This document shows, in pieces, positions 1-64,000 of a stretch of 64,000 bases of DNA. The notes under the pieces were generated by a model. That model saw only the letters and a list, made by a program, of their open reading frames with translations, was not told where the DNA came from and did no database searches. Each line of letters starts with the position of its first letter. Position 1 is the stretch's first letter. Location of the stretch: positions 155,827 to 219,826 of the forward strand of contig NZ_LELK01000004.1 of NCBI RefSeq assembly GCF_001039475.1, read 5' to 3'. Origin of the DNA: Guptibacillus hwajinpoensis (GTDB lineage: Bacteria; Bacillota; Bacilli; Bacillales; Guptibacillaceae). The position numbers and the translations under genes are program-made.

Positions 1-219
1 AACCGGAATCGTCTCTTCAATGTTCCAGATATAACAGCTAAACCCAATCACATCCGCCTTCATGCTATGAAGGTCACTTACAATATTCATAAGAGGATCT
101 TTAATCGTATATTCTGCCATCTTTACGTCATACTCTGGGGCGGCGGAGGCTTTTAAGTAACGCAACGCGAGACACGTATGGATAAACTTCGCATTTAGCG
201 TACTAACGACAATCTTCAT
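1..219 (-). CDS. B12-binding-domain radical SAM protein, 5' end only
   Basis: The first 73 residues of a protein that runs off the left edge. The start is an ATG with an AGGAG ribosome site about 8 bases upstream. The N-terminus (MKIVVSTLNAKF, then a conserved LALRYLKA helix and a GFSCYIWN segment) looks like the cobalamin-binding fold at the front of B12-binding radical SAM proteins of Bacillaceae. The radical SAM cysteine motif would lie further downstream and is outside the window, so the function cannot be settled. It is divergent from the methyltransferase gene that follows. Confidence 0.7.
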   Translation of the reverse strand, partial: MKIVVSTLNAKFIHTCLALRYLKASAAPEYDVKMAEYTIKDPLMNIVSDLHSMKADVIGFSCYIWNIEETIPV

Positions 220-329
220 TCTTTTCCAACTCCTGCATCTTTAATTTCTTCATTATATCACCTTAAGGAAAAATTAATCAGTTACAGAATAAGGAACTTA
301 CAGTCTGACTATTCGGAAAATATTTGAAA

Positions 330-343
330 AGAAAGCGCTTACG
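330..343. promoter_or_regulatory. possible cre (CcpA) site
   Basis: AGAAAGCGCTTACG fits the CcpA operator consensus at its central positions, with mismatches at the two end bases. It lies about 40 bases before the preferred start of the methyltransferase gene, where a repressor could act. This is a motif match only. Confidence 0.25.
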
Positions 344-380
344 TGAGAGAATAGATGAAAAAAAGCAGGGAGTGACTCTA

Positions 381-1427
381 GTGGAACTTGCTTCAATAAC
401 GCCTGAACATCCTTTTTCAGAACAGGACTTCGAGTACACAACGCTTTTGCCGAGTTATCGCGTCGATCTACGGAATGCAAGAAACGAGCAGTTGAATCGA
501 TTTTTGAATGCTAATGTTGTTAGTGACTGGTCACAGCTGTCATGGAAAGAGATTGGTAGGCCATTTGAAGTAAAGAAGCTTGCAAAGGAACGGAGAGATT
601 GGGAGAAGGAGCACGAGCAGGACATGCCTGTGAAAAAATCCTGGGAGTACTTCAATCGCTCGTTCCATAATCTGTTTATGCAAGACGTGCCTGCCGAACA
701 GGAGCGTCTTAAATCATCGTTAAAAGATAGTTTCAAAGGCTTCCACCTTCATGATATCAAGCAAGGTCTAGGAGAGATGGCGCGGCTATCTCTGTGGAAT
801 TACGTCCACCGTATTGAAGATGGCATCTGGGATCCGCGTGGGAAACGAGCTCTATTTGAAGGGTTAGACGTAGAAAACCCTCGCATCCTCTTTCTCGGTG
901 CCGCTGAAGGATATGAGGCGATGCAGCTTCACGCGATGTATCCTGGTGGAGAGGTTGTCATGGTCGATTATGATGCATTTTGTAAGACGGATCGGTTTGC
1001 GCACTTTCCTAACACCTATCCATTCCTTGGTACAAATCCACAAACAGGAGCTCCAAAGGTCTGGTACAAAGATCAAATGAACATAACCTATCTTGTAAAA
1101 GATATTCGAGATCTTGATTTTCATAAAGAGTTTGATATTGTGCTGAGCGTTGGTTTGCTTGAGCATGTACCAGATGAACACAAGCCAGCTATACTAGAGT
1201 GGCACCGGAAATTCGTGAAAGATGATGGTTATGTCATCATGACAACACCTCGGAATCAGATGAAATCGAGAATCTATTATCACGTGATGGCCGATATGAT
1301 GAACCATACGTATCGCGAATTAATGGATATCCGGCAGATGGGTTTGTACGCGTATGAGAACGGTTTGGATATTGTGAGGCACGGGTTTATTAAAGTTCAC
1401 AATGGCATTATCGCAAGGGCACGTTAG
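381..1427 (+). CDS. class I SAM-dependent methyltransferase
   Basis: A protein of about 348 residues. The second half carries a Rossmann-type methyltransferase core: a motif I-like LGAAEGYEA loop after a hydrophobic strand, an acidic VDYD end to the next strand, and a LSVGLLEHV segment typical of class I enzymes. The first half is charged, unrecognised and probably helical. I chose the GTG start because GCAGGGAGTG sits at good spacing before it; an upstream in-frame TTG at 324 has only a weak ribosome site. The substrate is unknown. No neighbour suggests a pathway. Confidence 0.72.
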   Translation: MELASITPEHPFSEQDFEYTTLLPSYRVDLRNARNEQLNRFLNANVVSDWSQLSWKEIGRPFEVKKLAKERRDWEKEHEQDMPVKKSWEYFNRSFHNLFMQDVPAEQERLKSSLKDSFKGFHLHDIKQGLGEMARLSLWNYVHRIEDGIWDPRGKRALFEGLDVENPRILFLGAAEGYEAMQLHAMYPGGEVVMVDYDAFCKTDRFAHFPNTYPFLGTNPQTGAPKVWYKDQMNITYLVKDIRDLDFHKEFDIVLSVGLLEHVPDEHKPAILEWHRKFVKDDGYVIMTTPRNQMKSRIYYHVMADMMNHTYRELMDIRQMGLYAYENGLDIVRHGFIKVHNGIIARAR

Positions 1428-1485
1428 TAGCACTTTAACCCTAACTATGGTAAAAGTGAGGTGAAATGATTTGAGGAGGGATTAG

Positions 1486-1959
1486 ATGAGTGTTCATTCG
1501 TTTACGGCAGAAACGCTTCAAGGAAAAGAGCTTCCGCTATCTGAATACAGCGGTAAAGTGCTTCTGATTGTGAATACGGCAAGTAAATGTGGGTTAACAC
1601 CACAGTATGTAGGGTTACAGGAATTGTATACGTCTTTTGAGGATAAACCGTTTGAAATTCTTGGTTTTCCTTGTAATCAGTTTGGTGCACAAGAACCAGG
1701 ATCAGAGGAAGAAATTGAAGAGTTTTGTTCGATCAATTACGGTGTAAGCTTCCCAATGTTTGCAAAAGTGGACGTGAACGGGGAAGAGGCGCATCCACTG
1801 TACAAGTATTTAACAAACGAAGCACCTCATGTCCCACATGAAGATATTCCATGGAACTTTACGAAGTTTTTAATTGATCAAGACGGTCGAGTAGTCAAGC
1901 GCTTTGAGCCAACAACAGAGCCATCTTCTCTTAAAAAAGAGATAGAGGAAATGCTCTAA
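1486..1959 (+). CDS. glutathione peroxidase family thiol peroxidase
   Basis: A 157-residue peroxidase that reduces hydrogen peroxide and organic hydroperoxides in the cytoplasm. Bacterial members usually use thioredoxin as reductant. The peroxidatic cysteine is Cys35 in NTASKCGLTPQ, replacing the selenocysteine of animal enzymes. Gln69 in the CNQFGAQEP block and Trp123-Asn124 in PWNFTKF complete the catalytic tetrad. Cys81 in the EEFCS helix is a candidate resolving cysteine. The length is normal for the BsaA/Gpo group. A GAGGAGGG ribosome site precedes the ATG. Confidence 0.93.
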   Translation: MSVHSFTAETLQGKELPLSEYSGKVLLIVNTASKCGLTPQYVGLQELYTSFEDKPFEILGFPCNQFGAQEPGSEEEIEEFCSINYGVSFPMFAKVDVNGEEAHPLYKYLTNEAPHVPHEDIPWNFTKFLIDQDGRVVKRFEPTTEPSSLKKEIEEML

Positions 1960-2013
1960 AAAGGTTCGAATATTGTCGGAATGGGGTATATCATTTCTGA
2001 GGTGATTTTCAAA

Positions 2014-2208
2014 ATGAAATGGTGGATTCCGTTTTGCTATATGATAGGCACGTTTGCCGGAGCGATGTTTAGTGGCTGGGCCATGGACCGTGAATGGGAT
2101 GTGTTTCCTTCTTTTGCAATGGCGATAACAGCATTTTTTCTAAGTTTACTATACATTGTCGTTCGTGATATTGTTCCAAAAGTCTTTGATCAAACCCTGC
2201 GCAACTAG
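2014..2208 (+). CDS. small membrane protein, unknown function
   Basis: A 64-residue protein with two predicted membrane segments (about residues 5-22 and 33-50) and a short basic tail. I chose the ATG preceded by TGAGGTGATT; an in-frame ATG 33 bases earlier lacks a ribosome site. It follows the peroxidase gene closely and shares its terminator, so the two are probably co-transcribed. I do not recognise a family. Confidence 0.55.
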   Translation: MKWWIPFCYMIGTFAGAMFSGWAMDREWDVFPSFAMAITAFFLSLLYIVVRDIVPKVFDQTLRN

Positions 2209-2225
2209 TGCACAGGGTTTTTTTC
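2192..2225 (+). terminator. intrinsic terminator of the peroxidase / membrane-protein unit
   Basis: AAACCCTG and CAGGGTTT form an 8-bp stem followed by a run of T. The left arm lies inside the end of the upstream gene. Confidence 0.8.
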
Positions 2226-2269
2226 TATAATGTATTTAGTGGGGGAGTTGTGCTGGAGTTAGCGATGAT

Positions 2270-2483
2270 GTGAGTTCTTCTTACGTAAATTTTTTAAAAT
2301 AGTTTAAAAAAATACACTTTGCTAATTGAAGCGGAAGGATGCTCGAATCCTGCGGGACTAACGGGACAGGTTAGACCCCACAGTAGCGACGAGGAGGCTT
2401 TCCGCCCGCCCTGCGGAAAGCGAGCACCTGGAGCAGAAATTAACCACTAATCTAATAGCAACAACCTTTAAGAAAACAGCCTT
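2270..2483 (+). repeat. dispersed GC-palindrome repeat, full-length core (copy 1)
   Basis: The GC-rich core (about 2322-2440) begins near GAAGCGGAAGGATGCTCG and ends near AAGCGAGCACCTGGAGC, so the two ends are inverted repeats of each other. AT-rich flanks end on the right in a degenerate copy of the AAGGCTCTTTTC terminal repeat. That right end directly abuts the stop codon of the DUF429 gene, so the element forms its 3' untranslated region. The left terminal repeat is badly eroded. Confidence 0.75.
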
Positions 2484-3119
2484 TCAACAACTAAATGGAA
2501 AAGGGTGAAAGGGAGGCTCTGCAGGATATAGAAATTCAGATTTGCCGTTCTTCCATTTCCAAGCTGCATAAGCAGCGAGGCAGGCGTCGAAGGAGTGGGA
2601 GGATTGAAGAACGTCAGCTGGAATTCCGTGGACCCCGTCATTCTCGAGAAACGCTTGTAGCTGATGACGCGGTTCTTCGTCTGATTTATAGGTAAGGACT
2701 GACGTGAGATCTGGTGAACGTAGTCCAACTGATGCTCCTGGGTGAACTTCAACAATGCTAGCAGGTGTTGTGCTTGATAACCCTCTTGAAAGGGTGATTC
2801 CTCTGAGCGTTAAGTAAACCATTCGCGTCATGGTGGGCGTCATGATCGATCCGCTCTTCATTCCTTTTGCGATGATTTGTTTTCGTAAAGCACGATCCGC
2901 TTTCCGATCTCCTCCGCCAGGCTGATAGGAGAGGGGAGCATCAATTCCGATAACGAACGGATCTGTTTGCTCTTGCAATAGCTTATAAATATCTTCATCT
3001 GTTGCGCCGTCTACGATTTGTTGGAAACGAAGCTTGGACTCATCCTCTTTAAAGAACGCGAGAGATGTCTCTTTTGTATTGGAAGGGCCGGATAGGTCAA
3101 TACCTACATATAAGGTCAT
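2484..3119 (-). CDS. DUF429 domain protein
   Basis: A 211-residue protein with an N-terminal GIDLSGPSNTK segment, a central FVIGIDAPLSY strand, and a SFDACLAAYAAW helix near the C-terminus. These are hallmarks of the DUF429 family, which has an RNase H/actin-like fold with acidic residues at strand ends and no established substrate. The stop codon coincides with the end of a dispersed repeat. It is transcribed divergently from the exporter gene that follows. Confidence 0.75.
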   Translation of the reverse strand: MTLYVGIDLSGPSNTKETSLAFFKEDESKLRFQQIVDGATDEDIYKLLQEQTDPFVIGIDAPLSYQPGGGDRKADRALRKQIIAKGMKSGSIMTPTMTRMVYLTLRGITLSRGLSSTTPASIVEVHPGASVGLRSPDLTSVLTYKSDEEPRHQLQAFLENDGVHGIPADVLQSSHSFDACLAAYAAWKWKNGKSEFLYPAEPPFHPFPFSC

Positions 3120-3226
3120 ACAGATTTCTCCTTCAATGTTTGTTTACGTACACATTAAATTGAAAACGGGTTCATGTAAACCCAATACGTACGTTATAAT
3201 GGAGTAATAGAAACGGACTGATACGT

Positions 3227-4276
3227 ATGGTGGAATTGAAACAGAAAGTATTTAAATTTGTAGGCGGACGAATTCTTAAGACGGGTCTGGCAGCTTTTTT
3301 GACGGCCTGGATTTGTGATGCGCTTGGACTACCTGTTCTATTTGCGGTGATCACGGCCATTGTAACAGTTGAGCCAACAGCATCTGATTCTATTAAAAAA
3401 GGAATCGTGCGCTTTCCAGCCGCAGCGATTGGCGCAGGGTTTGCTCTGTTGTTCGAATCGTTTCTTCATCAATCTCCCTTCACTTACGCGCTTGCCGCGA
3501 CCTTCACACTTATTGCTTGCCATAAGCTCGGTCTCGATGACGGTATGCTTGTTGCAACGCTTACGGCAGTAGCAATGATCCCAGACGCATCAGGTGATTA
3601 CATGTCTTCTTTTGTCTTTCGTCTCAGTACAACGTTAATCGGCATTGTGGTCTCAACCGCTGTAAACTACTTTGTTATGCCTCCCAAATTTCATACTATG
3701 ATTAACCAGGGTGTCGAGCGACTGTACCATAATGCGGGTGATTTACTGGAACAGATTATAGCTGATTTAACTCACGCTAGAAAGCAAACGCTCGTCTATC
3801 AGCGATTAAGCCGAGATCTCGAGCGAACGTATAAATTAATTGGTTATCAGCGTGAAGAATGGAAGTACAGAAGACACAGTATGCATGAAGTTCGTACTTT
3901 TTCTGTTGTACTCAAGAAGCTTGAATATTTGCAGAAGATTCTTTATCACCTGGGCAATATGTTATACACAAATATGAGAAAAGGAATAGATGAAGAAGAT
4001 CATCGCATTATTTGCGAAGCGGGTCGTTCTATTTCAAAAGCATTCCATAAACCATCCAACCAGCTGACCCAAAAACACATAGAAAGCATTGAGAAGTTAG
4101 ACGACCTGTTTCATAGACTCGATAATGAGCGAACAGAAGTGGATGAACCACGTCATCATTTTACAGGAAAGATGATTGTGATCTTTGAGCTATTATCATT
4201 AAACGATGTGATTGATGATCTTTGCACATTGGAACAAAAGGAAGATCGCTACACGAAAAGGGAGAGAGAACGATGA
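3227..4276 (+). CDS. aromatic acid exporter (FUSC/ArAE) family membrane protein
   Basis: A 349-residue protein whose first 150 residues form about six tightly packed hydrophobic segments. These include TAIVTVEPTASDSIKKG, characteristic of the ArAE_1 / FUSC family. The remaining 200 residues are a charged, helical cytoplasmic domain. B. subtilis YgaE-type relatives are the nearest class I can name. Its stop codon overlaps the start of the next gene by 4 bases, implying translational coupling. The ribosome site is weak, so the start is less sure than the frame. Confidence 0.75.
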   Translation: MVELKQKVFKFVGGRILKTGLAAFLTAWICDALGLPVLFAVITAIVTVEPTASDSIKKGIVRFPAAAIGAGFALLFESFLHQSPFTYALAATFTLIACHKLGLDDGMLVATLTAVAMIPDASGDYMSSFVFRLSTTLIGIVVSTAVNYFVMPPKFHTMINQGVERLYHNAGDLLEQIIADLTHARKQTLVYQRLSRDLERTYKLIGYQREEWKYRRHSMHEVRTFSVVLKKLEYLQKILYHLGNMLYTNMRKGIDEEDHRIICEAGRSISKAFHKPSNQLTQKHIESIEKLDDLFHRLDNERTEVDEPRHHFTGKMIVIFELLSLNDVIDDLCTLEQKEDRYTKRERER

Positions 4277-4635
4277 CTCTATTATTTGAGGAGAAGTGGG
4301 ATCGGACCATTGCTCCACGTGATCGGCAAATGTTCCAAACGATTTACGAACAGAACCCGATTGAGAAAGGTAGACTGAAGTTTGTTCCAGTGCGAGCTGC
4401 TTTTAACCATCAAGGCTGCGTCCTTGCTTCTGTTTGTATTCTAAATGGAACGGAAGACTGGCTTTTGCAAGATCGATTGCTGTATTACAAGGAAAAGGAT
4501 GACGTAGTAGCGAAGGAACGCTTCACTCATGATCTTATCATTCCATCTATGACAGCTGTTCCATGGACGTTTATTTATCACCCGAACTCATTTATTCAAC
4601 CTCCATCACTTCATAATTGGGATATTTCATTATAA
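4273..4635 (+). CDS. SLAP-domain protein
   Basis: About 120 residues. The pattern is EEKWDRTIAPRDR near the start, a central AFNHQG ... VCILNGT segment, and AVPWTFIYHP near the end. It matches my memory of the SLAP domain found in accessory Sec / S-layer assembly proteins of bacilli, usually as tandem copies; here it stands alone. There is no signal peptide. The start was set by GGAGAGAG and by the ATGA overlap with the exporter gene. An upstream in-frame start inside the exporter gene has no ribosome site. Confidence 0.6.
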   Translation: MTLLFEEKWDRTIAPRDRQMFQTIYEQNPIEKGRLKFVPVRAAFNHQGCVLASVCILNGTEDWLLQDRLLYYKEKDDVVAKERFTHDLIIPSMTAVPWTFIYHPNSFIQPPSLHNWDISL

Positions 4636-4867
4636 AACGATTAGTAGCAACAAAAAGTACATCTGCATTCAACTGATTTTCTCTTTTGTTCGACAGAATC
4701 CAACCCTCTGGACTAGTCGAATGAAATCGAAATGAGTAGAATTGCAGGTTTTTTTGTATTACAACAGAAACTTGAAAATAGATCTGTTCTAACTGCCTGT
4801 ACCATTCAAAAGAACATTATGGTATATTTAATTTGAAATTTTCTAACTATTAAGGGGGAGAAGTAGC

Positions 4868-5836
4868 ATGGGAAAGAAAAGAATATTTAGTCTATTCGTA
4901 GCTGTACTATCACTCACGATGGTACTCGGAGCTTGTGGGGGATCGGATGGTGAAGCAGGTGGATCACCTTCAGAGCTCAGTTTACTAACAGGTGGAACTG
5001 GTGGAACTTACTTCCCACTTGGTGGTGAGCTTGCCAACATCATTCAAGATGAAACAGACATTGAGAGTGCGAATGCTCAGTCTTCTGGTGCATCTGTTGA
5101 AAACATGCAAATCCTTCAAGATGGCGATGCAGATATTGCGTTTACCCAAACAGATATCGCAGCATATGCCACAAAGGGTGAATTAATGTTCGAAGATGGC
5201 AAAGTCGATAACATTCAAGCAATTGGAACGCTTTATCCTGAAACCATTCAAGTTGTGACACTTCAGGAAACGGGTATATCTTCGATTGATGACCTGAAAG
5301 GGAAGAAAGTATCAGTCGGTGCTCCAGGTAGTGGAACATATGCGAATGCAGAGCAGGTTCTAGAAATACACGGCATATCAATGGAAGACATTGATGCACA
5401 GCACCTTGCGTTTGATGAATCAACTGAAGGTATTCAAGATGGCACAATTGATGCTGCATTCATTACATCTGGAACACCAACTGGTGCAGTTGAAGGGCTA
5501 TCAGCCGTTAAGCCTGTGACGATCCTTCCAATTGAAGATGACAAAATCTCTGAACTAGTTGAAAAATATCCATACTATGCTGAAGATACAATTAAGAGTG
5601 GAACATATGGCCTCGAAAGCGAAGTCAAAACGGTTGCAGTTCTAGCGATGCTAGTAACACGTTCAGATCTAGATGAAGATTATGTGTATCAACTTACAAA
5701 GGCGATCTTTGATAACTCAGATAAAATCACACACGCAAAAGGTGAATTCATCACAGCTGACAGCGCTTTGGAAGGTGTTGGAATCGACCTTCATCCAGGT
5801 GCCCAGAAGTACTTTGATGAAAAAGGTGTCGAGTAA
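4868..5836 (+). CDS. TAXI-family TRAP transporter solute-binding lipoprotein
   Basis: A 322-residue extracytoplasmic binding protein. It has a basic N-terminus, a hydrophobic stretch and an LGAC lipobox, so Cys23 should be lipidated. The mature part opens with LSLLTGGTGGTYFPLGG, the hallmark of TAXI (TRAP-associated extracytoplasmic immunogenic) proteins. It also has the GAPGSGTYANAEQVLE block typical of the family. It is first in an operon with a DUF1850 gene and a fused TRAP permease. The ligand is unknown; TAXI systems often take carboxylates such as glutamate or 2-oxoglutarate. A GGGGGAG ribosome site precedes the ATG. Confidence 0.93.
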   Translation: MGKKRIFSLFVAVLSLTMVLGACGGSDGEAGGSPSELSLLTGGTGGTYFPLGGELANIIQDETDIESANAQSSGASVENMQILQDGDADIAFTQTDIAAYATKGELMFEDGKVDNIQAIGTLYPETIQVVTLQETGISSIDDLKGKKVSVGAPGSGTYANAEQVLEIHGISMEDIDAQHLAFDESTEGIQDGTIDAAFITSGTPTGAVEGLSAVKPVTILPIEDDKISELVEKYPYYAEDTIKSGTYGLESEVKTVAVLAMLVTRSDLDEDYVYQLTKAIFDNSDKITHAKGEFITADSALEGVGIDLHPGAQKYFDEKGVE

Positions 5837-5875
5837 CGCTAGATAATCTCTTTGAAAAGGATGTGATGGACGCAG

Positions 5876-6433
5876 GTGAAAAGCCTGCGTCCTCTTATTA
5901 TGAACCCTTCTAATTCGACGAGACAATTTTTGTTTCAGACCATAGTCGCACTTGTGCTTATATCCATTGTTTTCTTGTATCCGTTTTTCCCAGTTATGGC
6001 TGTCGAAAATGGGGAGTCGGGAAAAGTTCTTGCGTACCTTCCGTTTGAAGACGATCCATCGAGTTTTGACATTCGCTACACGCATTCTGTTCATAAAACA
6101 CCTGTGCAGGAGTCGTATTATATTGCTCAATCAGGAGAGATTGTTCAGTATGAACTTGCTTATGAAACGTTCGGGGTCGGCATGCCTTCAGATGCAGGGG
6201 AAGGTGAACGATTTGTACAGGATGAGGATGGCTATAAGATTAAAGATATGAACCGGCAATTTCCATTTATTGATCTTAGAACAGGCAAAGTAATAGCTGA
6301 TCATATTCTTCTTGTGCAGGGTAAAGAAATTGAACTGAGTACGTTTATTAAACCTGGCTCCTGGGTGCATTTAGAATCTGAATCGATCAGCTTATGGCAG
6401 TGGATGAAAGGAGTTAATGTTCTTGAGCAATAA
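5876..6433 (+). CDS. DUF1850 protein of the TRAP operon
   Basis: A 185-residue protein with one N-terminal membrane segment (about residues 20-42) and an extracytoplasmic domain containing the DUF1850 signature IRYTHSVHKTPVQE. DUF1850 proteins are regularly encoded between TAXI binding proteins and fused TRAP permeases and are assumed to be accessory. The GTG start has AAAGGATG upstream; an ATG eight codons later is the alternative. Its end overlaps the permease start by 17 bases. Confidence 0.8.
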   Translation: MKSLRPLIMNPSNSTRQFLFQTIVALVLISIVFLYPFFPVMAVENGESGKVLAYLPFEDDPSSFDIRYTHSVHKTPVQESYYIAQSGEIVQYELAYETFGVGMPSDAGEGERFVQDEDGYKIKDMNRQFPFIDLRTGKVIADHILLVQGKEIELSTFIKPGSWVHLESESISLWQWMKGVNVLEQ

Positions 6434-8414
6434 CGATCAGCCTCCGAAAACAAAAGAAGAGAAAGAACACCTAACAGACGAACAAACGCAGGAATTGATG
6501 GCCAAATTTGATCCAGAAGCAGGACATCGCAGGCTGACAGGCATACTTGGGTGGATCTCATTAGCTGGACTTGTCGGCTTCTCCGTCTTTCAGCTGTATA
6601 CGGCGATCTTTGGAGTATTCACTGCACAGCTTCAGCGCTCAATTCACTTAGCGTTCGCGCTCGGACTTATTTTTCTATTGTTTCCAGCATCAAAGAAAAG
6701 GTTAAAAAAGAAAACGCGATTTCAGGTTGCCTGGTATGATGGGCTGCTTGCACTTATTGGAGTGTATGTCGGCATGTACTGGCCGCTTAACTTTGAAGAG
6801 CTCGTTTTCCGGGTTGGTCGTCTAACAACGCTTGATTTAATTGTCGGGCTTTTAGCGATTCTCCTTGTTCTTGAAGCGACGAGGCGAGTAGTAGGGTTAC
6901 CGATTACGATCATTACGTCGATTTTCTTGCTATATTCGTATTTTGGTCCTTATATGCCAGGCTTTCTTCAACACAGAGGACTAAGCATCGACCGAATTAT
7001 TCGTTCGATGTATTTTACAACAGAAGGGATCCTTGGAACCCCACTCGGTGTATCGGCAACGTTTATTTTTCTCTTCCTTCTATTTGGTGCCTTTCTCGTG
7101 AAAACGGGTGTAGGTCAATACTTCAATGACCTCGCCCTTGTCATCGCAGGAAAGCGAGTTGGCGGACCAGCTAAAGTAGCGATATTCTCAAGTGCGCTTC
7201 AAGGAACGATTAGCGGAAGCTCTGTTGCCAACGTTGTAACGTCTGGTTCCTTTACCATTCCAATGATGAAACGTCTTGGCTATCGAAAAGAGTTTGCTGG
7301 TGGCGTTGAAGCGGCTGCTTCAACAGGTGGTCAGCTTATGCCACCGATTATGGGAGCGGCAGCATTCCTAATGGTTGAATTTATTGGTGGCGGCATTACA
7401 TATTGGGAAATTGCTAAGGCTGCTGCAATCCCTGCGCTGCTATATTTCACAGGAATTTGGATTATGACACACTTTGAAGCGAAACGAATTGGCTTACGAG
7501 GGCTAACTGAAGAAGAAATGCCAGATCGAAAAGCGGTTCTCGTCAAAATTTACTTGCTGTTTCCGATCGTAGCGGTTATTTTCTTTTTAATGTCTGGTAC
7601 ATCTGTTACACGTGCTGCACTTTATGCCATTCTAACCGCAATAATAGTTGGCGCAATTAATAAGGAAACGCGAATGGGCATAGGTGATTTCATTGATGCA
7701 CTTGCAAATGGTGCACGAACGGCACTCGGAGTTGCTGCAGCGACGGCCGCAGCGGGTATGATTGTTGGGGTTGTGACACTTACAGGTCTCGGACTGAAGC
7801 TTGCGAATAGCCTTGTTTCCCTTTCTGGTGAGAACCTTCTACTCACTCTTTTCTTTACGATGATTGCATCGTTAATACTTGGGATGGGCTCACCTACAAC
7901 AGCAAACTATGTTATCACATCAACGATTGCGGCACCTGCGCTGATCGTGCTTTCAGTGCCTGAGCTTTCTGCGCATATGTTTGTGTTCTACTTCGGAATC
8001 GTCGCAGACATTACGCCACCTGTAGCCCTCGCAGCGTTTGCGGCAGCTGGTGTGTCAGGGGGCGAGCCGCTCCGAACCGGGGTGCAATCGGCAAAGCTCG
8101 CCATCGCCGCGTTTATCATTCCATACATTTTCGTGCTCTCACCTGAGCTGATGATGATTGATACAACGTGGCAAAGCCTTCTATGGGTTCTGTTCACATC
8201 TTTAACAGGTATGATTAGTATTGGTGCAGGTATGATTGGGTACTGGTACCGCCGAACGAATGTTGTTGAGCGAATCGCAGGCGTTGCAGCTGGTGTTATG
8301 CTTATTTATCCAGAAGGATTTACTGACTTAATTGGGCTTGGTCTCTTTATTGCCTTACTCGTTCTTCAATTTGTTGTGAAGGGTGACGACAAAAAACAAG
8401 TTGCCAATGCATAA
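6417..8414 (+). CDS. TRAP transporter permease, fused small and large subunits
   Basis: A 665-residue inner-membrane protein driving secondary, ion-coupled uptake of the ligand delivered by the TAXI lipoprotein. A first block of four membrane segments (about residues 40-170) corresponds to the DctQ subunit. A DctM block follows, with the conserved GTISGSSVANVVTSGSFTIP and GGQLMPPIMGAAAFLMVEF loops repeated in related form in the second half (GMGSPTTANYVI and TPPVALAAFAAAG). The length is usual for the 4TM-12TM fusion. An AAAGGAG site lies 4 bases before the ATG; the TTG two codons later has better spacing and may be the true start. Confidence 0.93.
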   Translation: MFLSNNDQPPKTKEEKEHLTDEQTQELMAKFDPEAGHRRLTGILGWISLAGLVGFSVFQLYTAIFGVFTAQLQRSIHLAFALGLIFLLFPASKKRLKKKTRFQVAWYDGLLALIGVYVGMYWPLNFEELVFRVGRLTTLDLIVGLLAILLVLEATRRVVGLPITIITSIFLLYSYFGPYMPGFLQHRGLSIDRIIRSMYFTTEGILGTPLGVSATFIFLFLLFGAFLVKTGVGQYFNDLALVIAGKRVGGPAKVAIFSSALQGTISGSSVANVVTSGSFTIPMMKRLGYRKEFAGGVEAAASTGGQLMPPIMGAAAFLMVEFIGGGITYWEIAKAAAIPALLYFTGIWIMTHFEAKRIGLRGLTEEEMPDRKAVLVKIYLLFPIVAVIFFLMSGTSVTRAALYAILTAIIVGAINKETRMGIGDFIDALANGARTALGVAAATAAAGMIVGVVTLTGLGLKLANSLVSLSGENLLLTLFFTMIASLILGMGSPTTANYVITSTIAAPALIVLSVPELSAHMFVFYFGIVADITPPVALAAFAAAGVSGGEPLRTGVQSAKLAIAAFIIPYIFVLSPELMMIDTTWQSLLWVLFTSLTGMISIGAGMIGYWYRRTNVVERIAGVAAGVMLIYPEGFTDLIGLGLFIALLVLQFVVKGDDKKQVANA

Positions 8415-8416
8415 AT

Positions 8417-8447
8417 GAGCTACCCACCATGTGGGTAGCTTTTTCTA
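8417..8447 (+). terminator. intrinsic terminator after the TRAP operon
   Basis: GAGCTACCCAC and GTGGGTAGCTTTTTC form a stable stem with a short loop and a T tail just after the permease stop. Confidence 0.85.
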
Positions 8448-8534
8448 TGAGAAAAACGATGCATCATGCGGATTCCAGGTTGTAGAAGAGTGTGATATGA
8501 TGTAAGCGTCGTCATTTATAGAAATTAATTTAAG

Positions 8535-8658
8535 AAGGCTCTTTTCTAAAAGATTGTTGTTTTTGAAGCAATTATTGAATAAAACTCAACACTTCGCTGA
8601 TTGGAGCGGAAATCAAACGCTATACAGTAAAAGCAACAATGTCTACGAAAAGAGCCTT
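8535..8658. repeat. dispersed repeat, core deleted, terminal inverted repeats intact (copy 2)
   Basis: The left end AAGGCTCTTTTCTAAAAG and the right end (opposite strand AAGGCTCTTTTCGTAGAC) continue with related TTGTTG(C/T)TTTT, giving terminal inverted repeats of about 30 bp. Between them only a stub of the GC core survives (TTGGAGCGGAAATC), as if the palindromic centre had been excised. It lies between the TRAP terminator and fumC. Confidence 0.8.
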
Positions 8659-8728
8659 TAAGAAAAAGGACTTCACTGCTTTTTATCGAAGTGGAACCTG
8701 TTAGCTTATACATTGAAGGAGGATCACA

Positions 8729-10117
8729 ATGGATTATCGTATTGAACGAGACACAATTGGAGAAATCAAAGTACCAGCAGATAAAATGTGGGGTGCTCAA
8801 ACGCAGCGTAGTAAGCAGAATTTCAAAATCGGTATCGAACAAATGCCGCTTGAGGTTGTTAAAGCATTTGCGATTCTGAAGAAGAGCGCAGCCATTGCGA
8901 ACCAGCGTCTTGGGAAGCTAGAAGAAGTGAAAGCAGACGCCATTGTGAAAGCAGCGGATGAAGTGATTAACGGCGAGCATAATGAGCATTTTCCGCTCGT
9001 AGTATGGCAAACCGGAAGCGGTACGCAGTCCAACATGAACATGAACGAAGTGATCGCCTATCGTGCGAATGAACTTTTACAAGAACAAGGAAGCGAAGCG
9101 CGCATTCATCCCAATGATGATGTGAATAAATCTCAGTCTTCTAACGATACGTTCCCAACGGCACTGCACGTTGCTGCAGTCCTATCTGTTGAGGATCATC
9201 TTTATCCTGCTCTCATCGAGCTGAAAGAAACGCTTTATCAAAAAATGAAAGATTATGACCATATTATTAAAATTGGTCGTACGCATCTTCAGGATGCAAC
9301 GCCACTTACGCTCGGTCAAGAAATCAGCGGATGGCACCGTATGCTTGTGAAGTGTGAAAGCATGCTTCTAGAAAGTGTGAAATACATGAAGGAACTTGCG
9401 ATCGGTGGTACAGCAGTTGGTACTGGACTGAACGCACATCCGAAGTTCGGTGACATGGTTGCTGAAGAAATTAGCAAGATGACATACAAAACATTCGCAT
9501 CAGCGGAAAACAAGTTCCATGCGCTTACAAGTCATGATGAAATTGTTCACGTGCACGGTGTTCTGAAAGCACTCGCAGCAGATCTTATGAAAATCGCGAA
9601 CGATGTACGCTGGCTTGCAAGCGGACCACGCTGTGGTATTGGTGAATTGAACATCCCAGCTAACGAGCCGGGAAGCTCGATTATGCCAGGAAAAGTAAAC
9701 CCAACTCAGAGTGAGGCACTAACGATGGTTGTGGCTCAGGTAATGGGGAATGATGCTACAATCGGTTTCTCAGCCAGTCAGGGGAACTTTGAATTGAACG
9801 TATTTAAACCGGTTATCATTTATAACTTCCTACAGTCTTCTCGTTTACTTGCAGACGGCATGAAGTCATTTACCGATAACTGTGCAGTTGGCATCGAGCC
9901 AAACGAAGAAGTGATTCAAGATTACTTGAAGAACTCGTTAATGCTTGTAACAGCACTTAACCCGCACATCGGTTATGAAAATGCAGCGAAAATCGCGAAG
10001 AAAGCCCATGAAGATGGTACAACGCTTCGTGAATCTGCTTTAGAGAGCGGACTATTAACGGCTGAACAGTTCGACGATATCGTTCGTCCGGAAGACATGA
10101 TTGCACCAAAAGAATAA
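8729..10117 (+). CDS. fumC: class II fumarate hydratase
   Basis: A 462-residue TCA-cycle enzyme interconverting fumarate and malate, a homotetramer without an iron-sulfur cluster. The fumarase/aspartase signature [13 protein letters not shown] is intact. So are the substrate-site segments [29 protein letters not shown] and [16 protein letters not shown]. The length is the family norm. GAAGGAGG precedes the ATG and the gene is followed by its own terminator, so it is monocistronic. Confidence 0.97.
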
Positions 10118-10121
10118 TGCA

Positions 10122-10153
10122 AAAAAGCGGGATCGCTGAGATTCCGCTTTTTC
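10122..10153 (+). terminator. intrinsic terminator of fumC
   Basis: AAAAGCGGGATC and GATTCCGCTTTTT pair with one mismatch around a short loop. Confidence 0.8.
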
Positions 10154-10160
10154 TGTGTAG

Positions 10161-10391
10161 CAGCAGCCCAGATCCTCCGGCTGTTTCACTCTATAGATTG
10201 AGACAAAAAAGCGTCTCATTCTATAGAGCTCCAACATCCTGCGGATCTAACCGGGCTACTTTCGCTTTTCTTGTCTAGCTACAGCAGCCCAGATCCTCCG
10301 GCTGTTTCACACTTTAGATTGAGACAAAAAGCGTCTCATTCTAAAGTGTTCCAACATCCTACGGATCTAGACGGGCTACTTTCGCTTTTCT
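10161..10391. repeat. tandem pair of about 120-bp imperfect palindromes
   Basis: Two near-identical units start with CAGCAGCCCAGATCCTCCGG at 10161 and 10282. Each unit is itself a long imperfect palindrome: the outer arms are AGCCCAGATCCTCCGG and its partial complement near GGATCT...GGGCT, and the inner arms are ATTGAGAC and GTCTCATT around an A-rich loop. Where the units differ they change in a compensating way: ACTCTATAG pairs with CTATAGAGC in unit 1, and CACTTTAG with CTAAAGTG in unit 2. Paired changes point to selection on a folded structure. Confidence 0.8.
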
Positions 10392-10409
10392 TTCAGGAGT
10401 GGAGAGCGC

Positions 10410-10601
10410 TTACGCTTTCCGGGGTAATATGGCCATGATGCCTTTGTAGATCAAGACAAGTGCAAATAGCAGCGCTGCTAGAAAGCCAACAACTTCGAAG
10501 ACCGGATTGAGACTAGATAAGAATGAATCAGTCTCAGACAGTTCAACTAAAGCAAACCCAGCAATCATAGCGGCTACGAAAAGCAATGTTCGATCCAACA
10601 T
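10410..10601 (-). CDS. small two-pass membrane protein, unknown function
   Basis: 63 residues with hydrophobic segments at about 5-20 and 37-58, separated by a short polar, acidic loop, and a basic C-terminal tail. An AGGGAGTG ribosome site lies 6 bases before the ATG, so it is likely real. It sits alone between two repeat arrays and I recognise no family. Confidence 0.55.
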   Translation of the reverse strand: MLDRTLLFVAAMIAGFALVELSETDSFLSSLNPVFEVVGFLAALLFALVLIYKGIMAILPRKA

Positions 10602-10698
10602 ATCAGCACTCCCTTTGAAAGAAATATTTTTAGTGCCCTACAAATATATGCAGTGACAAGAGTGGGAAGACCCCGATCTGTCCTGTTTTAGAATATAT

Positions 10699-10882
10699 TT
10701 TTTAAAAGGCTCTTTTCGTAGATATTGTTGCTTTTAGATAAGTGGTTAATTTCCGCTCCAGGATGCTCGCTTTCCGCGGGACGGGCGGTGAGCATCCTTC
10801 TGCTCCAATTAGCGAAATGTGGTTTTTTTATTCAGTAATTGATTCAAAAGCAACAATTTATTAGAAAAGAGCCTTTTAAAAA
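10699..10882. repeat. dispersed repeat, inverted, short core, long terminal inverted repeats (copy 3)
   Basis: The best-preserved ends in the window. TTTTTAAAAGGCTCTTTTCG on the left is answered by AGAAAAGAGCCTTTTAAAAA on the right, and both continue into ATTGTTGCTTTT-like sequence, giving arms of nearly 40 bp. The GC core (10748-10817) is the short form and points opposite to most other copies, with CAGGATGCTCGC paired to GAGCATCCT. No transposase ORF is present. The 347-base gap between genes is filled by this element and the terminator beside it. Confidence 0.85.
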
Positions 10883-10907
10883 GGGGGTCAGGCACGAGCC
10901 TGACCCC
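10876..10907 (-). terminator. terminator of the yflT-like gene
   Basis: GGGGGTCAGGC and GCCTGACCCCC form an 11-bp perfect stem around a 4-base loop. On the minus strand the stem is followed by TTTTTAAAA, so it terminates the stress gene. The T tail is shared with the end of the neighbouring repeat. Confidence 0.75.
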
Positions 10908-10948
10908 CATTACTGCACAGCGCTGCTTCGCTACAGCACTACGCTCTT

Positions 10949-11296
10949 TTATTTCCACTCCGCTACTTTATCTGTATCTGTTACAAATAAGAAAATCTTT
11001 CCTTGGTCCATTTCTTCTTCGTAGCGCTCTGATTCGTCTTCTGAGAATCCGATTTCCTGCATTTTCTCGCGCAGTTCGTCGCCTTTTTTGCTGAATACGT
11101 TCTTAAGGCTGCTGAGACCCATTTCCTTTTTGCCGATTGTATTCGCGTCAACGCCGTCTGCGACGCGTTCAGTGCGATCATCGTCATGAGATAGCACGTA
11201 AATATCGTCTTTGGATACTCCGATGTTGCTTAGTTCCTCAATGTCACTTTTCAGCTTCTCGTCGTTTTGGTATTCGCGTACTACTGGTCTACTCAT
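10949..11296 (-). CDS. general stress protein, YflT family
   Basis: A 115-residue soluble protein of the YflT (heat-induced stress protein) family. The N-terminus has the family pattern of a short beta strand, then EELSNIGVSKDDIYVLSHDDDRTE. The C-terminal half is helical and acidic and ends in FLFVTDTDKV. Family members are general stress proteins of unknown biochemical role. A GGAGG site precedes the ATG and a good sigma-B promoter match stands upstream. Confidence 0.85.
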   Translation of the reverse strand: MSRPVVREYQNDEKLKSDIEELSNIGVSKDDIYVLSHDDDRTERVADGVDANTIGKKEMGLSSLKNVFSKKGDELREKMQEIGFSEDESERYEEEMDQGKIFLFVTDTDKVAEWK

Positions 11297-11343
11297 TGTT
11301 AGTGCCTCCTTAAAAATTTCACTTTTTTCATCTCACAGATACT

Positions 11344-11369
11344 ATACACGCTGAGAAATTGTTCTAAAC
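11344..11369 (-). promoter_or_regulatory. candidate sigma-B promoter of the yflT-like gene
   Basis: On the minus strand GTTTAG, 14 bases, GTGTAT, against the consensus GTTTAA - 13 to 15 - GGGTAT. It lies about 50 bases before the start codon. B. subtilis yflT is a sigma-B gene, which fits. Confidence 0.55.
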
Positions 11370-11423
11370 GAGAAATTTGCACAGTGATGTGCTGGTTGAT
11401 TGCACAAGAATAAGCCATAATAT

Positions 11424-11449
11424 GTTCAAGACCTAACATGAAAGGGTAT
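11424..11449 (+). promoter_or_regulatory. candidate sigma-B promoter of the DUF1499 gene
   Basis: GTTCAA, 14 bases, GGGTAT: one mismatch to the sigma-B consensus at the preferred spacing, about 40 bases before the start codon. It is divergent from the yflT-like promoter. Confidence 0.6.
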
Positions 11450-11486
11450 ACCGAAAGAAGAACAATTATTTCAGGAGGCGATCGAA

Positions 11487-11864
11487 ATGAGTTCTGAACA
11501 ATTAGGTGTTAAACAAGGAAAGTTAGCGCCATGTCCGGATAAACCGAACTGTGTATCAAGTCAAAGTACAAGCGAAAAGAATGGCATGGAACCCATCTCA
11601 TATAATGGCACAGCGGAAGACGCGCTGACTAAATTAAAAAGCATTTTAACAAATCGAGACCGTACGAAGGTTGTCGAAGCTGATACGCATTACATACGTG
11701 CGGAGGAAACGTCCAAGCTGATGAAGTTCGTAGATGATATCGAATTCTACATTGATACGGCAGGCGAGCACATCCATTTCCGCTCCGCTTCTCGTAAAGG
11801 GTATTCTGACTTCGGTGTTAACAAAAAGCGTATGGAAGAAATCAAGGAAGCATTTGAGAAATAA
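11487..11864 (+). CDS. DUF1499 family protein
   Basis: A 125-residue soluble protein with the DUF1499 pattern: LAPCPDKPNCVSSQ near the N-terminus (two conserved cysteines at 17 and 22), a central HYIRAEETSKLMKFVDDIEFYID segment, and HIHFRSASRKGYSDFGVNKKR before the end. No activity is established for the family. An AGGAGGCGAT ribosome site precedes the ATG. The candidate sigma-B promoter suggests a role in general stress. Confidence 0.85.
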   Translation: MSSEQLGVKQGKLAPCPDKPNCVSSQSTSEKNGMEPISYNGTAEDALTKLKSILTNRDRTKVVEADTHYIRAEETSKLMKFVDDIEFYIDTAGEHIHFRSASRKGYSDFGVNKKRMEEIKEAFEK

Positions 11865-11866
11865 AG

Positions 11867-11893
11867 AACAGGTGCCGCTTGGCACCTGTTTTT
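11867..11893. terminator. bidirectional terminator between DUF1499 gene and terC-like gene
   Basis: AACAGGTGCC and GGCACCTGTT form a perfect 10-bp stem with a 4-base loop and a T tail. It sits between two convergent genes. Confidence 0.85.
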
Positions 11894-11899
11894 CTACAT

Positions 11900-12721
11900 T
11901 TAAAACTCATCTGCTTCGTCTTCTTCTTCTTCAAGTACATCTGCATTATCATCTTCACGTTCGTCTTCATCTCTTTCAGAGGAAAGGAACCAGCCGCCGA
12001 GCGCTATGGCAACGAGTACAGCCCAGAACGTGATTTTCCAAGCGGGCTCTTTAGGGAAATCCTCTGCAAGGATAGCAAGATTCGGGTGAGCAAGTGTGTA
12101 GATGGCGAGTTTAACCCCGACCCAACCGACGATGACGAAAGCTGCTGTTTCTAAGCCTGGTTTACGATGAAGCAAACGAACGAAATAATTGGCAGCAAAA
12201 CGCATAATGATCAGACCAACGATTCCTCCTGTTAGAATAACTGCAAACTGACCACCGTCCATGCCACCGACTTTAGGTAAATTCGTGGTAGGGAGGGTAA
12301 GAGCTAATGCCACTGCAGCTAGAATGGAATCAACTGCAAAGGCAATATCAGCAAGCTCAACTTTTAAAACAGTCGTCCAAAAACCTGAGCCTTCATTATG
12401 CTTTTTCTTCTTCTTATCCTCTTTACGCTTACTAAGAATAAACTTCTTAACAAGATGATTTAAGCTGAGGAACAGGAGATAAACTGCTCCAATCGCTTGT
12501 ACCTGCCATATATCTACAAGAAATGAAATAATAAAAAGGGAGCCAAAACGAAAAACAAATGCTCCCCCAAGTCCATAGAAAAGCGCTTTTTTACGCTTTT
12601 GGGGATCGAGATGCTTTACCATTATCGCCATTACGAGAGCGTTGTCTGCAGCAAGCACACCCTCGAGTCCAATTAGAACGAGCAGCACCCACCCGTACTC
12701 CAGTAAAAGACCAACATCCAT
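11900..12721 (-). CDS. TerC family membrane protein, probable manganese exporter
   Basis: A 273-residue polytopic protein. The family signature is present twice: GLEGVLAADNALVMAIMV in the first membrane helix and KVELADIAFAVDSILAAVAL in a later one, with the buried Asp residues thought to bind metal. About seven membrane segments are visible. A lysine-rich cytoplasmic loop follows residue 95 and the C-terminal tail is very acidic. TerC proteins YkoY and YceF of B. subtilis export manganese, often to metallate secreted enzymes. I saw no recognisable manganese riboswitch in the leader. The promoter candidate is sigma-B-like. Confidence 0.88.
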   Translation of the reverse strand: MDVGLLLEYGWVLLVLIGLEGVLAADNALVMAIMVKHLDPQKRKKALFYGLGGAFVFRFGSLFIISFLVDIWQVQAIGAVYLLFLSLNHLVKKFILSKRKEDKKKKKHNEGSGFWTTVLKVELADIAFAVDSILAAVALALTLPTTNLPKVGGMDGGQFAVILTGGIVGLIIMRFAANYFVRLLHRKPGLETAAFVIVGWVGVKLAIYTLAHPNLAILAEDFPKEPAWKITFWAVLVAIALGGWFLSSERDEDEREDDNADVLEEEEDEADEF

Positions 12722-12790
12722 GAGTATCTCTCCTTTGATTACTATGTAGTATCCCCAATCAACATCTCCTTACTAGATGAGCGAGGTGGC

Positions 12791-12815
12791 AAAACCCTGA
12801 TCAGTACAGGTTTTT
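12791..12815 (-). terminator. possible attenuator hairpin in the terC leader
   Basis: On the minus strand AAAACCTG and CAGGGTTTT can pair around a 7-base loop, with one bulge, inside the leader between the candidate promoter and the gene. It may be an attenuator or simply a weak hairpin. Confidence 0.25.
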
Positions 12816-12851
12816 AACGAATCTGTAGCAAGTGGAATAGATACCAATTTC

Positions 12852-12876
12852 TTACCCTTCTAACAAAATAAGAAAC
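12852..12876 (-). promoter_or_regulatory. weak candidate sigma-B promoter of the terC-like gene
   Basis: On the minus strand GTTTCT, 13 bases, GGGTAA. Nine of twelve consensus positions match. The leader to the start codon would be about 130 bases. Confidence 0.35.
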
Positions 12877-12882
12877 GCATAC

Positions 12883-12908
12883 GTTTTGAAATTGAGTTCA
12901 AATGGTAT
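12883..12908 (+). promoter_or_regulatory. weak candidate sigma-B promoter of the PfpI gene
   Basis: GTTTTG, 14 bases, TGGTAT, about 25 bases before the start codon and divergent from the terC candidate. Confidence 0.35.
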
Positions 12909-12932
12909 ATCGTAGTACATGGAGGTGGTAAC

Positions 12933-13457
12933 ATGCGTTTATCCAATAAAAAAGTAATTAGTCTTGTTCATCATGAATATGAGGACCTTGAACTGACATA
13001 TCCGTACTACCGCTTGATTGAAGAAGGAGCAACGGTTCACTACGTAGGTGAAAAAGCGGGTGAGAAGTATATCGGTAAATACGGCGTACCTGTCGTATCT
13101 GACTATGCGTATGACGACATTAACCCAGCTGATTATGACGCCATTCTTGTACCAGGAGGTTGGGCACCTGATAAAATTCGTCGTTTCCCGTCTGTCCTTA
13201 AAATGGTACAGCATATGGAAGAAAACAAAAAGCCAATCGGACAAATTTGCCATGCAGGCTGGGTACTGATTTCTGCCAAAGTACTTGAAGGTAAGAAAGT
13301 AACAAGTACGCCAGGCATCCGAGATGATATGGAGAATGCCGGAGCAACCTGGATTGATGAACCTGTCGTAATTGATGGCCATCTTATATCAGCTCGTCGT
13401 CCACCAGATCTACCGCAATACGGAAAAGCGTTCGCAGACGTTCTAGCTAACTCATAA
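12933..13457 (+). CDS. DJ-1/PfpI family protein (glutamine amidotransferase-like)
   Basis: A 174-residue protein of the DJ-1/PfpI superfamily. The nucleophile elbow is Cys106-His107 in GQICHAGW and the supporting glutamate is likely Glu15 or Glu17 near the N-terminus. ILVPGGWAPD forms the conserved glycine loop. Members act as proteases, glyoxalases or deglycases repairing glycated protein or DNA; which applies here is not visible. B. subtilis relatives include the general stress protein YfkM and YraA. A GGAGGTGG site precedes the ATG. Confidence 0.85.
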   Translation: MRLSNKKVISLVHHEYEDLELTYPYYRLIEEGATVHYVGEKAGEKYIGKYGVPVVSDYAYDDINPADYDAILVPGGWAPDKIRRFPSVLKMVQHMEENKKPIGQICHAGWVLISAKVLEGKKVTSTPGIRDDMENAGATWIDEPVVIDGHLISARRPPDLPQYGKAFADVLANS

Positions 13458-13458
13458 G

Positions 13459-13488
13459 AAAAGCTCACTCCTCATGTTGGAGTGAGCT
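13459..13488. terminator. bidirectional terminator between PfpI gene and carbonic anhydrase
   Basis: AAAAGCTCACTCC and GGAGTGAGCTTTT form a perfect 13-bp stem with a 7-base loop, flanked by A and T runs on both sides. Confidence 0.9.
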
Positions 13489-13493
13489 TTTGA

Positions 13494-14042
13494 TTATTTT
13501 GTTACTCGTTCTAATTTCCCGGTTGCAGGATCAATCACTAGTCCGTGAACAGGCGTGTTTTTCGGAAGTAGTGGATGGTTTTGAATGGTTGCTACGCTAT
13601 CACTAACTCCGTCATAAACAGTTTTAAAGCCTTCAAGCCATGAATGAAGGTCGATTCCGACGTGCTTTAGGGAAGCGACAACTTCTTCCGTCACTTGCTC
13701 CTCCATTTTATGAATCAGTTGATCAGGCTTAACTTTCCCGTTCCCACAATCGTGGTGGCCAATTACCCAAACTTCTTCAGCTTGAAGTTCATAAACCGCA
13801 ATAAGAAGGCTTCGCATAATGCTATCAAACGGATGGCTAACGACTGCTCCAGCGTTTTTCACGATTTTGACATCACCATTTTTTAAGTTCATCGCGCGTG
13901 GAAGAAGTTCAACGAGGCGTGTATCCATACAAGATAGAATAACAACTTTTTTATCAGGAAGACCTGATGTTTCGTAAGGTACGTACTCTTTGTTCTCAAC
14001 AAACTGCTCATTAAACTTTAGTACTTCATTAAGTGTATCCAT
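13494..14042 (-). CDS. beta-class carbonic anhydrase
   Basis: A 182-residue zinc enzyme interconverting CO2 and bicarbonate. Zinc ligands are Cys38 and Asp40 in ILSCMDTR, and His96 and Cys99 in VIGHHDCG. Asp40-Arg42 is the conserved dyad. The short length and sequence resemble the YtiB type of B. subtilis. AAGGAG precedes the start. It is divergent from ywdI. Confidence 0.9.
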   Translation of the reverse strand: MDTLNEVLKFNEQFVENKEYVPYETSGLPDKKVVILSCMDTRLVELLPRAMNLKNGDVKIVKNAGAVVSHPFDSIMRSLLIAVYELQAEEVWVIGHHDCGNGKVKPDQLIHKMEEQVTEEVVASLKHVGIDLHSWLEGFKTVYDGVSDSVATIQNHPLLPKNTPVHGLVIDPATGKLERVTK

Positions 14043-14134
14043 TATTCAATCTCCTTGCTTTTATAATTTTGTTCATTTGCATAATGATTTGGTACACTAG
14101 TGATAAGATCCTTCAAATAAAGGAGTTTACCGAC

Positions 14135-14428
14135 ATGAAAGATATACCAATTAATCAGCTGGTTCATCAAATGAATGCTCGCATGAAACAGCTAACATAT
14201 AATGTTGAAGAAAATGATGCAGATGTGGATGGCATTCGTGAAGAACTCATCGCGATCAAAACATACTGCGATATGTTGCTTCAGGCATCAGAATCAAAGC
14301 CTAAACGTCAGGCCCAACCTCTAGCAACGCAGCGTCCCGTACCTCAAGCGCCAGTCCAACAGCAGTCTCTCTCTTCAAAACCGATGAAAGAAGACGATGC
14401 AAACGAGGAATCGATCTTCGACTTCTAA
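14135..14428 (+). CDS. ywdI: YwdI family protein
   Basis: A 97-residue soluble protein. The N-terminal half is a helical pair (NQLVHQMNARMKQL, then EELIAIKTYCDMLLQ). The C-terminal half is a proline/glutamine-rich linker ending in the acidic ESIFDF. This layout is the YwdI (DUF5327) family of bacilli, whose function is unknown. The start was set by AAAGGAG; an upstream in-frame start would add a hydrophobic segment read from the divergent promoter region and is rejected. Confidence 0.8.
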   Translation: MKDIPINQLVHQMNARMKQLTYNVEENDADVDGIREELIAIKTYCDMLLQASESKPKRQAQPLATQRPVPQAPVQQQSLSSKPMKEDDANEESIFDF

Positions 14429-14432
14429 CACC

Positions 14433-14457
14433 AAACCGCTACTGCAGCGGTTTTTTT
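14433..14457. terminator. terminator between ywdI and the GNAT gene
   Basis: AAACCGCT and AGCGGTTT form a stem followed by TTTTT. The two flanking genes converge on it. Confidence 0.85.
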
Positions 14458-14968
14458 ATACGCCAAAAGCTTTCGGATAGACAACCTCTCCACTCACATC
14501 ACTCAGGGCGTCTTTCTTAAGTTCTCGTACCATGAATGAATCTCCTGCTTGGAACGGTCCTGTGATGTTTTTTTCGGACGCTGGAACAAACCCGAACTTC
14601 GGATAATATTCTTTGTGACCAAGTACAACAACATGCCGATAGCCAAGTGAGGTTGCTCGCATCATGCCATCCTTAATCAGCATACTGCCAATCCCTTCAT
14701 TTTGAAGCTTAGGAACTACCGCAACAGGCGCAAGCGCGAGAGAAGGGACTGATCCTTTTTCGGTATGTAGTTCGATTTCGCTAAAAAGGATATACCCAAC
14801 AGGTTCACTGCGGTTATGCAGTGCAACAAGTGAAAGCTCTGAAATAAATCCTTGCGACTCTCTAATGGCATTCACAAGCTGAACTTCATCTTCACTGTTA
14901 AAAGCTTCCCTTAAAACTTCTGAAATCGCCTCACGGTCTGCTTCCTTTTCCTCACGAATTTCAATCAT
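14456..14968 (-). CDS. GNAT family N-acetyltransferase
   Basis: About 170 residues with the GNAT fold. The acetyl-CoA motif A is VVPKLQNEGIGSMLIKDGM (the R/Q-x-x-G-x-G/A loop appears as QNEGIG), and YPKFGFVPASE is the C-terminal motif B region. The sequence is close to YjdJ/YhbS-type acetyltransferases, whose substrates are unknown. I placed the start at the ATG preceded by GGGAGGT, seven codons inside the longest ORF. Confidence 0.85.
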   Translation of the reverse strand: MIEIREEKEADREAISEVLREAFNSEDEVQLVNAIRESQGFISELSLVALHNRSEPVGYILFSEIELHTEKGSVPSLALAPVAVVPKLQNEGIGSMLIKDGMMRATSLGYRHVVVLGHKEYYPKFGFVPASEKNITGPFQAGDSFMVRELKKDALSDVSGEVVYPKAFGV

Positions 14969-15024
14969 GTGCGTACCTCCCTGTTTCAACTCTTATTTTT
15001 TCAAAAATGAAAATAAAAAGCAAC

Positions 15025-15058
15025 TCAAAAGAAGAGCCCTCGCAAAAACGAGGACTCT
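15025..15058 (-). terminator. probable terminator of the aldehyde dehydrogenase transcript
   Basis: On the minus strand GAGTCCTCG and CGAGGGCTC pair around TTTTTG and are followed by TTCTTTTG. It lies beyond the repeat that follows the dehydrogenase gene, and just upstream of the GNAT gene. Confidence 0.6.
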
Positions 15059-15069
15059 GAATGTATATT

Positions 15070-15294
15070 GTTAGCTTCCTTTTGTAAAGGGTGTTGTTTT
15101 CATTAAAAAACTACACATATAGCTGATTGGAGCGGAAGGATGCTCGACTCCTGCGGGACTAGCGGGACAGGTGAGACCCCGCAGGCACGCCTAAAGCGTG
15201 CCGAGGAGGCTCAGCGTTCGCCCCGCGGAAAGCGAGCATCCTGGAGCGGAAATCACCCCTACTCTTATAGCATAAATGTCTGCTAAAAACAGCT
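15070..15294 (+). repeat. dispersed GC-palindrome repeat, full-length core (copy 4)
   Basis: The core (15121-15254) is the most complete copy. GAGCGGAAGGATGCTCG at the left is mirrored by CGAGCATCCTGGAGCGGAA at the right. Inside are two smaller hairpins: CCTGCGGG with CCCCGCAGG, and GCACGC with GCGTGC. The outer arms are degenerate. The right arm contains the TAA stop codon of the aldehyde dehydrogenase gene, so the element is its 3' untranslated region. It fills the 300-base gap. Confidence 0.85.
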
Positions 15295-16751
15295 TACTTG
15301 AAAAACGGATACTGACGGCGTTCTTGCTGAACAGAAATCCATTTCACTGTTGTGAACTTATCTAAAGCCCACTCTCCGCCAAATCGGCCAAGACCAGATT
15401 CTTTCTCACCACCGAAAGCCATGTGAGCTTCATCGTTAACAGGCTGATCATTAATATGAACCATACCCGTTTCAATTTGATGAGCAATCTGAACGCCGCG
15501 ATTTAAGTCGCTAGAGTGAACAGACCCACTCAAGCCATATTGAGAAGCATTTGCCATTTCAATCGCTTCTTCATCTGTGCTGAATTTCAGAATTGGTGCA
15601 ACGGAGCCGAAGATTTCGTCTTTCGCAATCGGCATGTCATTCGTCACGTTTGTCAGAATAACCGGATGCATCACATTGCCTTCCACTTCGCCACCGAGAA
15701 TCTTTTCTGCGCCTTGATCGAGAGACGTATTGAGTGATTCTTGAATGCGTTCGATAGCGTCTTTGTTGATTAGTGGTCCCACAGCTGTTTTTGCGTCAGC
15801 TGGGTCACCAACTTGAAGGGAAGCGACTTTTTCTTTAAAGGCTTCAACAAACTCATCGTGAATGCTTTCGTGTACGATAATGCGGTTAATCGCCATACAA
15901 ATTTGACCCTGGTGCAAGAATTTACCGAATGCGGCAGATTCAGCTGCTTGGTCAATATCAGCATCGTCCATCACGATAAATACGTTGTTACCACCAAGCT
16001 CTAGAGCTGTTTCTTTAATGTTCTTCCCAGCAAGCTCACCGATATGCTGACCTACTTCGGTTGAACCTGTGAAAGAAATTAACTTTGGAATCGGATGTGT
16101 TACAAATGCATCGCCAATTTCAGATCCGCGACCGGCGACAACGTTCAATACGCCTTTCGGTAGGCCAGCTTCTTCAAATAGCTCTGCAATAAGGAATCCT
16201 GCTGTTACAGGTGTTTCAGATGCAGGTTTTAGCACAACTGAGTTGCCTGTTGCAATCGCTGGTGCTACGGAGCGCATGGAAAGGTGAAGCGGGAAGTTCC
16301 ACGGTCCAATAACGCCGATAACACCTTTAGCGCTTTTGTAAATGCGGTTTTCTTTACCAGGCGTATCAGAAGGTGCGATTTGACCTTTCATACGATAAGG
16401 GAATGATGCGGACTCTTTCACAACGCGAGTCGCTGCAGCCCATTCAACGTTTGCTTTAATTACTGTACTACCAGACTCTTTCACAAGCCAGTCGATGATT
16501 TCTTCTTTACGTTCTGTCATTAGCGCCGCAACTTTATCGAGAATTTGCTGACGCTTGCCAGGAGTCGTTTTCTCCCATGATTTTTGAGCTTCTTTCGCAA
16601 TCGTGTAAGCACGATTTAGGTCTTCTTCAGACGCAGATTGTAATGTAAATAATTCCTCGCCGGAAAATGGATTATAATTTGTTACAGTTTTGTCGCTCGA
16701 ACCCGTAACCCATTCGCCGTTAATGTATTGTTTCGTATATGTGTTAGACAT
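15294..16751 (-). CDS. aldY: NAD(P)-dependent aldehyde dehydrogenase, AldY/YfmT type
   Basis: A 485-residue cytoplasmic dehydrogenase oxidising aldehydes to acids. Catalytic Cys285 is in QGQICMAINR and the general base Glu251 in ALELGGNN. The oxyanion asparagine is in GPWNFP and the coenzyme loop is FTGSTEVG. The overall sequence resembles B. subtilis AldY and YfmT (benzaldehyde/vanillin dehydrogenase group). aldY is a sigma-B gene there, and a sigma-B-like promoter lies upstream here. AGGAGG precedes the ATG. The symbol is my best match between two close paralogues. Confidence 0.85.
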   Translation of the reverse strand: MSNTYTKQYINGEWVTGSSDKTVTNYNPFSGEELFTLQSASEEDLNRAYTIAKEAQKSWEKTTPGKRQQILDKVAALMTERKEEIIDWLVKESGSTVIKANVEWAAATRVVKESASFPYRMKGQIAPSDTPGKENRIYKSAKGVIGVIGPWNFPLHLSMRSVAPAIATGNSVVLKPASETPVTAGFLIAELFEEAGLPKGVLNVVAGRGSEIGDAFVTHPIPKLISFTGSTEVGQHIGELAGKNIKETALELGGNNVFIVMDDADIDQAAESAAFGKFLHQGQICMAINRIIVHESIHDEFVEAFKEKVASLQVGDPADAKTAVGPLINKDAIERIQESLNTSLDQGAEKILGGEVEGNVMHPVILTNVTNDMPIAKDEIFGSVAPILKFSTDEEAIEMANASQYGLSGSVHSSDLNRGVQIAHQIETGMVHINDQPVNDEAHMAFGGEKESGLGRFGGEWALDKFTTVKWISVQQERRQYPFFK

Positions 16752-16784
16752 GAATAGTCCTCCTTTATGTGTACCTTAAAGAAG

Positions 16785-16810
16785 GTTCCCGGTTCATTAG
16801 TGGAATAAAC
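16785..16810 (-). promoter_or_regulatory. candidate sigma-B promoter of the aldehyde dehydrogenase gene
   Basis: On the minus strand GTTTAT, 14 bases, GGGAAC, which is close to GTTTAA - 14 - GGGTAT. The start codon follows about 33 bases after the -10 element. Confidence 0.5.
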
Positions 16811-16897
16811 ATTGGCGTGTGCAGAATGATTTTCCAACATAAAAACGCTTAGGAAGGACAAATTGATAGTAATCCCTAAAGAAAGGAGGGAGACAGA

Positions 16898-17176
16898 ATG
16901 CCGGAACAATTCCCGATTTTTTATCCAGCGGAAGCTGATTCCATAAAAAATGCACATGATAGCTATAACGTTTATGTGAACGATGATTATGTGGGCAATA
17001 AAATTTTGTTCTCTCATTGTGAAAAAATTGAAGATCTAAGCGACTATCTTAATAATAAAGGCTTCTATAACTTCCAAGCGGAGGTTGAAGGCGATCATTA
17101 TCGCCTCCAAATGACCGAACAGGACCAGGGGGAGGTTGTGAAGGATGAACTTCACAATTACTTGCACCTCCGTTAG
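16898..17176 (+). CDS. hypothetical protein, acidic, 92 residues
   Basis: A small soluble protein rich in Asp, Glu and Tyr, with alternating short strands and helices (SYNVYVNDDYVGNK; IEDLSDYLNNKGFYNFQ). No signal peptide or membrane segment. AAAGGAGGGAG precedes the ATG, so translation is likely. Its last four bases overlap the convergent end of pxpC, leaving no room for a terminator between them. I do not recognise a family. Confidence 0.55.
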   Translation: MPEQFPIFYPAEADSIKNAHDSYNVYVNDDYVGNKILFSHCEKIEDLSDYLNNKGFYNFQAEVEGDHYRLQMTEQDQGEVVKDELHNYLHLR

Positions 17177-18093
17177 GTCATTCGACTCCATATTCGAAGC
17201 TTCCGCTCAACCTGAATGGCCGCTTCTTGGGCTTCTTCTACACTCACTTCCTTAAAGCGAATCGTTCCACCAGGTGGAAGCTGAGCAATCAAAGGAAGAT
17301 CAGGACCAATGACAGTGCCGACTCTTGTATAGCCGCCTGTTGTTTGACGATCAGCCAGTAGGATAATCGGCTGTCCATTTCCAGGAAGCTGAATGCCACC
17401 AATCGGCACAGCGTCGGAAATAACGTCACCATCATGATTTGTTTCAAGTTCAGAACGAAGGCGATAGCCCATCCGATTCGATTGCGGCGACACTTCGTAG
17501 GTAGAAGAGAAGAAGGCTTTAACCACATCGGCTGAAATCTGCTCGTGGTGTGGTCCTTTCACAACTCGTACCTCAATGTCACGACAATACTCAGGAATCT
17601 CGGTGTAAAATAACCCGGTTCCTGTTTTTCGTTCCCTAGGAGTGCCAAAAAGCTCATCCCGAGCTTGAAGTCTACGTCCAAGTCCAGCGGGTTCATAAAC
17701 AGACGTACTTCCCATATATTCCTCCGCCTCAAACCCGCCTGATATCGTGATATAAGCTCGAACACCTTGTCGCGGTTTGCCGAATTCAAGCACCTGTCCT
17801 TTCTTAATGAGAACAGATTTCCACAGCGGGATGCGGTTCCCGTTAATCATCGGCGATAAATCGCCACCTGTTACAGCTAAGATGAATGTTTCCTGGGCAA
17901 TAAGCTCAGGTCCTTTCATGGTAACCTCAAGACCTGTCGCGCCTCGCTCGTTCCCTAGAAGGATATTGCCAACTTCAAGAGCAAAGCGGTCAAGAGCGCC
18001 AGACGTTGGCACTCCGAACTTCATATATCCTATTCGTCCTAAATCTTGATACGTTGTATACAACCCTGGTTTTTCAACTAAAAATAGCTTCAC
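17173..18093 (-). CDS. pxpC: 5-oxoprolinase subunit C (biotin-dependent carboxyltransferase-like)
   Basis: A 306-residue subunit of the ATP-dependent PxpABC 5-oxoprolinase, which opens pyroglutamate to glutamate. The N-terminus ([24 protein letters not shown]) and the later [13 protein letters not shown] and [28 protein letters not shown] blocks are those of the KipA / AHS2 family. It is last in a three-gene operon, overlapping pxpA by 4 bases. Confidence 0.93.
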
Positions 18094-18857
18094 AGGTTAC
18101 CGATCCTTTCTATGACGATGTTTTCTTCATCGAACCTTTTCCGCAGTGCCTTAATAAACGCGAGGGCAGACGGCTCGTCACCGTGCACGCAAACCGTGTC
18201 TGCCTCAATATCAATAATCGATCCATCAACAGCAGTTACTTTGCTTTCCTTCACCATCGTAATCACCTGATCGATCGCCGTTTGTTCATCACGAATCATC
18301 GCATTCTTTTCAACACGAGGCGTTAGGGTGCCATCAGGCTGATACGTGCGGTCGGCAAATACTTCTGATGCATAAGGAAGCGCAGCGTCCTGTGCAGCGC
18401 GAATCAGTTCAGAGTTCGCGAGTCCAAACAGAATTAACTCGGGATCAAAATCCTTCACCGCCTGCGCGATCGCATTCGCAAGTTCAGGATCTTTCGAAGC
18501 CATATTGTAAAGCGCTCCGTGCGGCTTAACGTGTTGAAGACGCACATCGTGTGCACTGCAGAACCCGTGCAGTGCTCCGATTTGATAAAGAACGAGCGTG
18601 TACGCCTCTTCAGGTGTCACGTTAAGATTTCGGCGTCCAAATCCCATTAAGTCAGGAAAACCAGGATGCGCACCGATTCCAACATGGTGCTCCTTCGCCC
18701 ATTTCACCGTTTTATTCATGATATGAGGATCTCCTGCATGAAAACCACACGCCACATTTGCTGATGAAACAAGCTCAAGCACATGCTCATCCTGTCCCAT
18801 TACATACGTTCCAAAGCTTTCCCCAAGATCGCTGTTTAAATCAATATGAAAGGTCAT
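18090..18857 (-). CDS. pxpA: 5-oxoprolinase subunit A (LamB/YcsF family)
   Basis: A 255-residue protein of the YcsF family. The N-terminal [11 protein letters not shown], then [13 protein letters not shown] and [16 protein letters not shown], give the conserved Asp and His residues of the active site. [11 protein letters not shown] and the terminal [10 protein letters not shown] are also family hallmarks. With PxpB and PxpC it forms the 5-oxoprolinase that disposes of spontaneously formed pyroglutamate. It overlaps both neighbours by 4 bases, so the three are translated as a unit. Confidence 0.95.
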
Positions 18858-19576
18858 AGCGTTTCCTCCCTACGCTCAGGCTTGTACGTACCTTTTTCGA
18901 TTTCGTCTTCAATCCGTTTGTATTCTTCTTCAGAAATAGAGCGAAAGTGCAAATAGTCACCTTGCTCTAGAAGAAAAGGGTTTTCCTTTTCAAGATCATA
19001 AAGGCGAAGTGGTGTACGCCCAATCAAGTTCCAACCACCAGGTGATTCGAGCGGATAGATGCCGGTCTGACTGCCTGCAATGCCAACTGATCCTCGAGGC
19101 ACCGTTTGTCGTGGTTCCTTAAGACGTGGCATAGCGATTTGCTCGTCAAGACCGCTAAGATAAGGAAAGCCAGGTAAAAAGCCAATCATGTTCACAAGGT
19201 AGTCGCCGTTTGTATGTAGTGAAATAACGTCATTAGTATTCATCTTTTTCGATTTGGCTAGAGTAGTAAGATCAGGCCCGTATTCGCCTCCATAAAGAGT
19301 CGGAACGGTAACAATGGTTTTGGAGTTACTCTGTTGTTGCTCTGTTTCAAGCGCTTTTTTCTTAAGCAACTCTGTTAGCTGTTGATACGTATAAACCCAA
19401 GGATCATAATAAACGGTAACAGAATCATAAGCAGGTACCCATTCAATTATTCCTTGATCTTTAAATGAAAGATTCGTACAGAATGCTTTAATCATTTTGT
19501 TCAGAGATGGAGAAACGGCTTCATTAAACGATACCTTCACGGCAGCTTCTCCGAGGGGATGAAAGGTCATTGACAT
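18854..19576 (-). CDS. pxpB: 5-oxoprolinase subunit B
   Basis: A 240-residue protein of the KipI / AHS1 family. [14 protein letters not shown] and [26 protein letters not shown], followed by [11 protein letters not shown], are the strongly conserved cyclophilin-like core. It is the first gene of the pxpB-pxpA-pxpC operon. In B. subtilis the homologue KipI also inhibits the sporulation kinase KinA. AAGGAG stands 8 bases before the ATG. Confidence 0.94.
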
Positions 19577-19639
19577 GAAAAGCGCTCCTTTCTATTAAAT
19601 AAGTGAGTACGTTACTATTAGCTTGTGAATGTTAAATGG

Positions 19640-19785
19640 TTTTTTCTAAAAGGTTTTTGTTAACAGCTTTTTTGATAGAGAACCTAATTAGCTGATTGGA
19701 ACGGAAGGATGCTCACCGCCCGCCCCGCGGAAAGCGAGCATCCTGGAGTGGAAATAACCGCTTTATCGCAATAATTCTACTCAAT
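19640..19785 (+). repeat. dispersed repeat, short core (copy 5)
   Basis: The short core (19690-19754) joins GGAACGGAAGGATGCTCA directly to CCGCCCGCCCCGCGG and AAGCGAGCATCCTGGAG, lacking the internal hairpins of the full-length copies. The flanks are eroded terminal repeats (TTTTTCTAAAAGG at left). It occupies the gap between the divergent pxp operon and fliW. Confidence 0.75.
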
Positions 19786-19893
19786 CGTTTCTTTCATTTT
19801 ACCGAAATTTCAAAATTACAACAAATTCACCATGGAAAATGAAGCCAAAACCCTTATAATGAAGGTAGAATGCAATCAACAAAGGAGATCGTT

Positions 19894-20343
19894 ATGAAAA
19901 TAGACACTGCACGCTTTGGAGAAATAGATGTTCATGAAGAACGTCTCATGACGTTTGCAAACGGCATCCCCGGCCTCGAGCACTTTAAAACATATTTTCT
20001 TTTACCCGCCGACGACAAAGATGAGTCTCCTTTTTACTTTTTACAATCAACAGAAGAAAGAGGACTCTGCTTCTTCCTCGCAGATCCATTTTCTTTCTAT
20101 CCTAATTATGAGGTGAATCTGGACAACGGTACCCTCGATCAGCTCGAGCTCAAAGATCCAGAACACTCGCTTGTTCTCTCAATCCTTACAGTTCAAGGCT
20201 CATTACAAGATGCAACGATGAACTTAAAAGCACCGCTTATTTTTAATACAGTTGCTAGAATCGGAAGACAGATGGTACTGAAACAGGAGTATGGCATTAA
20301 AGAACCTTTGCTGAAGCAAGTGGCAGCGCAGGAGGGTGAATAG
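19894..20343 (+). CDS. fliW: flagellar assembly factor and CsrA antagonist FliW
   Basis: A 149-residue protein that binds newly made flagellin and, when flagellin is exported, is freed to sequester CsrA. The family pattern is clear: FGEIDVHEERLMTFANGIPGLEH at the N-terminus, SPFYFLQSTEERGLCFFLADP, and NLKAPLIFNTVARIGRQMVL near the end. AAAGGAG sets the start, eight codons inside the longest ORF. The csrA start follows the stop without a gap. A TATAAT lies about 35 bases upstream, but no convincing -35 element pairs with it. Confidence 0.96.
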   Translation: MKIDTARFGEIDVHEERLMTFANGIPGLEHFKTYFLLPADDKDESPFYFLQSTEERGLCFFLADPFSFYPNYEVNLDNGTLDQLELKDPEHSLVLSILTVQGSLQDATMNLKAPLIFNTVARIGRQMVLKQEYGIKEPLLKQVAAQEGE

Positions 20344-20577
20344 ATGCTTGTACTTGGACGGAAAAAAGGCGAATCAATTGTCATTAATGATGAAATTGAA
20401 TTGAAGATCATTAGCGTTGAAGGCGACACCGTAAAAATTGGCGTTGAAGCTCCTAAGAATATTGCGATTCATCGGAAAGAGATTTATGAAGCAATTCAAT
20501 CTGAGAATAAGCTTGCAGCGATGCAGGAGTTTAGTTTGGATGATTTGAAGGAGTTTCAGAAGAGGACGAGTTCGTAA
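20344..20577 (+). CDS. csrA: carbon storage regulator CsrA
   Basis: A 77-residue dimeric RNA-binding protein that represses translation of flagellin mRNA in Bacillus. [22 protein letters not shown] and [20 protein letters not shown] are the canonical strands, with the RNA-contacting arginine at position 6 and Arg in IHRKE. The C-terminal extension (about 20 residues) is the type associated with FliW binding in bacilli. It directly follows fliW, and its likely target hag is the next gene. Confidence 0.97.
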
Positions 20578-20603
20578 AAAACTCATACATTAAATTATAT
20601 TAC

Positions 20604-20745
20604 TGTTAAAAGCTCTATCTATAAGAGTGGGTTAATTTCCGCTTCAGGATGCTCGCTTTCCGCGGGGCGGGCGGTGAGCCTCCTCGTCGCTTACGCTCCA
20701 ATTTGCTAAATGTGGCTATATTAAAGAAAGAACATTTTAATAAGG
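20604..20745 (-). repeat. dispersed repeat, inverted, short core (copy 6)
   Basis: The core (20635-20708) reads TTTCCGCTTCAGGATGCTCG and then CGGGGCGGGCGGTGAGCC, the reverse orientation of most copies. The right arm is changed (CCTCGTCGCTTACGCTCC) so the outer palindrome is partly lost. The terminal repeats are not recognisable. Confidence 0.7.
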
Positions 20746-20753
20746 AATTTGGT

Positions 20754-20792
20754 AAAAGAACCGTTTTCACGTTAGGGTGCGGTTCTTTTTTG
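20754..20792 (+). terminator. terminator of fliW-csrA
   Basis: AAAGAACCG and CGGTTCTTT form a 9-bp stem with a loop of about 16 bases followed by a T run. Confidence 0.75.
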
Positions 20793-20897
20793 TTTGAGTT
20801 TTTTGCTATCTTGATTACGTAAATTATAGGAACACTAAGGTTTATAGTAGGGAATAGATGAGTTTTAAATTTTTCTGATTATTTTTTAAAAAACTAT

Positions 20898-20924
20898 TAA
20901 ACGTTTAAAATCACCTGCCGATAA
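20898..20924 (+). promoter_or_regulatory. sigma-D promoter of hag
   Basis: TAAA, exactly 15 bases, GCCGATAA: a perfect match to the Bacillus sigma-D consensus. It is the only promoter-like element between the csrA terminator and flagellin. Confidence 0.93.
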
Positions 20925-20944
20925 TAGGAGTGTTAGGAAGTCCA

Positions 20945-20984
20945 AACGGATGTGGATTTTCTTGATAAAACATTACACGGAGGT
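20945..20984 (+). promoter_or_regulatory. two CsrA-like sites in the hag leader
   Basis: AAACGGATGT matches the 3' half of the CsrA consensus RUACARGGAUGU. TTACACGGAGGT, which contains the ribosome binding site, matches most of it. The two sites are about 30 bases apart, the arrangement used in B. subtilis hag mRNA to block translation when CsrA is free. RNA binding itself is inferred. Confidence 0.7.
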
Positions 20985-20993
20985 AGATTAAGA

Positions 20994-22262
20994 ATGATTA
21001 TTAATCACAATATTTCAGCAATGAACACGTACCGTCAGATGAATGTGAACCAAAGTGCAGCTAGTGGTTCGATGGAGAAGTTGTCTTCTGGACTTCGTAT
21101 TAACAAAGCAGGAGATGATGCAGCTGGATTAGCAATTTCAGAAAAAATGAGAGGTCAAATTCGTGGGTTAGATCAAGCTAGTCGTAATGCTCAAGATGGA
21201 GTTTCATTAATTCAAACAGCTGAGGGAGCATTAGGTGAAACGCAAAGTATGCTTCAGCGTATGCGCGAATTAGCAGTTCAGGCATCTAATGACACTTTGA
21301 CAGGAAAAGATCGTACAGCTATTCAAGAGGAAGTTAACCAATTGACGTCAGAAATGAATAGAATTGGTAATACTACTGAATTCAATTCTCGTAAATTAGT
21401 TAATGGAGACAGTGGTGGACCTGGAACTACAGGAACTGCTGGAGTTTTTGAAATATCATTCACAGCTGCTACAGTTGATACTGATACTCTAAACATTGAT
21501 GGTGTTAAGTTTACAGCAATAGCTGCAACAGGTACTCCCGATTCTAAGGATGGGGAGTTTAAAGCAGCAGATATGGCTTCACTAAAAACAGCCATTGAAA
21601 GTAGTGCCCTTAATGATAAGTACACTGTTACAACTGGAACAGATAAGATAATTTTGACACAAAAGGTTGCTTCGAATGAAGACGCTGCTGTTACAATTAA
21701 AGGAACAGGAAAAGCTTCTGTCGACGAAACAACAAATGGTGTTTCTGCAACAGATGGTGCCCTTTCCCTTCAAATTGGAGCTAATGGAGGTCAAACATTT
21801 GAAGTAGATTTGTCTGATATGAGAGCTGAAGCACTAGGTGTTAGTAGTGATGACGGTGGAGACGCTCTAAAGGATTCTGATGGAAATAACGTTTTAAATG
21901 CAGCTTGGACTTCTACTACTACAGTTACAGATGGAACTTCTGGCACAACTACTGAACGTGCTTTAGATATAGGCACTTCCGACAAAGCTTCTGCAGCAAT
22001 AACTGTAATTGATGCTGCATTAAAAAAGGTTTCTGATGAAAGATCTAAACAAGGGGCTATTCAAAACCGTCTTGAACACACTATCAACAACCTAAACACA
22101 TCTTCCGAAAACCTAACTGCTGCAGAATCTCGTATTCGCGACGTTGATATGGCGAAAGAAATGATGAACATGACGAAGGAAAACATCAAAGCTCAGGCAG
22201 CTCAGGCTATGCTTGCACAAGCTAACCAGGCTCCACAGCAAGTACTTCAACTTCTTCGTTAA
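20994..22262 (+). CDS. hag: flagellin
   Basis: 422 residues, against about 300 in B. subtilis. The D0/D1 ends are highly conserved: MIINHNISAMNTYRQ and LSSGLRINKAGDDAAGLAISEKMRGQ at the N-terminus, then NLNTSSENLTAAESRIRDVDMAKEMM and QVLQLLR at the C-terminus. The central 200 residues are rich in Thr, Ala, Asp and Gly and form the variable surface domain (D2/D3). The CACGGAGGT site fixes the start; an upstream extension from 20952 is only the leader read through. Expression should be under sigma-D, CsrA and FliW control. Confidence 0.97.
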   Translation: MIINHNISAMNTYRQMNVNQSAASGSMEKLSSGLRINKAGDDAAGLAISEKMRGQIRGLDQASRNAQDGVSLIQTAEGALGETQSMLQRMRELAVQASNDTLTGKDRTAIQEEVNQLTSEMNRIGNTTEFNSRKLVNGDSGGPGTTGTAGVFEISFTAATVDTDTLNIDGVKFTAIAATGTPDSKDGEFKAADMASLKTAIESSALNDKYTVTTGTDKIILTQKVASNEDAAVTIKGTGKASVDETTNGVSATDGALSLQIGANGGQTFEVDLSDMRAEALGVSSDDGGDALKDSDGNNVLNAAWTSTTTVTDGTSGTTTERALDIGTSDKASAAITVIDAALKKVSDERSKQGAIQNRLEHTINNLNTSSENLTAAESRIRDVDMAKEMMNMTKENIKAQAAQAMLAQANQAPQQVLQLLR

Positions 22263-22278
22263 TCTTTAATACTACTTT

Positions 22279-22315
22279 GAAAGACCTTAGATCTTCTTCT
22301 AAGGTCTTTCTTTAT
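22279..22315 (+). terminator. terminator of hag
   Basis: GAAAGACCTTAGA and TCTAAGGTCTTTC form a perfect 13-bp stem with a 6-base loop and a TTTAT tail. Confidence 0.9.
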
Positions 22316-22317
22316 AA

Positions 22318-22557
22318 TTGATTCTTTTCTAGAAAATGGTTGCTTTTTTAAAAGATTTTGCAGAAGTGAACCACACTTAGCTGATTGAAGCGGAAGGATG
22401 CTCGACTCCTGCGGGACCAGCGGGACAGGTGAGACCCCGCAGGCGCGATGTTCTTGCGCGCCGAGGAGCTCAGCGCCCGCCACGCGGAAAGCGAGCATCC
22501 TGGAGCGCAAATCAACCGCTTTATAGCAAAAGAACCTACAAAAAGAGCCTTATAATT
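22318..22557 (+). repeat. dispersed GC-palindrome repeat, full-length core (copy 7)
   Basis: The core (22379-22512) closely follows copy 4, including CCTGCGGGACCAGCGGG paired to CCCCGCAGG, but with GCGCG-type sequence in the second hairpin. The right terminal repeat reads AAAAAGAGCCTTATAAT; the left (TTCTTTTCTAGAAAATGGT) is eroded. It fills the gap between flagellin and yjfB. Confidence 0.8.
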
Positions 22558-22588
22558 AGAGCATTTCTATAAAGGAGTGAAATGTGTT

Positions 22589-22765
22589 TTGGATATTGCA
22601 GCACTTTCAATGGTGTTAAACCAAGCGAAGGTTCAGCAACAGGTGAACGTTTCGCTAACAAAAACAGCAATGAATCAAGCGCAGGATAACTCGAATCAAT
22701 TTGTGAAAATGTTGGAGCAATCGGTTCAGCCTCATCTTGGGAGTCATGTGAACATCAAAGGATAG
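22589..22765 (+). CDS. YjfB family putative motility protein
   Basis: 58 residues beginning (M)DIAALSMVLNQAKVQQQV and continuing with VSLTKTAMNQ, the pattern of the small YjfB proteins sometimes annotated as putative motility proteins. It is Gln/Asn rich and probably helical. I chose the TTG that gives the family N-terminus, 11 bases after GGAG; an in-frame GTG four codons earlier is possible. Its place between hag and flaG supports a flagellar role, which is otherwise unknown. Confidence 0.65.
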   Translation: MDIAALSMVLNQAKVQQQVNVSLTKTAMNQAQDNSNQFVKMLEQSVQPHLGSHVNIKG

Positions 22766-22800
22766 AACCCATTGTACTCCGTTGACAGGGAGCGAAAACA

Positions 22801-23142
22801 ATGGAAATTTCAAACGTGCCACAAATGGCTTCTGGCATACCACCAAAAGCGCAGCAAAAGGATCATCAGATTAAGCAAGAACTACTAGAGCAAATCGATT
22901 TACATCAAGAAGAATTCTCAAAAGAAGCGGTCATCAATAAAGTGAATGAATTGAACGACTTCATCCAACCAACCAACACGAGCATCAAGTTTCAGCTACA
23001 CGACAAGTTAAATGAGTTTTATGTTCAAATTATTGATACGACGACAGAAGAAGTGGTGAAGGAGATTCCTTCGAAGAAATTTCTTGATCGGTATGCGGCG
23101 ACGGCTGAGCTGCTTGGGTTTATGGTCGATCGGAAAATATGA
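22801..23142 (+). CDS. flaG: flagellar protein FlaG
   Basis: A 113-residue protein. The C-terminal half (INKVNELNDFIQPTNTSIKFQLHDKLNEFYVQIIDTTTEEVVKEIP..) is the FlaG domain; the N-terminal 45 residues are a variable, charged linker. FlaG (YvyC in B. subtilis) affects filament length in several bacteria, but its mechanism is unclear. It precedes fliD, the usual arrangement. Confidence 0.9.
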   Translation: MEISNVPQMASGIPPKAQQKDHQIKQELLEQIDLHQEEFSKEAVINKVNELNDFIQPTNTSIKFQLHDKLNEFYVQIIDTTTEEVVKEIPSKKFLDRYAATAELLGFMVDRKI

Positions 23143-23150
23143 CGTTTTTA

Positions 23151-23178
23151 GACTCTCAATCTGAGAGTTCTTTTTTTA
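23151..23178 (+). terminator. terminator after flaG
   Basis: ACTCTCA and TGAGAGT form a 7-bp stem with a 3-base loop followed by seven T. Confidence 0.8.
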
Positions 23179-23193
23179 GGACTTTTTACACCT

Positions 23194-23220
23194 TAAACTC
23201 TTTCCTTTCTATGCCGATAG
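23194..23220 (+). promoter_or_regulatory. sigma-D promoter of the fliD unit
   Basis: TAAA, exactly 15 bases, GCCGATAG: one mismatch at the last base. It lies about 35 bases before the fliD start and just after the flaG terminator. Confidence 0.88.
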
Positions 23221-23253
23221 TATGTATAAGAGGAACGAACGGAGGAGATGTTC

Positions 23254-24732
23254 ATGAGAATTTCCGGGTTAGCGACGGGGATGGATATTGATCAGATGGT
23301 AAAAGATCTCATGACGGCAGAGCGGGTCCCGCTCGATAAATTGTCTCAACAAAAGCAAGTGGTTGAATGGCAGAAGGAATCGTATCGAGAGCTGAACACC
23401 ATGATGTCTGAGATGCGAACTGCAGCATCATCGATGCGACTGCAGTCAGGGTATAACGCCTACAAAGCGGTGTCTTCGAATGCTGACACAGTTAAAGCGA
23501 CGTCAACGTCTTCATCTGTGCCTGGTTCGTACAAGGTTACGGTGAATCAGCTTGCCGAAAGTGCAAAATACGTTTCTGCTGCAGCGATTCAGAATGAAGC
23601 AGGGACGAATGCGAAAGCGACTGACAAGGTTCTTCACGCAGCGGATAACGACACAACCTTTGAACTTACGAATGCAAAAGGACAAACGGCAACCGTTACG
23701 ATAACAGCTGCCGATACATTTAAAAGTCTAGCTGAGAAAATCGCCGGTGCGAAAGATGATGCGACAGGTGAAACGCTCGGAATGAGAGCGAATTTCGACA
23801 ACACGACTTCACGGTTTTTCATTTCAACCAAAGCCATGGGTGGAGATGAGTCGTTAACTCTTTCATCGTTTAGCGATAATACCGTTGCCCAAAGGCTTTT
23901 AGGGGGAGCAACGAACGCCACTGCAACGGGTACATATGGGTCAGTTTCATTTGATGGCATTGTCGTTGAGAACCTGAAAACGAATGCGACGACTATTAAT
24001 AACTTGAAGATCGATCTTGTCCAAAAAGGAACGTCGATTATTTCTATTCAAAGTGACACTCAGGCCCCGTTCGACATGGTGAAGTCGTTCGTTGAGAAAT
24101 ACAACGAGTTTGTTGATAAAACGAAAGGGTTGCTGACAGAGAAACGAAATCGTGACTTCCCTCCACTGACGGATGCGCAGAGAGAAGACTTAACTGAGAA
24201 GGAAATAGAGCTCTGGGAAGAAAAGGCGAGAAGCGGTTTGTTGCAAAGTGATTCAACTGTAAGAGGAATTACGAGCAGCTTGCGAAATGCCTGGATGTCT
24301 CCTGTAGAAGGCATTCCGGCTGGGGAACTCTCGATGCTCTCGCAAATTGGGATTAATACAGGGAGTTATCAGGATGGCGGTAAGCTTTTCATTGATGAAG
24401 CGAAGCTAAAAAGCGCGCTTGAAGAGAAGCCTGATGAAGTGATAAATCTTTTTACTAGTGGAAGCAATGGAATTGGTGACAGATTATACGATAGCGTGAA
24501 CCAAGGCATTGATCAGCTTGGCAAAAAAGCGGGTACGCCAGGGTCGCTCATTGATAGCAGTTTCCTTTCAACGCGATTAAAGAATTTAGATGAGCAGATG
24601 AGAACATGGGAAGGCAAGCTTGAAACGGTGGAAAATCGCTATTGGAAGCAGTTTGGAGCACTTGAGACAGCGATGGACAGAATGAATCAACAAAGCTTAT
24701 GGGTACAACAAAACTTACTTGGTGGGATGTAA
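23254..24732 (+). CDS. fliD: flagellar filament cap protein FliD (HAP2)
   Basis: 492 residues; the cap at the filament tip that guides flagellin folding. The N-terminus MRISGLATGMDIDQMVKDLM and the C-terminal coiled region (EQMRTWEGKLETVENRYWKQFGALETAMDRMNQQ) are conserved. A variable mid-domain carries the LGGATNATATGTYGSV repeat-like loop. I start at the second of two ATGs because GGAGGAG is 6 bases from it and runs into the first. It is driven by its own sigma-D promoter. Confidence 0.95.
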   Translation: MRISGLATGMDIDQMVKDLMTAERVPLDKLSQQKQVVEWQKESYRELNTMMSEMRTAASSMRLQSGYNAYKAVSSNADTVKATSTSSSVPGSYKVTVNQLAESAKYVSAAAIQNEAGTNAKATDKVLHAADNDTTFELTNAKGQTATVTITAADTFKSLAEKIAGAKDDATGETLGMRANFDNTTSRFFISTKAMGGDESLTLSSFSDNTVAQRLLGGATNATATGTYGSVSFDGIVVENLKTNATTINNLKIDLVQKGTSIISIQSDTQAPFDMVKSFVEKYNEFVDKTKGLLTEKRNRDFPPLTDAQREDLTEKEIELWEEKARSGLLQSDSTVRGITSSLRNAWMSPVEGIPAGELSMLSQIGINTGSYQDGGKLFIDEAKLKSALEEKPDEVINLFTSGSNGIGDRLYDSVNQGIDQLGKKAGTPGSLIDSSFLSTRLKNLDEQMRTWEGKLETVENRYWKQFGALETAMDRMNQQSLWVQQNLLGGM

Positions 24733-25112
24733 TGATGAAAAGAATCGATGCACTGCATCAAATGCACGTGATTACAAATCAAATCGCAAGATCGCTTGAA
24801 GGATTAAAGCCTTCTATGGACGATAATGAGCAGAGTGACCTTGATGGCATAAACCATATTATTAGTCGGCGGGAAGAGACGATTAAGCTTCTAGATGAGG
24901 CGTTGAAAGAGGAAGGAAACGATTGGTCACCGGATGAGCAGCATTTGCTTGAGCAGTTGAGTGGACTTGAAGAGACAATTCAACCAAAGCTTTCCGAGCT
25001 ATATGCGGCATTTTCAGATCAAATGAGACGACTTCAGCAAGGGAAATCAGCGGCAGGTAAGTATAAAGCACACTCGTACACAGACGGCGCATTTTTCGAT
25101 CAGCGAAAATAG
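24732..25112 (+). CDS. FliT-like flagellar export chaperone
   Basis: A 126-residue, almost entirely helical, acidic protein with a C-terminal tail (AHSYTDGAFFDQRK) resembling the tails of FliT and FlgN chaperones in bacilli. Its start overlaps the fliD stop, which fits a chaperone for FliD. In B. subtilis the order is fliD-fliS-fliT, whereas here it lies before fliS. Sequence identity is too low for me to be certain of the name. Confidence 0.6.
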   Translation: MMKRIDALHQMHVITNQIARSLEGLKPSMDDNEQSDLDGINHIISRREETIKLLDEALKEEGNDWSPDEQHLLEQLSGLEETIQPKLSELYAAFSDQMRRLQQGKSAAGKYKAHSYTDGAFFDQRK

Positions 25113-25124
25113 GAGGCACGTAAG

Positions 25125-25496
25125 ATGGCAATGAAAAACCCTTACCAAACGTACCAGCAAAATGCAGTCACAACGTCTTCACCACAGGAATTAACTTTAA
25201 TGCTTTATAACGGATGCATTAAATTTATTCGTCTCTCAGCTATAGCGATGGAGAAGAAGAACATCGAAGCGAAGAACACAAACATCATTAAGGCTCAGAA
25301 CATTTTACAGGAGCTTCGAAGCTCATTAAACATGGATATTGCACTTTCCGAGTCGATGGACTCACTTTATGAATATATGATTTCACAGTTAGTTTCAGCG
25401 AATATCACAAATGATGCTAGCAAGCTGAAAGAAGTAGAAGAGTTAGCTGAGGAATTTCGAAATACGTGGAAAACAGCGATGGAACAGATGAAATAA
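25125..25496 (+). CDS. fliS: flagellin export chaperone FliS
   Basis: A 123-residue cytoplasmic chaperone that clamps the C-terminus of flagellin. Recognised by NPYQTYQQNAVTTSSPQELTLMLYNGCIKF, the family N-terminus, and by the four-helix pattern up to FRNTWKTAMEQ. AGGAGG is 8 bases before the ATG. It follows the fliT-like gene by 12 bases. Confidence 0.95.
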   Translation: MAMKNPYQTYQQNAVTTSSPQELTLMLYNGCIKFIRLSAIAMEKKNIEAKNTNIIKAQNILQELRSSLNMDIALSESMDSLYEYMISQLVSANITNDASKLKEVEELAEEFRNTWKTAMEQMK

Positions 25497-25520
25497 AGGG
25501 AAACAAAGAGGGTGAATGCA

Positions 25521-26333
25521 ATGGAAAAAACATCTCTGTTTGGCGTACTGCTTGGCTTCTTCGTCCTCATTGGCGGATTAGTTCTAAAGGGAGCAAATCC
25601 GGCCGCACTCCTAAATCCAGCTGCCCTTGTTATTATTTTCGTAGGGACAGCAGCGGCACTATTGATAGCCTTTCCGTTCAATGAAATAAAGAAATTTCCG
25701 GTTTTGTTGAAAATTCTTTTCACGAATCAAAAGATTATAACGGAAAAAGAATTGATTCCAATGTTTCGTGACTGGGCAACGGTTGCTCGTCGAGAAGGAT
25801 TGCTTTCACTAGAAAACAGCCTTGAGAAGATTGATGATCCCTTTCTAAAAGGTGGATTTCAAATGGTGATCGATGGCCATTCTCATGAAGTGATTGAGGA
25901 AATTCTTGTAGAAGATATTGAAGCAATGAAAGACCGTCATAAGGCAGCAGCAGGCATTTTTACGCAGGCCGGTACGTATGCGCCCACGCTTGGCGTGCTC
26001 GGAGCTGTTGTTGGTCTTGTTGCAGCACTAAGTCATCTTGGTGATATGGAATTGCTAGGGAAATCAATTGCGGCTGCGTTTATCGCAACTCTATTTGGAA
26101 TTTTCACAGGATACGTTCTCTGGCACCCTTTTGCGAATAAGTTGAAGCGTAAATCAAGTGCTGAGGCACGAATCAAAATGATTATGCTTGAAGGCCTTCT
26201 TGCCGTACAGTCAGGTGCATCTCCGCGAATGGTTGAAGACAAGCTACTCGTATATCTGCCAAGTAAAGAGCGTAATCTCGAGGATGTAAAAGCAAGTCAG
26301 ACGGTTGGCGAAGGGGTAGGGGCGGATGCGTAA
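25521..26333 (+). CDS. motA: flagellar stator protein MotA
   Basis: A 270-residue inner-membrane stator subunit, with four membrane segments (about 4-22, 30-48, 150-170, 180-200) and a large cytoplasmic loop. The family block QAGTYAPTLGVLGAVVGLVAALSH and GYVLWHPFANKLKRKS closely match B. subtilis MotA rather than the sodium-type MotP, so the motor is probably proton-driven. The ATG preceded by GAGGGTGA is chosen over an upstream GTG. It overlaps motB. Confidence 0.95.
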   Translation: MEKTSLFGVLLGFFVLIGGLVLKGANPAALLNPAALVIIFVGTAAALLIAFPFNEIKKFPVLLKILFTNQKIITEKELIPMFRDWATVARREGLLSLENSLEKIDDPFLKGGFQMVIDGHSHEVIEEILVEDIEAMKDRHKAAAGIFTQAGTYAPTLGVLGAVVGLVAALSHLGDMELLGKSIAAAFIATLFGIFTGYVLWHPFANKLKRKSSAEARIKMIMLEGLLAVQSGASPRMVEDKLLVYLPSKERNLEDVKASQTVGEGVGADA

Positions 26334-27123
26334 GAAAAGGCACGAGGAACATGAAGAGCACGTTGATGAAAGCTGGCTCATTCCTTATGCGGATATGCTT
26401 ACGCTTCTTCTCGCACTATTCATCGTCTTATTTGCAGCGAGTACTGTCGATGTGAAAAAGTACGAAGCCATTACGAAATCGTTTGAAGAAGTATTAAATG
26501 GCGGAACAGGCATTATGGAAAGCGAACCGTCTACAATGCAGCCTCAAGAGGGATCCTTTGTAGGTCTAGAGGAAGATCCTGAAGAGGACAAAGAAGAAGA
26601 AAAAGAGAAAGAGAAAGAGGAACAGGAAGAGTCAGAAGAAGAGCTTGAGAAAGATTTGAATAAGCTCGAGAAGTTGAAAGATCGGATTGACGCGTATATT
26701 GGAAAGCAGGATCTAGATGCGTTCTTACAGACGAAATTAACAGAAGAAGGTCTTCTCATCACCATTAAAGAAGCGGCACTGTTCCAAAGTGGGAAAGCGG
26801 ATTTAACTGGTGACGCGAAGGAACTTGCGAAAGAAATATCCTCGCTTCTTGTTACAGATCCACCACGCCGGATTACGGTAACGGGTCATACAGATAATCG
26901 ACCGATTAAAACGTCTCAGTATCAATCAAACTGGCACTTAAGCTCCGAGCGCGCGCTTAATTTTATGACTGAGCTTTTGAAGAATAAGAACTTAAAGCCC
27001 GAGCTGTATAGCTTTACAGGTTATGGTGAGTATCGACCGATTGATACAAACAAAACCGATGCAGGAAGAGCGAAAAATCGTCGGGTAGAAGTACTAATCC
27101 TCCCGTACAACGTTGAAAATTAG
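26326..27123 (+). CDS. motB: flagellar stator protein MotB
   Basis: 265 residues. One membrane segment (about 18-40) holds the ion-carrying Asp23 in YADMLTLLLALFIVLFA. An OmpA-type peptidoglycan-binding domain in the second half has ITVTGHTDNRPI, SNWHLSSERALNFM and AGRAKNRRVEVLI. Between them is a strongly acidic stretch of alternating Glu and Lys (about residues 84-115), probably a coiled plug/linker. It overlaps motA by 8 bases. Confidence 0.95.
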   Translation: MRKKRHEEHEEHVDESWLIPYADMLTLLLALFIVLFAASTVDVKKYEAITKSFEEVLNGGTGIMESEPSTMQPQEGSFVGLEEDPEEDKEEEKEKEKEEQEESEEELEKDLNKLEKLKDRIDAYIGKQDLDAFLQTKLTEEGLLITIKEAALFQSGKADLTGDAKELAKEISSLLVTDPPRRITVTGHTDNRPIKTSQYQSNWHLSSERALNFMTELLKNKNLKPELYSFTGYGEYRPIDTNKTDAGRAKNRRVEVLILPYNVEN

Positions 27124-27141
27124 AATGATGAGGTGGAAAAG

Positions 27142-27573
27142 ATGAAGCGGATTTTGATGATCCTCCTAGCGGCACTTGGTATTGTTGGAGCAGGAGCGGT
27201 AGCAGCCGTAATCTTTCTGGATATCAACTTAAAAGAAGTGATTGCACAGGAGGAGAAAGAACCGACGGCAGAAGAACTTGCAGCAAGAAGCTTTAGCATG
27301 GAGCCGCTAACAACGAATTTAACATCTGAAAATTACGCTGTTGTTCAATTAAATTTACTTGCGGACAGCGAGAAGAGCTATAAAGAACTCGAAGTTCGAA
27401 CACCAGAGCTGAAAGCGATCGTCATTTCAACACTTGCTGGTTTATCTCGTGACGACTTAAAAGGTTCAGAGGGGCTCACGAATTTTGCTAAGACGATTCA
27501 AGCAGAAGCAAACAAGATTTTACACGATGGACAAGTCGAACGAGTTCTCATTACAGACTTTAAAATCCAGTAA
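27142..27573 (+). CDS. fliL: flagellar basal body-associated protein FliL
   Basis: A 143-residue single-pass membrane protein that associates with stators around the basal body. It has an N-terminal membrane helix, a short acidic linker, and an extracytoplasmic SPFH-like domain with FSMEPLTTNLTSE, VVQLNLLADSEK and the terminal VERVLITDFKIQ. It lies directly after motB; in B. subtilis fliL is instead inside the fla/che operon between flbD and fliM, where none is found here. The ATG with AGGTGG is chosen over an upstream GTG. Confidence 0.92.
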   Translation: MKRILMILLAALGIVGAGAVAAVIFLDINLKEVIAQEEKEPTAEELAARSFSMEPLTTNLTSENYAVVQLNLLADSEKSYKELEVRTPELKAIVISTLAGLSRDDLKGSEGLTNFAKTIQAEANKILHDGQVERVLITDFKIQ

Positions 27574-27577
27574 GCGG

Positions 27578-27604
27578 TTAACTTTTTTGATAAATTTCCG
27601 ATAA
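27578..27604 (+). promoter_or_regulatory. candidate sigma-D promoter of the flgM unit
   Basis: TTAA, 15 bases, TCCGATAA. This has one mismatch in each element of the sigma-D consensus. It lies about 80 bases before flgM, which is sigma-D dependent in B. subtilis. Confidence 0.6.
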
Positions 27605-27684
27605 TAACGGTAGAATGCTCAATTTAGGGTACGAATAATAGAATAGGAGTAGTTTAATAATTTATCGGAGAGAGGTGACCGGGC

Positions 27685-27945
27685 ATGAACGTGAACAAAC
27701 CGTCAGTACCGCCTATTGTAAACCCTTACCAGAAGCATAATCCTGTTACGAAAGTAGAGCAGGCGAAAAAAGCTCCTCGTGAAGATGAGCTCCAAATCTC
27801 TAATAAAGCGAGAGAACTATACGACATGAAGACTGAACAGGAACGCGAAGCCAAGGTAACAGCGATTAAGAAGCAAATTGAAGAAGGTACGTATCGTGTC
27901 GATAGTCAGAAAACAGCAGAGAAGCTGTTTGAAAAGTGGTTCTAA
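27685..27945 (+). CDS. flgM: anti-sigma-D factor FlgM
   Basis: An 86-residue anti-sigma factor. The N-terminus is disordered (NPYQKHNPVTK). The C-terminal helices, EDELQISNKARELY and VTAIKKQIEEGTYRVDSQKTAEKLFEKW, are the sigma-binding half. It holds sigma-D inactive until the hook is finished and FlgM is exported. GAGAGGTGA precedes the ATG. Confidence 0.94.
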   Translation: MNVNKPSVPPIVNPYQKHNPVTKVEQAKKAPREDELQISNKARELYDMKTEQEREAKVTAIKKQIEEGTYRVDSQKTAEKLFEKWF

Positions 27946-27959
27946 CAGGAGGCGGCACG

Positions 27960-28436
27960 ATGGGACAACAGTTGTTGAGCGTAATGAGCGAGATGATTCA
28001 GGTGCATGAGAAATTAATTAAGGTGTCGGAGCAGAAGCATGCAGCGCTCGTTGAACGGGATATGGTAAGTCTAACGGAAGTAATGAAAACAGAGAAAGAT
28101 CTTCTACAGAAGCTGCGTGACAAAGAAGAGAGGCGTCAGGAGCTGACCGGTGAGCTATCTGGCGATAAAGAACAAACGCTAAAAGGAGTTCTTGATCTCC
28201 TTAGCCCTCCAGTAAGACGGATGGTTGAAAGCCGTGCAGCTGAGTTAAAAAAGCAAGCTGAGACGCTTAAATCACTTAATGAACAAAATGAAGAGTTGTT
28301 AAAAGATGCGATGGCGTTTATCCATCATATGATTGGTCATCTAACAGCTCCTCGTGATCAATCGATCACTTACGGCAGGCCCAATCAAAAGCCGTCTACA
28401 GGTGCACCAAGAGGATACTTTGATACGAAGGCCTGA
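27960..28436 (+). CDS. flgN: hook-filament junction chaperone FlgN
   Basis: A 158-residue, nearly all-helical cytoplasmic chaperone for FlgK and FlgL. The heptad-rich region from about residue 10 to 125 (VHEKLIKVSEQKHAALVE...; KKQAETLKSLNEQNEELL) and the PRGYFDTKA tail are typical of Bacillus FlgN. AGGAGGCGG sets the start, eight codons inside the longest ORF. It lies just before its client gene flgK. Confidence 0.9.
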   Translation: MGQQLLSVMSEMIQVHEKLIKVSEQKHAALVERDMVSLTEVMKTEKDLLQKLRDKEERRQELTGELSGDKEQTLKGVLDLLSPPVRRMVESRAAELKKQAETLKSLNEQNEELLKDAMAFIHHMIGHLTAPRDQSITYGRPNQKPSTGAPRGYFDTKA

Positions 28437-28467
28437 TGCAGTCAGGTAAGGAAAGGGACGTGACGAA

Positions 28468-29787
28468 ATGACATCAACATTTCATGGATTAGAGGTCGGA
28501 AAGAGAAGTCTATACACCCAGCAAGCAGCTCTCACAACAGCGGGGCACAATATTTCAAATGCAAATACGCCCGGTTATTCAAGACAACGCGTGAACATGC
28601 AGGCAACTTCTCCGATCACGTACCCTTACCAAACAGGTAGCACATCCTCTCAGCTTGGAACTGGTGTAAGTGTTCAATCGATTGAACGGATTCGTTCAGA
28701 ATATCTCGACGGTCAATACCGTGAACGCAATTCGATGCTAGGTTCAGAGTCTATGAAGCTTGATACGCTTGAGCAGATTGAGGCGTTATCCGGTGAGCCT
28801 GGTGAAAATGGTCTCAGTGCGTCGCTCGATCGCTTCTGGTCAGCGTGGGAAGACCTTGCGTCTAATCCTGATAGTACCGCAGCACGCGCCGTTGTTGTAG
28901 GACGTGCAGAAGAGCTTCTTGATCAAGCAAAATCGTTCAACAAAGGGCTTACGAGTCTAACAGATAGTTTGGTGAAGCAGGAAGCAGCGGTTCAAAACGA
29001 GATTAGCTCGATATCTTCGCAAATCGAGAGTTTAAATAAGCAGATTTCGAAAGATGGAAATGCGAACGATTTAATGGACCGTCGCGATCTATTAAAGGAT
29101 CAGTTATCTGGGCTCGTTCGTACTGCAGATGGCGAAGTAGTCGGCGGGAAGCTTAAAGGAATTCAAGAATCTATTACTCTGACAAAGAATATGCAGAGTG
29201 ATCTTAATGAGATGTTCAACACTTTGATTTCCGGCAAGGACGCTACTTCTCCGGGTGGGGAAGTGGGTGGATTGAACGATTTAATGGAATCTGGTTTTTC
29301 CCTAATTAGAAACGCCGATGGAACGATGCAGCAAGGCAAACCGCTTTTCACTACTGCTGGCAATGGCCTTGAAGGCATCTCAATCAACAATGATGTGAAA
29401 GCAAACCCCTCAACAATAGGAGCTTCTTCCAAAAACGACACGATTAGCAATGGAGATATTGCCTCAAGCATTAGTGATTTAAAGAACAAAACGTTTACAT
29501 TCCCGCTAGCGGGTTCTACTGATTCTGTGACAACGAATGTGAATGATTATTACAGCACGCTCATTACCCGTCTTGCTTCAAATGCACAGTCTTCCGAAAG
29601 AACTGTATCGAATCATGAATCTGTTCTCCAATCCATAGATAATAACCGGATGTCGGTTAGCGGTGTATCGTTGGATGAAGAAATGGCAAACCTTGTTCAA
29701 TTTCAACATGCGTACAATGCGGCTGCACGCTACATTAGTACAACGGATGAAATACTCGATGTAATTATTAACCGTATGGGCGTATAG
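28468..29787 (+). CDS. flgK: hook-filament junction protein FlgK (HAP1), short form
   Basis: 439 residues, clearly shorter than the roughly 500 of B. subtilis FlgK. The D0/D1 ends are intact: FHGLEVGKRSLYTQQAALTTAGHNISNANT at the start and SVSGVSLDEEMANLVQFQHAYNAAARYI near the end. The shortening is in the middle. After DLMDRRDLLKDQLSGLV only a few residues separate it from the GGKLKGIQES segment, where other FlgK proteins have a beta-rich domain of some 60 residues. The reading frame is continuous, so this is a compact variant, not a frameshift. Confidence 0.94.
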   Translation: MTSTFHGLEVGKRSLYTQQAALTTAGHNISNANTPGYSRQRVNMQATSPITYPYQTGSTSSQLGTGVSVQSIERIRSEYLDGQYRERNSMLGSESMKLDTLEQIEALSGEPGENGLSASLDRFWSAWEDLASNPDSTAARAVVVGRAEELLDQAKSFNKGLTSLTDSLVKQEAAVQNEISSISSQIESLNKQISKDGNANDLMDRRDLLKDQLSGLVRTADGEVVGGKLKGIQESITLTKNMQSDLNEMFNTLISGKDATSPGGEVGGLNDLMESGFSLIRNADGTMQQGKPLFTTAGNGLEGISINNDVKANPSTIGASSKNDTISNGDIASSISDLKNKTFTFPLAGSTDSVTTNVNDYYSTLITRLASNAQSSERTVSNHESVLQSIDNNRMSVSGVSLDEEMANLVQFQHAYNAAARYISTTDEILDVIINRMGV

Positions 29788-29801
29788 AGAGGAGTAGAGG
29801 A

Positions 29802-30680
29802 ATGAGAATTACGCAGCAAATGCTAACAAGTAACATGACAACTCAAATGAATCGAAATCTCTCTAACCTAGAAAAAGCCAATCAAGAAGTGTCTACTGGG
29901 AAACGAATTAACAAACCGTCTGATGATCCGATGGGAACTGAGAAATCGTTGAAGCTGTCATCCCAACTAGCAAGAAATGAACAGTTTGAACGGAATACAG
30001 ATTACGCAATGTCTTGGATGGATATGACGGAGCGCACGCTATCTAGCGTATCGAATGTGTTTCAACGTGCGAATGAGCTTGGTGTTCAGGCATCAAGTGG
30101 AACAAATTCTCAAGATGAATTAGATACAATGGCAAAAGAATTTAAGCAGCTTCGCGAAGAACTAGAAGGTCTAGCGAACATGAAGCTTGATGGGAAATAT
30201 ATCTTTAATGGTCAGAAAACAGACCAGCCGATTACCATCGAAGCAAACGGTGAACTTAAATATGATAATGGCTCAATGAAGCAACGCATTTCGCCTTTTA
30301 GTGAAGTGAAACTCAACGTAAGTGCAGATGAAGTGTTTGATAACGATGTGAATTTGTTTAAAGCGCTTGATCGCTTTTCACAGGCGTTAACGACTGGTAA
30401 CTCAGAAGAAATGAACACGGCACTAGGAGAAGTTCAAAAAGGTTCAGATCAAATTCTGACGAGCTGGACGGGTATGGGTGCTCGTCAATCGCGAGTGGAA
30501 AGCATGAACCAGCGATTGAAAGACGAGAATATTTCGGTTCAATCCTTTTTATCCAAAAATGAAGACGTAGATCTAGCAGAAGCGATCATGAAGCTGAAAT
30601 CAGAAGAAAGCGTCTACCAGGCAACACTCGCATCAAGCGCCAAAATCATTCAGCCTTCTCTACTAGATTTTCTAAGATAG
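29802..30680 (+). CDS. flgL: hook-filament junction protein FlgL (HAP3)
   Basis: A 292-residue protein linking FlgK to the flagellin filament. The N-terminus MRITQQMLTSNMTTQMNRNLSNLEK and STGKRINKPSDDPMG resemble flagellin D1. LDGKYIFNGQKTDQP is a FlgL hallmark. The C-terminus ends in VDLAEAIMKLKSEESVYQATL. AGAGGAG precedes the ATG. It is the last gene of the flgM-flgN-flgK-flgL unit. Confidence 0.95.
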   Translation: MRITQQMLTSNMTTQMNRNLSNLEKANQEVSTGKRINKPSDDPMGTEKSLKLSSQLARNEQFERNTDYAMSWMDMTERTLSSVSNVFQRANELGVQASSGTNSQDELDTMAKEFKQLREELEGLANMKLDGKYIFNGQKTDQPITIEANGELKYDNGSMKQRISPFSEVKLNVSADEVFDNDVNLFKALDRFSQALTTGNSEEMNTALGEVQKGSDQILTSWTGMGARQSRVESMNQRLKDENISVQSFLSKNEDVDLAEAIMKLKSEESVYQATLASSAKIIQPSLLDFLR

Positions 30681-30681
30681 C

Positions 30682-30712
30682 AAAACACCTCGCCATCGGC
30701 GAGGTGTTTTGT
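30682..30712. terminator. bidirectional terminator between flgL and flhP
   Basis: CAAAACACCTCGCC and GGCGAGGTGTTTTG form a perfect 14-bp stem with a 3-base loop. The flanking genes converge. Confidence 0.9.
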
Positions 30713-30719
30713 GTTTAAG

Positions 30720-31499
30720 CTATCGTTTAATCGTATTCGCAAGCCCCATCATCTCATCTGCCATTTTGATTGCCTGGCTTTGAAACTGTAGCAAGCGCTG
30801 AGTTGAGATCATATCCGTCGTTTGTTTCGTTAGGTCGACGTTCGACATTTCAAGGAAACCCTGTCTTGTTTTGAACTCTTCACTGACCACTGCATTTCCA
30901 TCTGCTGCATTTAGAGAGAATTCATTGCCACCTTCATTCACAAGAGATTGAGGGCGATTGATTTTCGCTACGCTTAGTTGGAACGTTTGGCCGTTCTCAG
31001 CCTGAATGTCCCCTTGATCAGAAATTGATAGCTTTCCAGGGGGCGTTGCAAAAGTGATGGCATTTCCGTTCACATCAAGAACGGCGTTGCCACTACTCGT
31101 AACGAGTGTCAGTGCATTGTTTTCGTTCTGAAATTCGAACGAACCGTCTCTCGTATAATGAATGTCCTCGCCGTTTTGGACGCGGTAATAAACATTTTCA
31201 CCTTCTAGCATTACATCTAACTCCCGACCAGTTTCTTGCGCAGATCCCTGTTCGTATCGAAGTGATGTTATACCAACCTTTGAGCCAAAGCCAACCCTTA
31301 AGTTTTCAGGTGTTTGCCTTCCAGGTTCAGTAGCTTCACCAGTCTGATTCTCGTACGTTCTCGTTAATAGATTTTGAAAAGTTGCTTCTCGACTTTTGTA
31401 ACCAGCCGTGTTCACGTTCGCAATGTTATTTGCGATCGTATCCATTTTCTTTTGCGTCTGACTTAATGAAGAGGACGCAGTTGCCATCTGGATATTCAC
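30720..31499 (-). CDS. flhP: flagellar hook-basal body protein FlhP (FlgG-like)
   Basis: A 259-residue rod/hook-family protein. The N-terminus (MATASSSLSQTQKKMDTIANNIANVNTAGYKS) and C-terminus (GFLEMSNVDLTKQTTDMISTQRLLQFQSQAIK) are the FlgE/F/G family bookends. With FlhO it forms the distal rod in B. subtilis. It lies 11 bases after flhO and is transcribed with it, against the direction of the main flagellar units. Confidence 0.9.
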   Translation of the reverse strand: MNIQMATASSSLSQTQKKMDTIANNIANVNTAGYKSREATFQNLLTRTYENQTGEATEPGRQTPENLRVGFGSKVGITSLRYEQGSAQETGRELDVMLEGENVYYRVQNGEDIHYTRDGSFEFQNENNALTLVTSSGNAVLDVNGNAITFATPPGKLSISDQGDIQAENGQTFQLSVAKINRPQSLVNEGGNEFSLNAADGNAVVSEEFKTRQGFLEMSNVDLTKQTTDMISTQRLLQFQSQAIKMADEMMGLANTIKR

Positions 31500-31510
31500 T
31501 CGTATCCCTC

Positions 31511-32329
31511 CTAGTAAACTCGGCCGATGTCATTAACGGCTTTATCGATGCTTTGATCATACGTTTGAAGAACACGCTGATTGGCTTCATATAATCGATA
31601 TGTATTGAGCATATCCGTCATTGTCGTGGTCATATCTACATTAGAGCCCTCAAGAAACCCCTGCTTAACGGAGAATTGATTAAAGTTAGTCGTTTCTACG
31701 TTTTGCGGTGCTGCATTTTCCTCACCAGACCATGCGAAAACGCCGTGCCCTTCTTGCGTTAATTGTTCAGGGTCGCCGGTGTAACCGATCCAAAGATTTT
31801 GTTGATTGCCACCCTCTTCAATGATCGTCCCATTCTCCATCGAAAAAGACTCGCCCGCTAGTTGAATGGGCTGTAGCTGTTCATTTACGACACGATATCC
31901 TTCGCTCGTAGTAAGAAATCCATCTTCATTAACAGTGAAATTTCCGTTTCTTGTATAGCGAATCGAATTATCGTCAAGCTGAACACCAAATAAAAGCAGG
32001 CCTTTTTTACCTGTTTCCTCATCAACAGGAAGCCCTTCGTCCACAAGAGCCATATCCGTTACCTTGCCCGTTTCTTTTAATGCACCACTCGTGAAGCTTG
32101 GAATGCCTTCTTGAGTATACACACCGGTCTGAAGTGTTCCTACTGAGGAGTTCGCCTGAGAAGTGTTGGTATTCCGCTCTTTCAGTAAGTATTCAGGGAA
32201 TGAGCGAAGTGCTGCGACATCTTGTTTAAAGCCTGGTGTTTCTGCGTTTGATAGGTTGTTTGTGAGGTATTGTTGCTTTCGTTCACTTGCCATCATGCCT
32301 GATGTAGCGGTATACAAACCTTTGAACAT
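31511..32329 (-). CDS. flhO: flagellar hook-basal body protein FlhO (FlgF/FlgG-like)
   Basis: 272 residues beginning MFKGLYTATSGMMASERKQQYLTNNLSNAETPGFKQD, the rod-protein signature, and ending with the SNVDMTTTMTDMLNTYRLYEANQRVLQT helix. The central domain carries the SIRYTRNGNFTVNEDGFLTTSEGY block shared by FlgE/F/G. It is first of a two-gene unit with flhP, as in B. subtilis, though without the mbl gene that precedes it there. Confidence 0.9.
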   Translation of the reverse strand: MFKGLYTATSGMMASERKQQYLTNNLSNAETPGFKQDVAALRSFPEYLLKERNTNTSQANSSVGTLQTGVYTQEGIPSFTSGALKETGKVTDMALVDEGLPVDEETGKKGLLLFGVQLDDNSIRYTRNGNFTVNEDGFLTTSEGYRVVNEQLQPIQLAGESFSMENGTIIEEGGNQQNLWIGYTGDPEQLTQEGHGVFAWSGEENAAPQNVETTNFNQFSVKQGFLEGSNVDMTTTMTDMLNTYRLYEANQRVLQTYDQSIDKAVNDIGRVY

Positions 32330-32381
32330 GGACTCGCTCCTAACGTAGTACTATAGAACGTACTAAGAGTTTATTACTTCC

Positions 32382-32410
32382 ATTATACAGCTCAATATTG
32401 GAAAAATTAA
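32382..32410 (-). promoter_or_regulatory. candidate sigma-A promoter of flhO-flhP
   Basis: On the minus strand TATAAT is preceded at 17 bases by TTAATT, a weak -35. The leader then contains an inverted repeat, AGTAC...GTACT (about 32347-32366). Confidence 0.4.
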
Positions 32411-32568
32411 GTGAAAAAAGTCGTTTATTAGGTTAAAACTCTCATTTACTATTATTTTTGACAATGCTATGCTAGCAATAACGAAAATATTGTCGAATGA
32501 GTATGATTTTACCCATAAATCCATTTTTTTGAATAGATTCCATTTTTTCGAGGAGCGTGAAAATCTTC

Positions 32569-32961
32569 GTGAATGTTTTTAAATCAATTAATCCGCTTGA
32601 ACAAGCGCTGAACGCTTCGATGATGCAACAGCGTACCGTTACGTCTAACATATCGAACGTCGACACCCCTAATTACAAACGTCAAACCGTTTCATTTCAA
32701 GATAACCTACAGGAAGCAATGAACAAGAACTTCCAAAGCTACAAATCAAACCCCAAACACGTACCTTTTAGTAACGAAACAAATAGATCGAATACCGTTA
32801 TCAAGACAGATAACAGTACAGTGAATAATTCCAATGGAAATAACGTTGATATGGATGTTGAGATGGCAGAGCTTGCTAAAAATCAACTATGGTACAACGC
32901 AATGATTGAGAAAACAAACAGCCAGTTCCGTGATTTGCAAACGGCTATTAGAGGGAGTTAA
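32569..32961 (+). CDS. flgB: flagellar rod protein FlgB
   Basis: A 130-residue proximal rod protein. INPLEQALNASMMQQRTVTSNISNVDTPNYKRQ and the C-terminal NNVDMDVEMAELAKNQLWYNAMIEKTNSQ are diagnostic. The start is uncertain: the GTG giving the usual FlgB N-terminus lies 13 bases from AGGAG, while an earlier GTG at 32557 is only one base away and is unlikely to be used. It is the first gene of the long fla operon running to flhG and beyond. Confidence 0.92.
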   Translation: MNVFKSINPLEQALNASMMQQRTVTSNISNVDTPNYKRQTVSFQDNLQEAMNKNFQSYKSNPKHVPFSNETNRSNTVIKTDNSTVNNSNGNNVDMDVEMAELAKNQLWYNAMIEKTNSQFRDLQTAIRGS

Positions 32962-32966
32962 CTGAA

Positions 32967-33413
32967 GTGAATTTGTTTAATGGATTCAATACAAGTGCCT
33001 CAGCGCTAACGGCGAATCGTCTTAGAATGGATGTTGTATCGTCGAATATTGCGAATGCGGAAACAACTCGTTCTGAACTAGTTGATGGGGAATGGCAGCC
33101 GTACAAAAGAAAAGTTGTAGAGCTTCAAAAACATTCATTTGAAAGTCAGCTTCAGTCGGCTATGGGGAAGGGGAATGCAGCTTCAGAAGGCGTAAAAGTA
33201 GCAACAATTAAAGAAGATCAAGCACCAACTAAGCCAGTCTATAATCCAACCCACCCTGATGCGAATGAAGAGGGGTATGTTGAGATGCCAAATGTTGACA
33301 TGGTGAAGGAAATGGTTGATATGATGTCGGCTTCTCGTTCCTATGAAGCAAACGTTACAGCGCTTAACGCAACAAAAAGTATGTATATGAAAGCCTTAGA
33401 ATTAGGTAAGTGA
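32967..33413 (+). CDS. flgC: flagellar rod protein FlgC
   Basis: A 148-residue proximal rod protein. NGFNTSASALTANRLRMDVVSSNIANAETTR at the start and YVEMPNVDMVKEMVDMMSASRSYEANVTALNATK at the end are the family blocks. It starts at GTG five bases after flgB, with GAGGGAG upstream in the end of flgB. Confidence 0.95.
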   Translation: MNLFNGFNTSASALTANRLRMDVVSSNIANAETTRSELVDGEWQPYKRKVVELQKHSFESQLQSAMGKGNAASEGVKVATIKEDQAPTKPVYNPTHPDANEEGYVEMPNVDMVKEMVDMMSASRSYEANVTALNATKSMYMKALELGK

Positions 33414-33431
33414 TGAGCTTAGGAGGATAAC

Positions 33432-33728
33432 ATGAACACGATTAATGCACTTCAGCAATTACCGGCTCTACAGCAGCAGAAACCAGCTGTTTCTTCAGGG
33501 GAAGCAACGGCGGATTTTGGACAGATGCTTCAAGATGCGATTAAACAAGTGAACAATAACCAAGTGCAGTCTGAACAAATGACAAACAAACTCGTTACCG
33601 GTGAAGTACAGGATGTCCATGAAGTTATGCTTGCATCTCAAAAAGCCTCGCTATCCCTTAATCTAACTGTAGAAGTAAGGAATAAAGTGATTGAGTCCTA
33701 TCAAGAAATCATGCGTATGCAAATGTAG
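33432..33728 (+). CDS. fliE: flagellar hook-basal body complex protein FliE
   Basis: A 98-residue adapter between the MS ring and the rod. The C-terminal block DVHEVMLASQKASLSLNLTVEVRNKVIESYQEIMRMQM is the conserved FliE helix pair. The N-terminal part is a Gln-rich, variable linker. AGGAGG precedes the ATG. Confidence 0.95.
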   Translation: MNTINALQQLPALQQQKPAVSSGEATADFGQMLQDAIKQVNNNQVQSEQMTNKLVTGEVQDVHEVMLASQKASLSLNLTVEVRNKVIESYQEIMRMQM

Positions 33729-33749
33729 TATGTCAGGGATGGATAATAG

Positions 33750-35402
33750 ATGAACCAACAACTACTTAATTTCAAAAGTCGCTGGGTAGAAACCTGGGGC
33801 AGCTATTCAAACAAAACGAAGTGGCTCATCGGAGGGACATTTCTGTTTACTCTCCTTTTGCTTCTATTCCTTGTTTTCTGGATGTCTAAACCAAATTTAA
33901 CGCCAATTTATTCGAATTTGACGCCAACGGAAGCGGGCGAAATTAAGGGAGCAATTGAACAGAAGGGTATTCCTGTAGAGGTATCATCCGATGGGACAAC
34001 CATCAGTGTACCGAACGATCAGGCATCTGATTTAAAAGTCAGTCTTGCAGCAGAAGGAATTCCGAAGAGCGGTAATGTTAATTACAGCATTTTCAGTGAG
34101 AACATGGGGATGGGAATGACGGATCGCCAGTTCGACGTTGTTGAGCGGGATGCAATGCAAAATGAGCTCAGCTATTTAATTGAGCAAATCGCAGGCATTA
34201 ATGAATCAAAAGTAATGATTACACTTCCAGCTGAAAGTGTCTGGTTAGATGAAGAAGGAGACACAGCTTCGGCTTCTGTCGTCGTAACAAGAGATCCTGG
34301 CGCTCAGCTTGATCAGGGGCAAATAACGGGACTCTATCATCTTATTAGTAAAAGTGTGCCTAATCTTCCAGTCGAGAACATTGTCATTATGGACCAAAAC
34401 GGTACAGCATTTGACTATGGCGAGAATCAAGTTGATACAACTCTATCATCCTATCAACAACAGCAGGACATTCGTAAAGGTATCGAAAAAGATTTGCAAA
34501 AAGAACTACAGCAAATGCTTGGAATGATCTTAGGTCAGGATAAAGTTGTTGTATCTGTCATCACGAGCGTTGACTTCACAAAAGAGAAACGAACGGAAGA
34601 TTTAGTTGAACCCGTTGATGAAGAGACTGGAGAAGGAATCGATATCAGCGTTGAAAAAATCAGGGAATCCTATTCTGGAGATCCAAATGCCATTGAAAGT
34701 GGTACTGGAACGGACGAAGGTGAAATTCCCAATTATAACGCTGATGACCCGAATGCACAGGGCGACGGTTCTTACGAAAAAGTGGAAGACCGTATAAATC
34801 GTGAAGTGAATCGAATTCATAAAGAGATTGAAGAAAGTCCATATGTTATCGATGATATCACGATAAATGTTGGTGTAGAGCCACCTGTGGCAGATGATGC
34901 CACAACCCTAACAGCTGCTTCAATAGAAGATATTCGCACAGTGCTTAAGAATGTTGTCCGTACGTCGTTAAGTGAAAGCGATGTACCACTTGAAGACCCA
35001 GCACTAGAAGAGCGGATTTCTGTTTTTGCGAATGAATTTAAAGGGCGTCCAGGTTATGTGGAGCCTCAACCTGGATTCTTCCAAACGATGACTAGTGCAG
35101 TACCACCATGGGTTTTTTATGCCGTTGGTGGCGGGGTTGGTATTCTCCTTATTGGCGGAATGATGATGCTATTTCGTAGACGCGGAAGAAAAGAAGAGGA
35201 AGACGACTACATGGAGTTCGAGCAATCCTACAGTGCACCTGCTCCAGCTGCAGCACCTGAAGATCACTATTTGCCGAGGGAAGAACGTGAAGTGGATATG
35301 ACTCCTGAGCTTCTAATTGGTAAAGAAGAAATTGAGAGTCTAGCAAAAAATGATCCAGAAGAATTTGTGAAACTACTAAGACTATGGATGAACGAAGAAT
35401 AG
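33750..35402 (+). CDS. fliF: flagellar MS-ring protein FliF
   Basis: A 550-residue ring-building membrane protein. It has a first membrane helix at about 25-47 and a YscJ-type RBM domain with PIYSNLTPTEAGEIKGAIEQKGIP and MTDRQFDVVERDAMQNELSYLIEQI. A second RBM domain has the long Glu/Asp-rich loop (about 285-345), and the second membrane helix is near 455-475. The acidic cytoplasmic tail ends in ESLAKNDPEEFVKLLRLWMNEE, which binds FliG. The length is close to the family norm. Confidence 0.96.
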   Translation: MNQQLLNFKSRWVETWGSYSNKTKWLIGGTFLFTLLLLLFLVFWMSKPNLTPIYSNLTPTEAGEIKGAIEQKGIPVEVSSDGTTISVPNDQASDLKVSLAAEGIPKSGNVNYSIFSENMGMGMTDRQFDVVERDAMQNELSYLIEQIAGINESKVMITLPAESVWLDEEGDTASASVVVTRDPGAQLDQGQITGLYHLISKSVPNLPVENIVIMDQNGTAFDYGENQVDTTLSSYQQQQDIRKGIEKDLQKELQQMLGMILGQDKVVVSVITSVDFTKEKRTEDLVEPVDEETGEGIDISVEKIRESYSGDPNAIESGTGTDEGEIPNYNADDPNAQGDGSYEKVEDRINREVNRIHKEIEESPYVIDDITINVGVEPPVADDATTLTAASIEDIRTVLKNVVRTSLSESDVPLEDPALEERISVFANEFKGRPGYVEPQPGFFQTMTSAVPPWVFYAVGGGVGILLIGGMMMLFRRRGRKEEEDDYMEFEQSYSAPAPAAAPEDHYLPREEREVDMTPELLIGKEEIESLAKNDPEEFVKLLRLWMNEE

Positions 35403-35415
35403 GAGGAGTTGGATT

Positions 35416-36426
35416 GTGCCTAACGTAGAAGAATTATCAGGAATACAAAAAGCTGCGATCCTTCTTACTTCTCTTGGACCGGAGCTCTCAGTACAAACGT
35501 TTAAACATTTAAGTGAGAAAGAAATTGATCAGCTTGCGCTTGGTATTTCAGAGCTTCGACGAGTAGAGCCTGAAGAGCGTGAAGGTGTTGTGGATGAATT
35601 TATCCAAATGGTAAAAGCAAAGGATTATATTGCGGTGGGTGGATTTGAATATGCTCGCCAGATTCTTGAGAAAGCGCTTGGGCCAAAGAAAGCGGAAGAA
35701 ATTATTAACCGACTTAGAGCGAACTTGAAAGTGAAGCCATTTGCCTTTGCGAGAAAGGCGGATCCAGATCAAATTCTGAATGTGGTTCAGCAGGAGCATC
35801 CTCAAACGATTGCACTCGTTCTCTCCTATCTCGATGCCAAGCAATCTTCGAAAATATTATCCTCTTTGCCACAGGAAAGTCAGGCAGATGTAGCGAGGCG
35901 AATTGCCTTAATGGATAGTACTTCACCAGAAGTAATTAGTCAGCTTGAGAATATTATCGAAAGTAAACTAAATGCAACCGGTGCACAGGACTATGCCTTT
36001 ACAGGTGGCGTCGAAGCGATCGTTCAAGTGTTAAGCGGTGTCGATCGAAGCACCGAACGAACGATTCTTAGTACGCTTGAGAAAGACGATCCGAATCTTG
36101 CGGAAGAAATTAAGAAGCGGATGTTTGTGTTTGAAGATATTGTTACGCTTGATGATCGTTCAATCCGTCTCGTTATTAGCGAAGTGAAGGACGAGGATCT
36201 CTCTATTTCACTAAAAGTGGCAAGCGAAGAAGTGAAGAATACGATTTTCCGCAATATGTCTAACCGACGAGTGGATACAGTGAAAGAAGAAATAGAACTG
36301 ATGGGTCCTCTTCGTCTTCGAGAAGTCGAGGAAGCGCAGTCGCGTATCGTTTCCGTTATCCGTTACCTTGAAGAAACAGGTGATGTGATGATTGCACGTG
36401 GCGGAGGAGATGATCTGATTGTCTAA
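35416..36426 (+). CDS. fliG: flagellar motor switch protein FliG
   Basis: A 336-residue C-ring protein transmitting torque from the stators. GIQKAAILLTSLGPELSVQTFKHLSEKEID is the FliF-binding N-domain. EHPQTIALVLSYLDAKQSSKILSSLP holds the EHPQ motif of the middle domain. The C-domain has VFEDIVTLDDRSIRLVISEVKDEDLSISLK with charged torque-helix residues. It starts at GTG with AGGAGGAG upstream. Confidence 0.97.
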   Translation: MPNVEELSGIQKAAILLTSLGPELSVQTFKHLSEKEIDQLALGISELRRVEPEEREGVVDEFIQMVKAKDYIAVGGFEYARQILEKALGPKKAEEIINRLRANLKVKPFAFARKADPDQILNVVQQEHPQTIALVLSYLDAKQSSKILSSLPQESQADVARRIALMDSTSPEVISQLENIIESKLNATGAQDYAFTGGVEAIVQVLSGVDRSTERTILSTLEKDDPNLAEEIKKRMFVFEDIVTLDDRSIRLVISEVKDEDLSISLKVASEEVKNTIFRNMSNRRVDTVKEEIELMGPLRLREVEEAQSRIVSVIRYLEETGDVMIARGGGDDLIV

Positions 36427-37216
36427 CATCATTCGGAATACATCCGGAACTAAGAGAGCAGTTCCTAAAGTTCTTGAACAAAGAACCGTTATCGAAAGCA
36501 AAAAGCAGCGCATTCTGCCGACTCGTACAACAACAATTGACGAGAAGAAGTCTCAGCTTCTTGAAATGATGATTCGTCTTGAAGACATGTACCACACCAT
36601 TCGAACAAAGCTTAGCGAAGAAGAAGCGAATGTTCATCGAAATCTTGAGCAAGTGCAGAAACAAAAAGAGCTCGAATGGCAGGAAATCACTAAGCAAACG
36701 TATAGAGAAGCAGAGGAGCAAGGCTACGCCTCTGGTTATGAAGCGGGTATGCAACAGGTTCACTTTGAAATGAGTAGTCAAAAGCAAGAGATGGAAGCGG
36801 TGGTGAAGGGTGCTTATGACAAAAAGGAAGAATTGGTTCAAAGCGCTGAACCGTTTCTTCTATCATTAAGTACTTCAATCGCTAAGAAAATCATGTTGAA
36901 AGAAATGGAACAGAATCCAGAAACAATGCTTTCCATGGTGAAAGAAACGCTTAAGAAAGTGCAGGATCGCGGTGAGGTTGTTTTTCAAGTGTCTGCTGAA
37001 GACTATCAGCATATGGTGCCAATGGTCGATGAGCTTGAGAAGCAACTTGATGTAAATGCAAGTCTGAAACTCGTGCCAATGAGCGATTTGGAAGTAGGTT
37101 CAGGACTAGTACATACACCAAGTGGTTCTTATGATATATCCATTAATAGTCAGCTTTCTGAAATCAAGAAACAGCTGCTTTCGATGTTTGAGGAGAGCAA
37201 ACCACATGAGCATTAA
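36419..37216 (+). CDS. fliH: flagellar export apparatus protein FliH
   Basis: A 265-residue regulator of the FliI ATPase. It has a long coiled coil (about 45-110) and a C-terminal domain with SAEPFLLSLSTSIAKKIMLKEM and the terminal SYDISINSQLSEIKKQLLSMFEE. It starts at a TTG overlapping the fliG end by 8 bases, with GGAGGAG upstream. It overlaps fliI by 11 bases. The family is poorly conserved, but position and ending are typical. Confidence 0.9.
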   Translation: MSNIIRNTSGTKRAVPKVLEQRTVIESKKQRILPTRTTTIDEKKSQLLEMMIRLEDMYHTIRTKLSEEEANVHRNLEQVQKQKELEWQEITKQTYREAEEQGYASGYEAGMQQVHFEMSSQKQEMEAVVKGAYDKKEELVQSAEPFLLSLSTSIAKKIMLKEMEQNPETMLSMVKETLKKVQDRGEVVFQVSAEDYQHMVPMVDELEKQLDVNASLKLVPMSDLEVGSGLVHTPSGSYDISINSQLSEIKKQLLSMFEESKPHEH

Positions 37217-38525
37217 AGTCGAGCCCTACCTCTCATTACTTGATTCGATGGAAACCGTTCAGAAATATGGGAAAGTCACACAGGTGATTGGTCTGACGAT
37301 TGAATCACTTGGTCCAGAGGTGAAAATCGGTGAACTATGTTACTTATATCCAGGCCCATCAAAAACTCCAATTGAAGCCGAAGTTGTTGGGTTTCGAGAG
37401 AACCGTGTGCTTCTTATGCCTATGCATGATCTATCAGAGATTGGACCAGGGTGTCTTGTAGTCGCTACAGGTCAACCACTTGAAGTGAAAGTGGGCTATT
37501 CTCTCTTAGGTACGATTTTGGATGGAAGAGGCAGGCCGCTTGATTATTCAGAACTACCCGGCGGATTAAAGGCAGTCTCAACAAACCGAAAACCTCCAAA
37601 TCCGATGACAAGACCAAGAATTTCGACCCCATTTCAACTTGGCGTTCGCGCAATTGATGGTCTTCTAACCGTCGGTCAAGGTCAGCGAATCGGTATTTTT
37701 GCAGGAAGCGGTGTTGGTAAAAGTACGTTAATGGGGATGGCAGCCCGGAATTCTGAAGCGGATGTGAACGTTATCGCATTAATCGGTGAACGAGGGCGAG
37801 AAGTGAGAGACTTCATTGAACGCGACCTTGGGGAAGAAGGATTGAAGAAGTCCGTTGTCGTTGTAGCAACATCGGATCAACCACCGTTACAGCGAATTAA
37901 AGGAGCGCTCACAGCAACAGCCATTGCTGAATTTTTCCGTGATCAAGGGAAAAGCGTGATGCTTATGATGGACTCTGTCACTCGTTTTGCAATGGCGCAG
38001 CGTGAGGTAGGACTAGCTATCGGTGAACCACCAACAAGTAAAGGCTATACACCGAGTGTGTTCGCTCTTTTGCCAAAGCTGTTAGAACGATCTGGTACGT
38101 CTGATGCGGGATCGATTACCGCTTTTTATACCGTTCTCGTTGATGGTGACGATATGAATGAGCCAATTGCAGACGCCGTACGAGGAATTCTTGACGGTCA
38201 TATTGTTCTTGATCGTAAGCTTGCGCAAAAAGGGCAGTACCCAGCGATTAACGTATCGCAAAGCGTTAGCCGAGTTATGAAAGAAATAGTGACATCTAAG
38301 CATATGAAGGCAGCGGAAGAGTTCAAACGTCTTCTAGCTGTTTATGTCTCATCTGAAGATTTGATTAATATCGGTGCATATAAAGCTGGAACAAACAGCA
38401 ACATCGATAAAGCAATCGCGAGTCATCCAGAAATAGAGAAGTACATAAAGCAAGGTATTGATGATACCGCATCTTTTGAAGATAGTCAGGAATGGCTATT
38501 AACACGATTTGGAAAGGATGAATAA
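37206..38525 (+). CDS. fliI: flagellum-specific ATP synthase FliI
   Basis: A 439-residue hexameric ATPase of the export apparatus. Walker A is GIFAGSGVGKSTLM and Walker B lies in SVMLMMDSVTRFAMAQREVGL. The PTSKGYTPSVFALLPKLLERSG segment and NIDKAIASHPEI near the C-terminus are FliI features. I start at the ATG with GAGGAGAG inside the end of fliH; the longest ORF extends 28 codons further into fliH and is rejected. Confidence 0.97.
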   Translation: MSIKVEPYLSLLDSMETVQKYGKVTQVIGLTIESLGPEVKIGELCYLYPGPSKTPIEAEVVGFRENRVLLMPMHDLSEIGPGCLVVATGQPLEVKVGYSLLGTILDGRGRPLDYSELPGGLKAVSTNRKPPNPMTRPRISTPFQLGVRAIDGLLTVGQGQRIGIFAGSGVGKSTLMGMAARNSEADVNVIALIGERGREVRDFIERDLGEEGLKKSVVVVATSDQPPLQRIKGALTATAIAEFFRDQGKSVMLMMDSVTRFAMAQREVGLAIGEPPTSKGYTPSVFALLPKLLERSGTSDAGSITAFYTVLVDGDDMNEPIADAVRGILDGHIVLDRKLAQKGQYPAINVSQSVSRVMKEIVTSKHMKAAEEFKRLLAVYVSSEDLINIGAYKAGTNSNIDKAIASHPEIEKYIKQGIDDTASFEDSQEWLLTRFGKDE

Positions 38526-38527
38526 CC

Positions 38528-38980
38528 ATCGCCACTTTTCAATTCCCATTTCAGCGAATTCTTGATGTAAAAGAAAACGAGAAAGCACAGGCTCAGCTTG
38601 AAATGGCTGAGGTGCTTAAAATGCAGGTAGATTTGGAACGTGCAATCGCTACTCTTGATCAGGAAATCTACTCTATGCGTGAACGACTTGAACAGCGACA
38701 GCTCGATGGGCTATCTATAACGGAACTTCTAAAAGCAGAAGAGCACATCAGCTATTTAGAACGACAGCTTCAAGGCCAACAGAATCAATTGATTCAAATC
38801 AACACGCAATTAAGCAGCCACCAGGATGCCTTAGCGACGAAAGTAAAAGAAGAGAAAACTTGGCAATCTATTAAAGAAACGCGGAAAGAAGAATTTCATC
38901 GCGATCTCCAAATAATTGAGCAAAACGAGTTGGATGACTTAAATACTGTTCGTGCATACATGCTTGCTAGAAATGGATAG
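38528..38980 (+). CDS. fliJ: flagellar export protein FliJ, apparent AUC start
   Basis: A 150-residue coiled-coil stalk of the export ATPase. The frame opens ATFQFPFQRILDVKENEKAQAQL, the classic FliJ N-terminus (compare AYQFRFQKLLELKENEK in B. subtilis), but the codon in the start position is ATC. AAAGG lies about 10 bases before it. The first in-frame ATG is 25 codons further in, at 38603, and would remove the conserved N-terminal helix; no GTG or TTG lies between. An in-frame TGA lies just upstream. Either an AUC start is used or a start codon has been lost by a single base change (ATC for ATG). Confidence 0.85.
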   Translation: MATFQFPFQRILDVKENEKAQAQLEMAEVLKMQVDLERAIATLDQEIYSMRERLEQRQLDGLSITELLKAEEHISYLERQLQGQQNQLIQINTQLSSHQDALATKVKEEKTWQSIKETRKEEFHRDLQIIEQNELDDLNTVRAYMLARNG

Positions 38981-39031
38981 TCTTTCAAGCTATGAAACGT
39001 GTAAACAATGAGAGCTAAGGGTGTGAGACCG

Positions 39032-39880
39032 ATGCGAAAAAGACAGAAGAGTTCATGGAAAGAACGAATCATACACGGCTTTCTACTCCCACTTGCATTT
39101 ATGGCAACGGTACTTGCAGTGGTCTTGCCTTTTCTAGGATATGATCTCATTGGAATGGCTACTTCCGTTAGCGAGAAACCAATTGCATATGTTGGTGATG
39201 CCATTTCTGCAGAAGCATCGGAAGACAAAGAAAATGAGCTAGCAGCACTTCAGCAAGAACTGGCGAAGAAGGATAGCGAAATCACGCGGATGAACAAACA
39301 GCTTGATGAACAAGAAATTGAAATCGAACAAAAGCAGGCAGACCTTGAATCGTTAACAGAAGAAATGAAGCAAGAGTTAGCGGACAAGGAAGAGCGTCAG
39401 AAGAAGCTCCAGGGGTTAGCGAAAACGTATGAGGGAATGTCAGCTTCGAAATCAGCCTCCATTCTGGAGAAGCTTACGCTAAATGAAGCAGCACTATTGC
39501 TCGATAATATGGGCAGTACAGAGCAAGCGGCGGTCCTCGGTAAAATGAATTCTTCGATCGCAGCTGATCTCACAATTGCCTTACGTGATCTTGAGAAAGC
39601 AGCTGATCCTGAGATTTCTGCTCTACAAGAAAGAGTGACGCTTCTGATGAATGCAATAGATCGGAAAAAGAGTTCTCTTTCTACTAGTGACGTAGCGAAA
39701 AATTTATCAGAAATGCCTGACGATGAAGCAGCAACGATCCTTGAAGAAATGGGTAACGAAGAGGATAAATCGACAGGTGCTTCCATTCTAGCAAAGCTCG
39801 ATAAAGCGAAAAGAACCGCCCTCCTTGAAGAAATGGACGAATCGGTCGCTTCTATGTATATCGCAGAACTAGCTGATTGA
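39032..39880 (+). CDS. MotE/YlxF-like motility protein
   Basis: A 282-residue single-pass membrane protein. It has a helix at about 15-40, a long coiled coil (about 60-130), and a MgtE N-domain-like helical repeat region (SASILEKLTLNEAALLLDNM, then MPDDEAATILEEMGNEE). This is the MotE (YlxF) architecture found between fliJ and fliK in bacilli. In related systems the protein interacts with stators or FliL-like partners; here that is inference. The start is at the ATG preceded by AAGGGTG; the longer ORF start lacks a ribosome site. Confidence 0.85.
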   Translation: MRKRQKSSWKERIIHGFLLPLAFMATVLAVVLPFLGYDLIGMATSVSEKPIAYVGDAISAEASEDKENELAALQQELAKKDSEITRMNKQLDEQEIEIEQKQADLESLTEEMKQELADKEERQKKLQGLAKTYEGMSASKSASILEKLTLNEAALLLDNMGSTEQAAVLGKMNSSIAADLTIALRDLEKAADPEISALQERVTLLMNAIDRKKSSLSTSDVAKNLSEMPDDEAATILEEMGNEEDKSTGASILAKLDKAKRTALLEEMDESVASMYIAELAD

Positions 39881-39894
39881 GGGGAGGTGAAAAC

Positions 39895-41226
39895 GTGAAA
39901 ACAATGATCCAGCCACTTGGAGCACCACCCGCTCAACCTGTAAAGGCAAAAGCCGCTGGTGATGCAACTGGATTTGCGCAGTTATTAACAAACGTCATGG
40001 AGACGATTGAAACAATACAGCCAGAATCACAACCTCAAGCAGAATCTAATTCGTCAGAAAAGCAGCCAAAAGAAGAGCAAACAGTACCATTCATTCCATT
40101 ACTTACCATTACTAATTTGCCAGCCGAACAGACTAGTAAACCGCTACCTTCTTCAAAAGATTCGAAAGAAGCAAGTGAAGCAAATGAGCCGCTTAATTCT
40201 CTGCTTGCTCAGATGAACCCTGAAAAAGGAAAGCCTAGCGAAATAAAACTTCCTGGATTTATCAAAAGTGAACTGCTGAAACTCGATCCGGATGTTGAAC
40301 AGTTAGTAAAGCTCGCCAATTCTAAGACGGTACCCGTTGAAGAGTTAAAAACAGCGATTGCTAAAGCGATGGTAGAAAACAATGAAACGCTAACGAAAAA
40401 GGATCAAAGCAACCTTCTAGCTACGTTAAAAAGTAGTGAAGGGGTAACGAGTATGAAAGATTCTCTTGCAACGCTTATGCAGAAAGTAGACGCAAGACAG
40501 GGAACAGGAGAACAGCTTGCAACTGACGCAAAGCAGCCTGTTATGAAGGATTCTCTTGCAACGCTTATGCAGAAAGTAGATATAAGACAGGGAACGGGAG
40601 GGCAGCTCGAAACTGAAGCGAAACAGCCTGCTGAAAGTCTTCCGCAACCTGAAATAGAACCTTCTGAAAATCTTGAACCAGCAAAAACGCAAGTAGACGA
40701 CCAACCTGAGAGTCTCCCTCAAATGAAAACGAGTGAGGCGCCACAGTCGCTCGTTAAGGAATCCAATACACTCGTTCCTGTTCGTCAAGTGAGTACGAGT
40801 TTAAGTGACATGATAATGGGTCGAATGCAGGTTATGAAGAATGGGGATGAGTCTCACATTCGGATTAAACTTTCTCCTGAGAATTTAGGACAGCTGGATA
40901 TTCGATTAACCACAACGGATGGGAAAGTGACTGCCTTTATTGCAACCGCAACTTCAGCCGCTAAGGAAATGATTGAATCACAGCTACATCAGCTACGCCA
41001 AACGCTTGTTCAGCAGGGGGTTCAGCTCGATAAGGTAGAAGTGATTCAGCAACCAACTTCCCCGTCAAGCTCCATGTTGCAGGATGGTCGCTCACATCAG
41101 GGTCAACAGTTTGATCAGGGAAAGCAGCATAGAGGCGAGCGTAGGGATGAATATGAAGTAGACGACAATCCGCTCATCACACAGGACAAAGAAGAGGAGA
41201 ATAGCGGAATTAACTACGCTGTATAG
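39895..41226 (+). CDS. fliK: flagellar hook-length control protein FliK
   Basis: A 443-residue secreted ruler protein. The C-terminal third (about 310-390) is the conserved FliK domain: IRIKLSPENLGQLDIRLTTTDGKVTAFI and LRQTLVQQGVQLDKVEV. The N-terminal two thirds are variable, Gln/Pro/Glu/Lys rich. They include a tandem duplication of 30 residues (beginning MKDSLATLMQKVD). It starts at GTG with GGGGAGGTG; a TTG six codons upstream is rejected. Confidence 0.92.
   Translation: MKTMIQPLGAPPAQPVKAKAAGDATGFAQLLTNVMETIETIQPESQPQAESNSSEKQPKEEQTVPFIPLLTITNLPAEQTSKPLPSSKDSKEASEANEPLNSLLAQMNPEKGKPSEIKLPGFIKSELLKLDPDVEQLVKLANSKTVPVEELKTAIAKAMVENNETLTKKDQSNLLATLKSSEGVTSMKDSLATLMQKVDARQGTGEQLATDAKQPVMKDSLATLMQKVDIRQGTGGQLETEAKQPAESLPQPEIEPSENLEPAKTQVDDQPESLPQMKTSEAPQSLVKESNTLVPVRQVSTSLSDMIMGRMQVMKNGDESHIRIKLSPENLGQLDIRLTTTDGKVTAFIATATSAAKEMIESQLHQLRQTLVQQGVQLDKVEVIQQPTSPSSSMLQDGRSHQGQQFDQGKQHRGERRDEYEVDDNPLITQDKEEENSGINYAV
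40453..40632 (+). repeat. in-frame 90-bp tandem duplication inside fliK
   Basis: Two adjacent 90-base units (starting at 40453 and 40543) each encode MKDSLATLMQKVD(A/I)RQGTG and a following Gln-Leu-Thr-Glu-Ala-Lys-Gln-Pro stretch. They are highly similar at DNA level, so the duplication looks recent. Confidence 0.9.
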
Positions 41227-41238
41227 GAGGGATAAACC

Positions 41239-41664
41239 ATGAATACGGGCTCTGTCACATCTTCACAAATATCTACAACCCAACAGCAGAAAACAGCACA
41301 GTCTCAGGAAATACTAGGTAAAGACGATTTCTTAAAGATTCTCGTTGCCCAGCTTTCGAACCAAGATCCGATGAAGCCTATGCAGGATACGGAATTTATT
41401 GGTCAGATGGCACAGTTTAGTTCACTAGAGCAAATGACGAATATGAACAGTTCCATGACCAAATTTTTCGATAACCAGCTGCAAAGCTCTATGACTGATC
41501 ATGCGCACCTCATTGGAAAAAACGTAAAGTGGTCAGAAAATAACGTCGTTGCATCTGGTAAGGTACAGGCTGTTGTGTCCAAAGAAGGTAAAATCCTTGC
41601 CGAACTCGATGATGGTAAACAGATCGATATCTCCCTCTTAGAACGCATCGAAACGGGTGAATAG
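41239..41664 (+). CDS. flgD: flagellar hook cap protein FlgD
   Basis: A 141-residue hook assembly scaffold. LGKDDFLKILVAQLSNQDPMKPMQDTEFIGQMAQFSSLEQM is the strongly conserved N-terminal block. The C-terminal part is a short beta domain, as is usual for the brief FlgD of bacilli. AGGAGGG precedes the ATG. Confidence 0.96.
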   Translation: MNTGSVTSSQISTTQQQKTAQSQEILGKDDFLKILVAQLSNQDPMKPMQDTEFIGQMAQFSSLEQMTNMNSSMTKFFDNQLQSSMTDHAHLIGKNVKWSENNVVASGKVQAVVSKEGKILAELDDGKQIDISLLERIETGE

Positions 41665-41665
41665 C

Positions 41666-42034
41666 ATGGGAAACATTCAAGTCAATCAAGTGTATTATCC
41701 AAAGCAGCCGCTGAAAACAGCCCAAAACCAAGAAACAACCAAGTCATCTTTTGCGGATCAGCTTAAACAAACGCTTCAGTCACAGGTGTCGTTTAGTCAC
41801 CACGCAAAAGTTCGACTCCAACAGCATGGTATTTCACTTTCTGATCACCAGCTTCAAAAGCTCAATGACGGAGTGGCATCAGCAAGAGAAAAAGGATCGA
41901 AAGAATCGCTCATGCTGATGAAAGATCTCGCATTTGTCGTCAGCGTAAAGAATAACAAAGTAATCACGGCTATGAAGCAAGATAGCATGGAAAACCAAAT
42001 CGTAACGAACATTGATTCAGCACTAATTCTATAA
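41666..42034 (+). CDS. flagellar operon protein, TIGR02530 family
   Basis: A 122-residue protein with SFSHHAKVRLQQHGISLSDHQLQKLNDGVASAREKGSKESL and LAFVVSVKNNKVITAM, diagnostic of the TIGR02530 flagellar operon protein that sits between flgD and flgE in many Firmicutes. It has no assigned function. It begins one base after the flgD stop. Confidence 0.85.
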   Translation: MGNIQVNQVYYPKQPLKTAQNQETTKSSFADQLKQTLQSQVSFSHHAKVRLQQHGISLSDHQLQKLNDGVASAREKGSKESLMLMKDLAFVVSVKNNKVITAMKQDSMENQIVTNIDSALIL

Positions 42035-42106
42035 CGGCTGGACCGAGCAGGAGGCCGATCGCTGTGGACCGATTGAAGCAGCGACATAATCGAGAGGGGC
42101 ATAAAC

Positions 42107-42853
42107 ATGTTAAATTCAATGTACTCAGGCGTTTCAGGAATGAGAGGCTTTCAAACAAAGCTAGATGTGATTGGGAATAATATTGCGAACGTTAATACGG
42201 TAGGATTCCAAAAAAGTAGAGTATTGTTTGAGGATCTACTTAGCCAAAGTGTAGCAGGAAATTCAGTTAATGCTAAACAAGTAGGGTTGGGCTCTTCCCT
42301 TTCAGCTATTAATACAGTAGATAGTCCGGGGTCTCCTATGACAACAGGTGTGCAAACTGACTTAAGTATTCAGGGTGAAGGGTATTTTTCTGTTACGGAC
42401 GGACAACAAGAGTACCTTGCAAAATCCGGGTCATTTCAAATTGATAGTCAAGGAAATCTAGTAACTATGCAAGGTTATTCCGTATTGGATGAAAATGATG
42501 CACCTATCATTAATATTGATCGAATTAGTAGTGTTGATAAAGCTGGTTTAATAACGTTTCAAGACACTAATGGAGACCAACAACAAGCACAATTGAAAAC
42601 AAGCACTGTCCCAAATACCGCTGGTTTAGAGAAGATGGGGAATTCTCTTTATCGTGAAACAGATAAATCAGGTGTTATCCAGGCGATGCCTAACGAATCC
42701 AGAGTCATCTCTGGTCAACTCGAAATGTCTAACGTCGACCTAACTGAAGAATTCACCGAGATGATTCTTGCACAGCGTGGTTTCCAAGCCAATTCAAGAG
42801 TTATCACAACTTCGGATGAAATGCTTCAAGAAATCGTCAACCTAAAACGATAG
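42107..42853 (+). CDS. flgE: flagellar hook protein FlgE (FlgG-type)
   Basis: 248 residues, of the short FlgG-like hook protein type used by bacilli. MYSGVSGMRGFQTKLDVIGNNIANVNTVGFQKSRVLFEDLLSQ and the C-terminal SNVDLTEEFTEMILAQRGFQANSRVI are the family ends. It would polymerise into the hook outside the cell. The middle appears AT-richer in codon choice than neighbouring genes by eye. GAGAGGGG precedes the ATG. Confidence 0.92.
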   Translation: MLNSMYSGVSGMRGFQTKLDVIGNNIANVNTVGFQKSRVLFEDLLSQSVAGNSVNAKQVGLGSSLSAINTVDSPGSPMTTGVQTDLSIQGEGYFSVTDGQQEYLAKSGSFQIDSQGNLVTMQGYSVLDENDAPIINIDRISSVDKAGLITFQDTNGDQQQAQLKTSTVPNTAGLEKMGNSLYRETDKSGVIQAMPNESRVISGQLEMSNVDLTEEFTEMILAQRGFQANSRVITTSDEMLQEIVNLKR

Positions 42854-42870
42854 GGGGTAAGGGCTGAGTT

Positions 42871-43089
42871 ATGACAGCCCGCTCTATACATATGATTACG
42901 TTAACGAAATTAAACCGTGAATCGATGATGTTGAATGCCATTTACATTGAAACGATTGAATCCATGCCTGATACTATGATTCTACTTACGAATGGAAAAA
43001 GGTATGTTGTGACTGAATCAGTTGAAGAAGTGAAGCAGTTAGTGACTAACTTTTATCGCGATATTAACGTGCTAGCTAATCCAAAATAG
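42871..43089 (+). CDS. flbD: flagellar FlbD family protein
   Basis: A 72-residue protein with MITLTKLNRESMMLNAIYIETIESMPDTMILLTNGKRYVV, the FlbD (YlzI) family pattern. The function is unknown. The ATG with AAGGGCTGAG upstream adds seven residues to the usual N-terminus; the internal ATG at 42892 gives the usual start but has no ribosome site. In B. subtilis fliL follows; here fliM follows directly. Confidence 0.88.
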   Translation: MTARSIHMITLTKLNRESMMLNAIYIETIESMPDTMILLTNGKRYVVTESVEEVKQLVTNFYRDINVLANPK

Positions 43090-43109
43090 AACGAACGGGG
43101 GTGACGAAA

Positions 43110-44093
43110 TTGTCTGATATGCTATCACCAGCAACGGTTGATGCGCTTCTGGCAGCGATTGATGATAAGGGTCAGAAGCCAATGAAAGAACGTAAAGTTC
43201 AAACGTATGATTTTAAACGAGCGCTTCGCTTTTCTCAAGATCATATACGAATTCTCACAAGAATTCACGAGAATTACGCCCGACTAATGACAACTTATTC
43301 TTCAGCGCAGCTTCGGACGATTATACAAGCCTCCGTTCATTCTGTTGAGCAAATGCCATTTGAGGAATTCGTGAAGTCCATTACGGATAATTCGATTATT
43401 AGTCTGTTTGTTGCTTCTCCACTACAGGGACAGATGGTACTTGAGGTAGCCCCTGAACTTGCTTATGCGATGCTCGATCGGATGCTTGGAGGGCAGGGAG
43501 GTCAACCAGATAAGCTCACGCACTTAACTGAAATTGAAACGATGGTTATTGAACGTATTTTCAGTAAGATTCTAGAGAGCTTTCAGGATGCATGGACCTC
43601 TGTATTGAAGTTAAAAACAGAGCTGAAAGAACTTGAGGTTAATCCGCATTTTCTACAAATTGTTTCTCCGAATGAAACGGTTGTTACTGTTAAGTTAAAT
43701 GTGACAGTGGGAGACGTGAACGGAACGATCCGTCTTTGCTTGCCTCACTTAGTACTAGAGCCGATTATGCCAAGACTTTCTGCACATCACTGGCTTTCAA
43801 ATCAGAAGAAAGACCGAGAACCTCAGGAAAGCAAGGCGCTTGAAAAGCGATTGAAGAAAACGAACCTTGGGATTATTGCTGAGCTTGGTCATTCGGAAAT
43901 AACGATTGAAGAATTTTTGAATCTTGAAGATGGTGATGTGATTCGGTTAGATCAGACGGTAACCGATTCGCTAGTTGTTAAGGTGGATAATCGCGTGAAG
44001 TTCCATGGACAGCCGGGAACGTCAAAAGGTCGGATGGCCGTCCAAATTACGGAAGTGAAGGAAGAAGAGGAGGATAAAGGCCATGACGGATGA
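43110..44093 (+). CDS. fliM: flagellar motor switch protein FliM
   Basis: A 327-residue C-ring protein. The middle domain (QDHIRILTRIHENYARLMTTYSSAQLR; FVASPLQGQMVLEVAPELAYAMLDRMLGG) and the FliN-like C-terminal domain (LEDGDVIRLDQTVTDSLVVKVD) are intact. The N-terminal CheY-P binding peptide, LSQxEIDALL in most species, reads LSPATVDALL: the conserved Gln and Glu are replaced by Pro and Thr. The TTG with GGGGGTGA at good spacing gives the usual MSDxLS start; a GTG three codons earlier is embedded in that ribosome site. Confidence 0.92.
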   Translation: MSDMLSPATVDALLAAIDDKGQKPMKERKVQTYDFKRALRFSQDHIRILTRIHENYARLMTTYSSAQLRTIIQASVHSVEQMPFEEFVKSITDNSIISLFVASPLQGQMVLEVAPELAYAMLDRMLGGQGGQPDKLTHLTEIETMVIERIFSKILESFQDAWTSVLKLKTELKELEVNPHFLQIVSPNETVVTVKLNVTVGDVNGTIRLCLPHLVLEPIMPRLSAHHWLSNQKKDREPQESKALEKRLKKTNLGIIAELGHSEITIEEFLNLEDGDVIRLDQTVTDSLVVKVDNRVKFHGQPGTSKGRMAVQITEVKEEEEDKGHDG

Positions 44094-45189
44094 TCGCCTG
44101 TCAGAAGGAGAACTAAATGCTCTGTTTCAAGAGACCGCAGCAGGAAAGGAGGAGTATGACGTGCAATTTCAGACGATTGAGAAAGAAGCACTAAGTGAAC
44201 TGTTTAGTGTTTCTATGGGAAGTCTTACAACAACGTTATCTTCTGTTTTCATGCAAGAAGTCGTTGTATCCAATGTAACAATGAACGTTTTAGAGGAAGA
44301 ATCTTTCCGAAAAGGAATAGCGCTTCCTTATGTAGAAGCATCATTTCGCTATGAAGGAGCGGCTTCTGGAAATGCCATTTTAATGTTAAATCCTCCAGAT
44401 GCACAGGATATGGCTGATATTTGGCTTGTTGCAAAGGGAGATGAGGAAGAAGGTAGCGTTGATCAAAGCCTTACTTCTGTTGTAACAGGAATGATGGAAA
44501 GTATTTATAAAGGCTTAAGCATGGCGTCAGGCTCTTCGTTTGCCGGCACGTTCACCAATTTACAAGTTGTTTCAGAACCTAGTAACTCCGTTCTATTTGA
44601 TGGATCTGGAGCGAGTGATTATATCGATGTATCGTTTGATCTCTCCATTGGTTCAATCGTTCAAACGAATGTTCACCACGTTATGCTTGGATCTGTCGCA
44701 AAGCAAATGAGCGAACTACTCGTAAGTGAAGAAGATCTACGTGCAGCCGAAGTAAAGGAAAATGAAAAAGATTCGCAGAAGAGGCAAAAACCTGATTTGC
44801 AACCACTCGATCAGCATGAAGCGGCTGAACCGGAGAAGTCATTCGCATCAAGAGTAAGTGAACCTGAGCCGAACATTCAAAACGTTCAATTCACGAATTT
44901 CAGTCAAGCCGACCATCCTTATGGGGAGCAGCGGAATCTTAATATGCTTTTAGATATTCCGCTTCAAGTGACCGTTGAACTCGGACGTACTAAGCGTGTT
45001 GTAAAAGACATTCTCGAGTTATCACATGGATCGATTCTGGAGCTGGACAAGCTTGCAGGTGAGCCGGTCGATATTCTCATTAACAATAAACTGATCGCCA
45101 AAGGCGAGGTTGTCGTTATTGATGAGAACTTTGGTGTACGAGTAACAGATATTCTTAGTGCAGCGGAACGGTTATCGAAGCTGCGGTAA
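44083..45189 (+). CDS. fliY: flagellar motor switch protein FliY with decayed phosphatase sites
   Basis: A 368-residue C-ring protein: a CheC-like region (about 30-210), a charged linker, and a C-terminal FliN domain (LLDIPLQVTVELGRTKRVVKDILEL). FliY normally has two CheY-P phosphatase sites of the form D/S-x3-E-x2-N. The first here is E35ALSE39LFS42, with Ser in place of the catalytic Asn. At the second, Thr135 and Met138 stand where Glu and Asn are expected. The structural role is therefore probably kept and the phosphatase probably lost. The start overlaps fliM by 11 bases. Confidence 0.88.
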   Translation: MTDDRLSEGELNALFQETAAGKEEYDVQFQTIEKEALSELFSVSMGSLTTTLSSVFMQEVVVSNVTMNVLEEESFRKGIALPYVEASFRYEGAASGNAILMLNPPDAQDMADIWLVAKGDEEEGSVDQSLTSVVTGMMESIYKGLSMASGSSFAGTFTNLQVVSEPSNSVLFDGSGASDYIDVSFDLSIGSIVQTNVHHVMLGSVAKQMSELLVSEEDLRAAEVKENEKDSQKRQKPDLQPLDQHEAAEPEKSFASRVSEPEPNIQNVQFTNFSQADHPYGEQRNLNMLLDIPLQVTVELGRTKRVVKDILELSHGSILELDKLAGEPVDILINNKLIAKGEVVVIDENFGVRVTDILSAAERLSKLR

Positions 45190-45207
45190 ATCAAGGAGTG
45201 TATTAGA

Positions 45208-45795
45208 GTGAGACAGCTTTTTTTAGGCATCATGACACTCCTGCTAGCAAGCTTTTTGCTAACTGCTCCAGAAGAAGCGTTGGGAGCGACAGATGGAGAT
45301 GGAAGCGTCAAGGATTGGCTGACGGAAGACGGAAATGCGCCTAACCAGGAAGAAAAACCAGAAGAAGTAGAAAGCGCCGATACGAATATTTTCTTTCTAC
45401 TGCTCAAACTTGTATTCTATACGATTGTTGTTGTTGGACTTATCTATTTGCTCATTCGATTTCTTTCAAAACGACAGCATAAGCTTCAGCACCATTCGGT
45501 GTTCACACCAATTGGTGGAACACCGCTTGGGAACAACAAGTCTGTGCAAATGGTAAAGGTGGGTAACTCTCTTTATATGCTAGGGGTTGGCGATACTGTT
45601 AATCTGCTGAAAGAAATTAATGATGAAGAAGAAGTGCAAAGCATAATGGATACAGCTCGGGATCAGAATACGGGCTTCTCATTTATGACTAACAAGCAAA
45701 CTGGTATTCAGGATATGGTGCAAGCAAGCTTGAAGCGACAGAGAAGCAAGCGGACCAAATATTGGGATGACGATGATGGAAGGGACGATAAGTAA
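45208..45795 (+). CDS. fliO: flagellar biosynthesis protein FliO/FliZ
   Basis: A 195-residue protein. A signal-like hydrophobic N-terminus (to about 27), a short acidic segment and one membrane helix (about 65-85) precede a cytoplasmic domain: PIGGTPLGNNKSVQMVKVGNSLYMLGVGDTVNLLKEI, typical of FliO. In B. subtilis the gene is called fliZ. It helps assemble the FliP ring. In B. subtilis cheY lies between fliY and this gene; here the gap is 18 bases. Confidence 0.9.
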   Translation: MRQLFLGIMTLLLASFLLTAPEEALGATDGDGSVKDWLTEDGNAPNQEEKPEEVESADTNIFFLLLKLVFYTIVVVGLIYLLIRFLSKRQHKLQHHSVFTPIGGTPLGNNKSVQMVKVGNSLYMLGVGDTVNLLKEINDEEEVQSIMDTARDQNTGFSFMTNKQTGIQDMVQASLKRQRSKRTKYWDDDDGRDDK

Positions 45796-46479
45796 ATGGA
45801 TTTGCTCATAAACTTAACGATCCCGGGATTAGATTTCGGATCTAACGCAACAGAAGACGTATCTGTCACCGTTCAGCTTGTGCTCCTTCTAACAGTACTA
45901 TCGCTTGCTCCTGCTATTCTCGTACTGATGACATGCTTTACGAGAATCGTTGTTGTCCTATCCTTCGTTCGATCAGCGCTTGCAACACAATCGATGCCAC
46001 CAAACCAGGTGTTAGTAGGACTTGCTCTATTTCTTACCTTTTTTGTAATGTCGCCCGTTCTTTCAGAGATTAATAGTGAAGCACTTCAGCCTTATTTGAA
46101 CGAGGAGATTGGGCAAGAGGAAGCGTTAGATGCGGCGGAACTTCCTATTAAGGAATTTATGGCGGGGCATACGCGTGAGAAAGACCTAGCTCTTTTCTAT
46201 AAATACGCAGAGCTTGAAAAGCCTGAGTCTGTCGAAGATATAAGATTAACCGCTCTTGTACCAGCTTTTGCAATTTCGGAATTGAAAACAGCGTTTCAAA
46301 TTGGGTTTATTATTTTTATTCCGTTTCTTATTATCGATATGGTTGTAGCGTCCACGCTCATGGCGATGGGTATGATGATGCTTCCACCCGTTATGATTTC
46401 ACTACCGTTTAAAATTCTACTATTCGTGCTTGTCGATGGCTGGTATCTAGTTGTCGAATCACTTCTACTAAGCTTCTAA
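45796..46479 (+). CDS. fliP: flagellar export gate protein FliP
   Basis: A 227-residue core export-gate protein. [52 protein letters not shown] and [29 protein letters not shown] are the strongly conserved blocks. The leader usually seen in proteobacterial FliP is short here, as in other Firmicutes. It starts immediately after fliO. Confidence 0.97.
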
Positions 46480-46490
46480 GGAGGCCGACG

Positions 46491-46760
46491 ATGACGCCAG
46501 ACATGGTCATATCACTCGCAGAAGATGCGGTTTATATTGTTATTATTGTTTCAGCTCCGCTCCTATTGATTGCGCTTGGAGTTGGTTTGATTGTTAGTGT
46601 GTTTCAAGCAATGACGCAGATTCAAGAGCAGACGCTCGCGTTTATTCCCAAAATCATTGCCGTGCTCTTAACGATCATTTTGTTTGGACCTTGGATGCTA
46701 ACAACCCTAATTGATTACACGACGAATTTGTATCAGAACCTGTACAGGTTTATCGGTTAA
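46491..46760 (+). CDS. fliQ: flagellar export gate protein FliQ
   Basis: An 89-residue two-pass membrane protein of the export gate. SAPLLLIALGVGLIVSVFQAMTQIQEQTLAFIPKI is the family signature. AAGGAGGCCG precedes the ATG. It lies in the usual fliP-fliQ-fliR order. Confidence 0.96.
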   Translation: MTPDMVISLAEDAVYIVIIVSAPLLLIALGVGLIVSVFQAMTQIQEQTLAFIPKIIAVLLTIILFGPWMLTTLIDYTTNLYQNLYRFIG

Positions 46761-46762
46761 CG

Positions 46763-47539
46763 ATGGAAAGTATTATTAACGCCCTACCGCTATTCTTGCT
46801 TGTCTTTATGAGGGCGACGTCTTTCTTCATTACAGCACCAGTGTTCTCAACAAGGAGTGTTCCAAACCGCTTCAAGGTGGGTCTAGGCTTTTTCATCGCA
46901 CTGATTGTCACGGCAGGACTCGGAGCTGAGACGGAGCTCACGCTTGATCTAGCATTTGTCATTTACATTCTTAAAGAATTATTTATTGGTCTTGCACTTG
47001 GTTTTATCGCGTCACTAATTCTGTATACCGTTCAGGTTGCAGGTGCCTTCATAGATTTCCAAATGGGGTTCGTGATGGCAAACGTCATTGATCCACAAAC
47101 GCGAGCGCAAGTTCCGATTATCGGTAACTTTAAGTACATGCTTGCCCTACTGTTTCTCGTTTCCGTTGATGGCCACCATATGATGCTTGATGGACTGGTG
47201 AGAAGTTATGAACTTCTTCCTGCTGACGCATTACTGACGCAGGCTGATCGTCAGTCACTTACGAGATTCATAGCAGAAGTTTTCTCAGGCATGTTTTTCT
47301 CGGCATTTCAACTTGCCCTTCCGATTGTTGCATCCCTCTTTCTAGTAGACGTAGCGCTAGGTCTTCTTGCGAGAGCAGTGCCACAGGTTAATATTTTTGT
47401 CGTTGGTTTGCCACTGAAAATTTTTGTTGGCTTTGTTCTCATTCTCGTCACGATTCCGACGTTCTTCTTTCTATTAAGAGGCGTTTTCCGCGAAATGCTC
47501 GATACGATGGGGCAGCTTATACAAATACTGGGTGGGTAG
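46763..47539 (+). CDS. fliR: flagellar export gate protein FliR
   Basis: A 258-residue polytopic export-gate subunit. FLLVFMRATSFFITAPVFSTRSVPNRFKVGL, then GAFIDFQMGFVMANVIDP, and FQLALPIVASLFLVDVALGLLARAVPQVNIFVVGLPLKI are conserved FliR blocks. It starts two bases after fliQ with only a weak ribosome site, suggesting translational coupling. Confidence 0.96.
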   Translation: MESIINALPLFLLVFMRATSFFITAPVFSTRSVPNRFKVGLGFFIALIVTAGLGAETELTLDLAFVIYILKELFIGLALGFIASLILYTVQVAGAFIDFQMGFVMANVIDPQTRAQVPIIGNFKYMLALLFLVSVDGHHMMLDGLVRSYELLPADALLTQADRQSLTRFIAEVFSGMFFSAFQLALPIVASLFLVDVALGLLARAVPQVNIFVVGLPLKIFVGFVLILVTIPTFFFLLRGVFREMLDTMGQLIQILGG

Positions 47540-47543
47540 CAAG

Positions 47544-48644
47544 ATGCGTACATATCGTTTGAAAATGAATCTTCAGTACTTTTCACAGGAGAAGACGGAG
47601 AAAGCAACACCACAGAAAAGGCAGGATTCTCGGAATAAAGGGCAGGTCGCAAGAAGTGCTGAAATCCCATCAGCTTTTATGATGATTGGCGTCTTCCTCT
47701 TTATGTCTTTTTTGGGAGGATGGATTATCGAGGGTCTCCAGACAATGATTCGAAGCAATTTTGTCTACATTACCAATTGGACATTAACAGAGCAGAACGT
47801 TGATCTGATGCTGAAAGATAACGTTTGGCAGGCTGCTGTGATTGCAGCTCCGTTAATGGGCATTTCACTCGTGATGGGCGTGATCGCTAATTATATGCAA
47901 GTTGGTTTTCTTGTTTCAACAGATCCCTTACAAGCAAAGCTCGAACGGATTAACCCGCTTAAAGGTGCAAAACGTATTTTCTCAGCAAGAACGCTTGTTG
48001 AACTTCTAAAATCATTAATCAAGATTACGTTTATCTCAGCCGTCACGTTCACCGTTCTTTGGAACAAACGTGAAGAAGTGATGCTGATTTCTCAGAAATC
48101 GATAGGAGACGCCATCTCACTCGTTGGCTCGCTAATCGTACAAACGGGTTTAGCGGTTGGAATTCTACTTCTATTCCTAGCACTACTTGACTATGTCTAT
48201 CAGAAATATGACTTTGAAAAAAACATTCGCATGTCAAAACAGGACATTAAGGATGAATATAAAAAGAGCGAGGGTGACCCGCTCATTAAATCAAAAATAA
48301 AAGAAAAGCAGCGTGCACTCGGGATGAACAGAATGATCGCTGAAATTCCAAGTGCGGATGTTGTGATTACAAACCCAACGCACTTTGCCGTTGCACTAAA
48401 GTATGATCCAAACGAAATGGACAAGCCGACGGTCGTTGCAAAAGGAATGGACTATGTTGCGCTTAAAATTAAAGAAAAAGCGAAAGAGCACGACATTATT
48501 ACGACTGAAAATGTCCAGCTAGCAAGAGCGCTGTATCATCAGGTAGAAATCGGTGACGGAGTTCCTGAAGATCTATTCAAAGCAGTTGCAGAAATTCTAG
48601 CTTACGTTTATAGCATTAAAGGCTACCCAGGAGGAGGGAATTAA
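47544..48644 (+). CDS. flhB: flagellar export switch protein FlhB
   Basis: A 366-residue export-gate protein. QEKTEKATPQKRQDSRNKGQVARSAEI opens it and four membrane segments follow. The cytoplasmic domain contains the autocleavage site NPTH in VITNPTHFAVALKYDP, so the substrate-specificity switch should work. The ATG with GGGTGG upstream is chosen; an in-frame GTG overlapping the fliR end is the alternative. Confidence 0.96.
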   Translation: MRTYRLKMNLQYFSQEKTEKATPQKRQDSRNKGQVARSAEIPSAFMMIGVFLFMSFLGGWIIEGLQTMIRSNFVYITNWTLTEQNVDLMLKDNVWQAAVIAAPLMGISLVMGVIANYMQVGFLVSTDPLQAKLERINPLKGAKRIFSARTLVELLKSLIKITFISAVTFTVLWNKREEVMLISQKSIGDAISLVGSLIVQTGLAVGILLLFLALLDYVYQKYDFEKNIRMSKQDIKDEYKKSEGDPLIKSKIKEKQRALGMNRMIAEIPSADVVITNPTHFAVALKYDPNEMDKPTVVAKGMDYVALKIKEKAKEHDIITTENVQLARALYHQVEIGDGVPEDLFKAVAEILAYVYSIKGYPGGGN

Positions 48645-48646
48645 CC

Positions 48647-50680
48647 ATGAAAATCAAAGATTACGCTGTACTTGTCTCCGTCATCATGATTGTTATTATG
48701 ATGGTTATTCCTTTCCCTCCGCTATTACTCGATTTTCTCATTATGATGAACATAAGCCTCGCGCTTACGATTATTCTCGTCGCGATGAATACAAGAGAAG
48801 CGCTCCAATTCTCGATTTTCCCTTCGCTCTTGTTATTAACAACGCTATTTAGACTCGGTTTGAACGTATCCACAACAAGATCTATCCTTACGAACAAAAC
48901 GGGTGGACAAGTTATTGAAACGTTCGGTTCATTCGTAGTTGGAGGCAGTGTTGTTATCGGACTCCTTGTTTTTCTTATTCTTGTTATTATTCAATTTATC
49001 GTTATTACAAAAGGATCCGAACGGGTAGCAGAAGTTGCAGCCCGCTTTACACTTGATGCTATGCCAGGGAAGCAGATGAGTATTGATGCAGACTTAAATG
49101 CTGGAATGATCTCGGATCGAGATGCAAAAGAACGAAGACAGAAGATTGAGCGAGAAGCTGATTTCTACGGTGCGATGGACGGGGCAAGTAAATTCGTCAA
49201 AGGAGATGCAATCGCAGGGATTGTAATTACGCTTATTAACATTATCGGTGGATTAATCATCGGAATGGTCGTACACGGCATGCCTGTAGGCGATGCGGCA
49301 ACGACGTTTACCTTACTATCGATCGGTGATGGTCTTGTCAGTCAAATTCCCGCACTCCTTATTTCAACAGCAACAGGAATTGTTGTAACCCGGGCCGCAT
49401 CGGATGGAAACCTTGGTTCTGATATTACGGCTCAAATTTTCGCATATCCGAAACTTCTATACGTTGTCGGAGCGGTTATTGGACTGCTTGGTGTCGCAAC
49501 ACCGATTAATCCACTGCTCACGTTTCCGATTGCAGGGTTACTCGTCTATGCCGGTTGGACGATGCAGAAAAACCTTAATATCGCTGAAGAAGCTGAAACA
49601 GCAGCTGGTGATGAAGAAGTGGAAGAAATGAAGAAGCCTGAGAGCGTGACAAGCCTTCTCCAGGTGGATCCGATCGAATTTGAATTCGGGTATGGTTTGA
49701 TTCCACTCGCTGATCAGAAGCAGGGTGGGGACCTTCTCGATCGTGTGATTATGATCAGAAGGCAAATCGCTCTTGAGTTTGGAATTGTCGTTCCAGTCAT
49801 TCGTATTCGAGACAACATTCAGCTCGAGCCAAATGAATATGTGATTAAGATTAAAGGAAACCGTGTTGCAGGTGGTGAGGTGCTTCTCGATCAGTATCTT
49901 GCGATGAGTAGCGGTCTTGAAGATGATTCGATTTCAGGTATTGAAACAGTAGAACCAGCTTTTGGATTGCCAGCACTCTGGGTAACCGAAGAGATGAAGG
50001 ATCGAGCTGAGCTTTCAGGTTATACGATTGTTGATCCACCATCGGTTGTTTCAACGCATTTAACGGAAGTGATTAAACGACATGCGCATGAATTACTCAG
50101 TCGACAAGAAGTGAAGCATTTACTTGATAACGTTCGAGAATCTTCTCCAGCTGTATTAGAAGAACTCATCCCTAATATCCTCACCATCGGCGATGTACAA
50201 AAAGTTCTAATGCGACTGCTGAAAGAAAAAGTATCGATCAGATCGCTTGATATGATCCTCGAATCACTTGCTGATAACGGAGTTCGTACGAAGGATACTG
50301 ACGTGCTAGCTGAATATGTGCGGCAGTCGCTATCAAGACAGATCACATCACAAATTGCTGTGCCAGGAGAGGCGGTTAAAGTGTTAACGGCCGGAGCGCG
50401 CCTTGAAAAGCGATTTGCAGAATCCGTTCAGCAATCCGATCAAGGAAGCTATTTAGCTCTTGACCCTGAAACATCTCAAACCATTTATCAGGAAGTTCTT
50501 CAACAGGTGAGCCGTTTGCAACAGTCGGGTATCCAGCCGATTTTGCTAACATCACCTGCCATCCGGATGTATTTACGTCAGTTTCTAGAACGCTACATGC
50601 CAGAGTTGACGATTCTTTCATACAGCGAGCTAGAACCTGAAGTAGAAGTCCAGAGTGTAGGAGTGATTAATCTGCCATGA
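48647..50680 (+). CDS. flhA: flagellar export protein FlhA
   Basis: 677 residues, the largest export-gate subunit. The N-terminal half has eight membrane segments with the FHIPEP-family loop DAMPGKQMSIDADLNAGMISDRDAKERRQ. The C-terminal half is the cytoplasmic ring domain that docks chaperone-cargo complexes. AGGAGGG precedes the ATG, two bases after flhB. Confidence 0.97.
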   Translation: MKIKDYAVLVSVIMIVIMMVIPFPPLLLDFLIMMNISLALTIILVAMNTREALQFSIFPSLLLLTTLFRLGLNVSTTRSILTNKTGGQVIETFGSFVVGGSVVIGLLVFLILVIIQFIVITKGSERVAEVAARFTLDAMPGKQMSIDADLNAGMISDRDAKERRQKIEREADFYGAMDGASKFVKGDAIAGIVITLINIIGGLIIGMVVHGMPVGDAATTFTLLSIGDGLVSQIPALLISTATGIVVTRAASDGNLGSDITAQIFAYPKLLYVVGAVIGLLGVATPINPLLTFPIAGLLVYAGWTMQKNLNIAEEAETAAGDEEVEEMKKPESVTSLLQVDPIEFEFGYGLIPLADQKQGGDLLDRVIMIRRQIALEFGIVVPVIRIRDNIQLEPNEYVIKIKGNRVAGGEVLLDQYLAMSSGLEDDSISGIETVEPAFGLPALWVTEEMKDRAELSGYTIVDPPSVVSTHLTEVIKRHAHELLSRQEVKHLLDNVRESSPAVLEELIPNILTIGDVQKVLMRLLKEKVSIRSLDMILESLADNGVRTKDTDVLAEYVRQSLSRQITSQIAVPGEAVKVLTAGARLEKRFAESVQQSDQGSYLALDPETSQTIYQEVLQQVSRLQQSGIQPILLTSPAIRMYLRQFLERYMPELTILSYSELEPEVEVQSVGVINLP

Positions 50681-51861
50681 AGATTAAACGCTATGTTGTA
50701 ACCCATTTGCGAGAAGCAATGCCATTGATACGAAAAGAACTCGGGCAGGATGCCGTTATTTTAAATACGAAAAAAGTAAAAGTTGGCGGGTTTTTTGGCT
50801 TTTTCCAAAAGCAGAGACTTGAAGTGCTTGCGGCTCTTGATGAAGAGAAAGTAGCAAAAGAGGAGACGCACGAGTTCGCAACCCTTCTTCAGTCTGAAAA
50901 GAGGAGGCGCGAGGAAGCACCGAAAGTTGTTCAGGAGAAACCCAAGCAAACAGTCGAGGAACCTTCAAAAGTGACTCCACCAATACAGCCAGCACAGCAA
51001 GAAGAAGTCGATGTGATTGGTGAGCTTAGATCGATGAAGGAAATCATGATGCAAATGATGGAGAACGAGCGACTACCTAAGTTCTTAAAACCAGTTAACA
51101 CTTATCTTGAAGAACAAGAATATACGAATTCAATCAGGTCTAGTATTATGGCAGAGCTATTAATTAGAGCAAAATCTATGCCTGGCTACACGAAGGAAGA
51201 TACGTTTGACTGGATGAGACAGGAATTCTCAAAACGGTTGAATAATTATCCTAATATAGAGAATACAAACAAACGAATTCGATGCTTTGTAGGTCCTACA
51301 GGCGTAGGGAAGACAACTACGATTGCAAAGCTCGCTGGAGATATATTATTAAAAGAACGTAAATCAGTAGGTTTGATTACATCAGATACCTACCGAATAG
51401 CAGCAGTCGATCAACTTAGAACGTATGCTGATATTCTCGGAATTCCTTTAGAAGTTGTGCAATCACCTGATGAACTAGAACAGGCTCTTACTAATCTCGC
51501 TTCGTGCGATATTATTCTGATGGATACCGCTGGGCGTAATTACCAGCAATATAAGTATATTAACCAGCTAGAGTATCTTTTAGTAGATAAAGAGATCTCC
51601 ATTAACCTGATCCTAAGTCTTACTCATCGATACGCTGACATGAAATCGATCACTGATAATTTCCAACCTCTCGGCGTGACAGAGGTGATGATGACGAAGA
51701 TGGATGAAACGACTGTACGTGGACCAATTTTTAATTTAATGGAAGATTACAAACTGCCTGTTACCGTTGTGACGACAGGACAAAACGTTCCGGATGATAT
51801 GGTCAAAACATCGCCTGAATTCCTTCTTGATCTTGTTATGGGGGAGAAAGTGTATGTCTGA
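50677..51861 (+). CDS. flhF: flagellar SRP-like GTPase FlhF
   Basis: A 394-residue GTPase of the SRP family that sets flagellar number and position. The N-terminal B domain (MKIKRYVVTHLREAMPLIRKELGQDAVIL) precedes a variable linker. The NG domain has P-loop GPTGVGKTTTIAKLA, TSDTYRIAAVDQLRTYADILGIP and MDTAGRNYQQ. It overlaps flhA by 4 bases and flhG by 8. Confidence 0.96.
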   Translation: MKIKRYVVTHLREAMPLIRKELGQDAVILNTKKVKVGGFFGFFQKQRLEVLAALDEEKVAKEETHEFATLLQSEKRRREEAPKVVQEKPKQTVEEPSKVTPPIQPAQQEEVDVIGELRSMKEIMMQMMENERLPKFLKPVNTYLEEQEYTNSIRSSIMAELLIRAKSMPGYTKEDTFDWMRQEFSKRLNNYPNIENTNKRIRCFVGPTGVGKTTTIAKLAGDILLKERKSVGLITSDTYRIAAVDQLRTYADILGIPLEVVQSPDELEQALTNLASCDIILMDTAGRNYQQYKYINQLEYLLVDKEISINLILSLTHRYADMKSITDNFQPLGVTEVMMTKMDETTVRGPIFNLMEDYKLPVTVVTTGQNVPDDMVKTSPEFLLDLVMGEKVYV

Positions 51862-52717
51862 TCAAGCAAACCGATTGCGGCAAGAGGTTATGAAGCGAAT
51901 TCAGCCACAGGTTAAGGTAAGACATACGAAAGTGATTGCTGTTACAAGCGGAAAAGGTGGAGTTGGTAAATCGAATGTATCGCTGAATTTTGCCCTACGC
52001 CTAGTTGCTCTCGATAAAGAAGTAATGATTATCGATTTGGACGTTGGCATGGCAAATGTTGATGTGTTGATGGGAGTATCACCTAAAGAAACGCTTGTTT
52101 CCATGCTTGAGCAGAACTTAACGCTTGAAGCGGTTATTCAAAAAGGGGTAAACGGTCTTCAATACATTTCAGGTGGAAACGGAATTGGTAAAGTGTTTTC
52201 ACTTGAAGGTGAACAGCTGAATCACTTTTTTAAAGAACTCAACGCTCTGCATGGGTTGGTTGATTACATTATTCTAGACACTGGAGCTGGATTATCTCAT
52301 GAAGGAATGAGATTCCTTCATGCTGCTGATGATGTATTTCTCGTCATTAACCCGGAACCACCGTCGATTACAGATGCCTATGGTGTCCTTAAAGCGCTTC
52401 ATGCGAAAGATCCAAAAACACCTGTTAAGTTGATTATTAATCGAGCAATTAGTGATCAAGAAGCAGGGCGAACGGCGTATAATTTCCAACAAGCTTCTGA
52501 GAAATTCTTGAATAAAACGATCGATATACTCGGTTGGATACCAGATGATGTAATGGTTCGGAAAGCCGTTATGGCTCAGTCACCCTATATACTTGAATAT
52601 CCAAACGCCAAAGCGTCAGAAGCCGTCGATCAATTAGTCCATACGTACCTGGATCTCCCTTCAACTTATAAGCTTGGTGTAAAGGGATTTCTTACAAAAA
52701 TGCTGTTTCACAAATAA
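51854..52717 (+). CDS. flhG: MinD-like ATPase FlhG
   Basis: A 287-residue ParA/MinD-family ATPase (YlxH in B. subtilis) partnering FlhF in placing flagella. The deviant Walker A is TSGKGGVGKSNVSLNFAL (about 31-48). DLDVGMANVDVLMG follows and DYIILDTGAGLS is Walker B. The start is at an ATG with GGGGGAG inside the end of flhF. In B. subtilis cheB, cheA, cheW, cheC and cheD follow; here sigD follows after 28 bases. Confidence 0.95.
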   Translation: MSDQANRLRQEVMKRIQPQVKVRHTKVIAVTSGKGGVGKSNVSLNFALRLVALDKEVMIIDLDVGMANVDVLMGVSPKETLVSMLEQNLTLEAVIQKGVNGLQYISGGNGIGKVFSLEGEQLNHFFKELNALHGLVDYIILDTGAGLSHEGMRFLHAADDVFLVINPEPPSITDAYGVLKALHAKDPKTPVKLIINRAISDQEAGRTAYNFQQASEKFLNKTIDILGWIPDDVMVRKAVMAQSPYILEYPNAKASEAVDQLVHTYLDLPSTYKLGVKGFLTKMLFHK

Positions 52718-52745
52718 ACTGGAAAATGTTCAGGTGGTGAATACC

Positions 52746-53531
52746 ATGAAATCCAAGATGACAAAAGAAACAATTGAATACTGGAGGGCATGGAAAGAGG
52801 ACAAAGATGAAGAGGCAGGCAACCAGCTCATCGCGCTCTATCGACCGCTCGTTGATTATGCTGTGCAACGATATGCAGCAACACTTCCATCTTCTGTTCA
52901 TCGTGATGACCTTAGTAGCTTCGCATATCAGGGGCTTCTGGATGCGCTAGGTAAATTCGAGCCTGAACGTGATCTGAAATTCGAAACATATGCGGGCTGG
53001 CGGATTAAAGGTGCAATTATCGATGGACTCCGTCAAAACGATTGGGTTCCAAGATCGGTTCGTGATAAAGCGCGTAAAATTGAAGAAGCTTATGCTGTAC
53101 TTGAACAGACAAACCAAACTTCCTCTAGTGATCACGATGTGGCGAGTTACCTTAATATGACGGTAGGTGAAGTTCAGCAGGTTATGAAAGATGCTTCTCT
53201 CGCTACGATGATATCAGTTGATGAACCGGTGCATGATGACGATCAACAGCAAATCGAACGCTATAGTGTCATTGAGGACGATCGGGCAGATCTTCCAGAG
53301 AAGCATTTACACGAGCGCTTCATTAAAGAACTTTTGGCTGAGACAATCGACCGTCTTCCAGAGAAAGAGAAGCTAGTCGTATCGCTCGTTTATTTCGAAG
53401 AGCTAACCCTAACTGAAATTGCTAGAATTCTAGATTTATCTACAAGCAGAATTTCTCAGCTTCACTCAAGAGCCCTCCTTCGTATGAAGGGTGTACTGCG
53501 TGCAAATAAAGAACATGTTCAATCCATGTAA
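52746..53531 (+). CDS. sigD: RNA polymerase sigma factor SigD (FliA)
   Basis: A 261-residue flagellar sigma factor directing hag, fliD and probably flgM transcription here. Region 2 contains LSSFAYQGLLDALGKFEPERDLKFETYAGWRIKGAIIDGLR and region 4 ELTLTEIARILDLSTSRISQLHSRALLRM. It would be held by FlgM until hook completion. The ATG with AGGTGGTG is chosen over a GTG four codons earlier. Confidence 0.97.
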   Translation: MKSKMTKETIEYWRAWKEDKDEEAGNQLIALYRPLVDYAVQRYAATLPSSVHRDDLSSFAYQGLLDALGKFEPERDLKFETYAGWRIKGAIIDGLRQNDWVPRSVRDKARKIEEAYAVLEQTNQTSSSDHDVASYLNMTVGEVQQVMKDASLATMISVDEPVHDDDQQQIERYSVIEDDRADLPEKHLHERFIKELLAETIDRLPEKEKLVVSLVYFEELTLTEIARILDLSTSRISQLHSRALLRMKGVLRANKEHVQSM

Positions 53532-53546
53532 TTGGAGTGATTTAGA

Positions 53547-54056
53547 ATGTATCCATTCATATTCATTAGCATCGCCCTTCATCTCGTTAGCTTTCTATGT
53601 ATCGTACTCCTTTACTTAAAGCAGTCGAAGAGCTCTGAAGTGAGAGAAGAAGTGGCATCAAGTATGGAGGAATATATCGAACAGCTTGAGCAAGAAAATG
53701 ACCGGCTGATGACCAAGGTAAAAACGTTTGTAGAGAAGCGGGACAATCAGCTCGACATCCGCCTTCGGGTTCTCGAGCAGAACGGAAACTCAGTTAAGCC
53801 TCAACCTGAGCCACAGAACTCAGAGTCGCCAAAACTTGTAGAACCAGTTCACTACCGCCAGCAACCAATTCAACCGCCAGAGTCGAAAAATCCCATCGTC
53901 ATTCAGCATCCATCCTCCAAAAACGAACGCAATCAAAAAGCGATTCAGCTCTACCAACAGGGCTTTGCCGCAAATGACATCGCGAGACTACTTAATTGCG
54001 GAACCGGAGAAGTTGAGCTCATTGTAAACATGCACGGAAGGTCTGGACAGCGATGA
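53547..54056 (+). CDS. SwrB-like (DUF6115) membrane protein
   Basis: 169 residues: an N-terminal membrane helix (about 3-24), a coiled-coil region (about 35-75), a proline-rich linker, and a small C-terminal helix-turn-helix-like segment (AIQLYQQGFAANDIARLLNCGTGEVELIVNM). This is the layout of DUF6115 proteins, including SwrB, which follows sigD in B. subtilis and promotes assembly of the export apparatus. The identification rests on layout and position. Confidence 0.7.
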   Translation: MYPFIFISIALHLVSFLCIVLLYLKQSKSSEVREEVASSMEEYIEQLEQENDRLMTKVKTFVEKRDNQLDIRLRVLEQNGNSVKPQPEPQNSESPKLVEPVHYRQQPIQPPESKNPIVIQHPSSKNERNQKAIQLYQQGFAANDIARLLNCGTGEVELIVNMHGRSGQR

Positions 54057-54487
54057 AAATTCAACAGAGCCAAGCTTCGCCTGATCTGTTTAAGAAAGAC
54101 ATGCAGAAAGGGAGCATCCAAAAAGGTTTTCAATCTGCAATGAATGAAGCGTCTAAAGAGTTAAAAGGCGTGGCACTAGAGCGTCTTCTTACGCAAATTG
54201 ATGAACAAGGCAAAGTCCTCACGAAAGAACGAACGCTCCAAAACGTAACGGCGTATAAACGATTGGTGAAGCAGTTTTTAGAAGAAGCTGTTCATCACGG
54301 ATTAACGCTTTCTGAGAAAAACAGCACAGATCGGTATGGCAGACACCGAACGTTTAAACTTGTTGAAACGGTTGAAAATAAGTTAGTTGAGTTGCAGGAA
54401 GAAATTCTCGATAAAGAGAAGGATGGCGTCAACCTATTGTCACTGATCGGTGAAATCAAAGGAATGCTCGTAGATCTTTCCCTCTAG
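54053..54487 (+). CDS. YaaR family (DUF327) protein
   Basis: 144 residues, helical and charged. ERLLTQIDEQGKVLTKERTLQNVTAYKRLVKQFLEEAVHHGL and RTFKLVETVENKLVELQEEILDKEKDGVNLLSLIGEIKGMLVDL are characteristic of the YaaR / DUF327 family. Its function is unknown. It overlaps the swrB-like gene by 4 bases and is the last gene of the fla operon before a terminator. Confidence 0.8.
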   Translation: MKIQQSQASPDLFKKDMQKGSIQKGFQSAMNEASKELKGVALERLLTQIDEQGKVLTKERTLQNVTAYKRLVKQFLEEAVHHGLTLSEKNSTDRYGRHRTFKLVETVENKLVELQEEILDKEKDGVNLLSLIGEIKGMLVDLSL

Positions 54488-54518
54488 TTCAATAGACCTA
54501 AAGAAAAAAGGAAGTATT

Positions 54519-54547
54519 GACTCATGTTAAAAAGCATGAGTTTTTTC
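54519..54547 (+). terminator. terminator closing the flagellar operon
   Basis: CTCATG and CATGAG form a 6-bp stem followed by six T. It lies between the yaaR-like gene and the SigO-like cassette. Confidence 0.65.
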
Positions 54548-54643
54548 TATAATATAAATAAGAACATACGTTCGAATTTATGGTTGTGAAAATCGCCACC
54601 CAGGATACTTTCTATCCTACATACAGAGAAGGGAGAGGTGAGA

Positions 54644-55225
54644 ATGTTGAACAAGTGTCCATTTATAACGACGAAAGCGTATGAGGAACTGAAGGAAAAC
54701 CTCCTTTTCAAATCGTTCGTTCAAGAAGACGTTCATTGGACAAGTTTTAGGGAGGCTTTCACGAACCCGAATCCGAAGTCGTTAGCGAATTTAAATAAAC
54801 AGTTTCACATGTATTACGTCGAAATACGATTTATTGCTTATCTAACGAAGCTAATCCGGTACACGGCCATTAATTTCGATCGCAAGCGGAGGCTTGAGCA
54901 TCTTCGTTATCCATTAACGTTAGATCAGCCTGTAGGAGAATCCGGAAGCACGTGGATTGATCTTGTTGAAGGTAGAACGAATAGTGAGATAAACCACTGC
55001 TTTGAAGATCAGCTAGTCTCGAGATCTCTTTATTCTGCATACAAAAGGCTGACAGGAAAGCAGAAGGAAGTTCTAGAGCTTTCTTATCGTTTAGGAGCGA
55101 GCGATACGGAAATCGCTCAATCGAGAGGCATATCGCAGCAGGCTGTAAGCAGGAGACGAAAGCGCGCACTTGAGAAGCTTAAATACGAAAGGAGAGCGTA
55201 CGATGACTGTAACGAATGTAATTAA
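54644..55225 (+). CDS. SigO-like sigma factor (large subunit of a two-part sigma factor)
   Basis: 193 residues. The C-terminus is a clear sigma region 4: TGKQKEVLELSYRLGASDTEIAQSRGISQQAVSRRRKRALEKL with a helix-turn-helix. The N-terminal part has a basic region-2.3/2.4-like helix (FIAYLTKLIRYTAINFDRKRR) but lacks a recognisable regions 2.1-2.2. In B. subtilis SigO (YvrI) this part is supplied by RsoA. The next two genes here are a YvrJ protein and an RsoA-like protein, supporting the assignment. The ATG with GGGAG is chosen over a GTG two codons earlier. Confidence 0.75.
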   Translation: MLNKCPFITTKAYEELKENLLFKSFVQEDVHWTSFREAFTNPNPKSLANLNKQFHMYYVEIRFIAYLTKLIRYTAINFDRKRRLEHLRYPLTLDQPVGESGSTWIDLVEGRTNSEINHCFEDQLVSRSLYSAYKRLTGKQKEVLELSYRLGASDTEIAQSRGISQQAVSRRRKRALEKLKYERRAYDDCNECN

Positions 55226-55349
55226 CGCCATGATCGGTGATTTAGGGTTCCCCATCGTTTTATCACTGTATTTGCTATTTCGCCTTGAAAGGAAAATCGA
55301 TGATTTAACAAATGCTATTTCTGAGCAGGAGATGGGTAAAAAGAGATGA
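55203..55349 (+). CDS. yvrJ: YvrJ family protein
   Basis: 48 residues, too short for most ORF scans. MIGDLGFPIVLSLYLLFRLERKIDDLTNAI is the YvrJ family pattern: one membrane helix followed by an amphipathic helix, reminiscent of small holin-like proteins. AAAGGAGAG stands before the ATG inside the end of the sigma gene (23-base overlap), and its stop overlaps the next start by 4 bases (ATGA). The function is unknown. In B. subtilis yvrJ accompanies sigO and rsoA. Confidence 0.8.
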   Translation: MTVTNVINAMIGDLGFPIVLSLYLLFRLERKIDDLTNAISEQEMGKKR

Positions 55350-55591
55350 CGAACGCCAGGTTATATACACTTTTACAGCAAGCGAAACAAAATGAAGATG
55401 AAGCGTTAGAGCTGATTTTTAGGCAATTTGAGAAAAAAATTGAAGCAGAGCTCAGGCAGACGCCTTACGAATACCGAGATGATTTAAGGCAGGAGCTCTA
55501 CGTGAAAATCCTTGAAGCAGTCGAGAAGTATAGCATAGATGAAGTACCGAATTTCGAGCAATTTATAGAGGAGAAGAAAGGGAAAGGGTAG
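55346..55591 (+). CDS. rsoA: RsoA-like sigma co-factor
   Basis: An 81-residue acidic protein. LYTLLQQAKQNEDEALELIFRQFEKKIEAEL and YRDDLRQELYVKILEAVEKYSIDEVPNFEQF follow the pattern of sigma regions 2.1-2.2, and nothing of region 4 is present. In B. subtilis RsoA (YvrHa) pairs with SigO to make a working sigma factor. The translational coupling through YvrJ fits a fixed ratio. The symbol is given on family and context and the sequence similarity is moderate. Confidence 0.72.
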   Translation: MTNARLYTLLQQAKQNEDEALELIFRQFEKKIEAELRQTPYEYRDDLRQELYVKILEAVEKYSIDEVPNFEQFIEEKKGKG

Positions 55592-55639
55592 GAAACCTTT
55601 TCCTTTTTGCTTTCGTACTAGTAGTAGAGGTGACGGTTA

Positions 55640-56341
55640 ATGCTGAATGTTGCAATAGAAGAAGCTGGTTATGAAAAGAACAGTCAAACAATAACAGATC
55701 TATCGTTTAGCGTGAAAAGTGGCGAGTTGCTCGGTCTATTAGGATCGAATGGAGCTGGTAAAAGTACGACAATCAAAACGATTTTGGGATTAATGAAAGA
55801 GTGGAAAGGATCCGTAACATTTGAGGGTGATGCTCGCTATGCCTATATCCCAGAGCAGCCTGTTTTCTATGACAGTTTAACGCTCTGGGAGCATTTAGAG
55901 CTTGCCGCAACAGCGGTGTCGTTGCAAGACGGTGATTGGGAGGAGCGCGCACAAGAGCTCATTCGCTATTTCAAGCTGGGTCATGTCGTACACGATCTTC
56001 CGTCTAGTTTCTCAAAAGGTATGAAACAAAAAGTAATGCTGATTACAGCTTTTATGCTTAAGCCTGATTTATATATCATTGACGAGCCGTTTCTAGGTCT
56101 AGATCCACGCGCAACGAAAGACTTTCTAAAGCTAATCGAAAAAGAAAGAGCACGTGGCGCGGGGGTACTTATGTCGACGCACGTACTCGATACAGCAGAA
56201 CGAATTTGCGACCGATTTGTGCTTATTTCAAGTGGAATAATGGCTGCTGAAGGTACGCTTGATGAATGGAGAGAGCGAACAGGGATGGAGACCGGCACGC
56301 TCCTCGATTGTGTGGATCGTTTATTGGAGCAAACCATATGA
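55640..56341 (+). CDS. ABC transporter ATP-binding protein, EcsA/YthP family
   Basis: A 233-residue ATPase. Walker A is GSNGAGKST, the signature loop is SSFSKGMKQKV, Walker B is LYIIDEPFLGLDP and the switch histidine lies in MSTHVLD. The FSKGM form of the signature is typical of EcsA and its paralogue YthP. It overlaps the membrane subunit by 4 bases. EcsAB in B. subtilis is needed for secretion, competence and intramembrane proteolysis. The absence of hit next to it leaves EcsA versus YthP open. Confidence 0.85.
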   Translation: MLNVAIEEAGYEKNSQTITDLSFSVKSGELLGLLGSNGAGKSTTIKTILGLMKEWKGSVTFEGDARYAYIPEQPVFYDSLTLWEHLELAATAVSLQDGDWEERAQELIRYFKLGHVVHDLPSSFSKGMKQKVMLITAFMLKPDLYIIDEPFLGLDPRATKDFLKLIEKERARGAGVLMSTHVLDTAERICDRFVLISSGIMAAEGTLDEWRERTGMETGTLLDCVDRLLEQTI

Positions 56342-57582
56342 CATCTTTTCAGTTGCTAAAAAAGCGGGTGAGTGATGATCGGCGTTATAAGTTACGCGAT
56401 CTTCGAACAGCACTTGATTGGACTGTGTGGTTTTACATCCTTATTCCAGCGCTAATCGTTTCGGTCGTCTATTATCAGTCATGGTGGATTATGGCACCTG
56501 AATGGCTAAATTTTGTCCCAGAGCAAGCAATGATGGTGCCGTTATTTCTCGGTGCTACATGGTGGTCGCTTAGAGTGTATTTGGAAGAAGCAGATCAAGT
56601 ATATATTTTACAAAATCAGAATCTCGTAGATGGCTTGAAAAAGTGGGGAATGGTGCACTCACTTCTGAAAGGATCTGTACTTACGCTCTTCAGTATCGCT
56701 GTTGTACTGCCGTTCCTCATTACAGGTTGGAATTGGGGAATGGAGCAAGTAGTCATAACAGGAATTTTTGTGCTACTTGCAAGTTGGAATGTGAACGTTT
56801 GTCGGTATTTTATTGATCTTACCATTCAGTCGATTTGGATAAAATGGATTCCACTTATGATGGTGAACGTCGTTTCGATTGGGATTCTTGTTTTTGTGAG
56901 TCAGGTTGGTTGGAAGTCGAGAGAGTTTGTGTTTGTAGGCGTTGCTCTTCTCCTCGTTCTTCTAATAGCTCAGTTATACTACCGTATCAAGGTGAAGGGT
57001 ACGTTTTTTCACGATGTCATGATGGAGCGCGGGTATAAACAAAGTGTAACCAACTTACTTATGAAACAGGTTGGCGTTTCATCTGGTAGAACAGTGCTTG
57101 TACGAAAGAAACCGTTTCTTTTTAAAGGATCAAAAAGGCTAAGAAAACAGGGAAGTCCTGAGACGAGAATTGTTGATTTATATGTGAAATGGCTTCTTCG
57201 TTCGCCTGGTAAGGTGCAGTATTATTTACAGGTGACGGGATGGGGCATAGCTGCTATCTTCCTTCTCCCATTAGTTGTGAAGGTGATTGTACTCCTTTTT
57301 GCGCTGTATGCGTTTATCGGTCTATCGAAAGCAGACTGGCATGAATTCTCTGAAAGGAGTTATGCCCAGTTATTTCAGTGGGATCAACAGCTTAGAGAAT
57401 TGTCGGCTAAAAAAGCTAGTAAGGTTTTTACGATGCCGTGTTTTATCTTGGTGTGTGTGATGACGGGAGTAGCGTTCCCTGGATGGATCGGGATGTTACT
57501 TTTTCCATTGGGAGGATGGGTTATGATGATGGGAAGTATTCGAATGGTGCATCAGGATGTTCGTTCTTCATCCCCTCAATAA
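56338..57582 (+). CDS. ABC transporter membrane subunit, EcsB/YthQ family
   Basis: A 414-residue polytopic protein with membrane segments near 32-50, 60-78, 105-125, 130-150, 165-185, 193-210, and several in the last 120 residues. LLKKRVSDDRRYKLRDLRTALDW at the start and RTVLVRKKPFLFKGSKRLRKQ in the large cytoplasmic loop match EcsB-type proteins. I start at the ATG overlapping the ATPase stop; the longer ORF reads back into the ATPase gene. No terminator is evident after it. Confidence 0.82.
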   Translation: MTSFQLLKKRVSDDRRYKLRDLRTALDWTVWFYILIPALIVSVVYYQSWWIMAPEWLNFVPEQAMMVPLFLGATWWSLRVYLEEADQVYILQNQNLVDGLKKWGMVHSLLKGSVLTLFSIAVVLPFLITGWNWGMEQVVITGIFVLLASWNVNVCRYFIDLTIQSIWIKWIPLMMVNVVSIGILVFVSQVGWKSREFVFVGVALLLVLLIAQLYYRIKVKGTFFHDVMMERGYKQSVTNLLMKQVGVSSGRTVLVRKKPFLFKGSKRLRKQGSPETRIVDLYVKWLLRSPGKVQYYLQVTGWGIAAIFLLPLVVKVIVLLFALYAFIGLSKADWHEFSERSYAQLFQWDQQLRELSAKKASKVFTMPCFILVCVMTGVAFPGWIGMLLFPLGGWVMMMGSIRMVHQDVRSSSPQ

Positions 57583-57674
57583 TCGAAAGGTGTATGAACA
57601 ATCGGGGAATTCATTGCTTCTCTTAAACGCTTTCCGCTATGATGGGAAGTAGATTGAGATGGAGGGATGACAAG

Positions 57675-58043
57675 ATGAAGCTATTTTTAATCATAGGTGC
57701 GATTAATGCTGCACTTGCTGTAGGACTAGGGGCCTTTGGTGCCCATGGATTAGAAAGTAGATTATCAGAAAGAATGCTCGAAACATTCAAAACAGGTGTT
57801 CAATACCACATGTACCATGCGCTAGGCTTAATCGGGATCTCCCTCGCAGCCGATAAACTCCAGGCAACTGGACTTATTCAATGGGCAGGTTGGTTCATGT
57901 TTGCAGGGATTGTTCTATTCTCAGGAAGCTTGTACGTACTGAGCTTAAGCGGAATTAAAATCCTCGGAGCAATTACGCCGCTGGGTGGGGTAGCGTTTAT
58001 AACGGCATGGATTCTGCTGATTGTCGCTGCGTTTCGCGGGTGA
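57675..58043 (+). CDS. ywdK: DUF423 membrane protein YwdK
   Basis: A 122-residue four-pass membrane protein. GAINAALAVGLGAFGAHGLESRLSERMLETFKTGVQYHMYHALGLI and the glycine-rich LGAITPLGGVAFITAWILL are the DUF423 family blocks. Its function is unknown. GGAGGGATGA precedes the ATG. It lies beside gerQ, as in B. subtilis, but on the opposite strand. Confidence 0.88.
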   Translation: MKLFLIIGAINAALAVGLGAFGAHGLESRLSERMLETFKTGVQYHMYHALGLIGISLAADKLQATGLIQWAGWFMFAGIVLFSGSLYVLSLSGIKILGAITPLGGVAFITAWILLIVAAFRG

Positions 58044-58087
58044 CAGGCACCACCCGATATTTGTCAAACGGTGTCGATGAGAATGAT

Positions 58088-58187
58088 TTATTGGCCAAAA
58101 TCTCAGGATATTGTCCAAAAATCAATTATATTAGCTAACATCCAATTTTATTGGCCAAATTCTAATTATATTAGCCAAAATGAAAAG
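58088..58187. repeat. five degenerate 20-bp tandem repeats
   Basis: Units begin at 58088, 58108, 58128, 58148 and 58168 with an exact 20-base period and a consensus near (A/T)TATT(G/A)GCCAAAATC. The best units contain the palindrome TTGGCCAA. They fill the space between ywdK and the gerQ terminator. Confidence 0.75.
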
Positions 58188-58211
58188 CTGCCGGATTTCC
58201 GGCAGCTTTTC
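58182..58211. terminator. bidirectional terminator between ywdK and gerQ
   Basis: GAAAAGCTGCCGG and CCGGCAGCTTTTC form a perfect 13-bp stem with a 4-base loop. The two flanking genes converge on it. Confidence 0.88.
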
Positions 58212-58216
58212 AGCTA

Positions 58217-58678
58217 TTATCTAGGAGAATATTGCGTTACTTGCTGAAGAGGGTAGTTGTATTCAAGCTCTTCATCAAAAGTGATGTAATCAAGATAAAC
58301 CATAAGAAGAAGGTACCGTTTGCCGGTTTGTGGATCGGAGAGGATAATGTGATCTCTTCCTGCAGCTTCCACAACGCCTTTGAACACTTTCGCATTCCAT
58401 TTCTCGTTGTTCTCAAATGTCATGTAAACAGTAGCTACTTTTCCAAGGTTTAAGCGTAAGATGTTTTCGATGTATGATTGCTCGACTGGTAGCTGTCCGG
58501 GAAATCCTTGGCTTCCTCCCTGCGTCATGGCACCTTGAACTTGCCCTTGCTGACCTTGCCCAGGATAACCTGATGGGTATTGCCCCATCTGTCCACCCTG
58601 TCCTTGCTGTGGTGACATTTGCTGATAGCCGCCTCCCTGATTTTGCGCAGCCGGTTTGTTCCAGTACTGATTATTCAT
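58217..58678 (-). CDS. gerQ: spore coat protein GerQ
   Basis: A 153-residue coat protein needed for CwlJ activity in germination. The N-terminal half is Gln/Gly/Pro rich and low in complexity. The C-terminal half is the GerQ domain: VEQSYIENILRLNLGKVATVYMTFENN and KVFKGVVEAAGRDHIILSDPQTGKRYLLLMVYLDYITFDEEL. Lysines available for transglutaminase cross-linking are present. The second of two adjacent ATGs has the better spacing to AAGGAGGG. It is co-transcribed downstream of cwlJ. Confidence 0.95.
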   Translation of the reverse strand: MNNQYWNKPAAQNQGGGYQQMSPQQGQGGQMGQYPSGYPGQGQQGQVQGAMTQGGSQGFPGQLPVEQSYIENILRLNLGKVATVYMTFENNEKWNAKVFKGVVEAAGRDHIILSDPQTGKRYLLLMVYLDYITFDEELEYNYPLQQVTQYSPR

Positions 58679-58701
58679 CATAACCCTCCTTAAGCTTTCT
58701 C

Positions 58702-59133
58702 TTAGAAGCTGTTATACACATCAGAGCATTCACTTTCGGTAGGCTTGTAGAAACAATGTGACTTAAAACGACCAGCGTTCCACTGATCAAACCACTGCTC
58801 AGGACATGCACCTCCAGGCTTGAAGAACCATAGGGAATAACTTGCTGGGTCATACTTCATTCCTTTAATGGCTTTTCGTGCAAGCCGTTTGTCTTTTTCA
58901 CGTGCTCGTTGGTAGAAGTAGCCCTTTTGCGTAGCTTCAAACCCGCCTGGATTCTGGTACACCATGCTGTTCATCGAGTTGATGTTCTTGAAATCAATAC
59001 ACCTTACTTTGACTCGATTCACGCCAACATTTCCTACCATCAGCATACCGAGCTGTCCATCGCCCTCTGCCTCCGCCCTCATTAAACGAGCGAGAAGAGT
59101 TACATCACTCTCATTCGCCTTAATAACCGCCAT
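58702..59133 (-). CDS. cwlJ: spore cortex-lytic enzyme CwlJ
   Basis: A 143-residue cell-wall hydrolase that degrades spore cortex when calcium-dipicolinate is released. The SleB/CwlJ domain spans the protein: LLARLMRAEAEGDGQLGMLMVGNVGVNRV with the catalytic Glu, then GGFEATQKGYFYQRA and SLWFFKPGGACPEQWF. There is no signal peptide, as expected for the mother-cell-made CwlJ. The ATG with GAGGTGGGG is chosen over one eight codons earlier. The cwlJ-gerQ order is that seen in several Bacillus species. Confidence 0.95.
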   Translation of the reverse strand: MAVIKANESDVTLLARLMRAEAEGDGQLGMLMVGNVGVNRVKVRCIDFKNINSMNSMVYQNPGGFEATQKGYFYQRAREKDKRLARKAIKGMKYDPASYSLWFFKPGGACPEQWFDQWNAGRFKSHCFYKPTESECSDVYNSF

Positions 59134-59204
59134 ACCCCACCTCTTCTCAGTTGTCACCCATCCCTATGCAAGAAGTATGAAAATGTCATGGCTCTACGTA
59201 ACTC

Positions 59205-59232
59205 ATTCTATGTAGCGAATAAAGGATTATGA
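59205..59232 (-). promoter_or_regulatory. possible sigma-E promoter of cwlJ-gerQ
   Basis: On the minus strand TCATAAT, 13 bases, CATAGAAT, resembling the sigma-E elements. It is about 70 bases before cwlJ, which is sigma-E dependent in B. subtilis. The spacing is one base short of usual. Confidence 0.4.
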
Positions 59233-59279
59233 CAAGAAGGTAAGACATGAATTAGGCAATCCATGTTCAAGAAGAATGA

Positions 59280-59313
59280 AAAAAAATCCCCTCTGAAATG
59301 TTCAGAGGGGATT
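59280..59313 (-). terminator. terminator of hemQ
   Basis: AATCCCCTCTGAA and TTCAGAGGGGATT form a perfect 13-bp stem with a 3-base loop. On the minus strand it is followed by a run of T. Confidence 0.9.
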
Positions 59314-59319
59314 GTCGAT

Positions 59320-60066
59320 TTAGATGTATAGAAATTGTGGTAGACGTTCTTTCGGTAGGTGAGTTCCAACGTAGAAGCTACCGAATTCACCGTAGCGTGC
59401 ACTTACTTCGTCAAAACGCATTTCGTAGACAAGCTTTTTAAATTGAAGAACATCATCTGAGAATAGCGTTACGCCCCATTCCCAATCGTCAAAGCCAACA
59501 GATCCAGTAATAATCTGCTTTACTTTACCAGCATAGCTGCGTCCGATTAGTCCATGGCTTCTCATCATGTCACGACGCTCGTCCATTGGTACCATGTACC
59601 AGTTATCGTTTCCTTCACGTTTCTTGTTCATAGGGTAGAAGCAAACGTAAGGGGCTTCTGTTAACTCTGGCTTCAGACGAGCCTGGATACGCGGATCGTT
59701 ATCAGGATCGCTGTCTTTGCCAGCCATGTAGTTGCTTAACTCAACGACAGAAACGTATGAGTAAGTTGGGATCGTATATTCAGCGAAAGTTGTTTTATTA
59801 AAAGCGTTCTCGATGTCATTTAATTCTTCCATAGTCGGACGCAAGAGCATCAACATAAAGTCCGCTTTCTGACCAACGATGGAATAAAGAGCGTGGCTAC
59901 CTTGCTTATGGCCTGCTGTTACTTCCCATTTCTCAAGAAAAGTTAGAAACTCATTAGTTGCTTGTTCACGTTCATCACTTGAGAGCTGTTTCCATGCTGT
60001 CCAGTCCATGCTACGGAAGTCATGAAGGCAATACCAACCATCAAGAGTTACTGCTGCTTCGTTCAT
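59320..60066 (-). CDS. hemQ: coproheme decarboxylase HemQ
   Basis: A 248-residue enzyme that converts coproheme to haem b in Gram-positive bacteria, a chlorite-dismutase family member (YwfI). [15 protein letters not shown] opens it. The haem-ligand region is [35 protein letters not shown], with the axial histidine in [17 protein letters not shown] supplies the catalytic tyrosine region. It lies next to pta, as in B. subtilis. Confidence 0.95.
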
Positions 60067-60460
60067 ATCTGATTCACTCCTTATCGTTTATCCCACCCTT
60101 AAGTGGCAGTAAACCCCACCTACACAGGTTCATTATGGCGTTAAAGTGGGGGTCAACTGCGCCTAAAGGTCCGATTGGTTCAACTAACCATAAGAGGGGG
60201 ATAAAGCACTGGCCCCGCTTATGGAAGTTTCACTTTATCCACTACCTACTATACCAATACTTCCACCTGTTTAAAAGCAATTGAGGATGACGATTCCATG
60301 AAACTTAGGAGGGTATGAAGCGTTTCTAACATACTCAATAGAAGAGGTTACTTTTTAACGGTATTGTTATGCGGTTGATAGTGGAGGCTAAGTTTAATGG
60401 AAATTGTGAATGCCTTTCCAGTAAAAAGTGATATTAAAAGAACTTTAGATAAAAAACTAC
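60067..60460 (-). other. hemQ upstream region with several hairpins
   Basis: No gene is seen. The stretch 60090-60260 can form several hairpins: CCATAAG-GGGG with CCCC-CTTATGG (60188-60224), ACCCCAC with GTGGGGT (60113-60153), and GGTT with AACC (60177-60189). This is more local pairing than chance would lead one to expect and may be a structured leader or an unrecognised RNA or repeat. The rest up to 60460 shows nothing. Confidence 0.4.
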
Positions 60461-60462
60461 AC

Positions 60463-60595
60463 TTAGCAAATTGGAGCGGAAGATGCTCGACTCCTGCGGG
60501 ACTAGCGGGACAAGTGAGACCCCACAGGCGCGCCTAAGCGCGCCGAGGAGGCTCACCGCCCGCCCCGCGGAAAGCGAGCATCTGGAGCGGAAATT
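60463..60595 (+). repeat. dispersed GC-palindrome repeat, full-length core (copy 8)
   Basis: A full-length core, from TTGGAGCGGAAGATGCTCG to AAGCGAGCATCTGGAGCGGA, in which both outer arms carry the same one-base deletion (GATGCTC / GAGCATC), so pairing is kept. Inner hairpins CCTGCGGG/CCCCACAGG and GGCGCGCC..GCGCGCC are present. The terminal repeats are not clear. Confidence 0.82.
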
Positions 60596-60640
60596 CACTC
60601 CCATCCAAAGTCTAATCGTCAGAAAAATAGAACTTTTAAA

Positions 60641-60654
60641 TGCAAAGGCTTTCA
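60641..60654 (+). promoter_or_regulatory. possible cre (CcpA) site upstream of pta
   Basis: TGCAAAGGCTTTCA matches the cre consensus at most positions but has GG for the central CG. It lies about 75 bases before the pta start. CcpA activates pta from an upstream cre in B. subtilis, which makes the position plausible. Confidence 0.3.
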
Positions 60655-60730
60655 AATCCGGATTTATTTTCGTTTTAAGGGAAAAAAGAGTATCGTAGGG
60701 ATTGGATATTAAATAAATGAGGTGAATGCA

Positions 60731-61705
60731 ATGAGTGATCTATTTACAAACATGAAAGATCAAGTGAAAACAGGGTACCCAACGATCGTTTTTCCTGAAG
60801 GAACAGATGAGCGCGTGCTAGCAGCGGCAAATCGTCTTGCTGAAGATGGAATTCTTAAGCCAATCGTGGTTGGTGGAGAAGAAGCAATTAAAGATAAGGC
60901 ATCAAGTTTAAGTCTTGAATTGCACAGTGATCTTGTGATGTTGGATCCTGCCACTTACAAAGAGATGGACTCACTTGTGGAATCGTTTGTTGAGCGTCGT
61001 AAAGGCAAAGCAACAGCGGAACAGGCACAAGAAATCCTTCTTAATGTGAACTACTTCGGTACAATGCTTGTTCACACAGGTAAAGCAGATGGTCTTGTGA
61101 GCGGTGCTGCACACTCAACTGGTGATACAGTACGCCCGGCTCTACAAATCATCAAAACAAAAGAAGGCATTAAGAAAACTTCAGGTGCTTTCGTAATGGT
61201 TAAAGGTGATGAGAAGTATGTATTCGCTGATTGTGCGATCAATATTTCTCCTGACAGCAATGACTTAGCGGAAATCGGTCTAAGTAGTGCTGAAACAGCA
61301 AAAATGTTTGGTATCGAGCCGAAAGTTGCGATGCTTAGCTTCTCTACAAAAGGTTCAGCGAAATCACCTGAAACTGAAAAAGTGGAAGAAGCAACGCGTC
61401 TTGCTAAAGAAATGGCGCCAGATCTTGTGATCGACGGCGAATTCCAATTCGACGCTGCTTTCGTACCAGAAGTGGCTCAGAAGAAAGCACCAGAGTCTCC
61501 ACTTAAAGGGGAAGCAAACGTGTTTGTATTCCCAAGTCTTGAAGCAGGAAACATTGGGTACAAAATGGTTCAGCGCCTTGGTGGCTACGAAGCGGTTGGC
61601 CCTGTTCTTCAAGGATTGAATAAGCCAGTTAACGACCTTTCACGCGGTTGTAGCGAAGAAGATGTGTACAAGCTAGCATTGATTACAGCAATGCAAAGTT
61701 TATAA
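60731..61705 (+). CDS. pta: phosphate acetyltransferase
   Basis: A 324-residue enzyme converting acetyl-CoA and phosphate to acetyl phosphate in overflow metabolism. FPEGTDERVLAAANRLAEDG, GMLVHTGKADGLVSGAAHSTGDTVRPALQII-type segments (here GTMLVHTGKADGLVSGAAHS) and FVFPSLEAGNIGYKMVQRLGGYEAVGP are family blocks. The length matches the short single-domain Pta of bacilli. The ATG with GAGGTGAA is chosen over a GTG three codons earlier. Confidence 0.96.
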   Translation: MSDLFTNMKDQVKTGYPTIVFPEGTDERVLAAANRLAEDGILKPIVVGGEEAIKDKASSLSLELHSDLVMLDPATYKEMDSLVESFVERRKGKATAEQAQEILLNVNYFGTMLVHTGKADGLVSGAAHSTGDTVRPALQIIKTKEGIKKTSGAFVMVKGDEKYVFADCAINISPDSNDLAEIGLSSAETAKMFGIEPKVAMLSFSTKGSAKSPETEKVEEATRLAKEMAPDLVIDGEFQFDAAFVPEVAQKKAPESPLKGEANVFVFPSLEAGNIGYKMVQRLGGYEAVGPVLQGLNKPVNDLSRGCSEEDVYKLALITAMQSL

Positions 61706-61715
61706 GAAATAATTA

Positions 61716-61749
61716 AAATCCCCGAAGGATATCCTTCGGGGATTTTTTT
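61716..61749. terminator. bidirectional terminator between pta and lipL
   Basis: AAATCCCCGAAGG and CCTTCGGGGATTT form a 13-bp stem, with a 4-base loop and a T run. The flanking genes converge. Confidence 0.9.
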
Positions 61750-61752
61750 GTG

Positions 61753-62589
61753 TTACTTAGCAAGAACTTTTTCATTGCGCGTAAAAACGCGCTGATAATT
61801 GTAGTCATAAAGTGATAGTTCAGATATGGAGAGATGTTCGGTTGTCATGGCATCTGCATAGGTTTTTAATGTTTTTAGAGTTTGCATCATTAAGTCACCC
61901 GCAGTTAAATCTTCTCCAATCAGCTCACTAAGTGAGGCCATTGTTTCAGGCACAATTTCTGGATATGTGAATTTTGTAGGCTCACCTTGAACAGCTCGAT
62001 GATAGAACTCCTGAATTACTTTTGCTCGTTCGGACCCACTACCATCAACACACAAGTAGACTTGTACGGCAACGCCACCGCGTAGTCTTCGCTGAGAAAT
62101 GCCAGCGAATTTCCGTCCATCGATGCTAAGATCATATCGTCCAGGACAATAGGAACCGACTATTTCTCGATCTTCAATTGTGACGTTATATGGTGTGAGA
62201 ATGTGTTCTACGAAATCTACCATCGCTTCATAACCAGTGTCGATATCAATTTGCTGCTGTTTCTCTGCAAAAACGAGCGAGAGATTTAAGACACCTGCAT
62301 CAAGAACGACGGCGAGTCCGCCAGAGTTTCTGACGATGACGCGGTACCCCTGTTCTTTTAAATAATCAACACCTTCATCGAAATAAGGAAGGCGCGTATC
62401 TTGTATACCTAAAACAATGGTATTGTGATGAACCCATGAGCGCATAATGGGTGGCGAGTCGCCACTTCCAGCTGAATTGCAAAGCGTATCATCCATAGCG
62501 AAAGATTGCAGTGCATCGAATGATGGACCAAGCGTGGATTGATCGATGATCCGCCATTTAGGCTGGAATAGTATGGAATCGTTCGTCAT
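61753..62589 (-). CDS. lipL: octanoyl-[GcvH]:protein N-octanoyltransferase LipL
   Basis: A 278-residue amidotransferase moving octanoyl groups from GcvH to the E2 subunits of lipoyl-dependent complexes. Catalytic Cys148 lies in [45 protein letters not shown] is the conserved substrate loop. The hemQ-pta-lipL neighbourhood matches B. subtilis ywfI-pta-ywfL. I start at the ATG with AAGGGATAAG, 34 codons inside the longest ORF, whose extra part is cysteine-rich promoter-region sequence. Confidence 0.94.
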
Positions 62590-63084
62590 ATTTCTTATCC
62601 CTTCTTCTATAGCTAATCGGTTTCTATTATAGCATGATGTACTAGAACAACCATAAGACATCATCCGACAGTATTTCCCGGGAGATGACATGATTATAGT
62701 GATCGTTACGCGTTGAAATTAGTCCGCCTTTTTTCCTATTTACTACAAAATATTGTCTATAAAACTTTGGTTTCAAAGGATATCATGTAGGTTGCGAAAA
62801 AAAGGAAATTGCGAGAATTGTCTAAAATGATATAATGGTAATTACGGTAGTTTCGAGTTAGCTAGTTAGCGGGTATAGTTGATAAGATTGGAAATGTATG
62901 TAAGAGCTTTCATATAAGACTGTTAATATGAAAAATTGCATAGTGTTGGACCATTAGTAATAAAGGTCCAACCAATTTCACTTCTAGAGGTAGTCAATCA
63001 TCATCTGAGAGTATTTATCTGATGAATGTATGACTGCCGCTTCAGGGTGGATTAAACGTCGATTGGACGAAAGGGGACGTGTTT
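62590..63084 (+). other. long leader of the symporter gene with hairpins
   Basis: No gene is seen in this 495-base gap. After the candidate promoter lies a leader of about 245 bases. Two hairpins stand out: GTTGGACC with GGTCCAAC (62944-62972, 8 bp perfect, 13-base loop) and AGTCA-ATCATC with GATGAAT-TGACT (about 62994-63033, imperfect). Neither is followed by a T run strong enough to call a terminator. A leader of this length could hold a regulatory element. Confidence 0.45.
62809..62836 (+). promoter_or_regulatory. sigma-A promoter of the symporter gene
   Basis: TTGCGA, 16 bases, TATAAT: four of six and six of six positions match. Confidence 0.6.
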
Positions 63085-64000
63085 ATGAAGTTAACGGTTA
63101 AAATTATTGCAGGTCTAGTTCTAGGTATCCTTGTAGGTGTTATCTTTAATCTTTTTGCACCGGATGCATTTGCACCTGTCGATAAATATCTATTTGGTCC
63201 TGTAGGCCAGATCTTTCTTAACTTAATTAAGATGCTAGTTGTACCGATCGTATTCTTCTCAATCGTAGTTGGTACGGCTGGAATAAGCGATCCGAAAAAG
63301 CTTGGCCGTATGGGGGGAAAAACAGTAGGCTTTTTCCTTGTTACAACGACGATTGCGATTTCAATTGCTATGGCACTTGCTTACTTAATCAAACCAGGTG
63401 TTGAAGGTTCGTTCTCAGGAAATGCTGATTTCGAAGCACAAGATGCACCACCTGTTATGGACACCATTATAAATATTATTCCTACTAACCCAGTGCAAGC
63501 ACTTGTTGAAGGGAATATGCTACAAATCATTGCGTTTGCTATATTCATAGGTTTTGCTCTTGCGATTCTAGGAGACCGCACAAAAGCGTTACGTAATCTA
63601 TTCGAACAAGGTAACGACGTGATGATGTACCTTGTTAAGATCATTATGGAAACAGCCCCTTATGGTGCATTTGCTCTTATCGCATCTGCTGTTGGCGGAC
63701 AAGGTAAAGAAGCTCTTCAATCCATGGGAATGTACTTCCTAGTTGTTCTTGGTGCTTTACTCATTCATTTTCTATTCACATATGGTAGTGCAATCTATTT
63801 CCTATGTAAAGAGAATCCTATCAAATTTTATAAAGCTTTTGCTCCAGCAATGGCTGTTGCATTCAGTACATCATCGAGTAGTGGTACACTTCCTGTATCT
63901 ATGAAAACCGCTCAGGAAAACTTGAAGATTCCTAAGCAAATCAGTAGTTTCGTTCAGCCGCTTGGCGCGACAATTAACATGGATGGAACAGCGATTATGC
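63085..64000 (+). CDS. dicarboxylate/amino acid:cation symporter (DAACS), 5' part
   Basis: The first 305 residues of a symporter of the GltT/GltP/DctA family; the gene runs off the right edge. KMLVVPIVFFSIVVGTAGI, the serine-rich hairpin STSSSSGTLPVSM and the sodium/substrate motif GATINMDGTAIM are all visible. Whether it carries glutamate/aspartate or C4-dicarboxylates cannot be told from this part. AAGGGGACG precedes the ATG. Confidence 0.93.
   Translation, partial: MKLTVKIIAGLVLGILVGVIFNLFAPDAFAPVDKYLFGPVGQIFLNLIKMLVVPIVFFSIVVGTAGISDPKKLGRMGGKTVGFFLVTTTIAISIAMALAYLIKPGVEGSFSGNADFEAQDAPPVMDTIINIIPTNPVQALVEGNMLQIIAFAIFIGFALAILGDRTKALRNLFEQGNDVMMYLVKIIMETAPYGAFALIASAVGGQGKEALQSMGMYFLVVLGALLIHFLFTYGSAIYFLCKENPIKFYKAFAPAMAVAFSTSSSSGTLPVSMKTAQENLKIPKQISSFVQPLGATINMDGTAIM

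Follow-up and report, generated by a model that had tools for sequence, protein, structure and literature searches.

In Guptibacillus hwajinpoensis, the three-gene cassette sigO-yvrJ-rsoA behind the flagellar operon probably encodes an SOS-gated, self-amplifying split sigma factor together with a holin-like YvrJ protein (probability about 0.6). The cassette lies in the window, the whole stretch of 64,000 nucleotides that was analysed. From its genes, motifs, conservation and neighbours, we infer LexA binding, sigma assembly, promoter use, induction and membrane action in the following way. LexA at 54561-54574 would hold the cassette off; DNA damage would remove LexA, and a basal promoter would then yield a little of the SigO-like protein, the RsoA-like protein and YvrJ. 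The SigO-like protein would read the DNA (through region 4 and a part resembling region 2.3-2.4), the RsoA-like protein would provide the core-binding region 2.1-2.2, and both could join as one sigma factor on RNA polymerase, reading GGTTGT-N20-CTTT. The split sigma factor would fire its own promoter, giving a switch-like burst from which YvrJ would also arise as a holin-like membrane effector. In relatives, the same sigma factor would also fire peptidoglycan hydrolase and bacteriocin-like genes; in the window's genome, the cassette is the only conserved target found, and an ecsAB-type transporter may be read through. This suggests a circuit for self-amplifying lysis or toxin release, rather than the acid-stress role of the Bacillus subtilis system. 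The features of the region are as follows.

54053-54487: DUF327 gene of the flagellar operon, upstream of the cassette
54519-54542, plus strand: terminator-like hairpin (10-pair stem, T-run) between the flagellar operon and the cassette
54548-54553, plus strand: TATAAT, shortly upstream of the LexA-type box; it may be the -10 of a vegetative promoter for basal expression
54561-54574, no strand assigned: LexA-type (SOS) box, AGAACATACGTTCG, with core GAACATACGTTC at 54562-54573
54582-54618, plus strand: auto-promoter-like element, GGTTGT-N20-CTTTCTATCCT, with the -35-like part at 54582-54587 and the -10-like part at 54608-54618
54644-55225, plus strand: sigO-like gene, sigma subunit of 193 aa, start ATG at 54644
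55203-55349, plus strand: yvrJ, 48 aa, one hydrophobic stretch, holin-like (PF12841)
55346-55591, plus strand: rsoA-like gene, sigma region 2.1-2.2 subunit of 81 aa (PF12645)
55640-56341, plus strand: ABC ATPase, EcsA by position and reading (ABC_tran, 4.8e-25), 48 nt behind rsoA
56335-57582, plus strand: EcsB-type membrane protein (PF05975, 2.4e-38)

An earlier note on this DNA had placed three overlapping genes here, with an EcsAB-type transporter and no oxdC beside them, and both statements held: the open reading frames were confirmed at 54644-55225, 55203-55349 and 55346-55591, and the ABC ATPase and EcsB (PF05975) were found among the ORFs behind. The overlaps are 23 nt between sigO and yvrJ and ATGA between yvrJ and rsoA; sigO has an extra in-frame GTG at 54638, and the 48-aa frame of yvrJ is part of a 59-aa ORF listed from TTG 55170. 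The trio is present in all 15 family genomes searched (16 loci), which excludes chance as the source of the three-gene cassette; one of these genomes has two cassettes, the second copy being diverged. This second copy is the only one of the 16 family loci without the DUF327 gene upstream. Flagellar co-control of the cassette was set aside because of the terminator-like hairpin in between. Terminator-like sites in the region number 3, against 3.1 in shuffles, and the hairpin form is visible by eye in the upstream sequences across the genus.

Wider comparisons used 107 cassettes, drawn from the family and 299 sampled genomes of the order; loci were picked by RsoA matches. Among the 112 RsoA loci examined, 106 also held a SigO-like gene (107 cassettes), and six (L055, L061, L112, L134, L135 and L143) yielded no cassette. 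RsoA matches that were broken or at contig edges (G170, G186, G285 and the second match of G200) and a fragment in G123 were left out. Loci are called B. subtilis type when their genomes score over the RsoA cut-off. All counts include kin: the family's 16 loci are close relatives of one another, as are the members of several other groups.

In the profile searches that the earlier note called for, the SigO-like protein matched Sigma70_r4 (1e-8, Pfam), and YvrJ matched PF12841 (1.8e-14; 53.4 bits over a curated cut-off of 29.5). The RsoA-like protein fell short at the equivalog level, matching the NCBIfam RsoA model NF041489 at 1.3e-9 and 37.9 bits, under the curated cut-off of 100. It does pass the cut-off of PF12645, 'HTH_16' (1.8e-8; 34.8 bits over 22), a family matched by 26 of 28 members (window included) at E<=0.1, which may be linked to regulators of Tn916-type elements. 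The name 'HTH_16' was rejected as a description of this protein, as the fold search leads to sigma region 2 (with weak E-values and Z <=7.5).

The match of the SigO-like protein to TIGR02937 begins only at profile position 38 of 165, and regions 2.1-2.2 are therefore taken as missing from it; a complete region 2 in this 193-residue protein, which would have spoken against two subunits, was thus not found, and the two-subunit reading stands. The motif [DE][DEN]LxQE, which we take to be that of core-binding region 2.2, is present in 92 of the 107 RsoA-like proteins and absent from the first 130 residues of every one of the 107 SigO-like proteins. Together with a predicted model that resembles sigma region 2, this supports the assignment of the 81-residue protein to regions 2.1-2.2. 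In that model (mean pLDDT 81.5), residues 1-67 align to residues 2-69 of Escherichia coli sigma-E (Z 7.3), and the 16 best Foldseek rows are all sigma factors, with E-values of 0.09 and more; Z reached at most 7.5, and neither the RsoA-like nor the SigO-like model gave a Foldseek E <0.001. The SigO-like model (mean pLDDT 75.8) has an N-terminal helical domain, a flexible linker and then sigma region 4 at about residues 122-190, for which the good rows give Z about 10 and rmsd 1.1-1.7 over 60-63 residues. The N-terminal domain, helical in the model and barely probed by the fold comparison, may be region 2.3-2.4-like from about residue 49. Motif split and predicted folds thus support a split sigma factor of the SigO/RsoA type, as the note had proposed; what fell away is close orthology with the B. 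subtilis pair, since identity to two B. subtilis-type loci is only 29-30% for SigO and 31-33% for RsoA.

The putative auto-promoter lies directly downstream of the LexA-type box. When spacings of 8-33 nt between GGTTGT and CTTT were counted freely, the commonest was 20 nt, in 39 cassettes (all 16 family loci and 23 among the remaining 91); six cassettes had 19 nt, five had 21 nt, and no other spacing exceeded five. GGTTGT occurs anywhere upstream in only 56 of the 107. With the 20-nt spacing imposed, the consensus is GGTTGT-N20-YCTTTATATAGT. A weighted score, with weights derived from the same 107 cassettes that were scored, was passed by 52 of them (family 15/16, others 37/85, B. subtilis type 0/6) and by none of the 107 shuffled upstream regions (one shuffle each). 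The combination of box and GGTTGT gave 23 sites in 21 of the 299 genomes, against 3 for the reversed pattern, and 18 of the 23 stand at cassettes and 5 elsewhere. On this pattern, the element is probably the promoter read by the split sigma factor, and hence a means of self-activation under a LexA operator. At five box-plus-GGTTGT sites (L021, L022, L026, L033 and L041), no SigO-like gene was found behind.

Scanning the cassette loci with the element gave 125 matches, and shuffled sequence gave 23. Of the 125, 54 are at the cassettes' own promoters, and several of the other 71 lie, by reading, within coding sequence. Genes that have the element 16-106 nt upstream encode Amidase_3, Peptidase M15 (with PG-binding domain), glutaredoxin, S8 peptidase and DUF3238 proteins, a phospholipase-A2-like protein and small proteins that belong to no family. 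The element precedes 3 of 13 amidase genes, 8 of 12 M15 or PG-binding genes, 6 of 10 glutaredoxin genes, 1 of 3 phospholipase-like genes, both DUF3238 genes, 3 of 10 S8 genes and 2 of 75 yvrJ genes. The target classes carry it in 23 of 50 cases, against 10 of 499, with a Fisher p of 2e-19 that is overstated because the classes were picked from the scan's own promoter matches. The earlier note had asked which genes the sigma factor serves and why a membrane peptide is coupled between its two halves; the box, the element, the lytic or bacteriocin-like genes in relatives and the pairing of YvrJ with amidases, described below, offer a possible answer to the two questions. The second, diverged cassette of one genus member (L165:6340-10294; contig C12, G012) is followed by an amidase under the element, and the same locus has a 772-aa PG-binding-like ORF at 7976 with a LexA-type palindrome at 7961.

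For the window's own genome, the scan for cassette-like promoters proposed in the earlier note disclosed no second site with genus-wide conservation or with a gene behind it. The pattern GGTTGT-N20-CTTTMWT, which matches neither the consensus CTTTATA nor the CTTTCTA of the window, gave 29 sites in the 15 family genomes and 29 in the reversed control, and counts for a 2-mismatch version and for GGTTGT-N19-21-CTTTAWW in these genomes were near the reversed control; by reading, the cassette site is the only promoter site recurring genus-wide among them. Three own-genome sites were checked: one lies within an ORF, and for the other two no ORF of >=60 aa starts within 250 nt. The six Amidase_3-like matches in this genome have no element scoring >16.5 before an ORF within their 1.5-kb flanks, which do contain two weaker elements (16.0 and 15.2) before short ORFs. 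The transcription unit is likely sigO-yvrJ-rsoA, perhaps with ecsAB included, since no terminator is listed in the 48-nt gap between rsoA and the ABC ATPase gene. It is accordingly conceivable, if rather unlikely, that the output in the genus is this transporter, for export or immunity, and not lysis. The ABC ATPase gene adjoins the cassette in 13 of 15 family genomes, and such genes also occur near plasmid cassettes; however, the transporter is not beside the cassette in L016 and L017, a hairpin-like stretch precedes it in L018 (by eye), and the 48-nt gap contains no GGTTGT promoter of its own.

YvrJ of the window has a single hydrophobic stretch, with a hydropathy maximum of 1.69, and a weak match to PHROG 4898 'holin' (3.9e-4); in the YvrJ set, all 38 members match PF12841 and 35 match PHROG 4898 at E<=0.01. 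Of the 13 Amidase_3 loci, 10 have a same-strand yvrJ gene no more than 300 nt away; by reading, seven of the ten look closely related to each other. Because of this adjacency and the PHROG 4898 matches, we prefer YvrJ as a holin-like membrane partner for wall hydrolases, a role that has roughly even odds. A membrane-bound regulator of the split sigma factor, either anti-sigma or anchor, seems about half as probable and would explain the place of yvrJ between the two halves: in the window, yvrJ overlaps the genes of both subunits, and in 62 of the 107 cassettes it lies on the same strand within 900 nt of rsoA. Against a regulator, however, no yvrJ was detected there in the other 45, most members match the holin family, and yvrJ also stands beside amidases and in trios without a sigma gene. 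Two further yvrJ copies in the window's genome belong to such DUF1659-DUF2922-YvrJ trios, which are near-identical (L001:1459-2175 and L002:1462-2173, on contigs C7 and C14 of G000; Pfam run on the first) and have no sigma gene within their 3.1-kb loci. They share an upstream sequence, ATGCCCCTTTTTCCATTTTCAAAACGATATATAGGG, that is unlike the cassette promoter, and were rejected as sigma targets because neither has a GGTTGT element immediately upstream; the gene preceding the second trio does contain one GGTTGT. In relatives, the small membrane peptide beside amidase or lysozyme genes resembles the holin-endolysin cassettes of phages and plasmids, whereas the window has no adjacent hydrolase and control would fall to a split sigma factor. 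A phage origin was not adopted as the main reading, as matches are few and weak: phage records gave four weak SigO matches, none covering 80% of the protein.

GAACN4GTTC occurs in the window only at 54561-54574; 1.25 occurrences are expected by chance, so that the significance of the box comes from its conservation. Counted from -260 to +60 around sigO, the exact palindrome is found at 83 of the 107 cassettes, comprising all 16 family loci, 67 of 85 others and none of the 6 B. subtilis-type loci; the controls gave 7 among 2140 shuffled upstream regions and 7 sites in the 631,757 bases that make up the remainder of the cassette loci (0.35% per counting window). Ten of the 24 cassettes without an exact box, two of them B. 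subtilis-type, show a one-letter variant, and in some families the box sits behind the promoter element rather than in front. The window's genome encodes LexA and has like boxes upstream of lexA, one with half-sites identical to those of the cassette box. By motif, the cassette thus has a LexA-box sequence near its promoter, as expected of a member of the SOS regulon, and LexA may act there. The TATAAT that could serve basal expression has no recognisable -35 and is not among the sigma-70 scan results.

It is improbable that another dimeric repressor binds the palindrome in response to a signal other than DNA damage, which would leave the sigma circuit unchanged. In its favour, the letters beside the palindrome core vary among loci, and the pattern GAACRNRYGTTC, present at five places in the window's genome, is not enriched there (6 strand hits against 13 for the reversed control). 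One of these perfect sites precedes an isochorismatase-like ORF (L206:1501, by reading). However, the palindrome matches the boxes upstream of lexA, and another perfect one stands before an ORF read as a Y-family polymerase. The remaining GAACRNRYGTTC sites comprise one before a WYL-domain ORF and one without a nameable gene.

Least probable is simple orthology with the SigO-RsoA system of B. subtilis, with a response to envelope or acid stress through oxdC-like targets and an incidental palindrome. This reading has the same split-protein pair and the RsoA model match of 1.3e-9 on its side, as well as a B. subtilis pair that is reported to activate oxdC-yvrL, yvrJ and its own operon (PMC8103513), but the RsoA cut-off is missed by far, the box marks every family locus and no B. 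subtilis-type locus, and the genome has no oxalate decarboxylase over the cut-off (one sub-threshold cupin match).

The split sigma factor SigO-RsoA (YvrI-YvrHa) of B. subtilis is known (PMC8103513, PMC10028694), with self-activation and a yvrJ promoter reported in its regulon (PMC8103513), and has region-4 and region-2 proteins encoded together and accompanied by YvrJ, like the cassette described here. In contrast to the B. subtilis type, yvrJ lies inside the operon here and is divergent in L044 (named by reading), and the window has a LexA-type box, no oxdC and different core promoter letters (by reading). In a midpoint-rooted FastTree phylogeny, the B. subtilis-type loci appear as one clade among box-bearing loci. 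It is about as likely as not that SigO-RsoA-type sigma factors of Bacillales and Paenibacillus plasmids are mostly LexA-gated, self-amplifying switches for lysis and bacteriocin release with YvrJ as a holin-like partner, and that the acid-stress system of B. subtilis is an exception derived by loss of the SOS box.

A second precedent comes from Clostridium perfringens, where UviA is a one-piece sigma factor, unlike the split pair here, and UviB is holin-like. The UviA-UviB system resembles the cassette, by description, in combining a sigma factor and a small protein with a putative LexA site; sigma factor UviA is reported to drive the SOS-inducible bacteriocin BCN5, and UviB is termed immunity-related (PMC4459074). 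Among the matches listed in our literature search (titles and abstract openings), no SigO-RsoA-type sigma factor linked to LexA was found. Within that search, the combination of a split sigma factor under a LexA-type box, a promoter signature, lytic or bacteriocin-like neighbours and the link to YvrJ appears to be new. If the pattern holds, the acid-stress and oxalate decarboxylase case of B. subtilis would be atypical, most relatives being placed behind a DNA-damage repressor and many standing near lytic or toxin-like genes, some on plasmids. It would also offer a reason for splitting a sigma factor, namely an AND gate guarding a suicidal or costly output, a testable function for the YvrJ family, so far uncharacterised, and a promoter signature with which to look for new SOS-induced bacteriocins.

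Plasmids were approached through 20 records found by similarity to the window's SigO protein, a set that is not fully independent of the genome sample, as similar plasmids may be present in part of the 299 genomes. An RsoA-like gene is present on 18 of the 20 and the box on 15. On the first nine, 13 of 18 promoter matches lie <=200 nt upstream of an annotated CDS, against 3 in the reversed control. On two of three Paenibacillus plasmids, the element occurs at two places, one in front of sigO and the other in front of a gene for a cell-wall hydrolase (L269) or a phage-type lysozyme (L270); on the third, L272, sigO alone is preceded by it, and the box is absent. Phospholipase-like genes occur on 16 of 72,556 plasmids, and 8 of these 16 are among the 20 SigO-bearing plasmids; the other eight are Bacillus plasmids with no SigO match among those listed. 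The element precedes the phospholipase-like genes in L105, L226 and L230, and no promoter match over threshold was found for the plasmid cassettes with such genes in L228, L232, L267 and L268. Megacin A of Priestia megaterium is a UV-inducible phospholipase bacteriocin, to which the phospholipase-A2-like genes on 8 of the 20 SigO-bearing plasmids may be likened. On pGeo12b, an IS21-type element lies directly upstream of sigO (L230:3983-5937) and may have displaced the SOS box. Genome G087 has four RsoA-family matches (L170, L103, L104 and L128), three of them within about 19 kb. Beside two plasmid cassettes lie proteins of 670 aa (L226:6500-8512) and 340 aa (L229:2598-3620) with no Pfam family, the former preceded by the promoter element; both are candidate bacteriocins.
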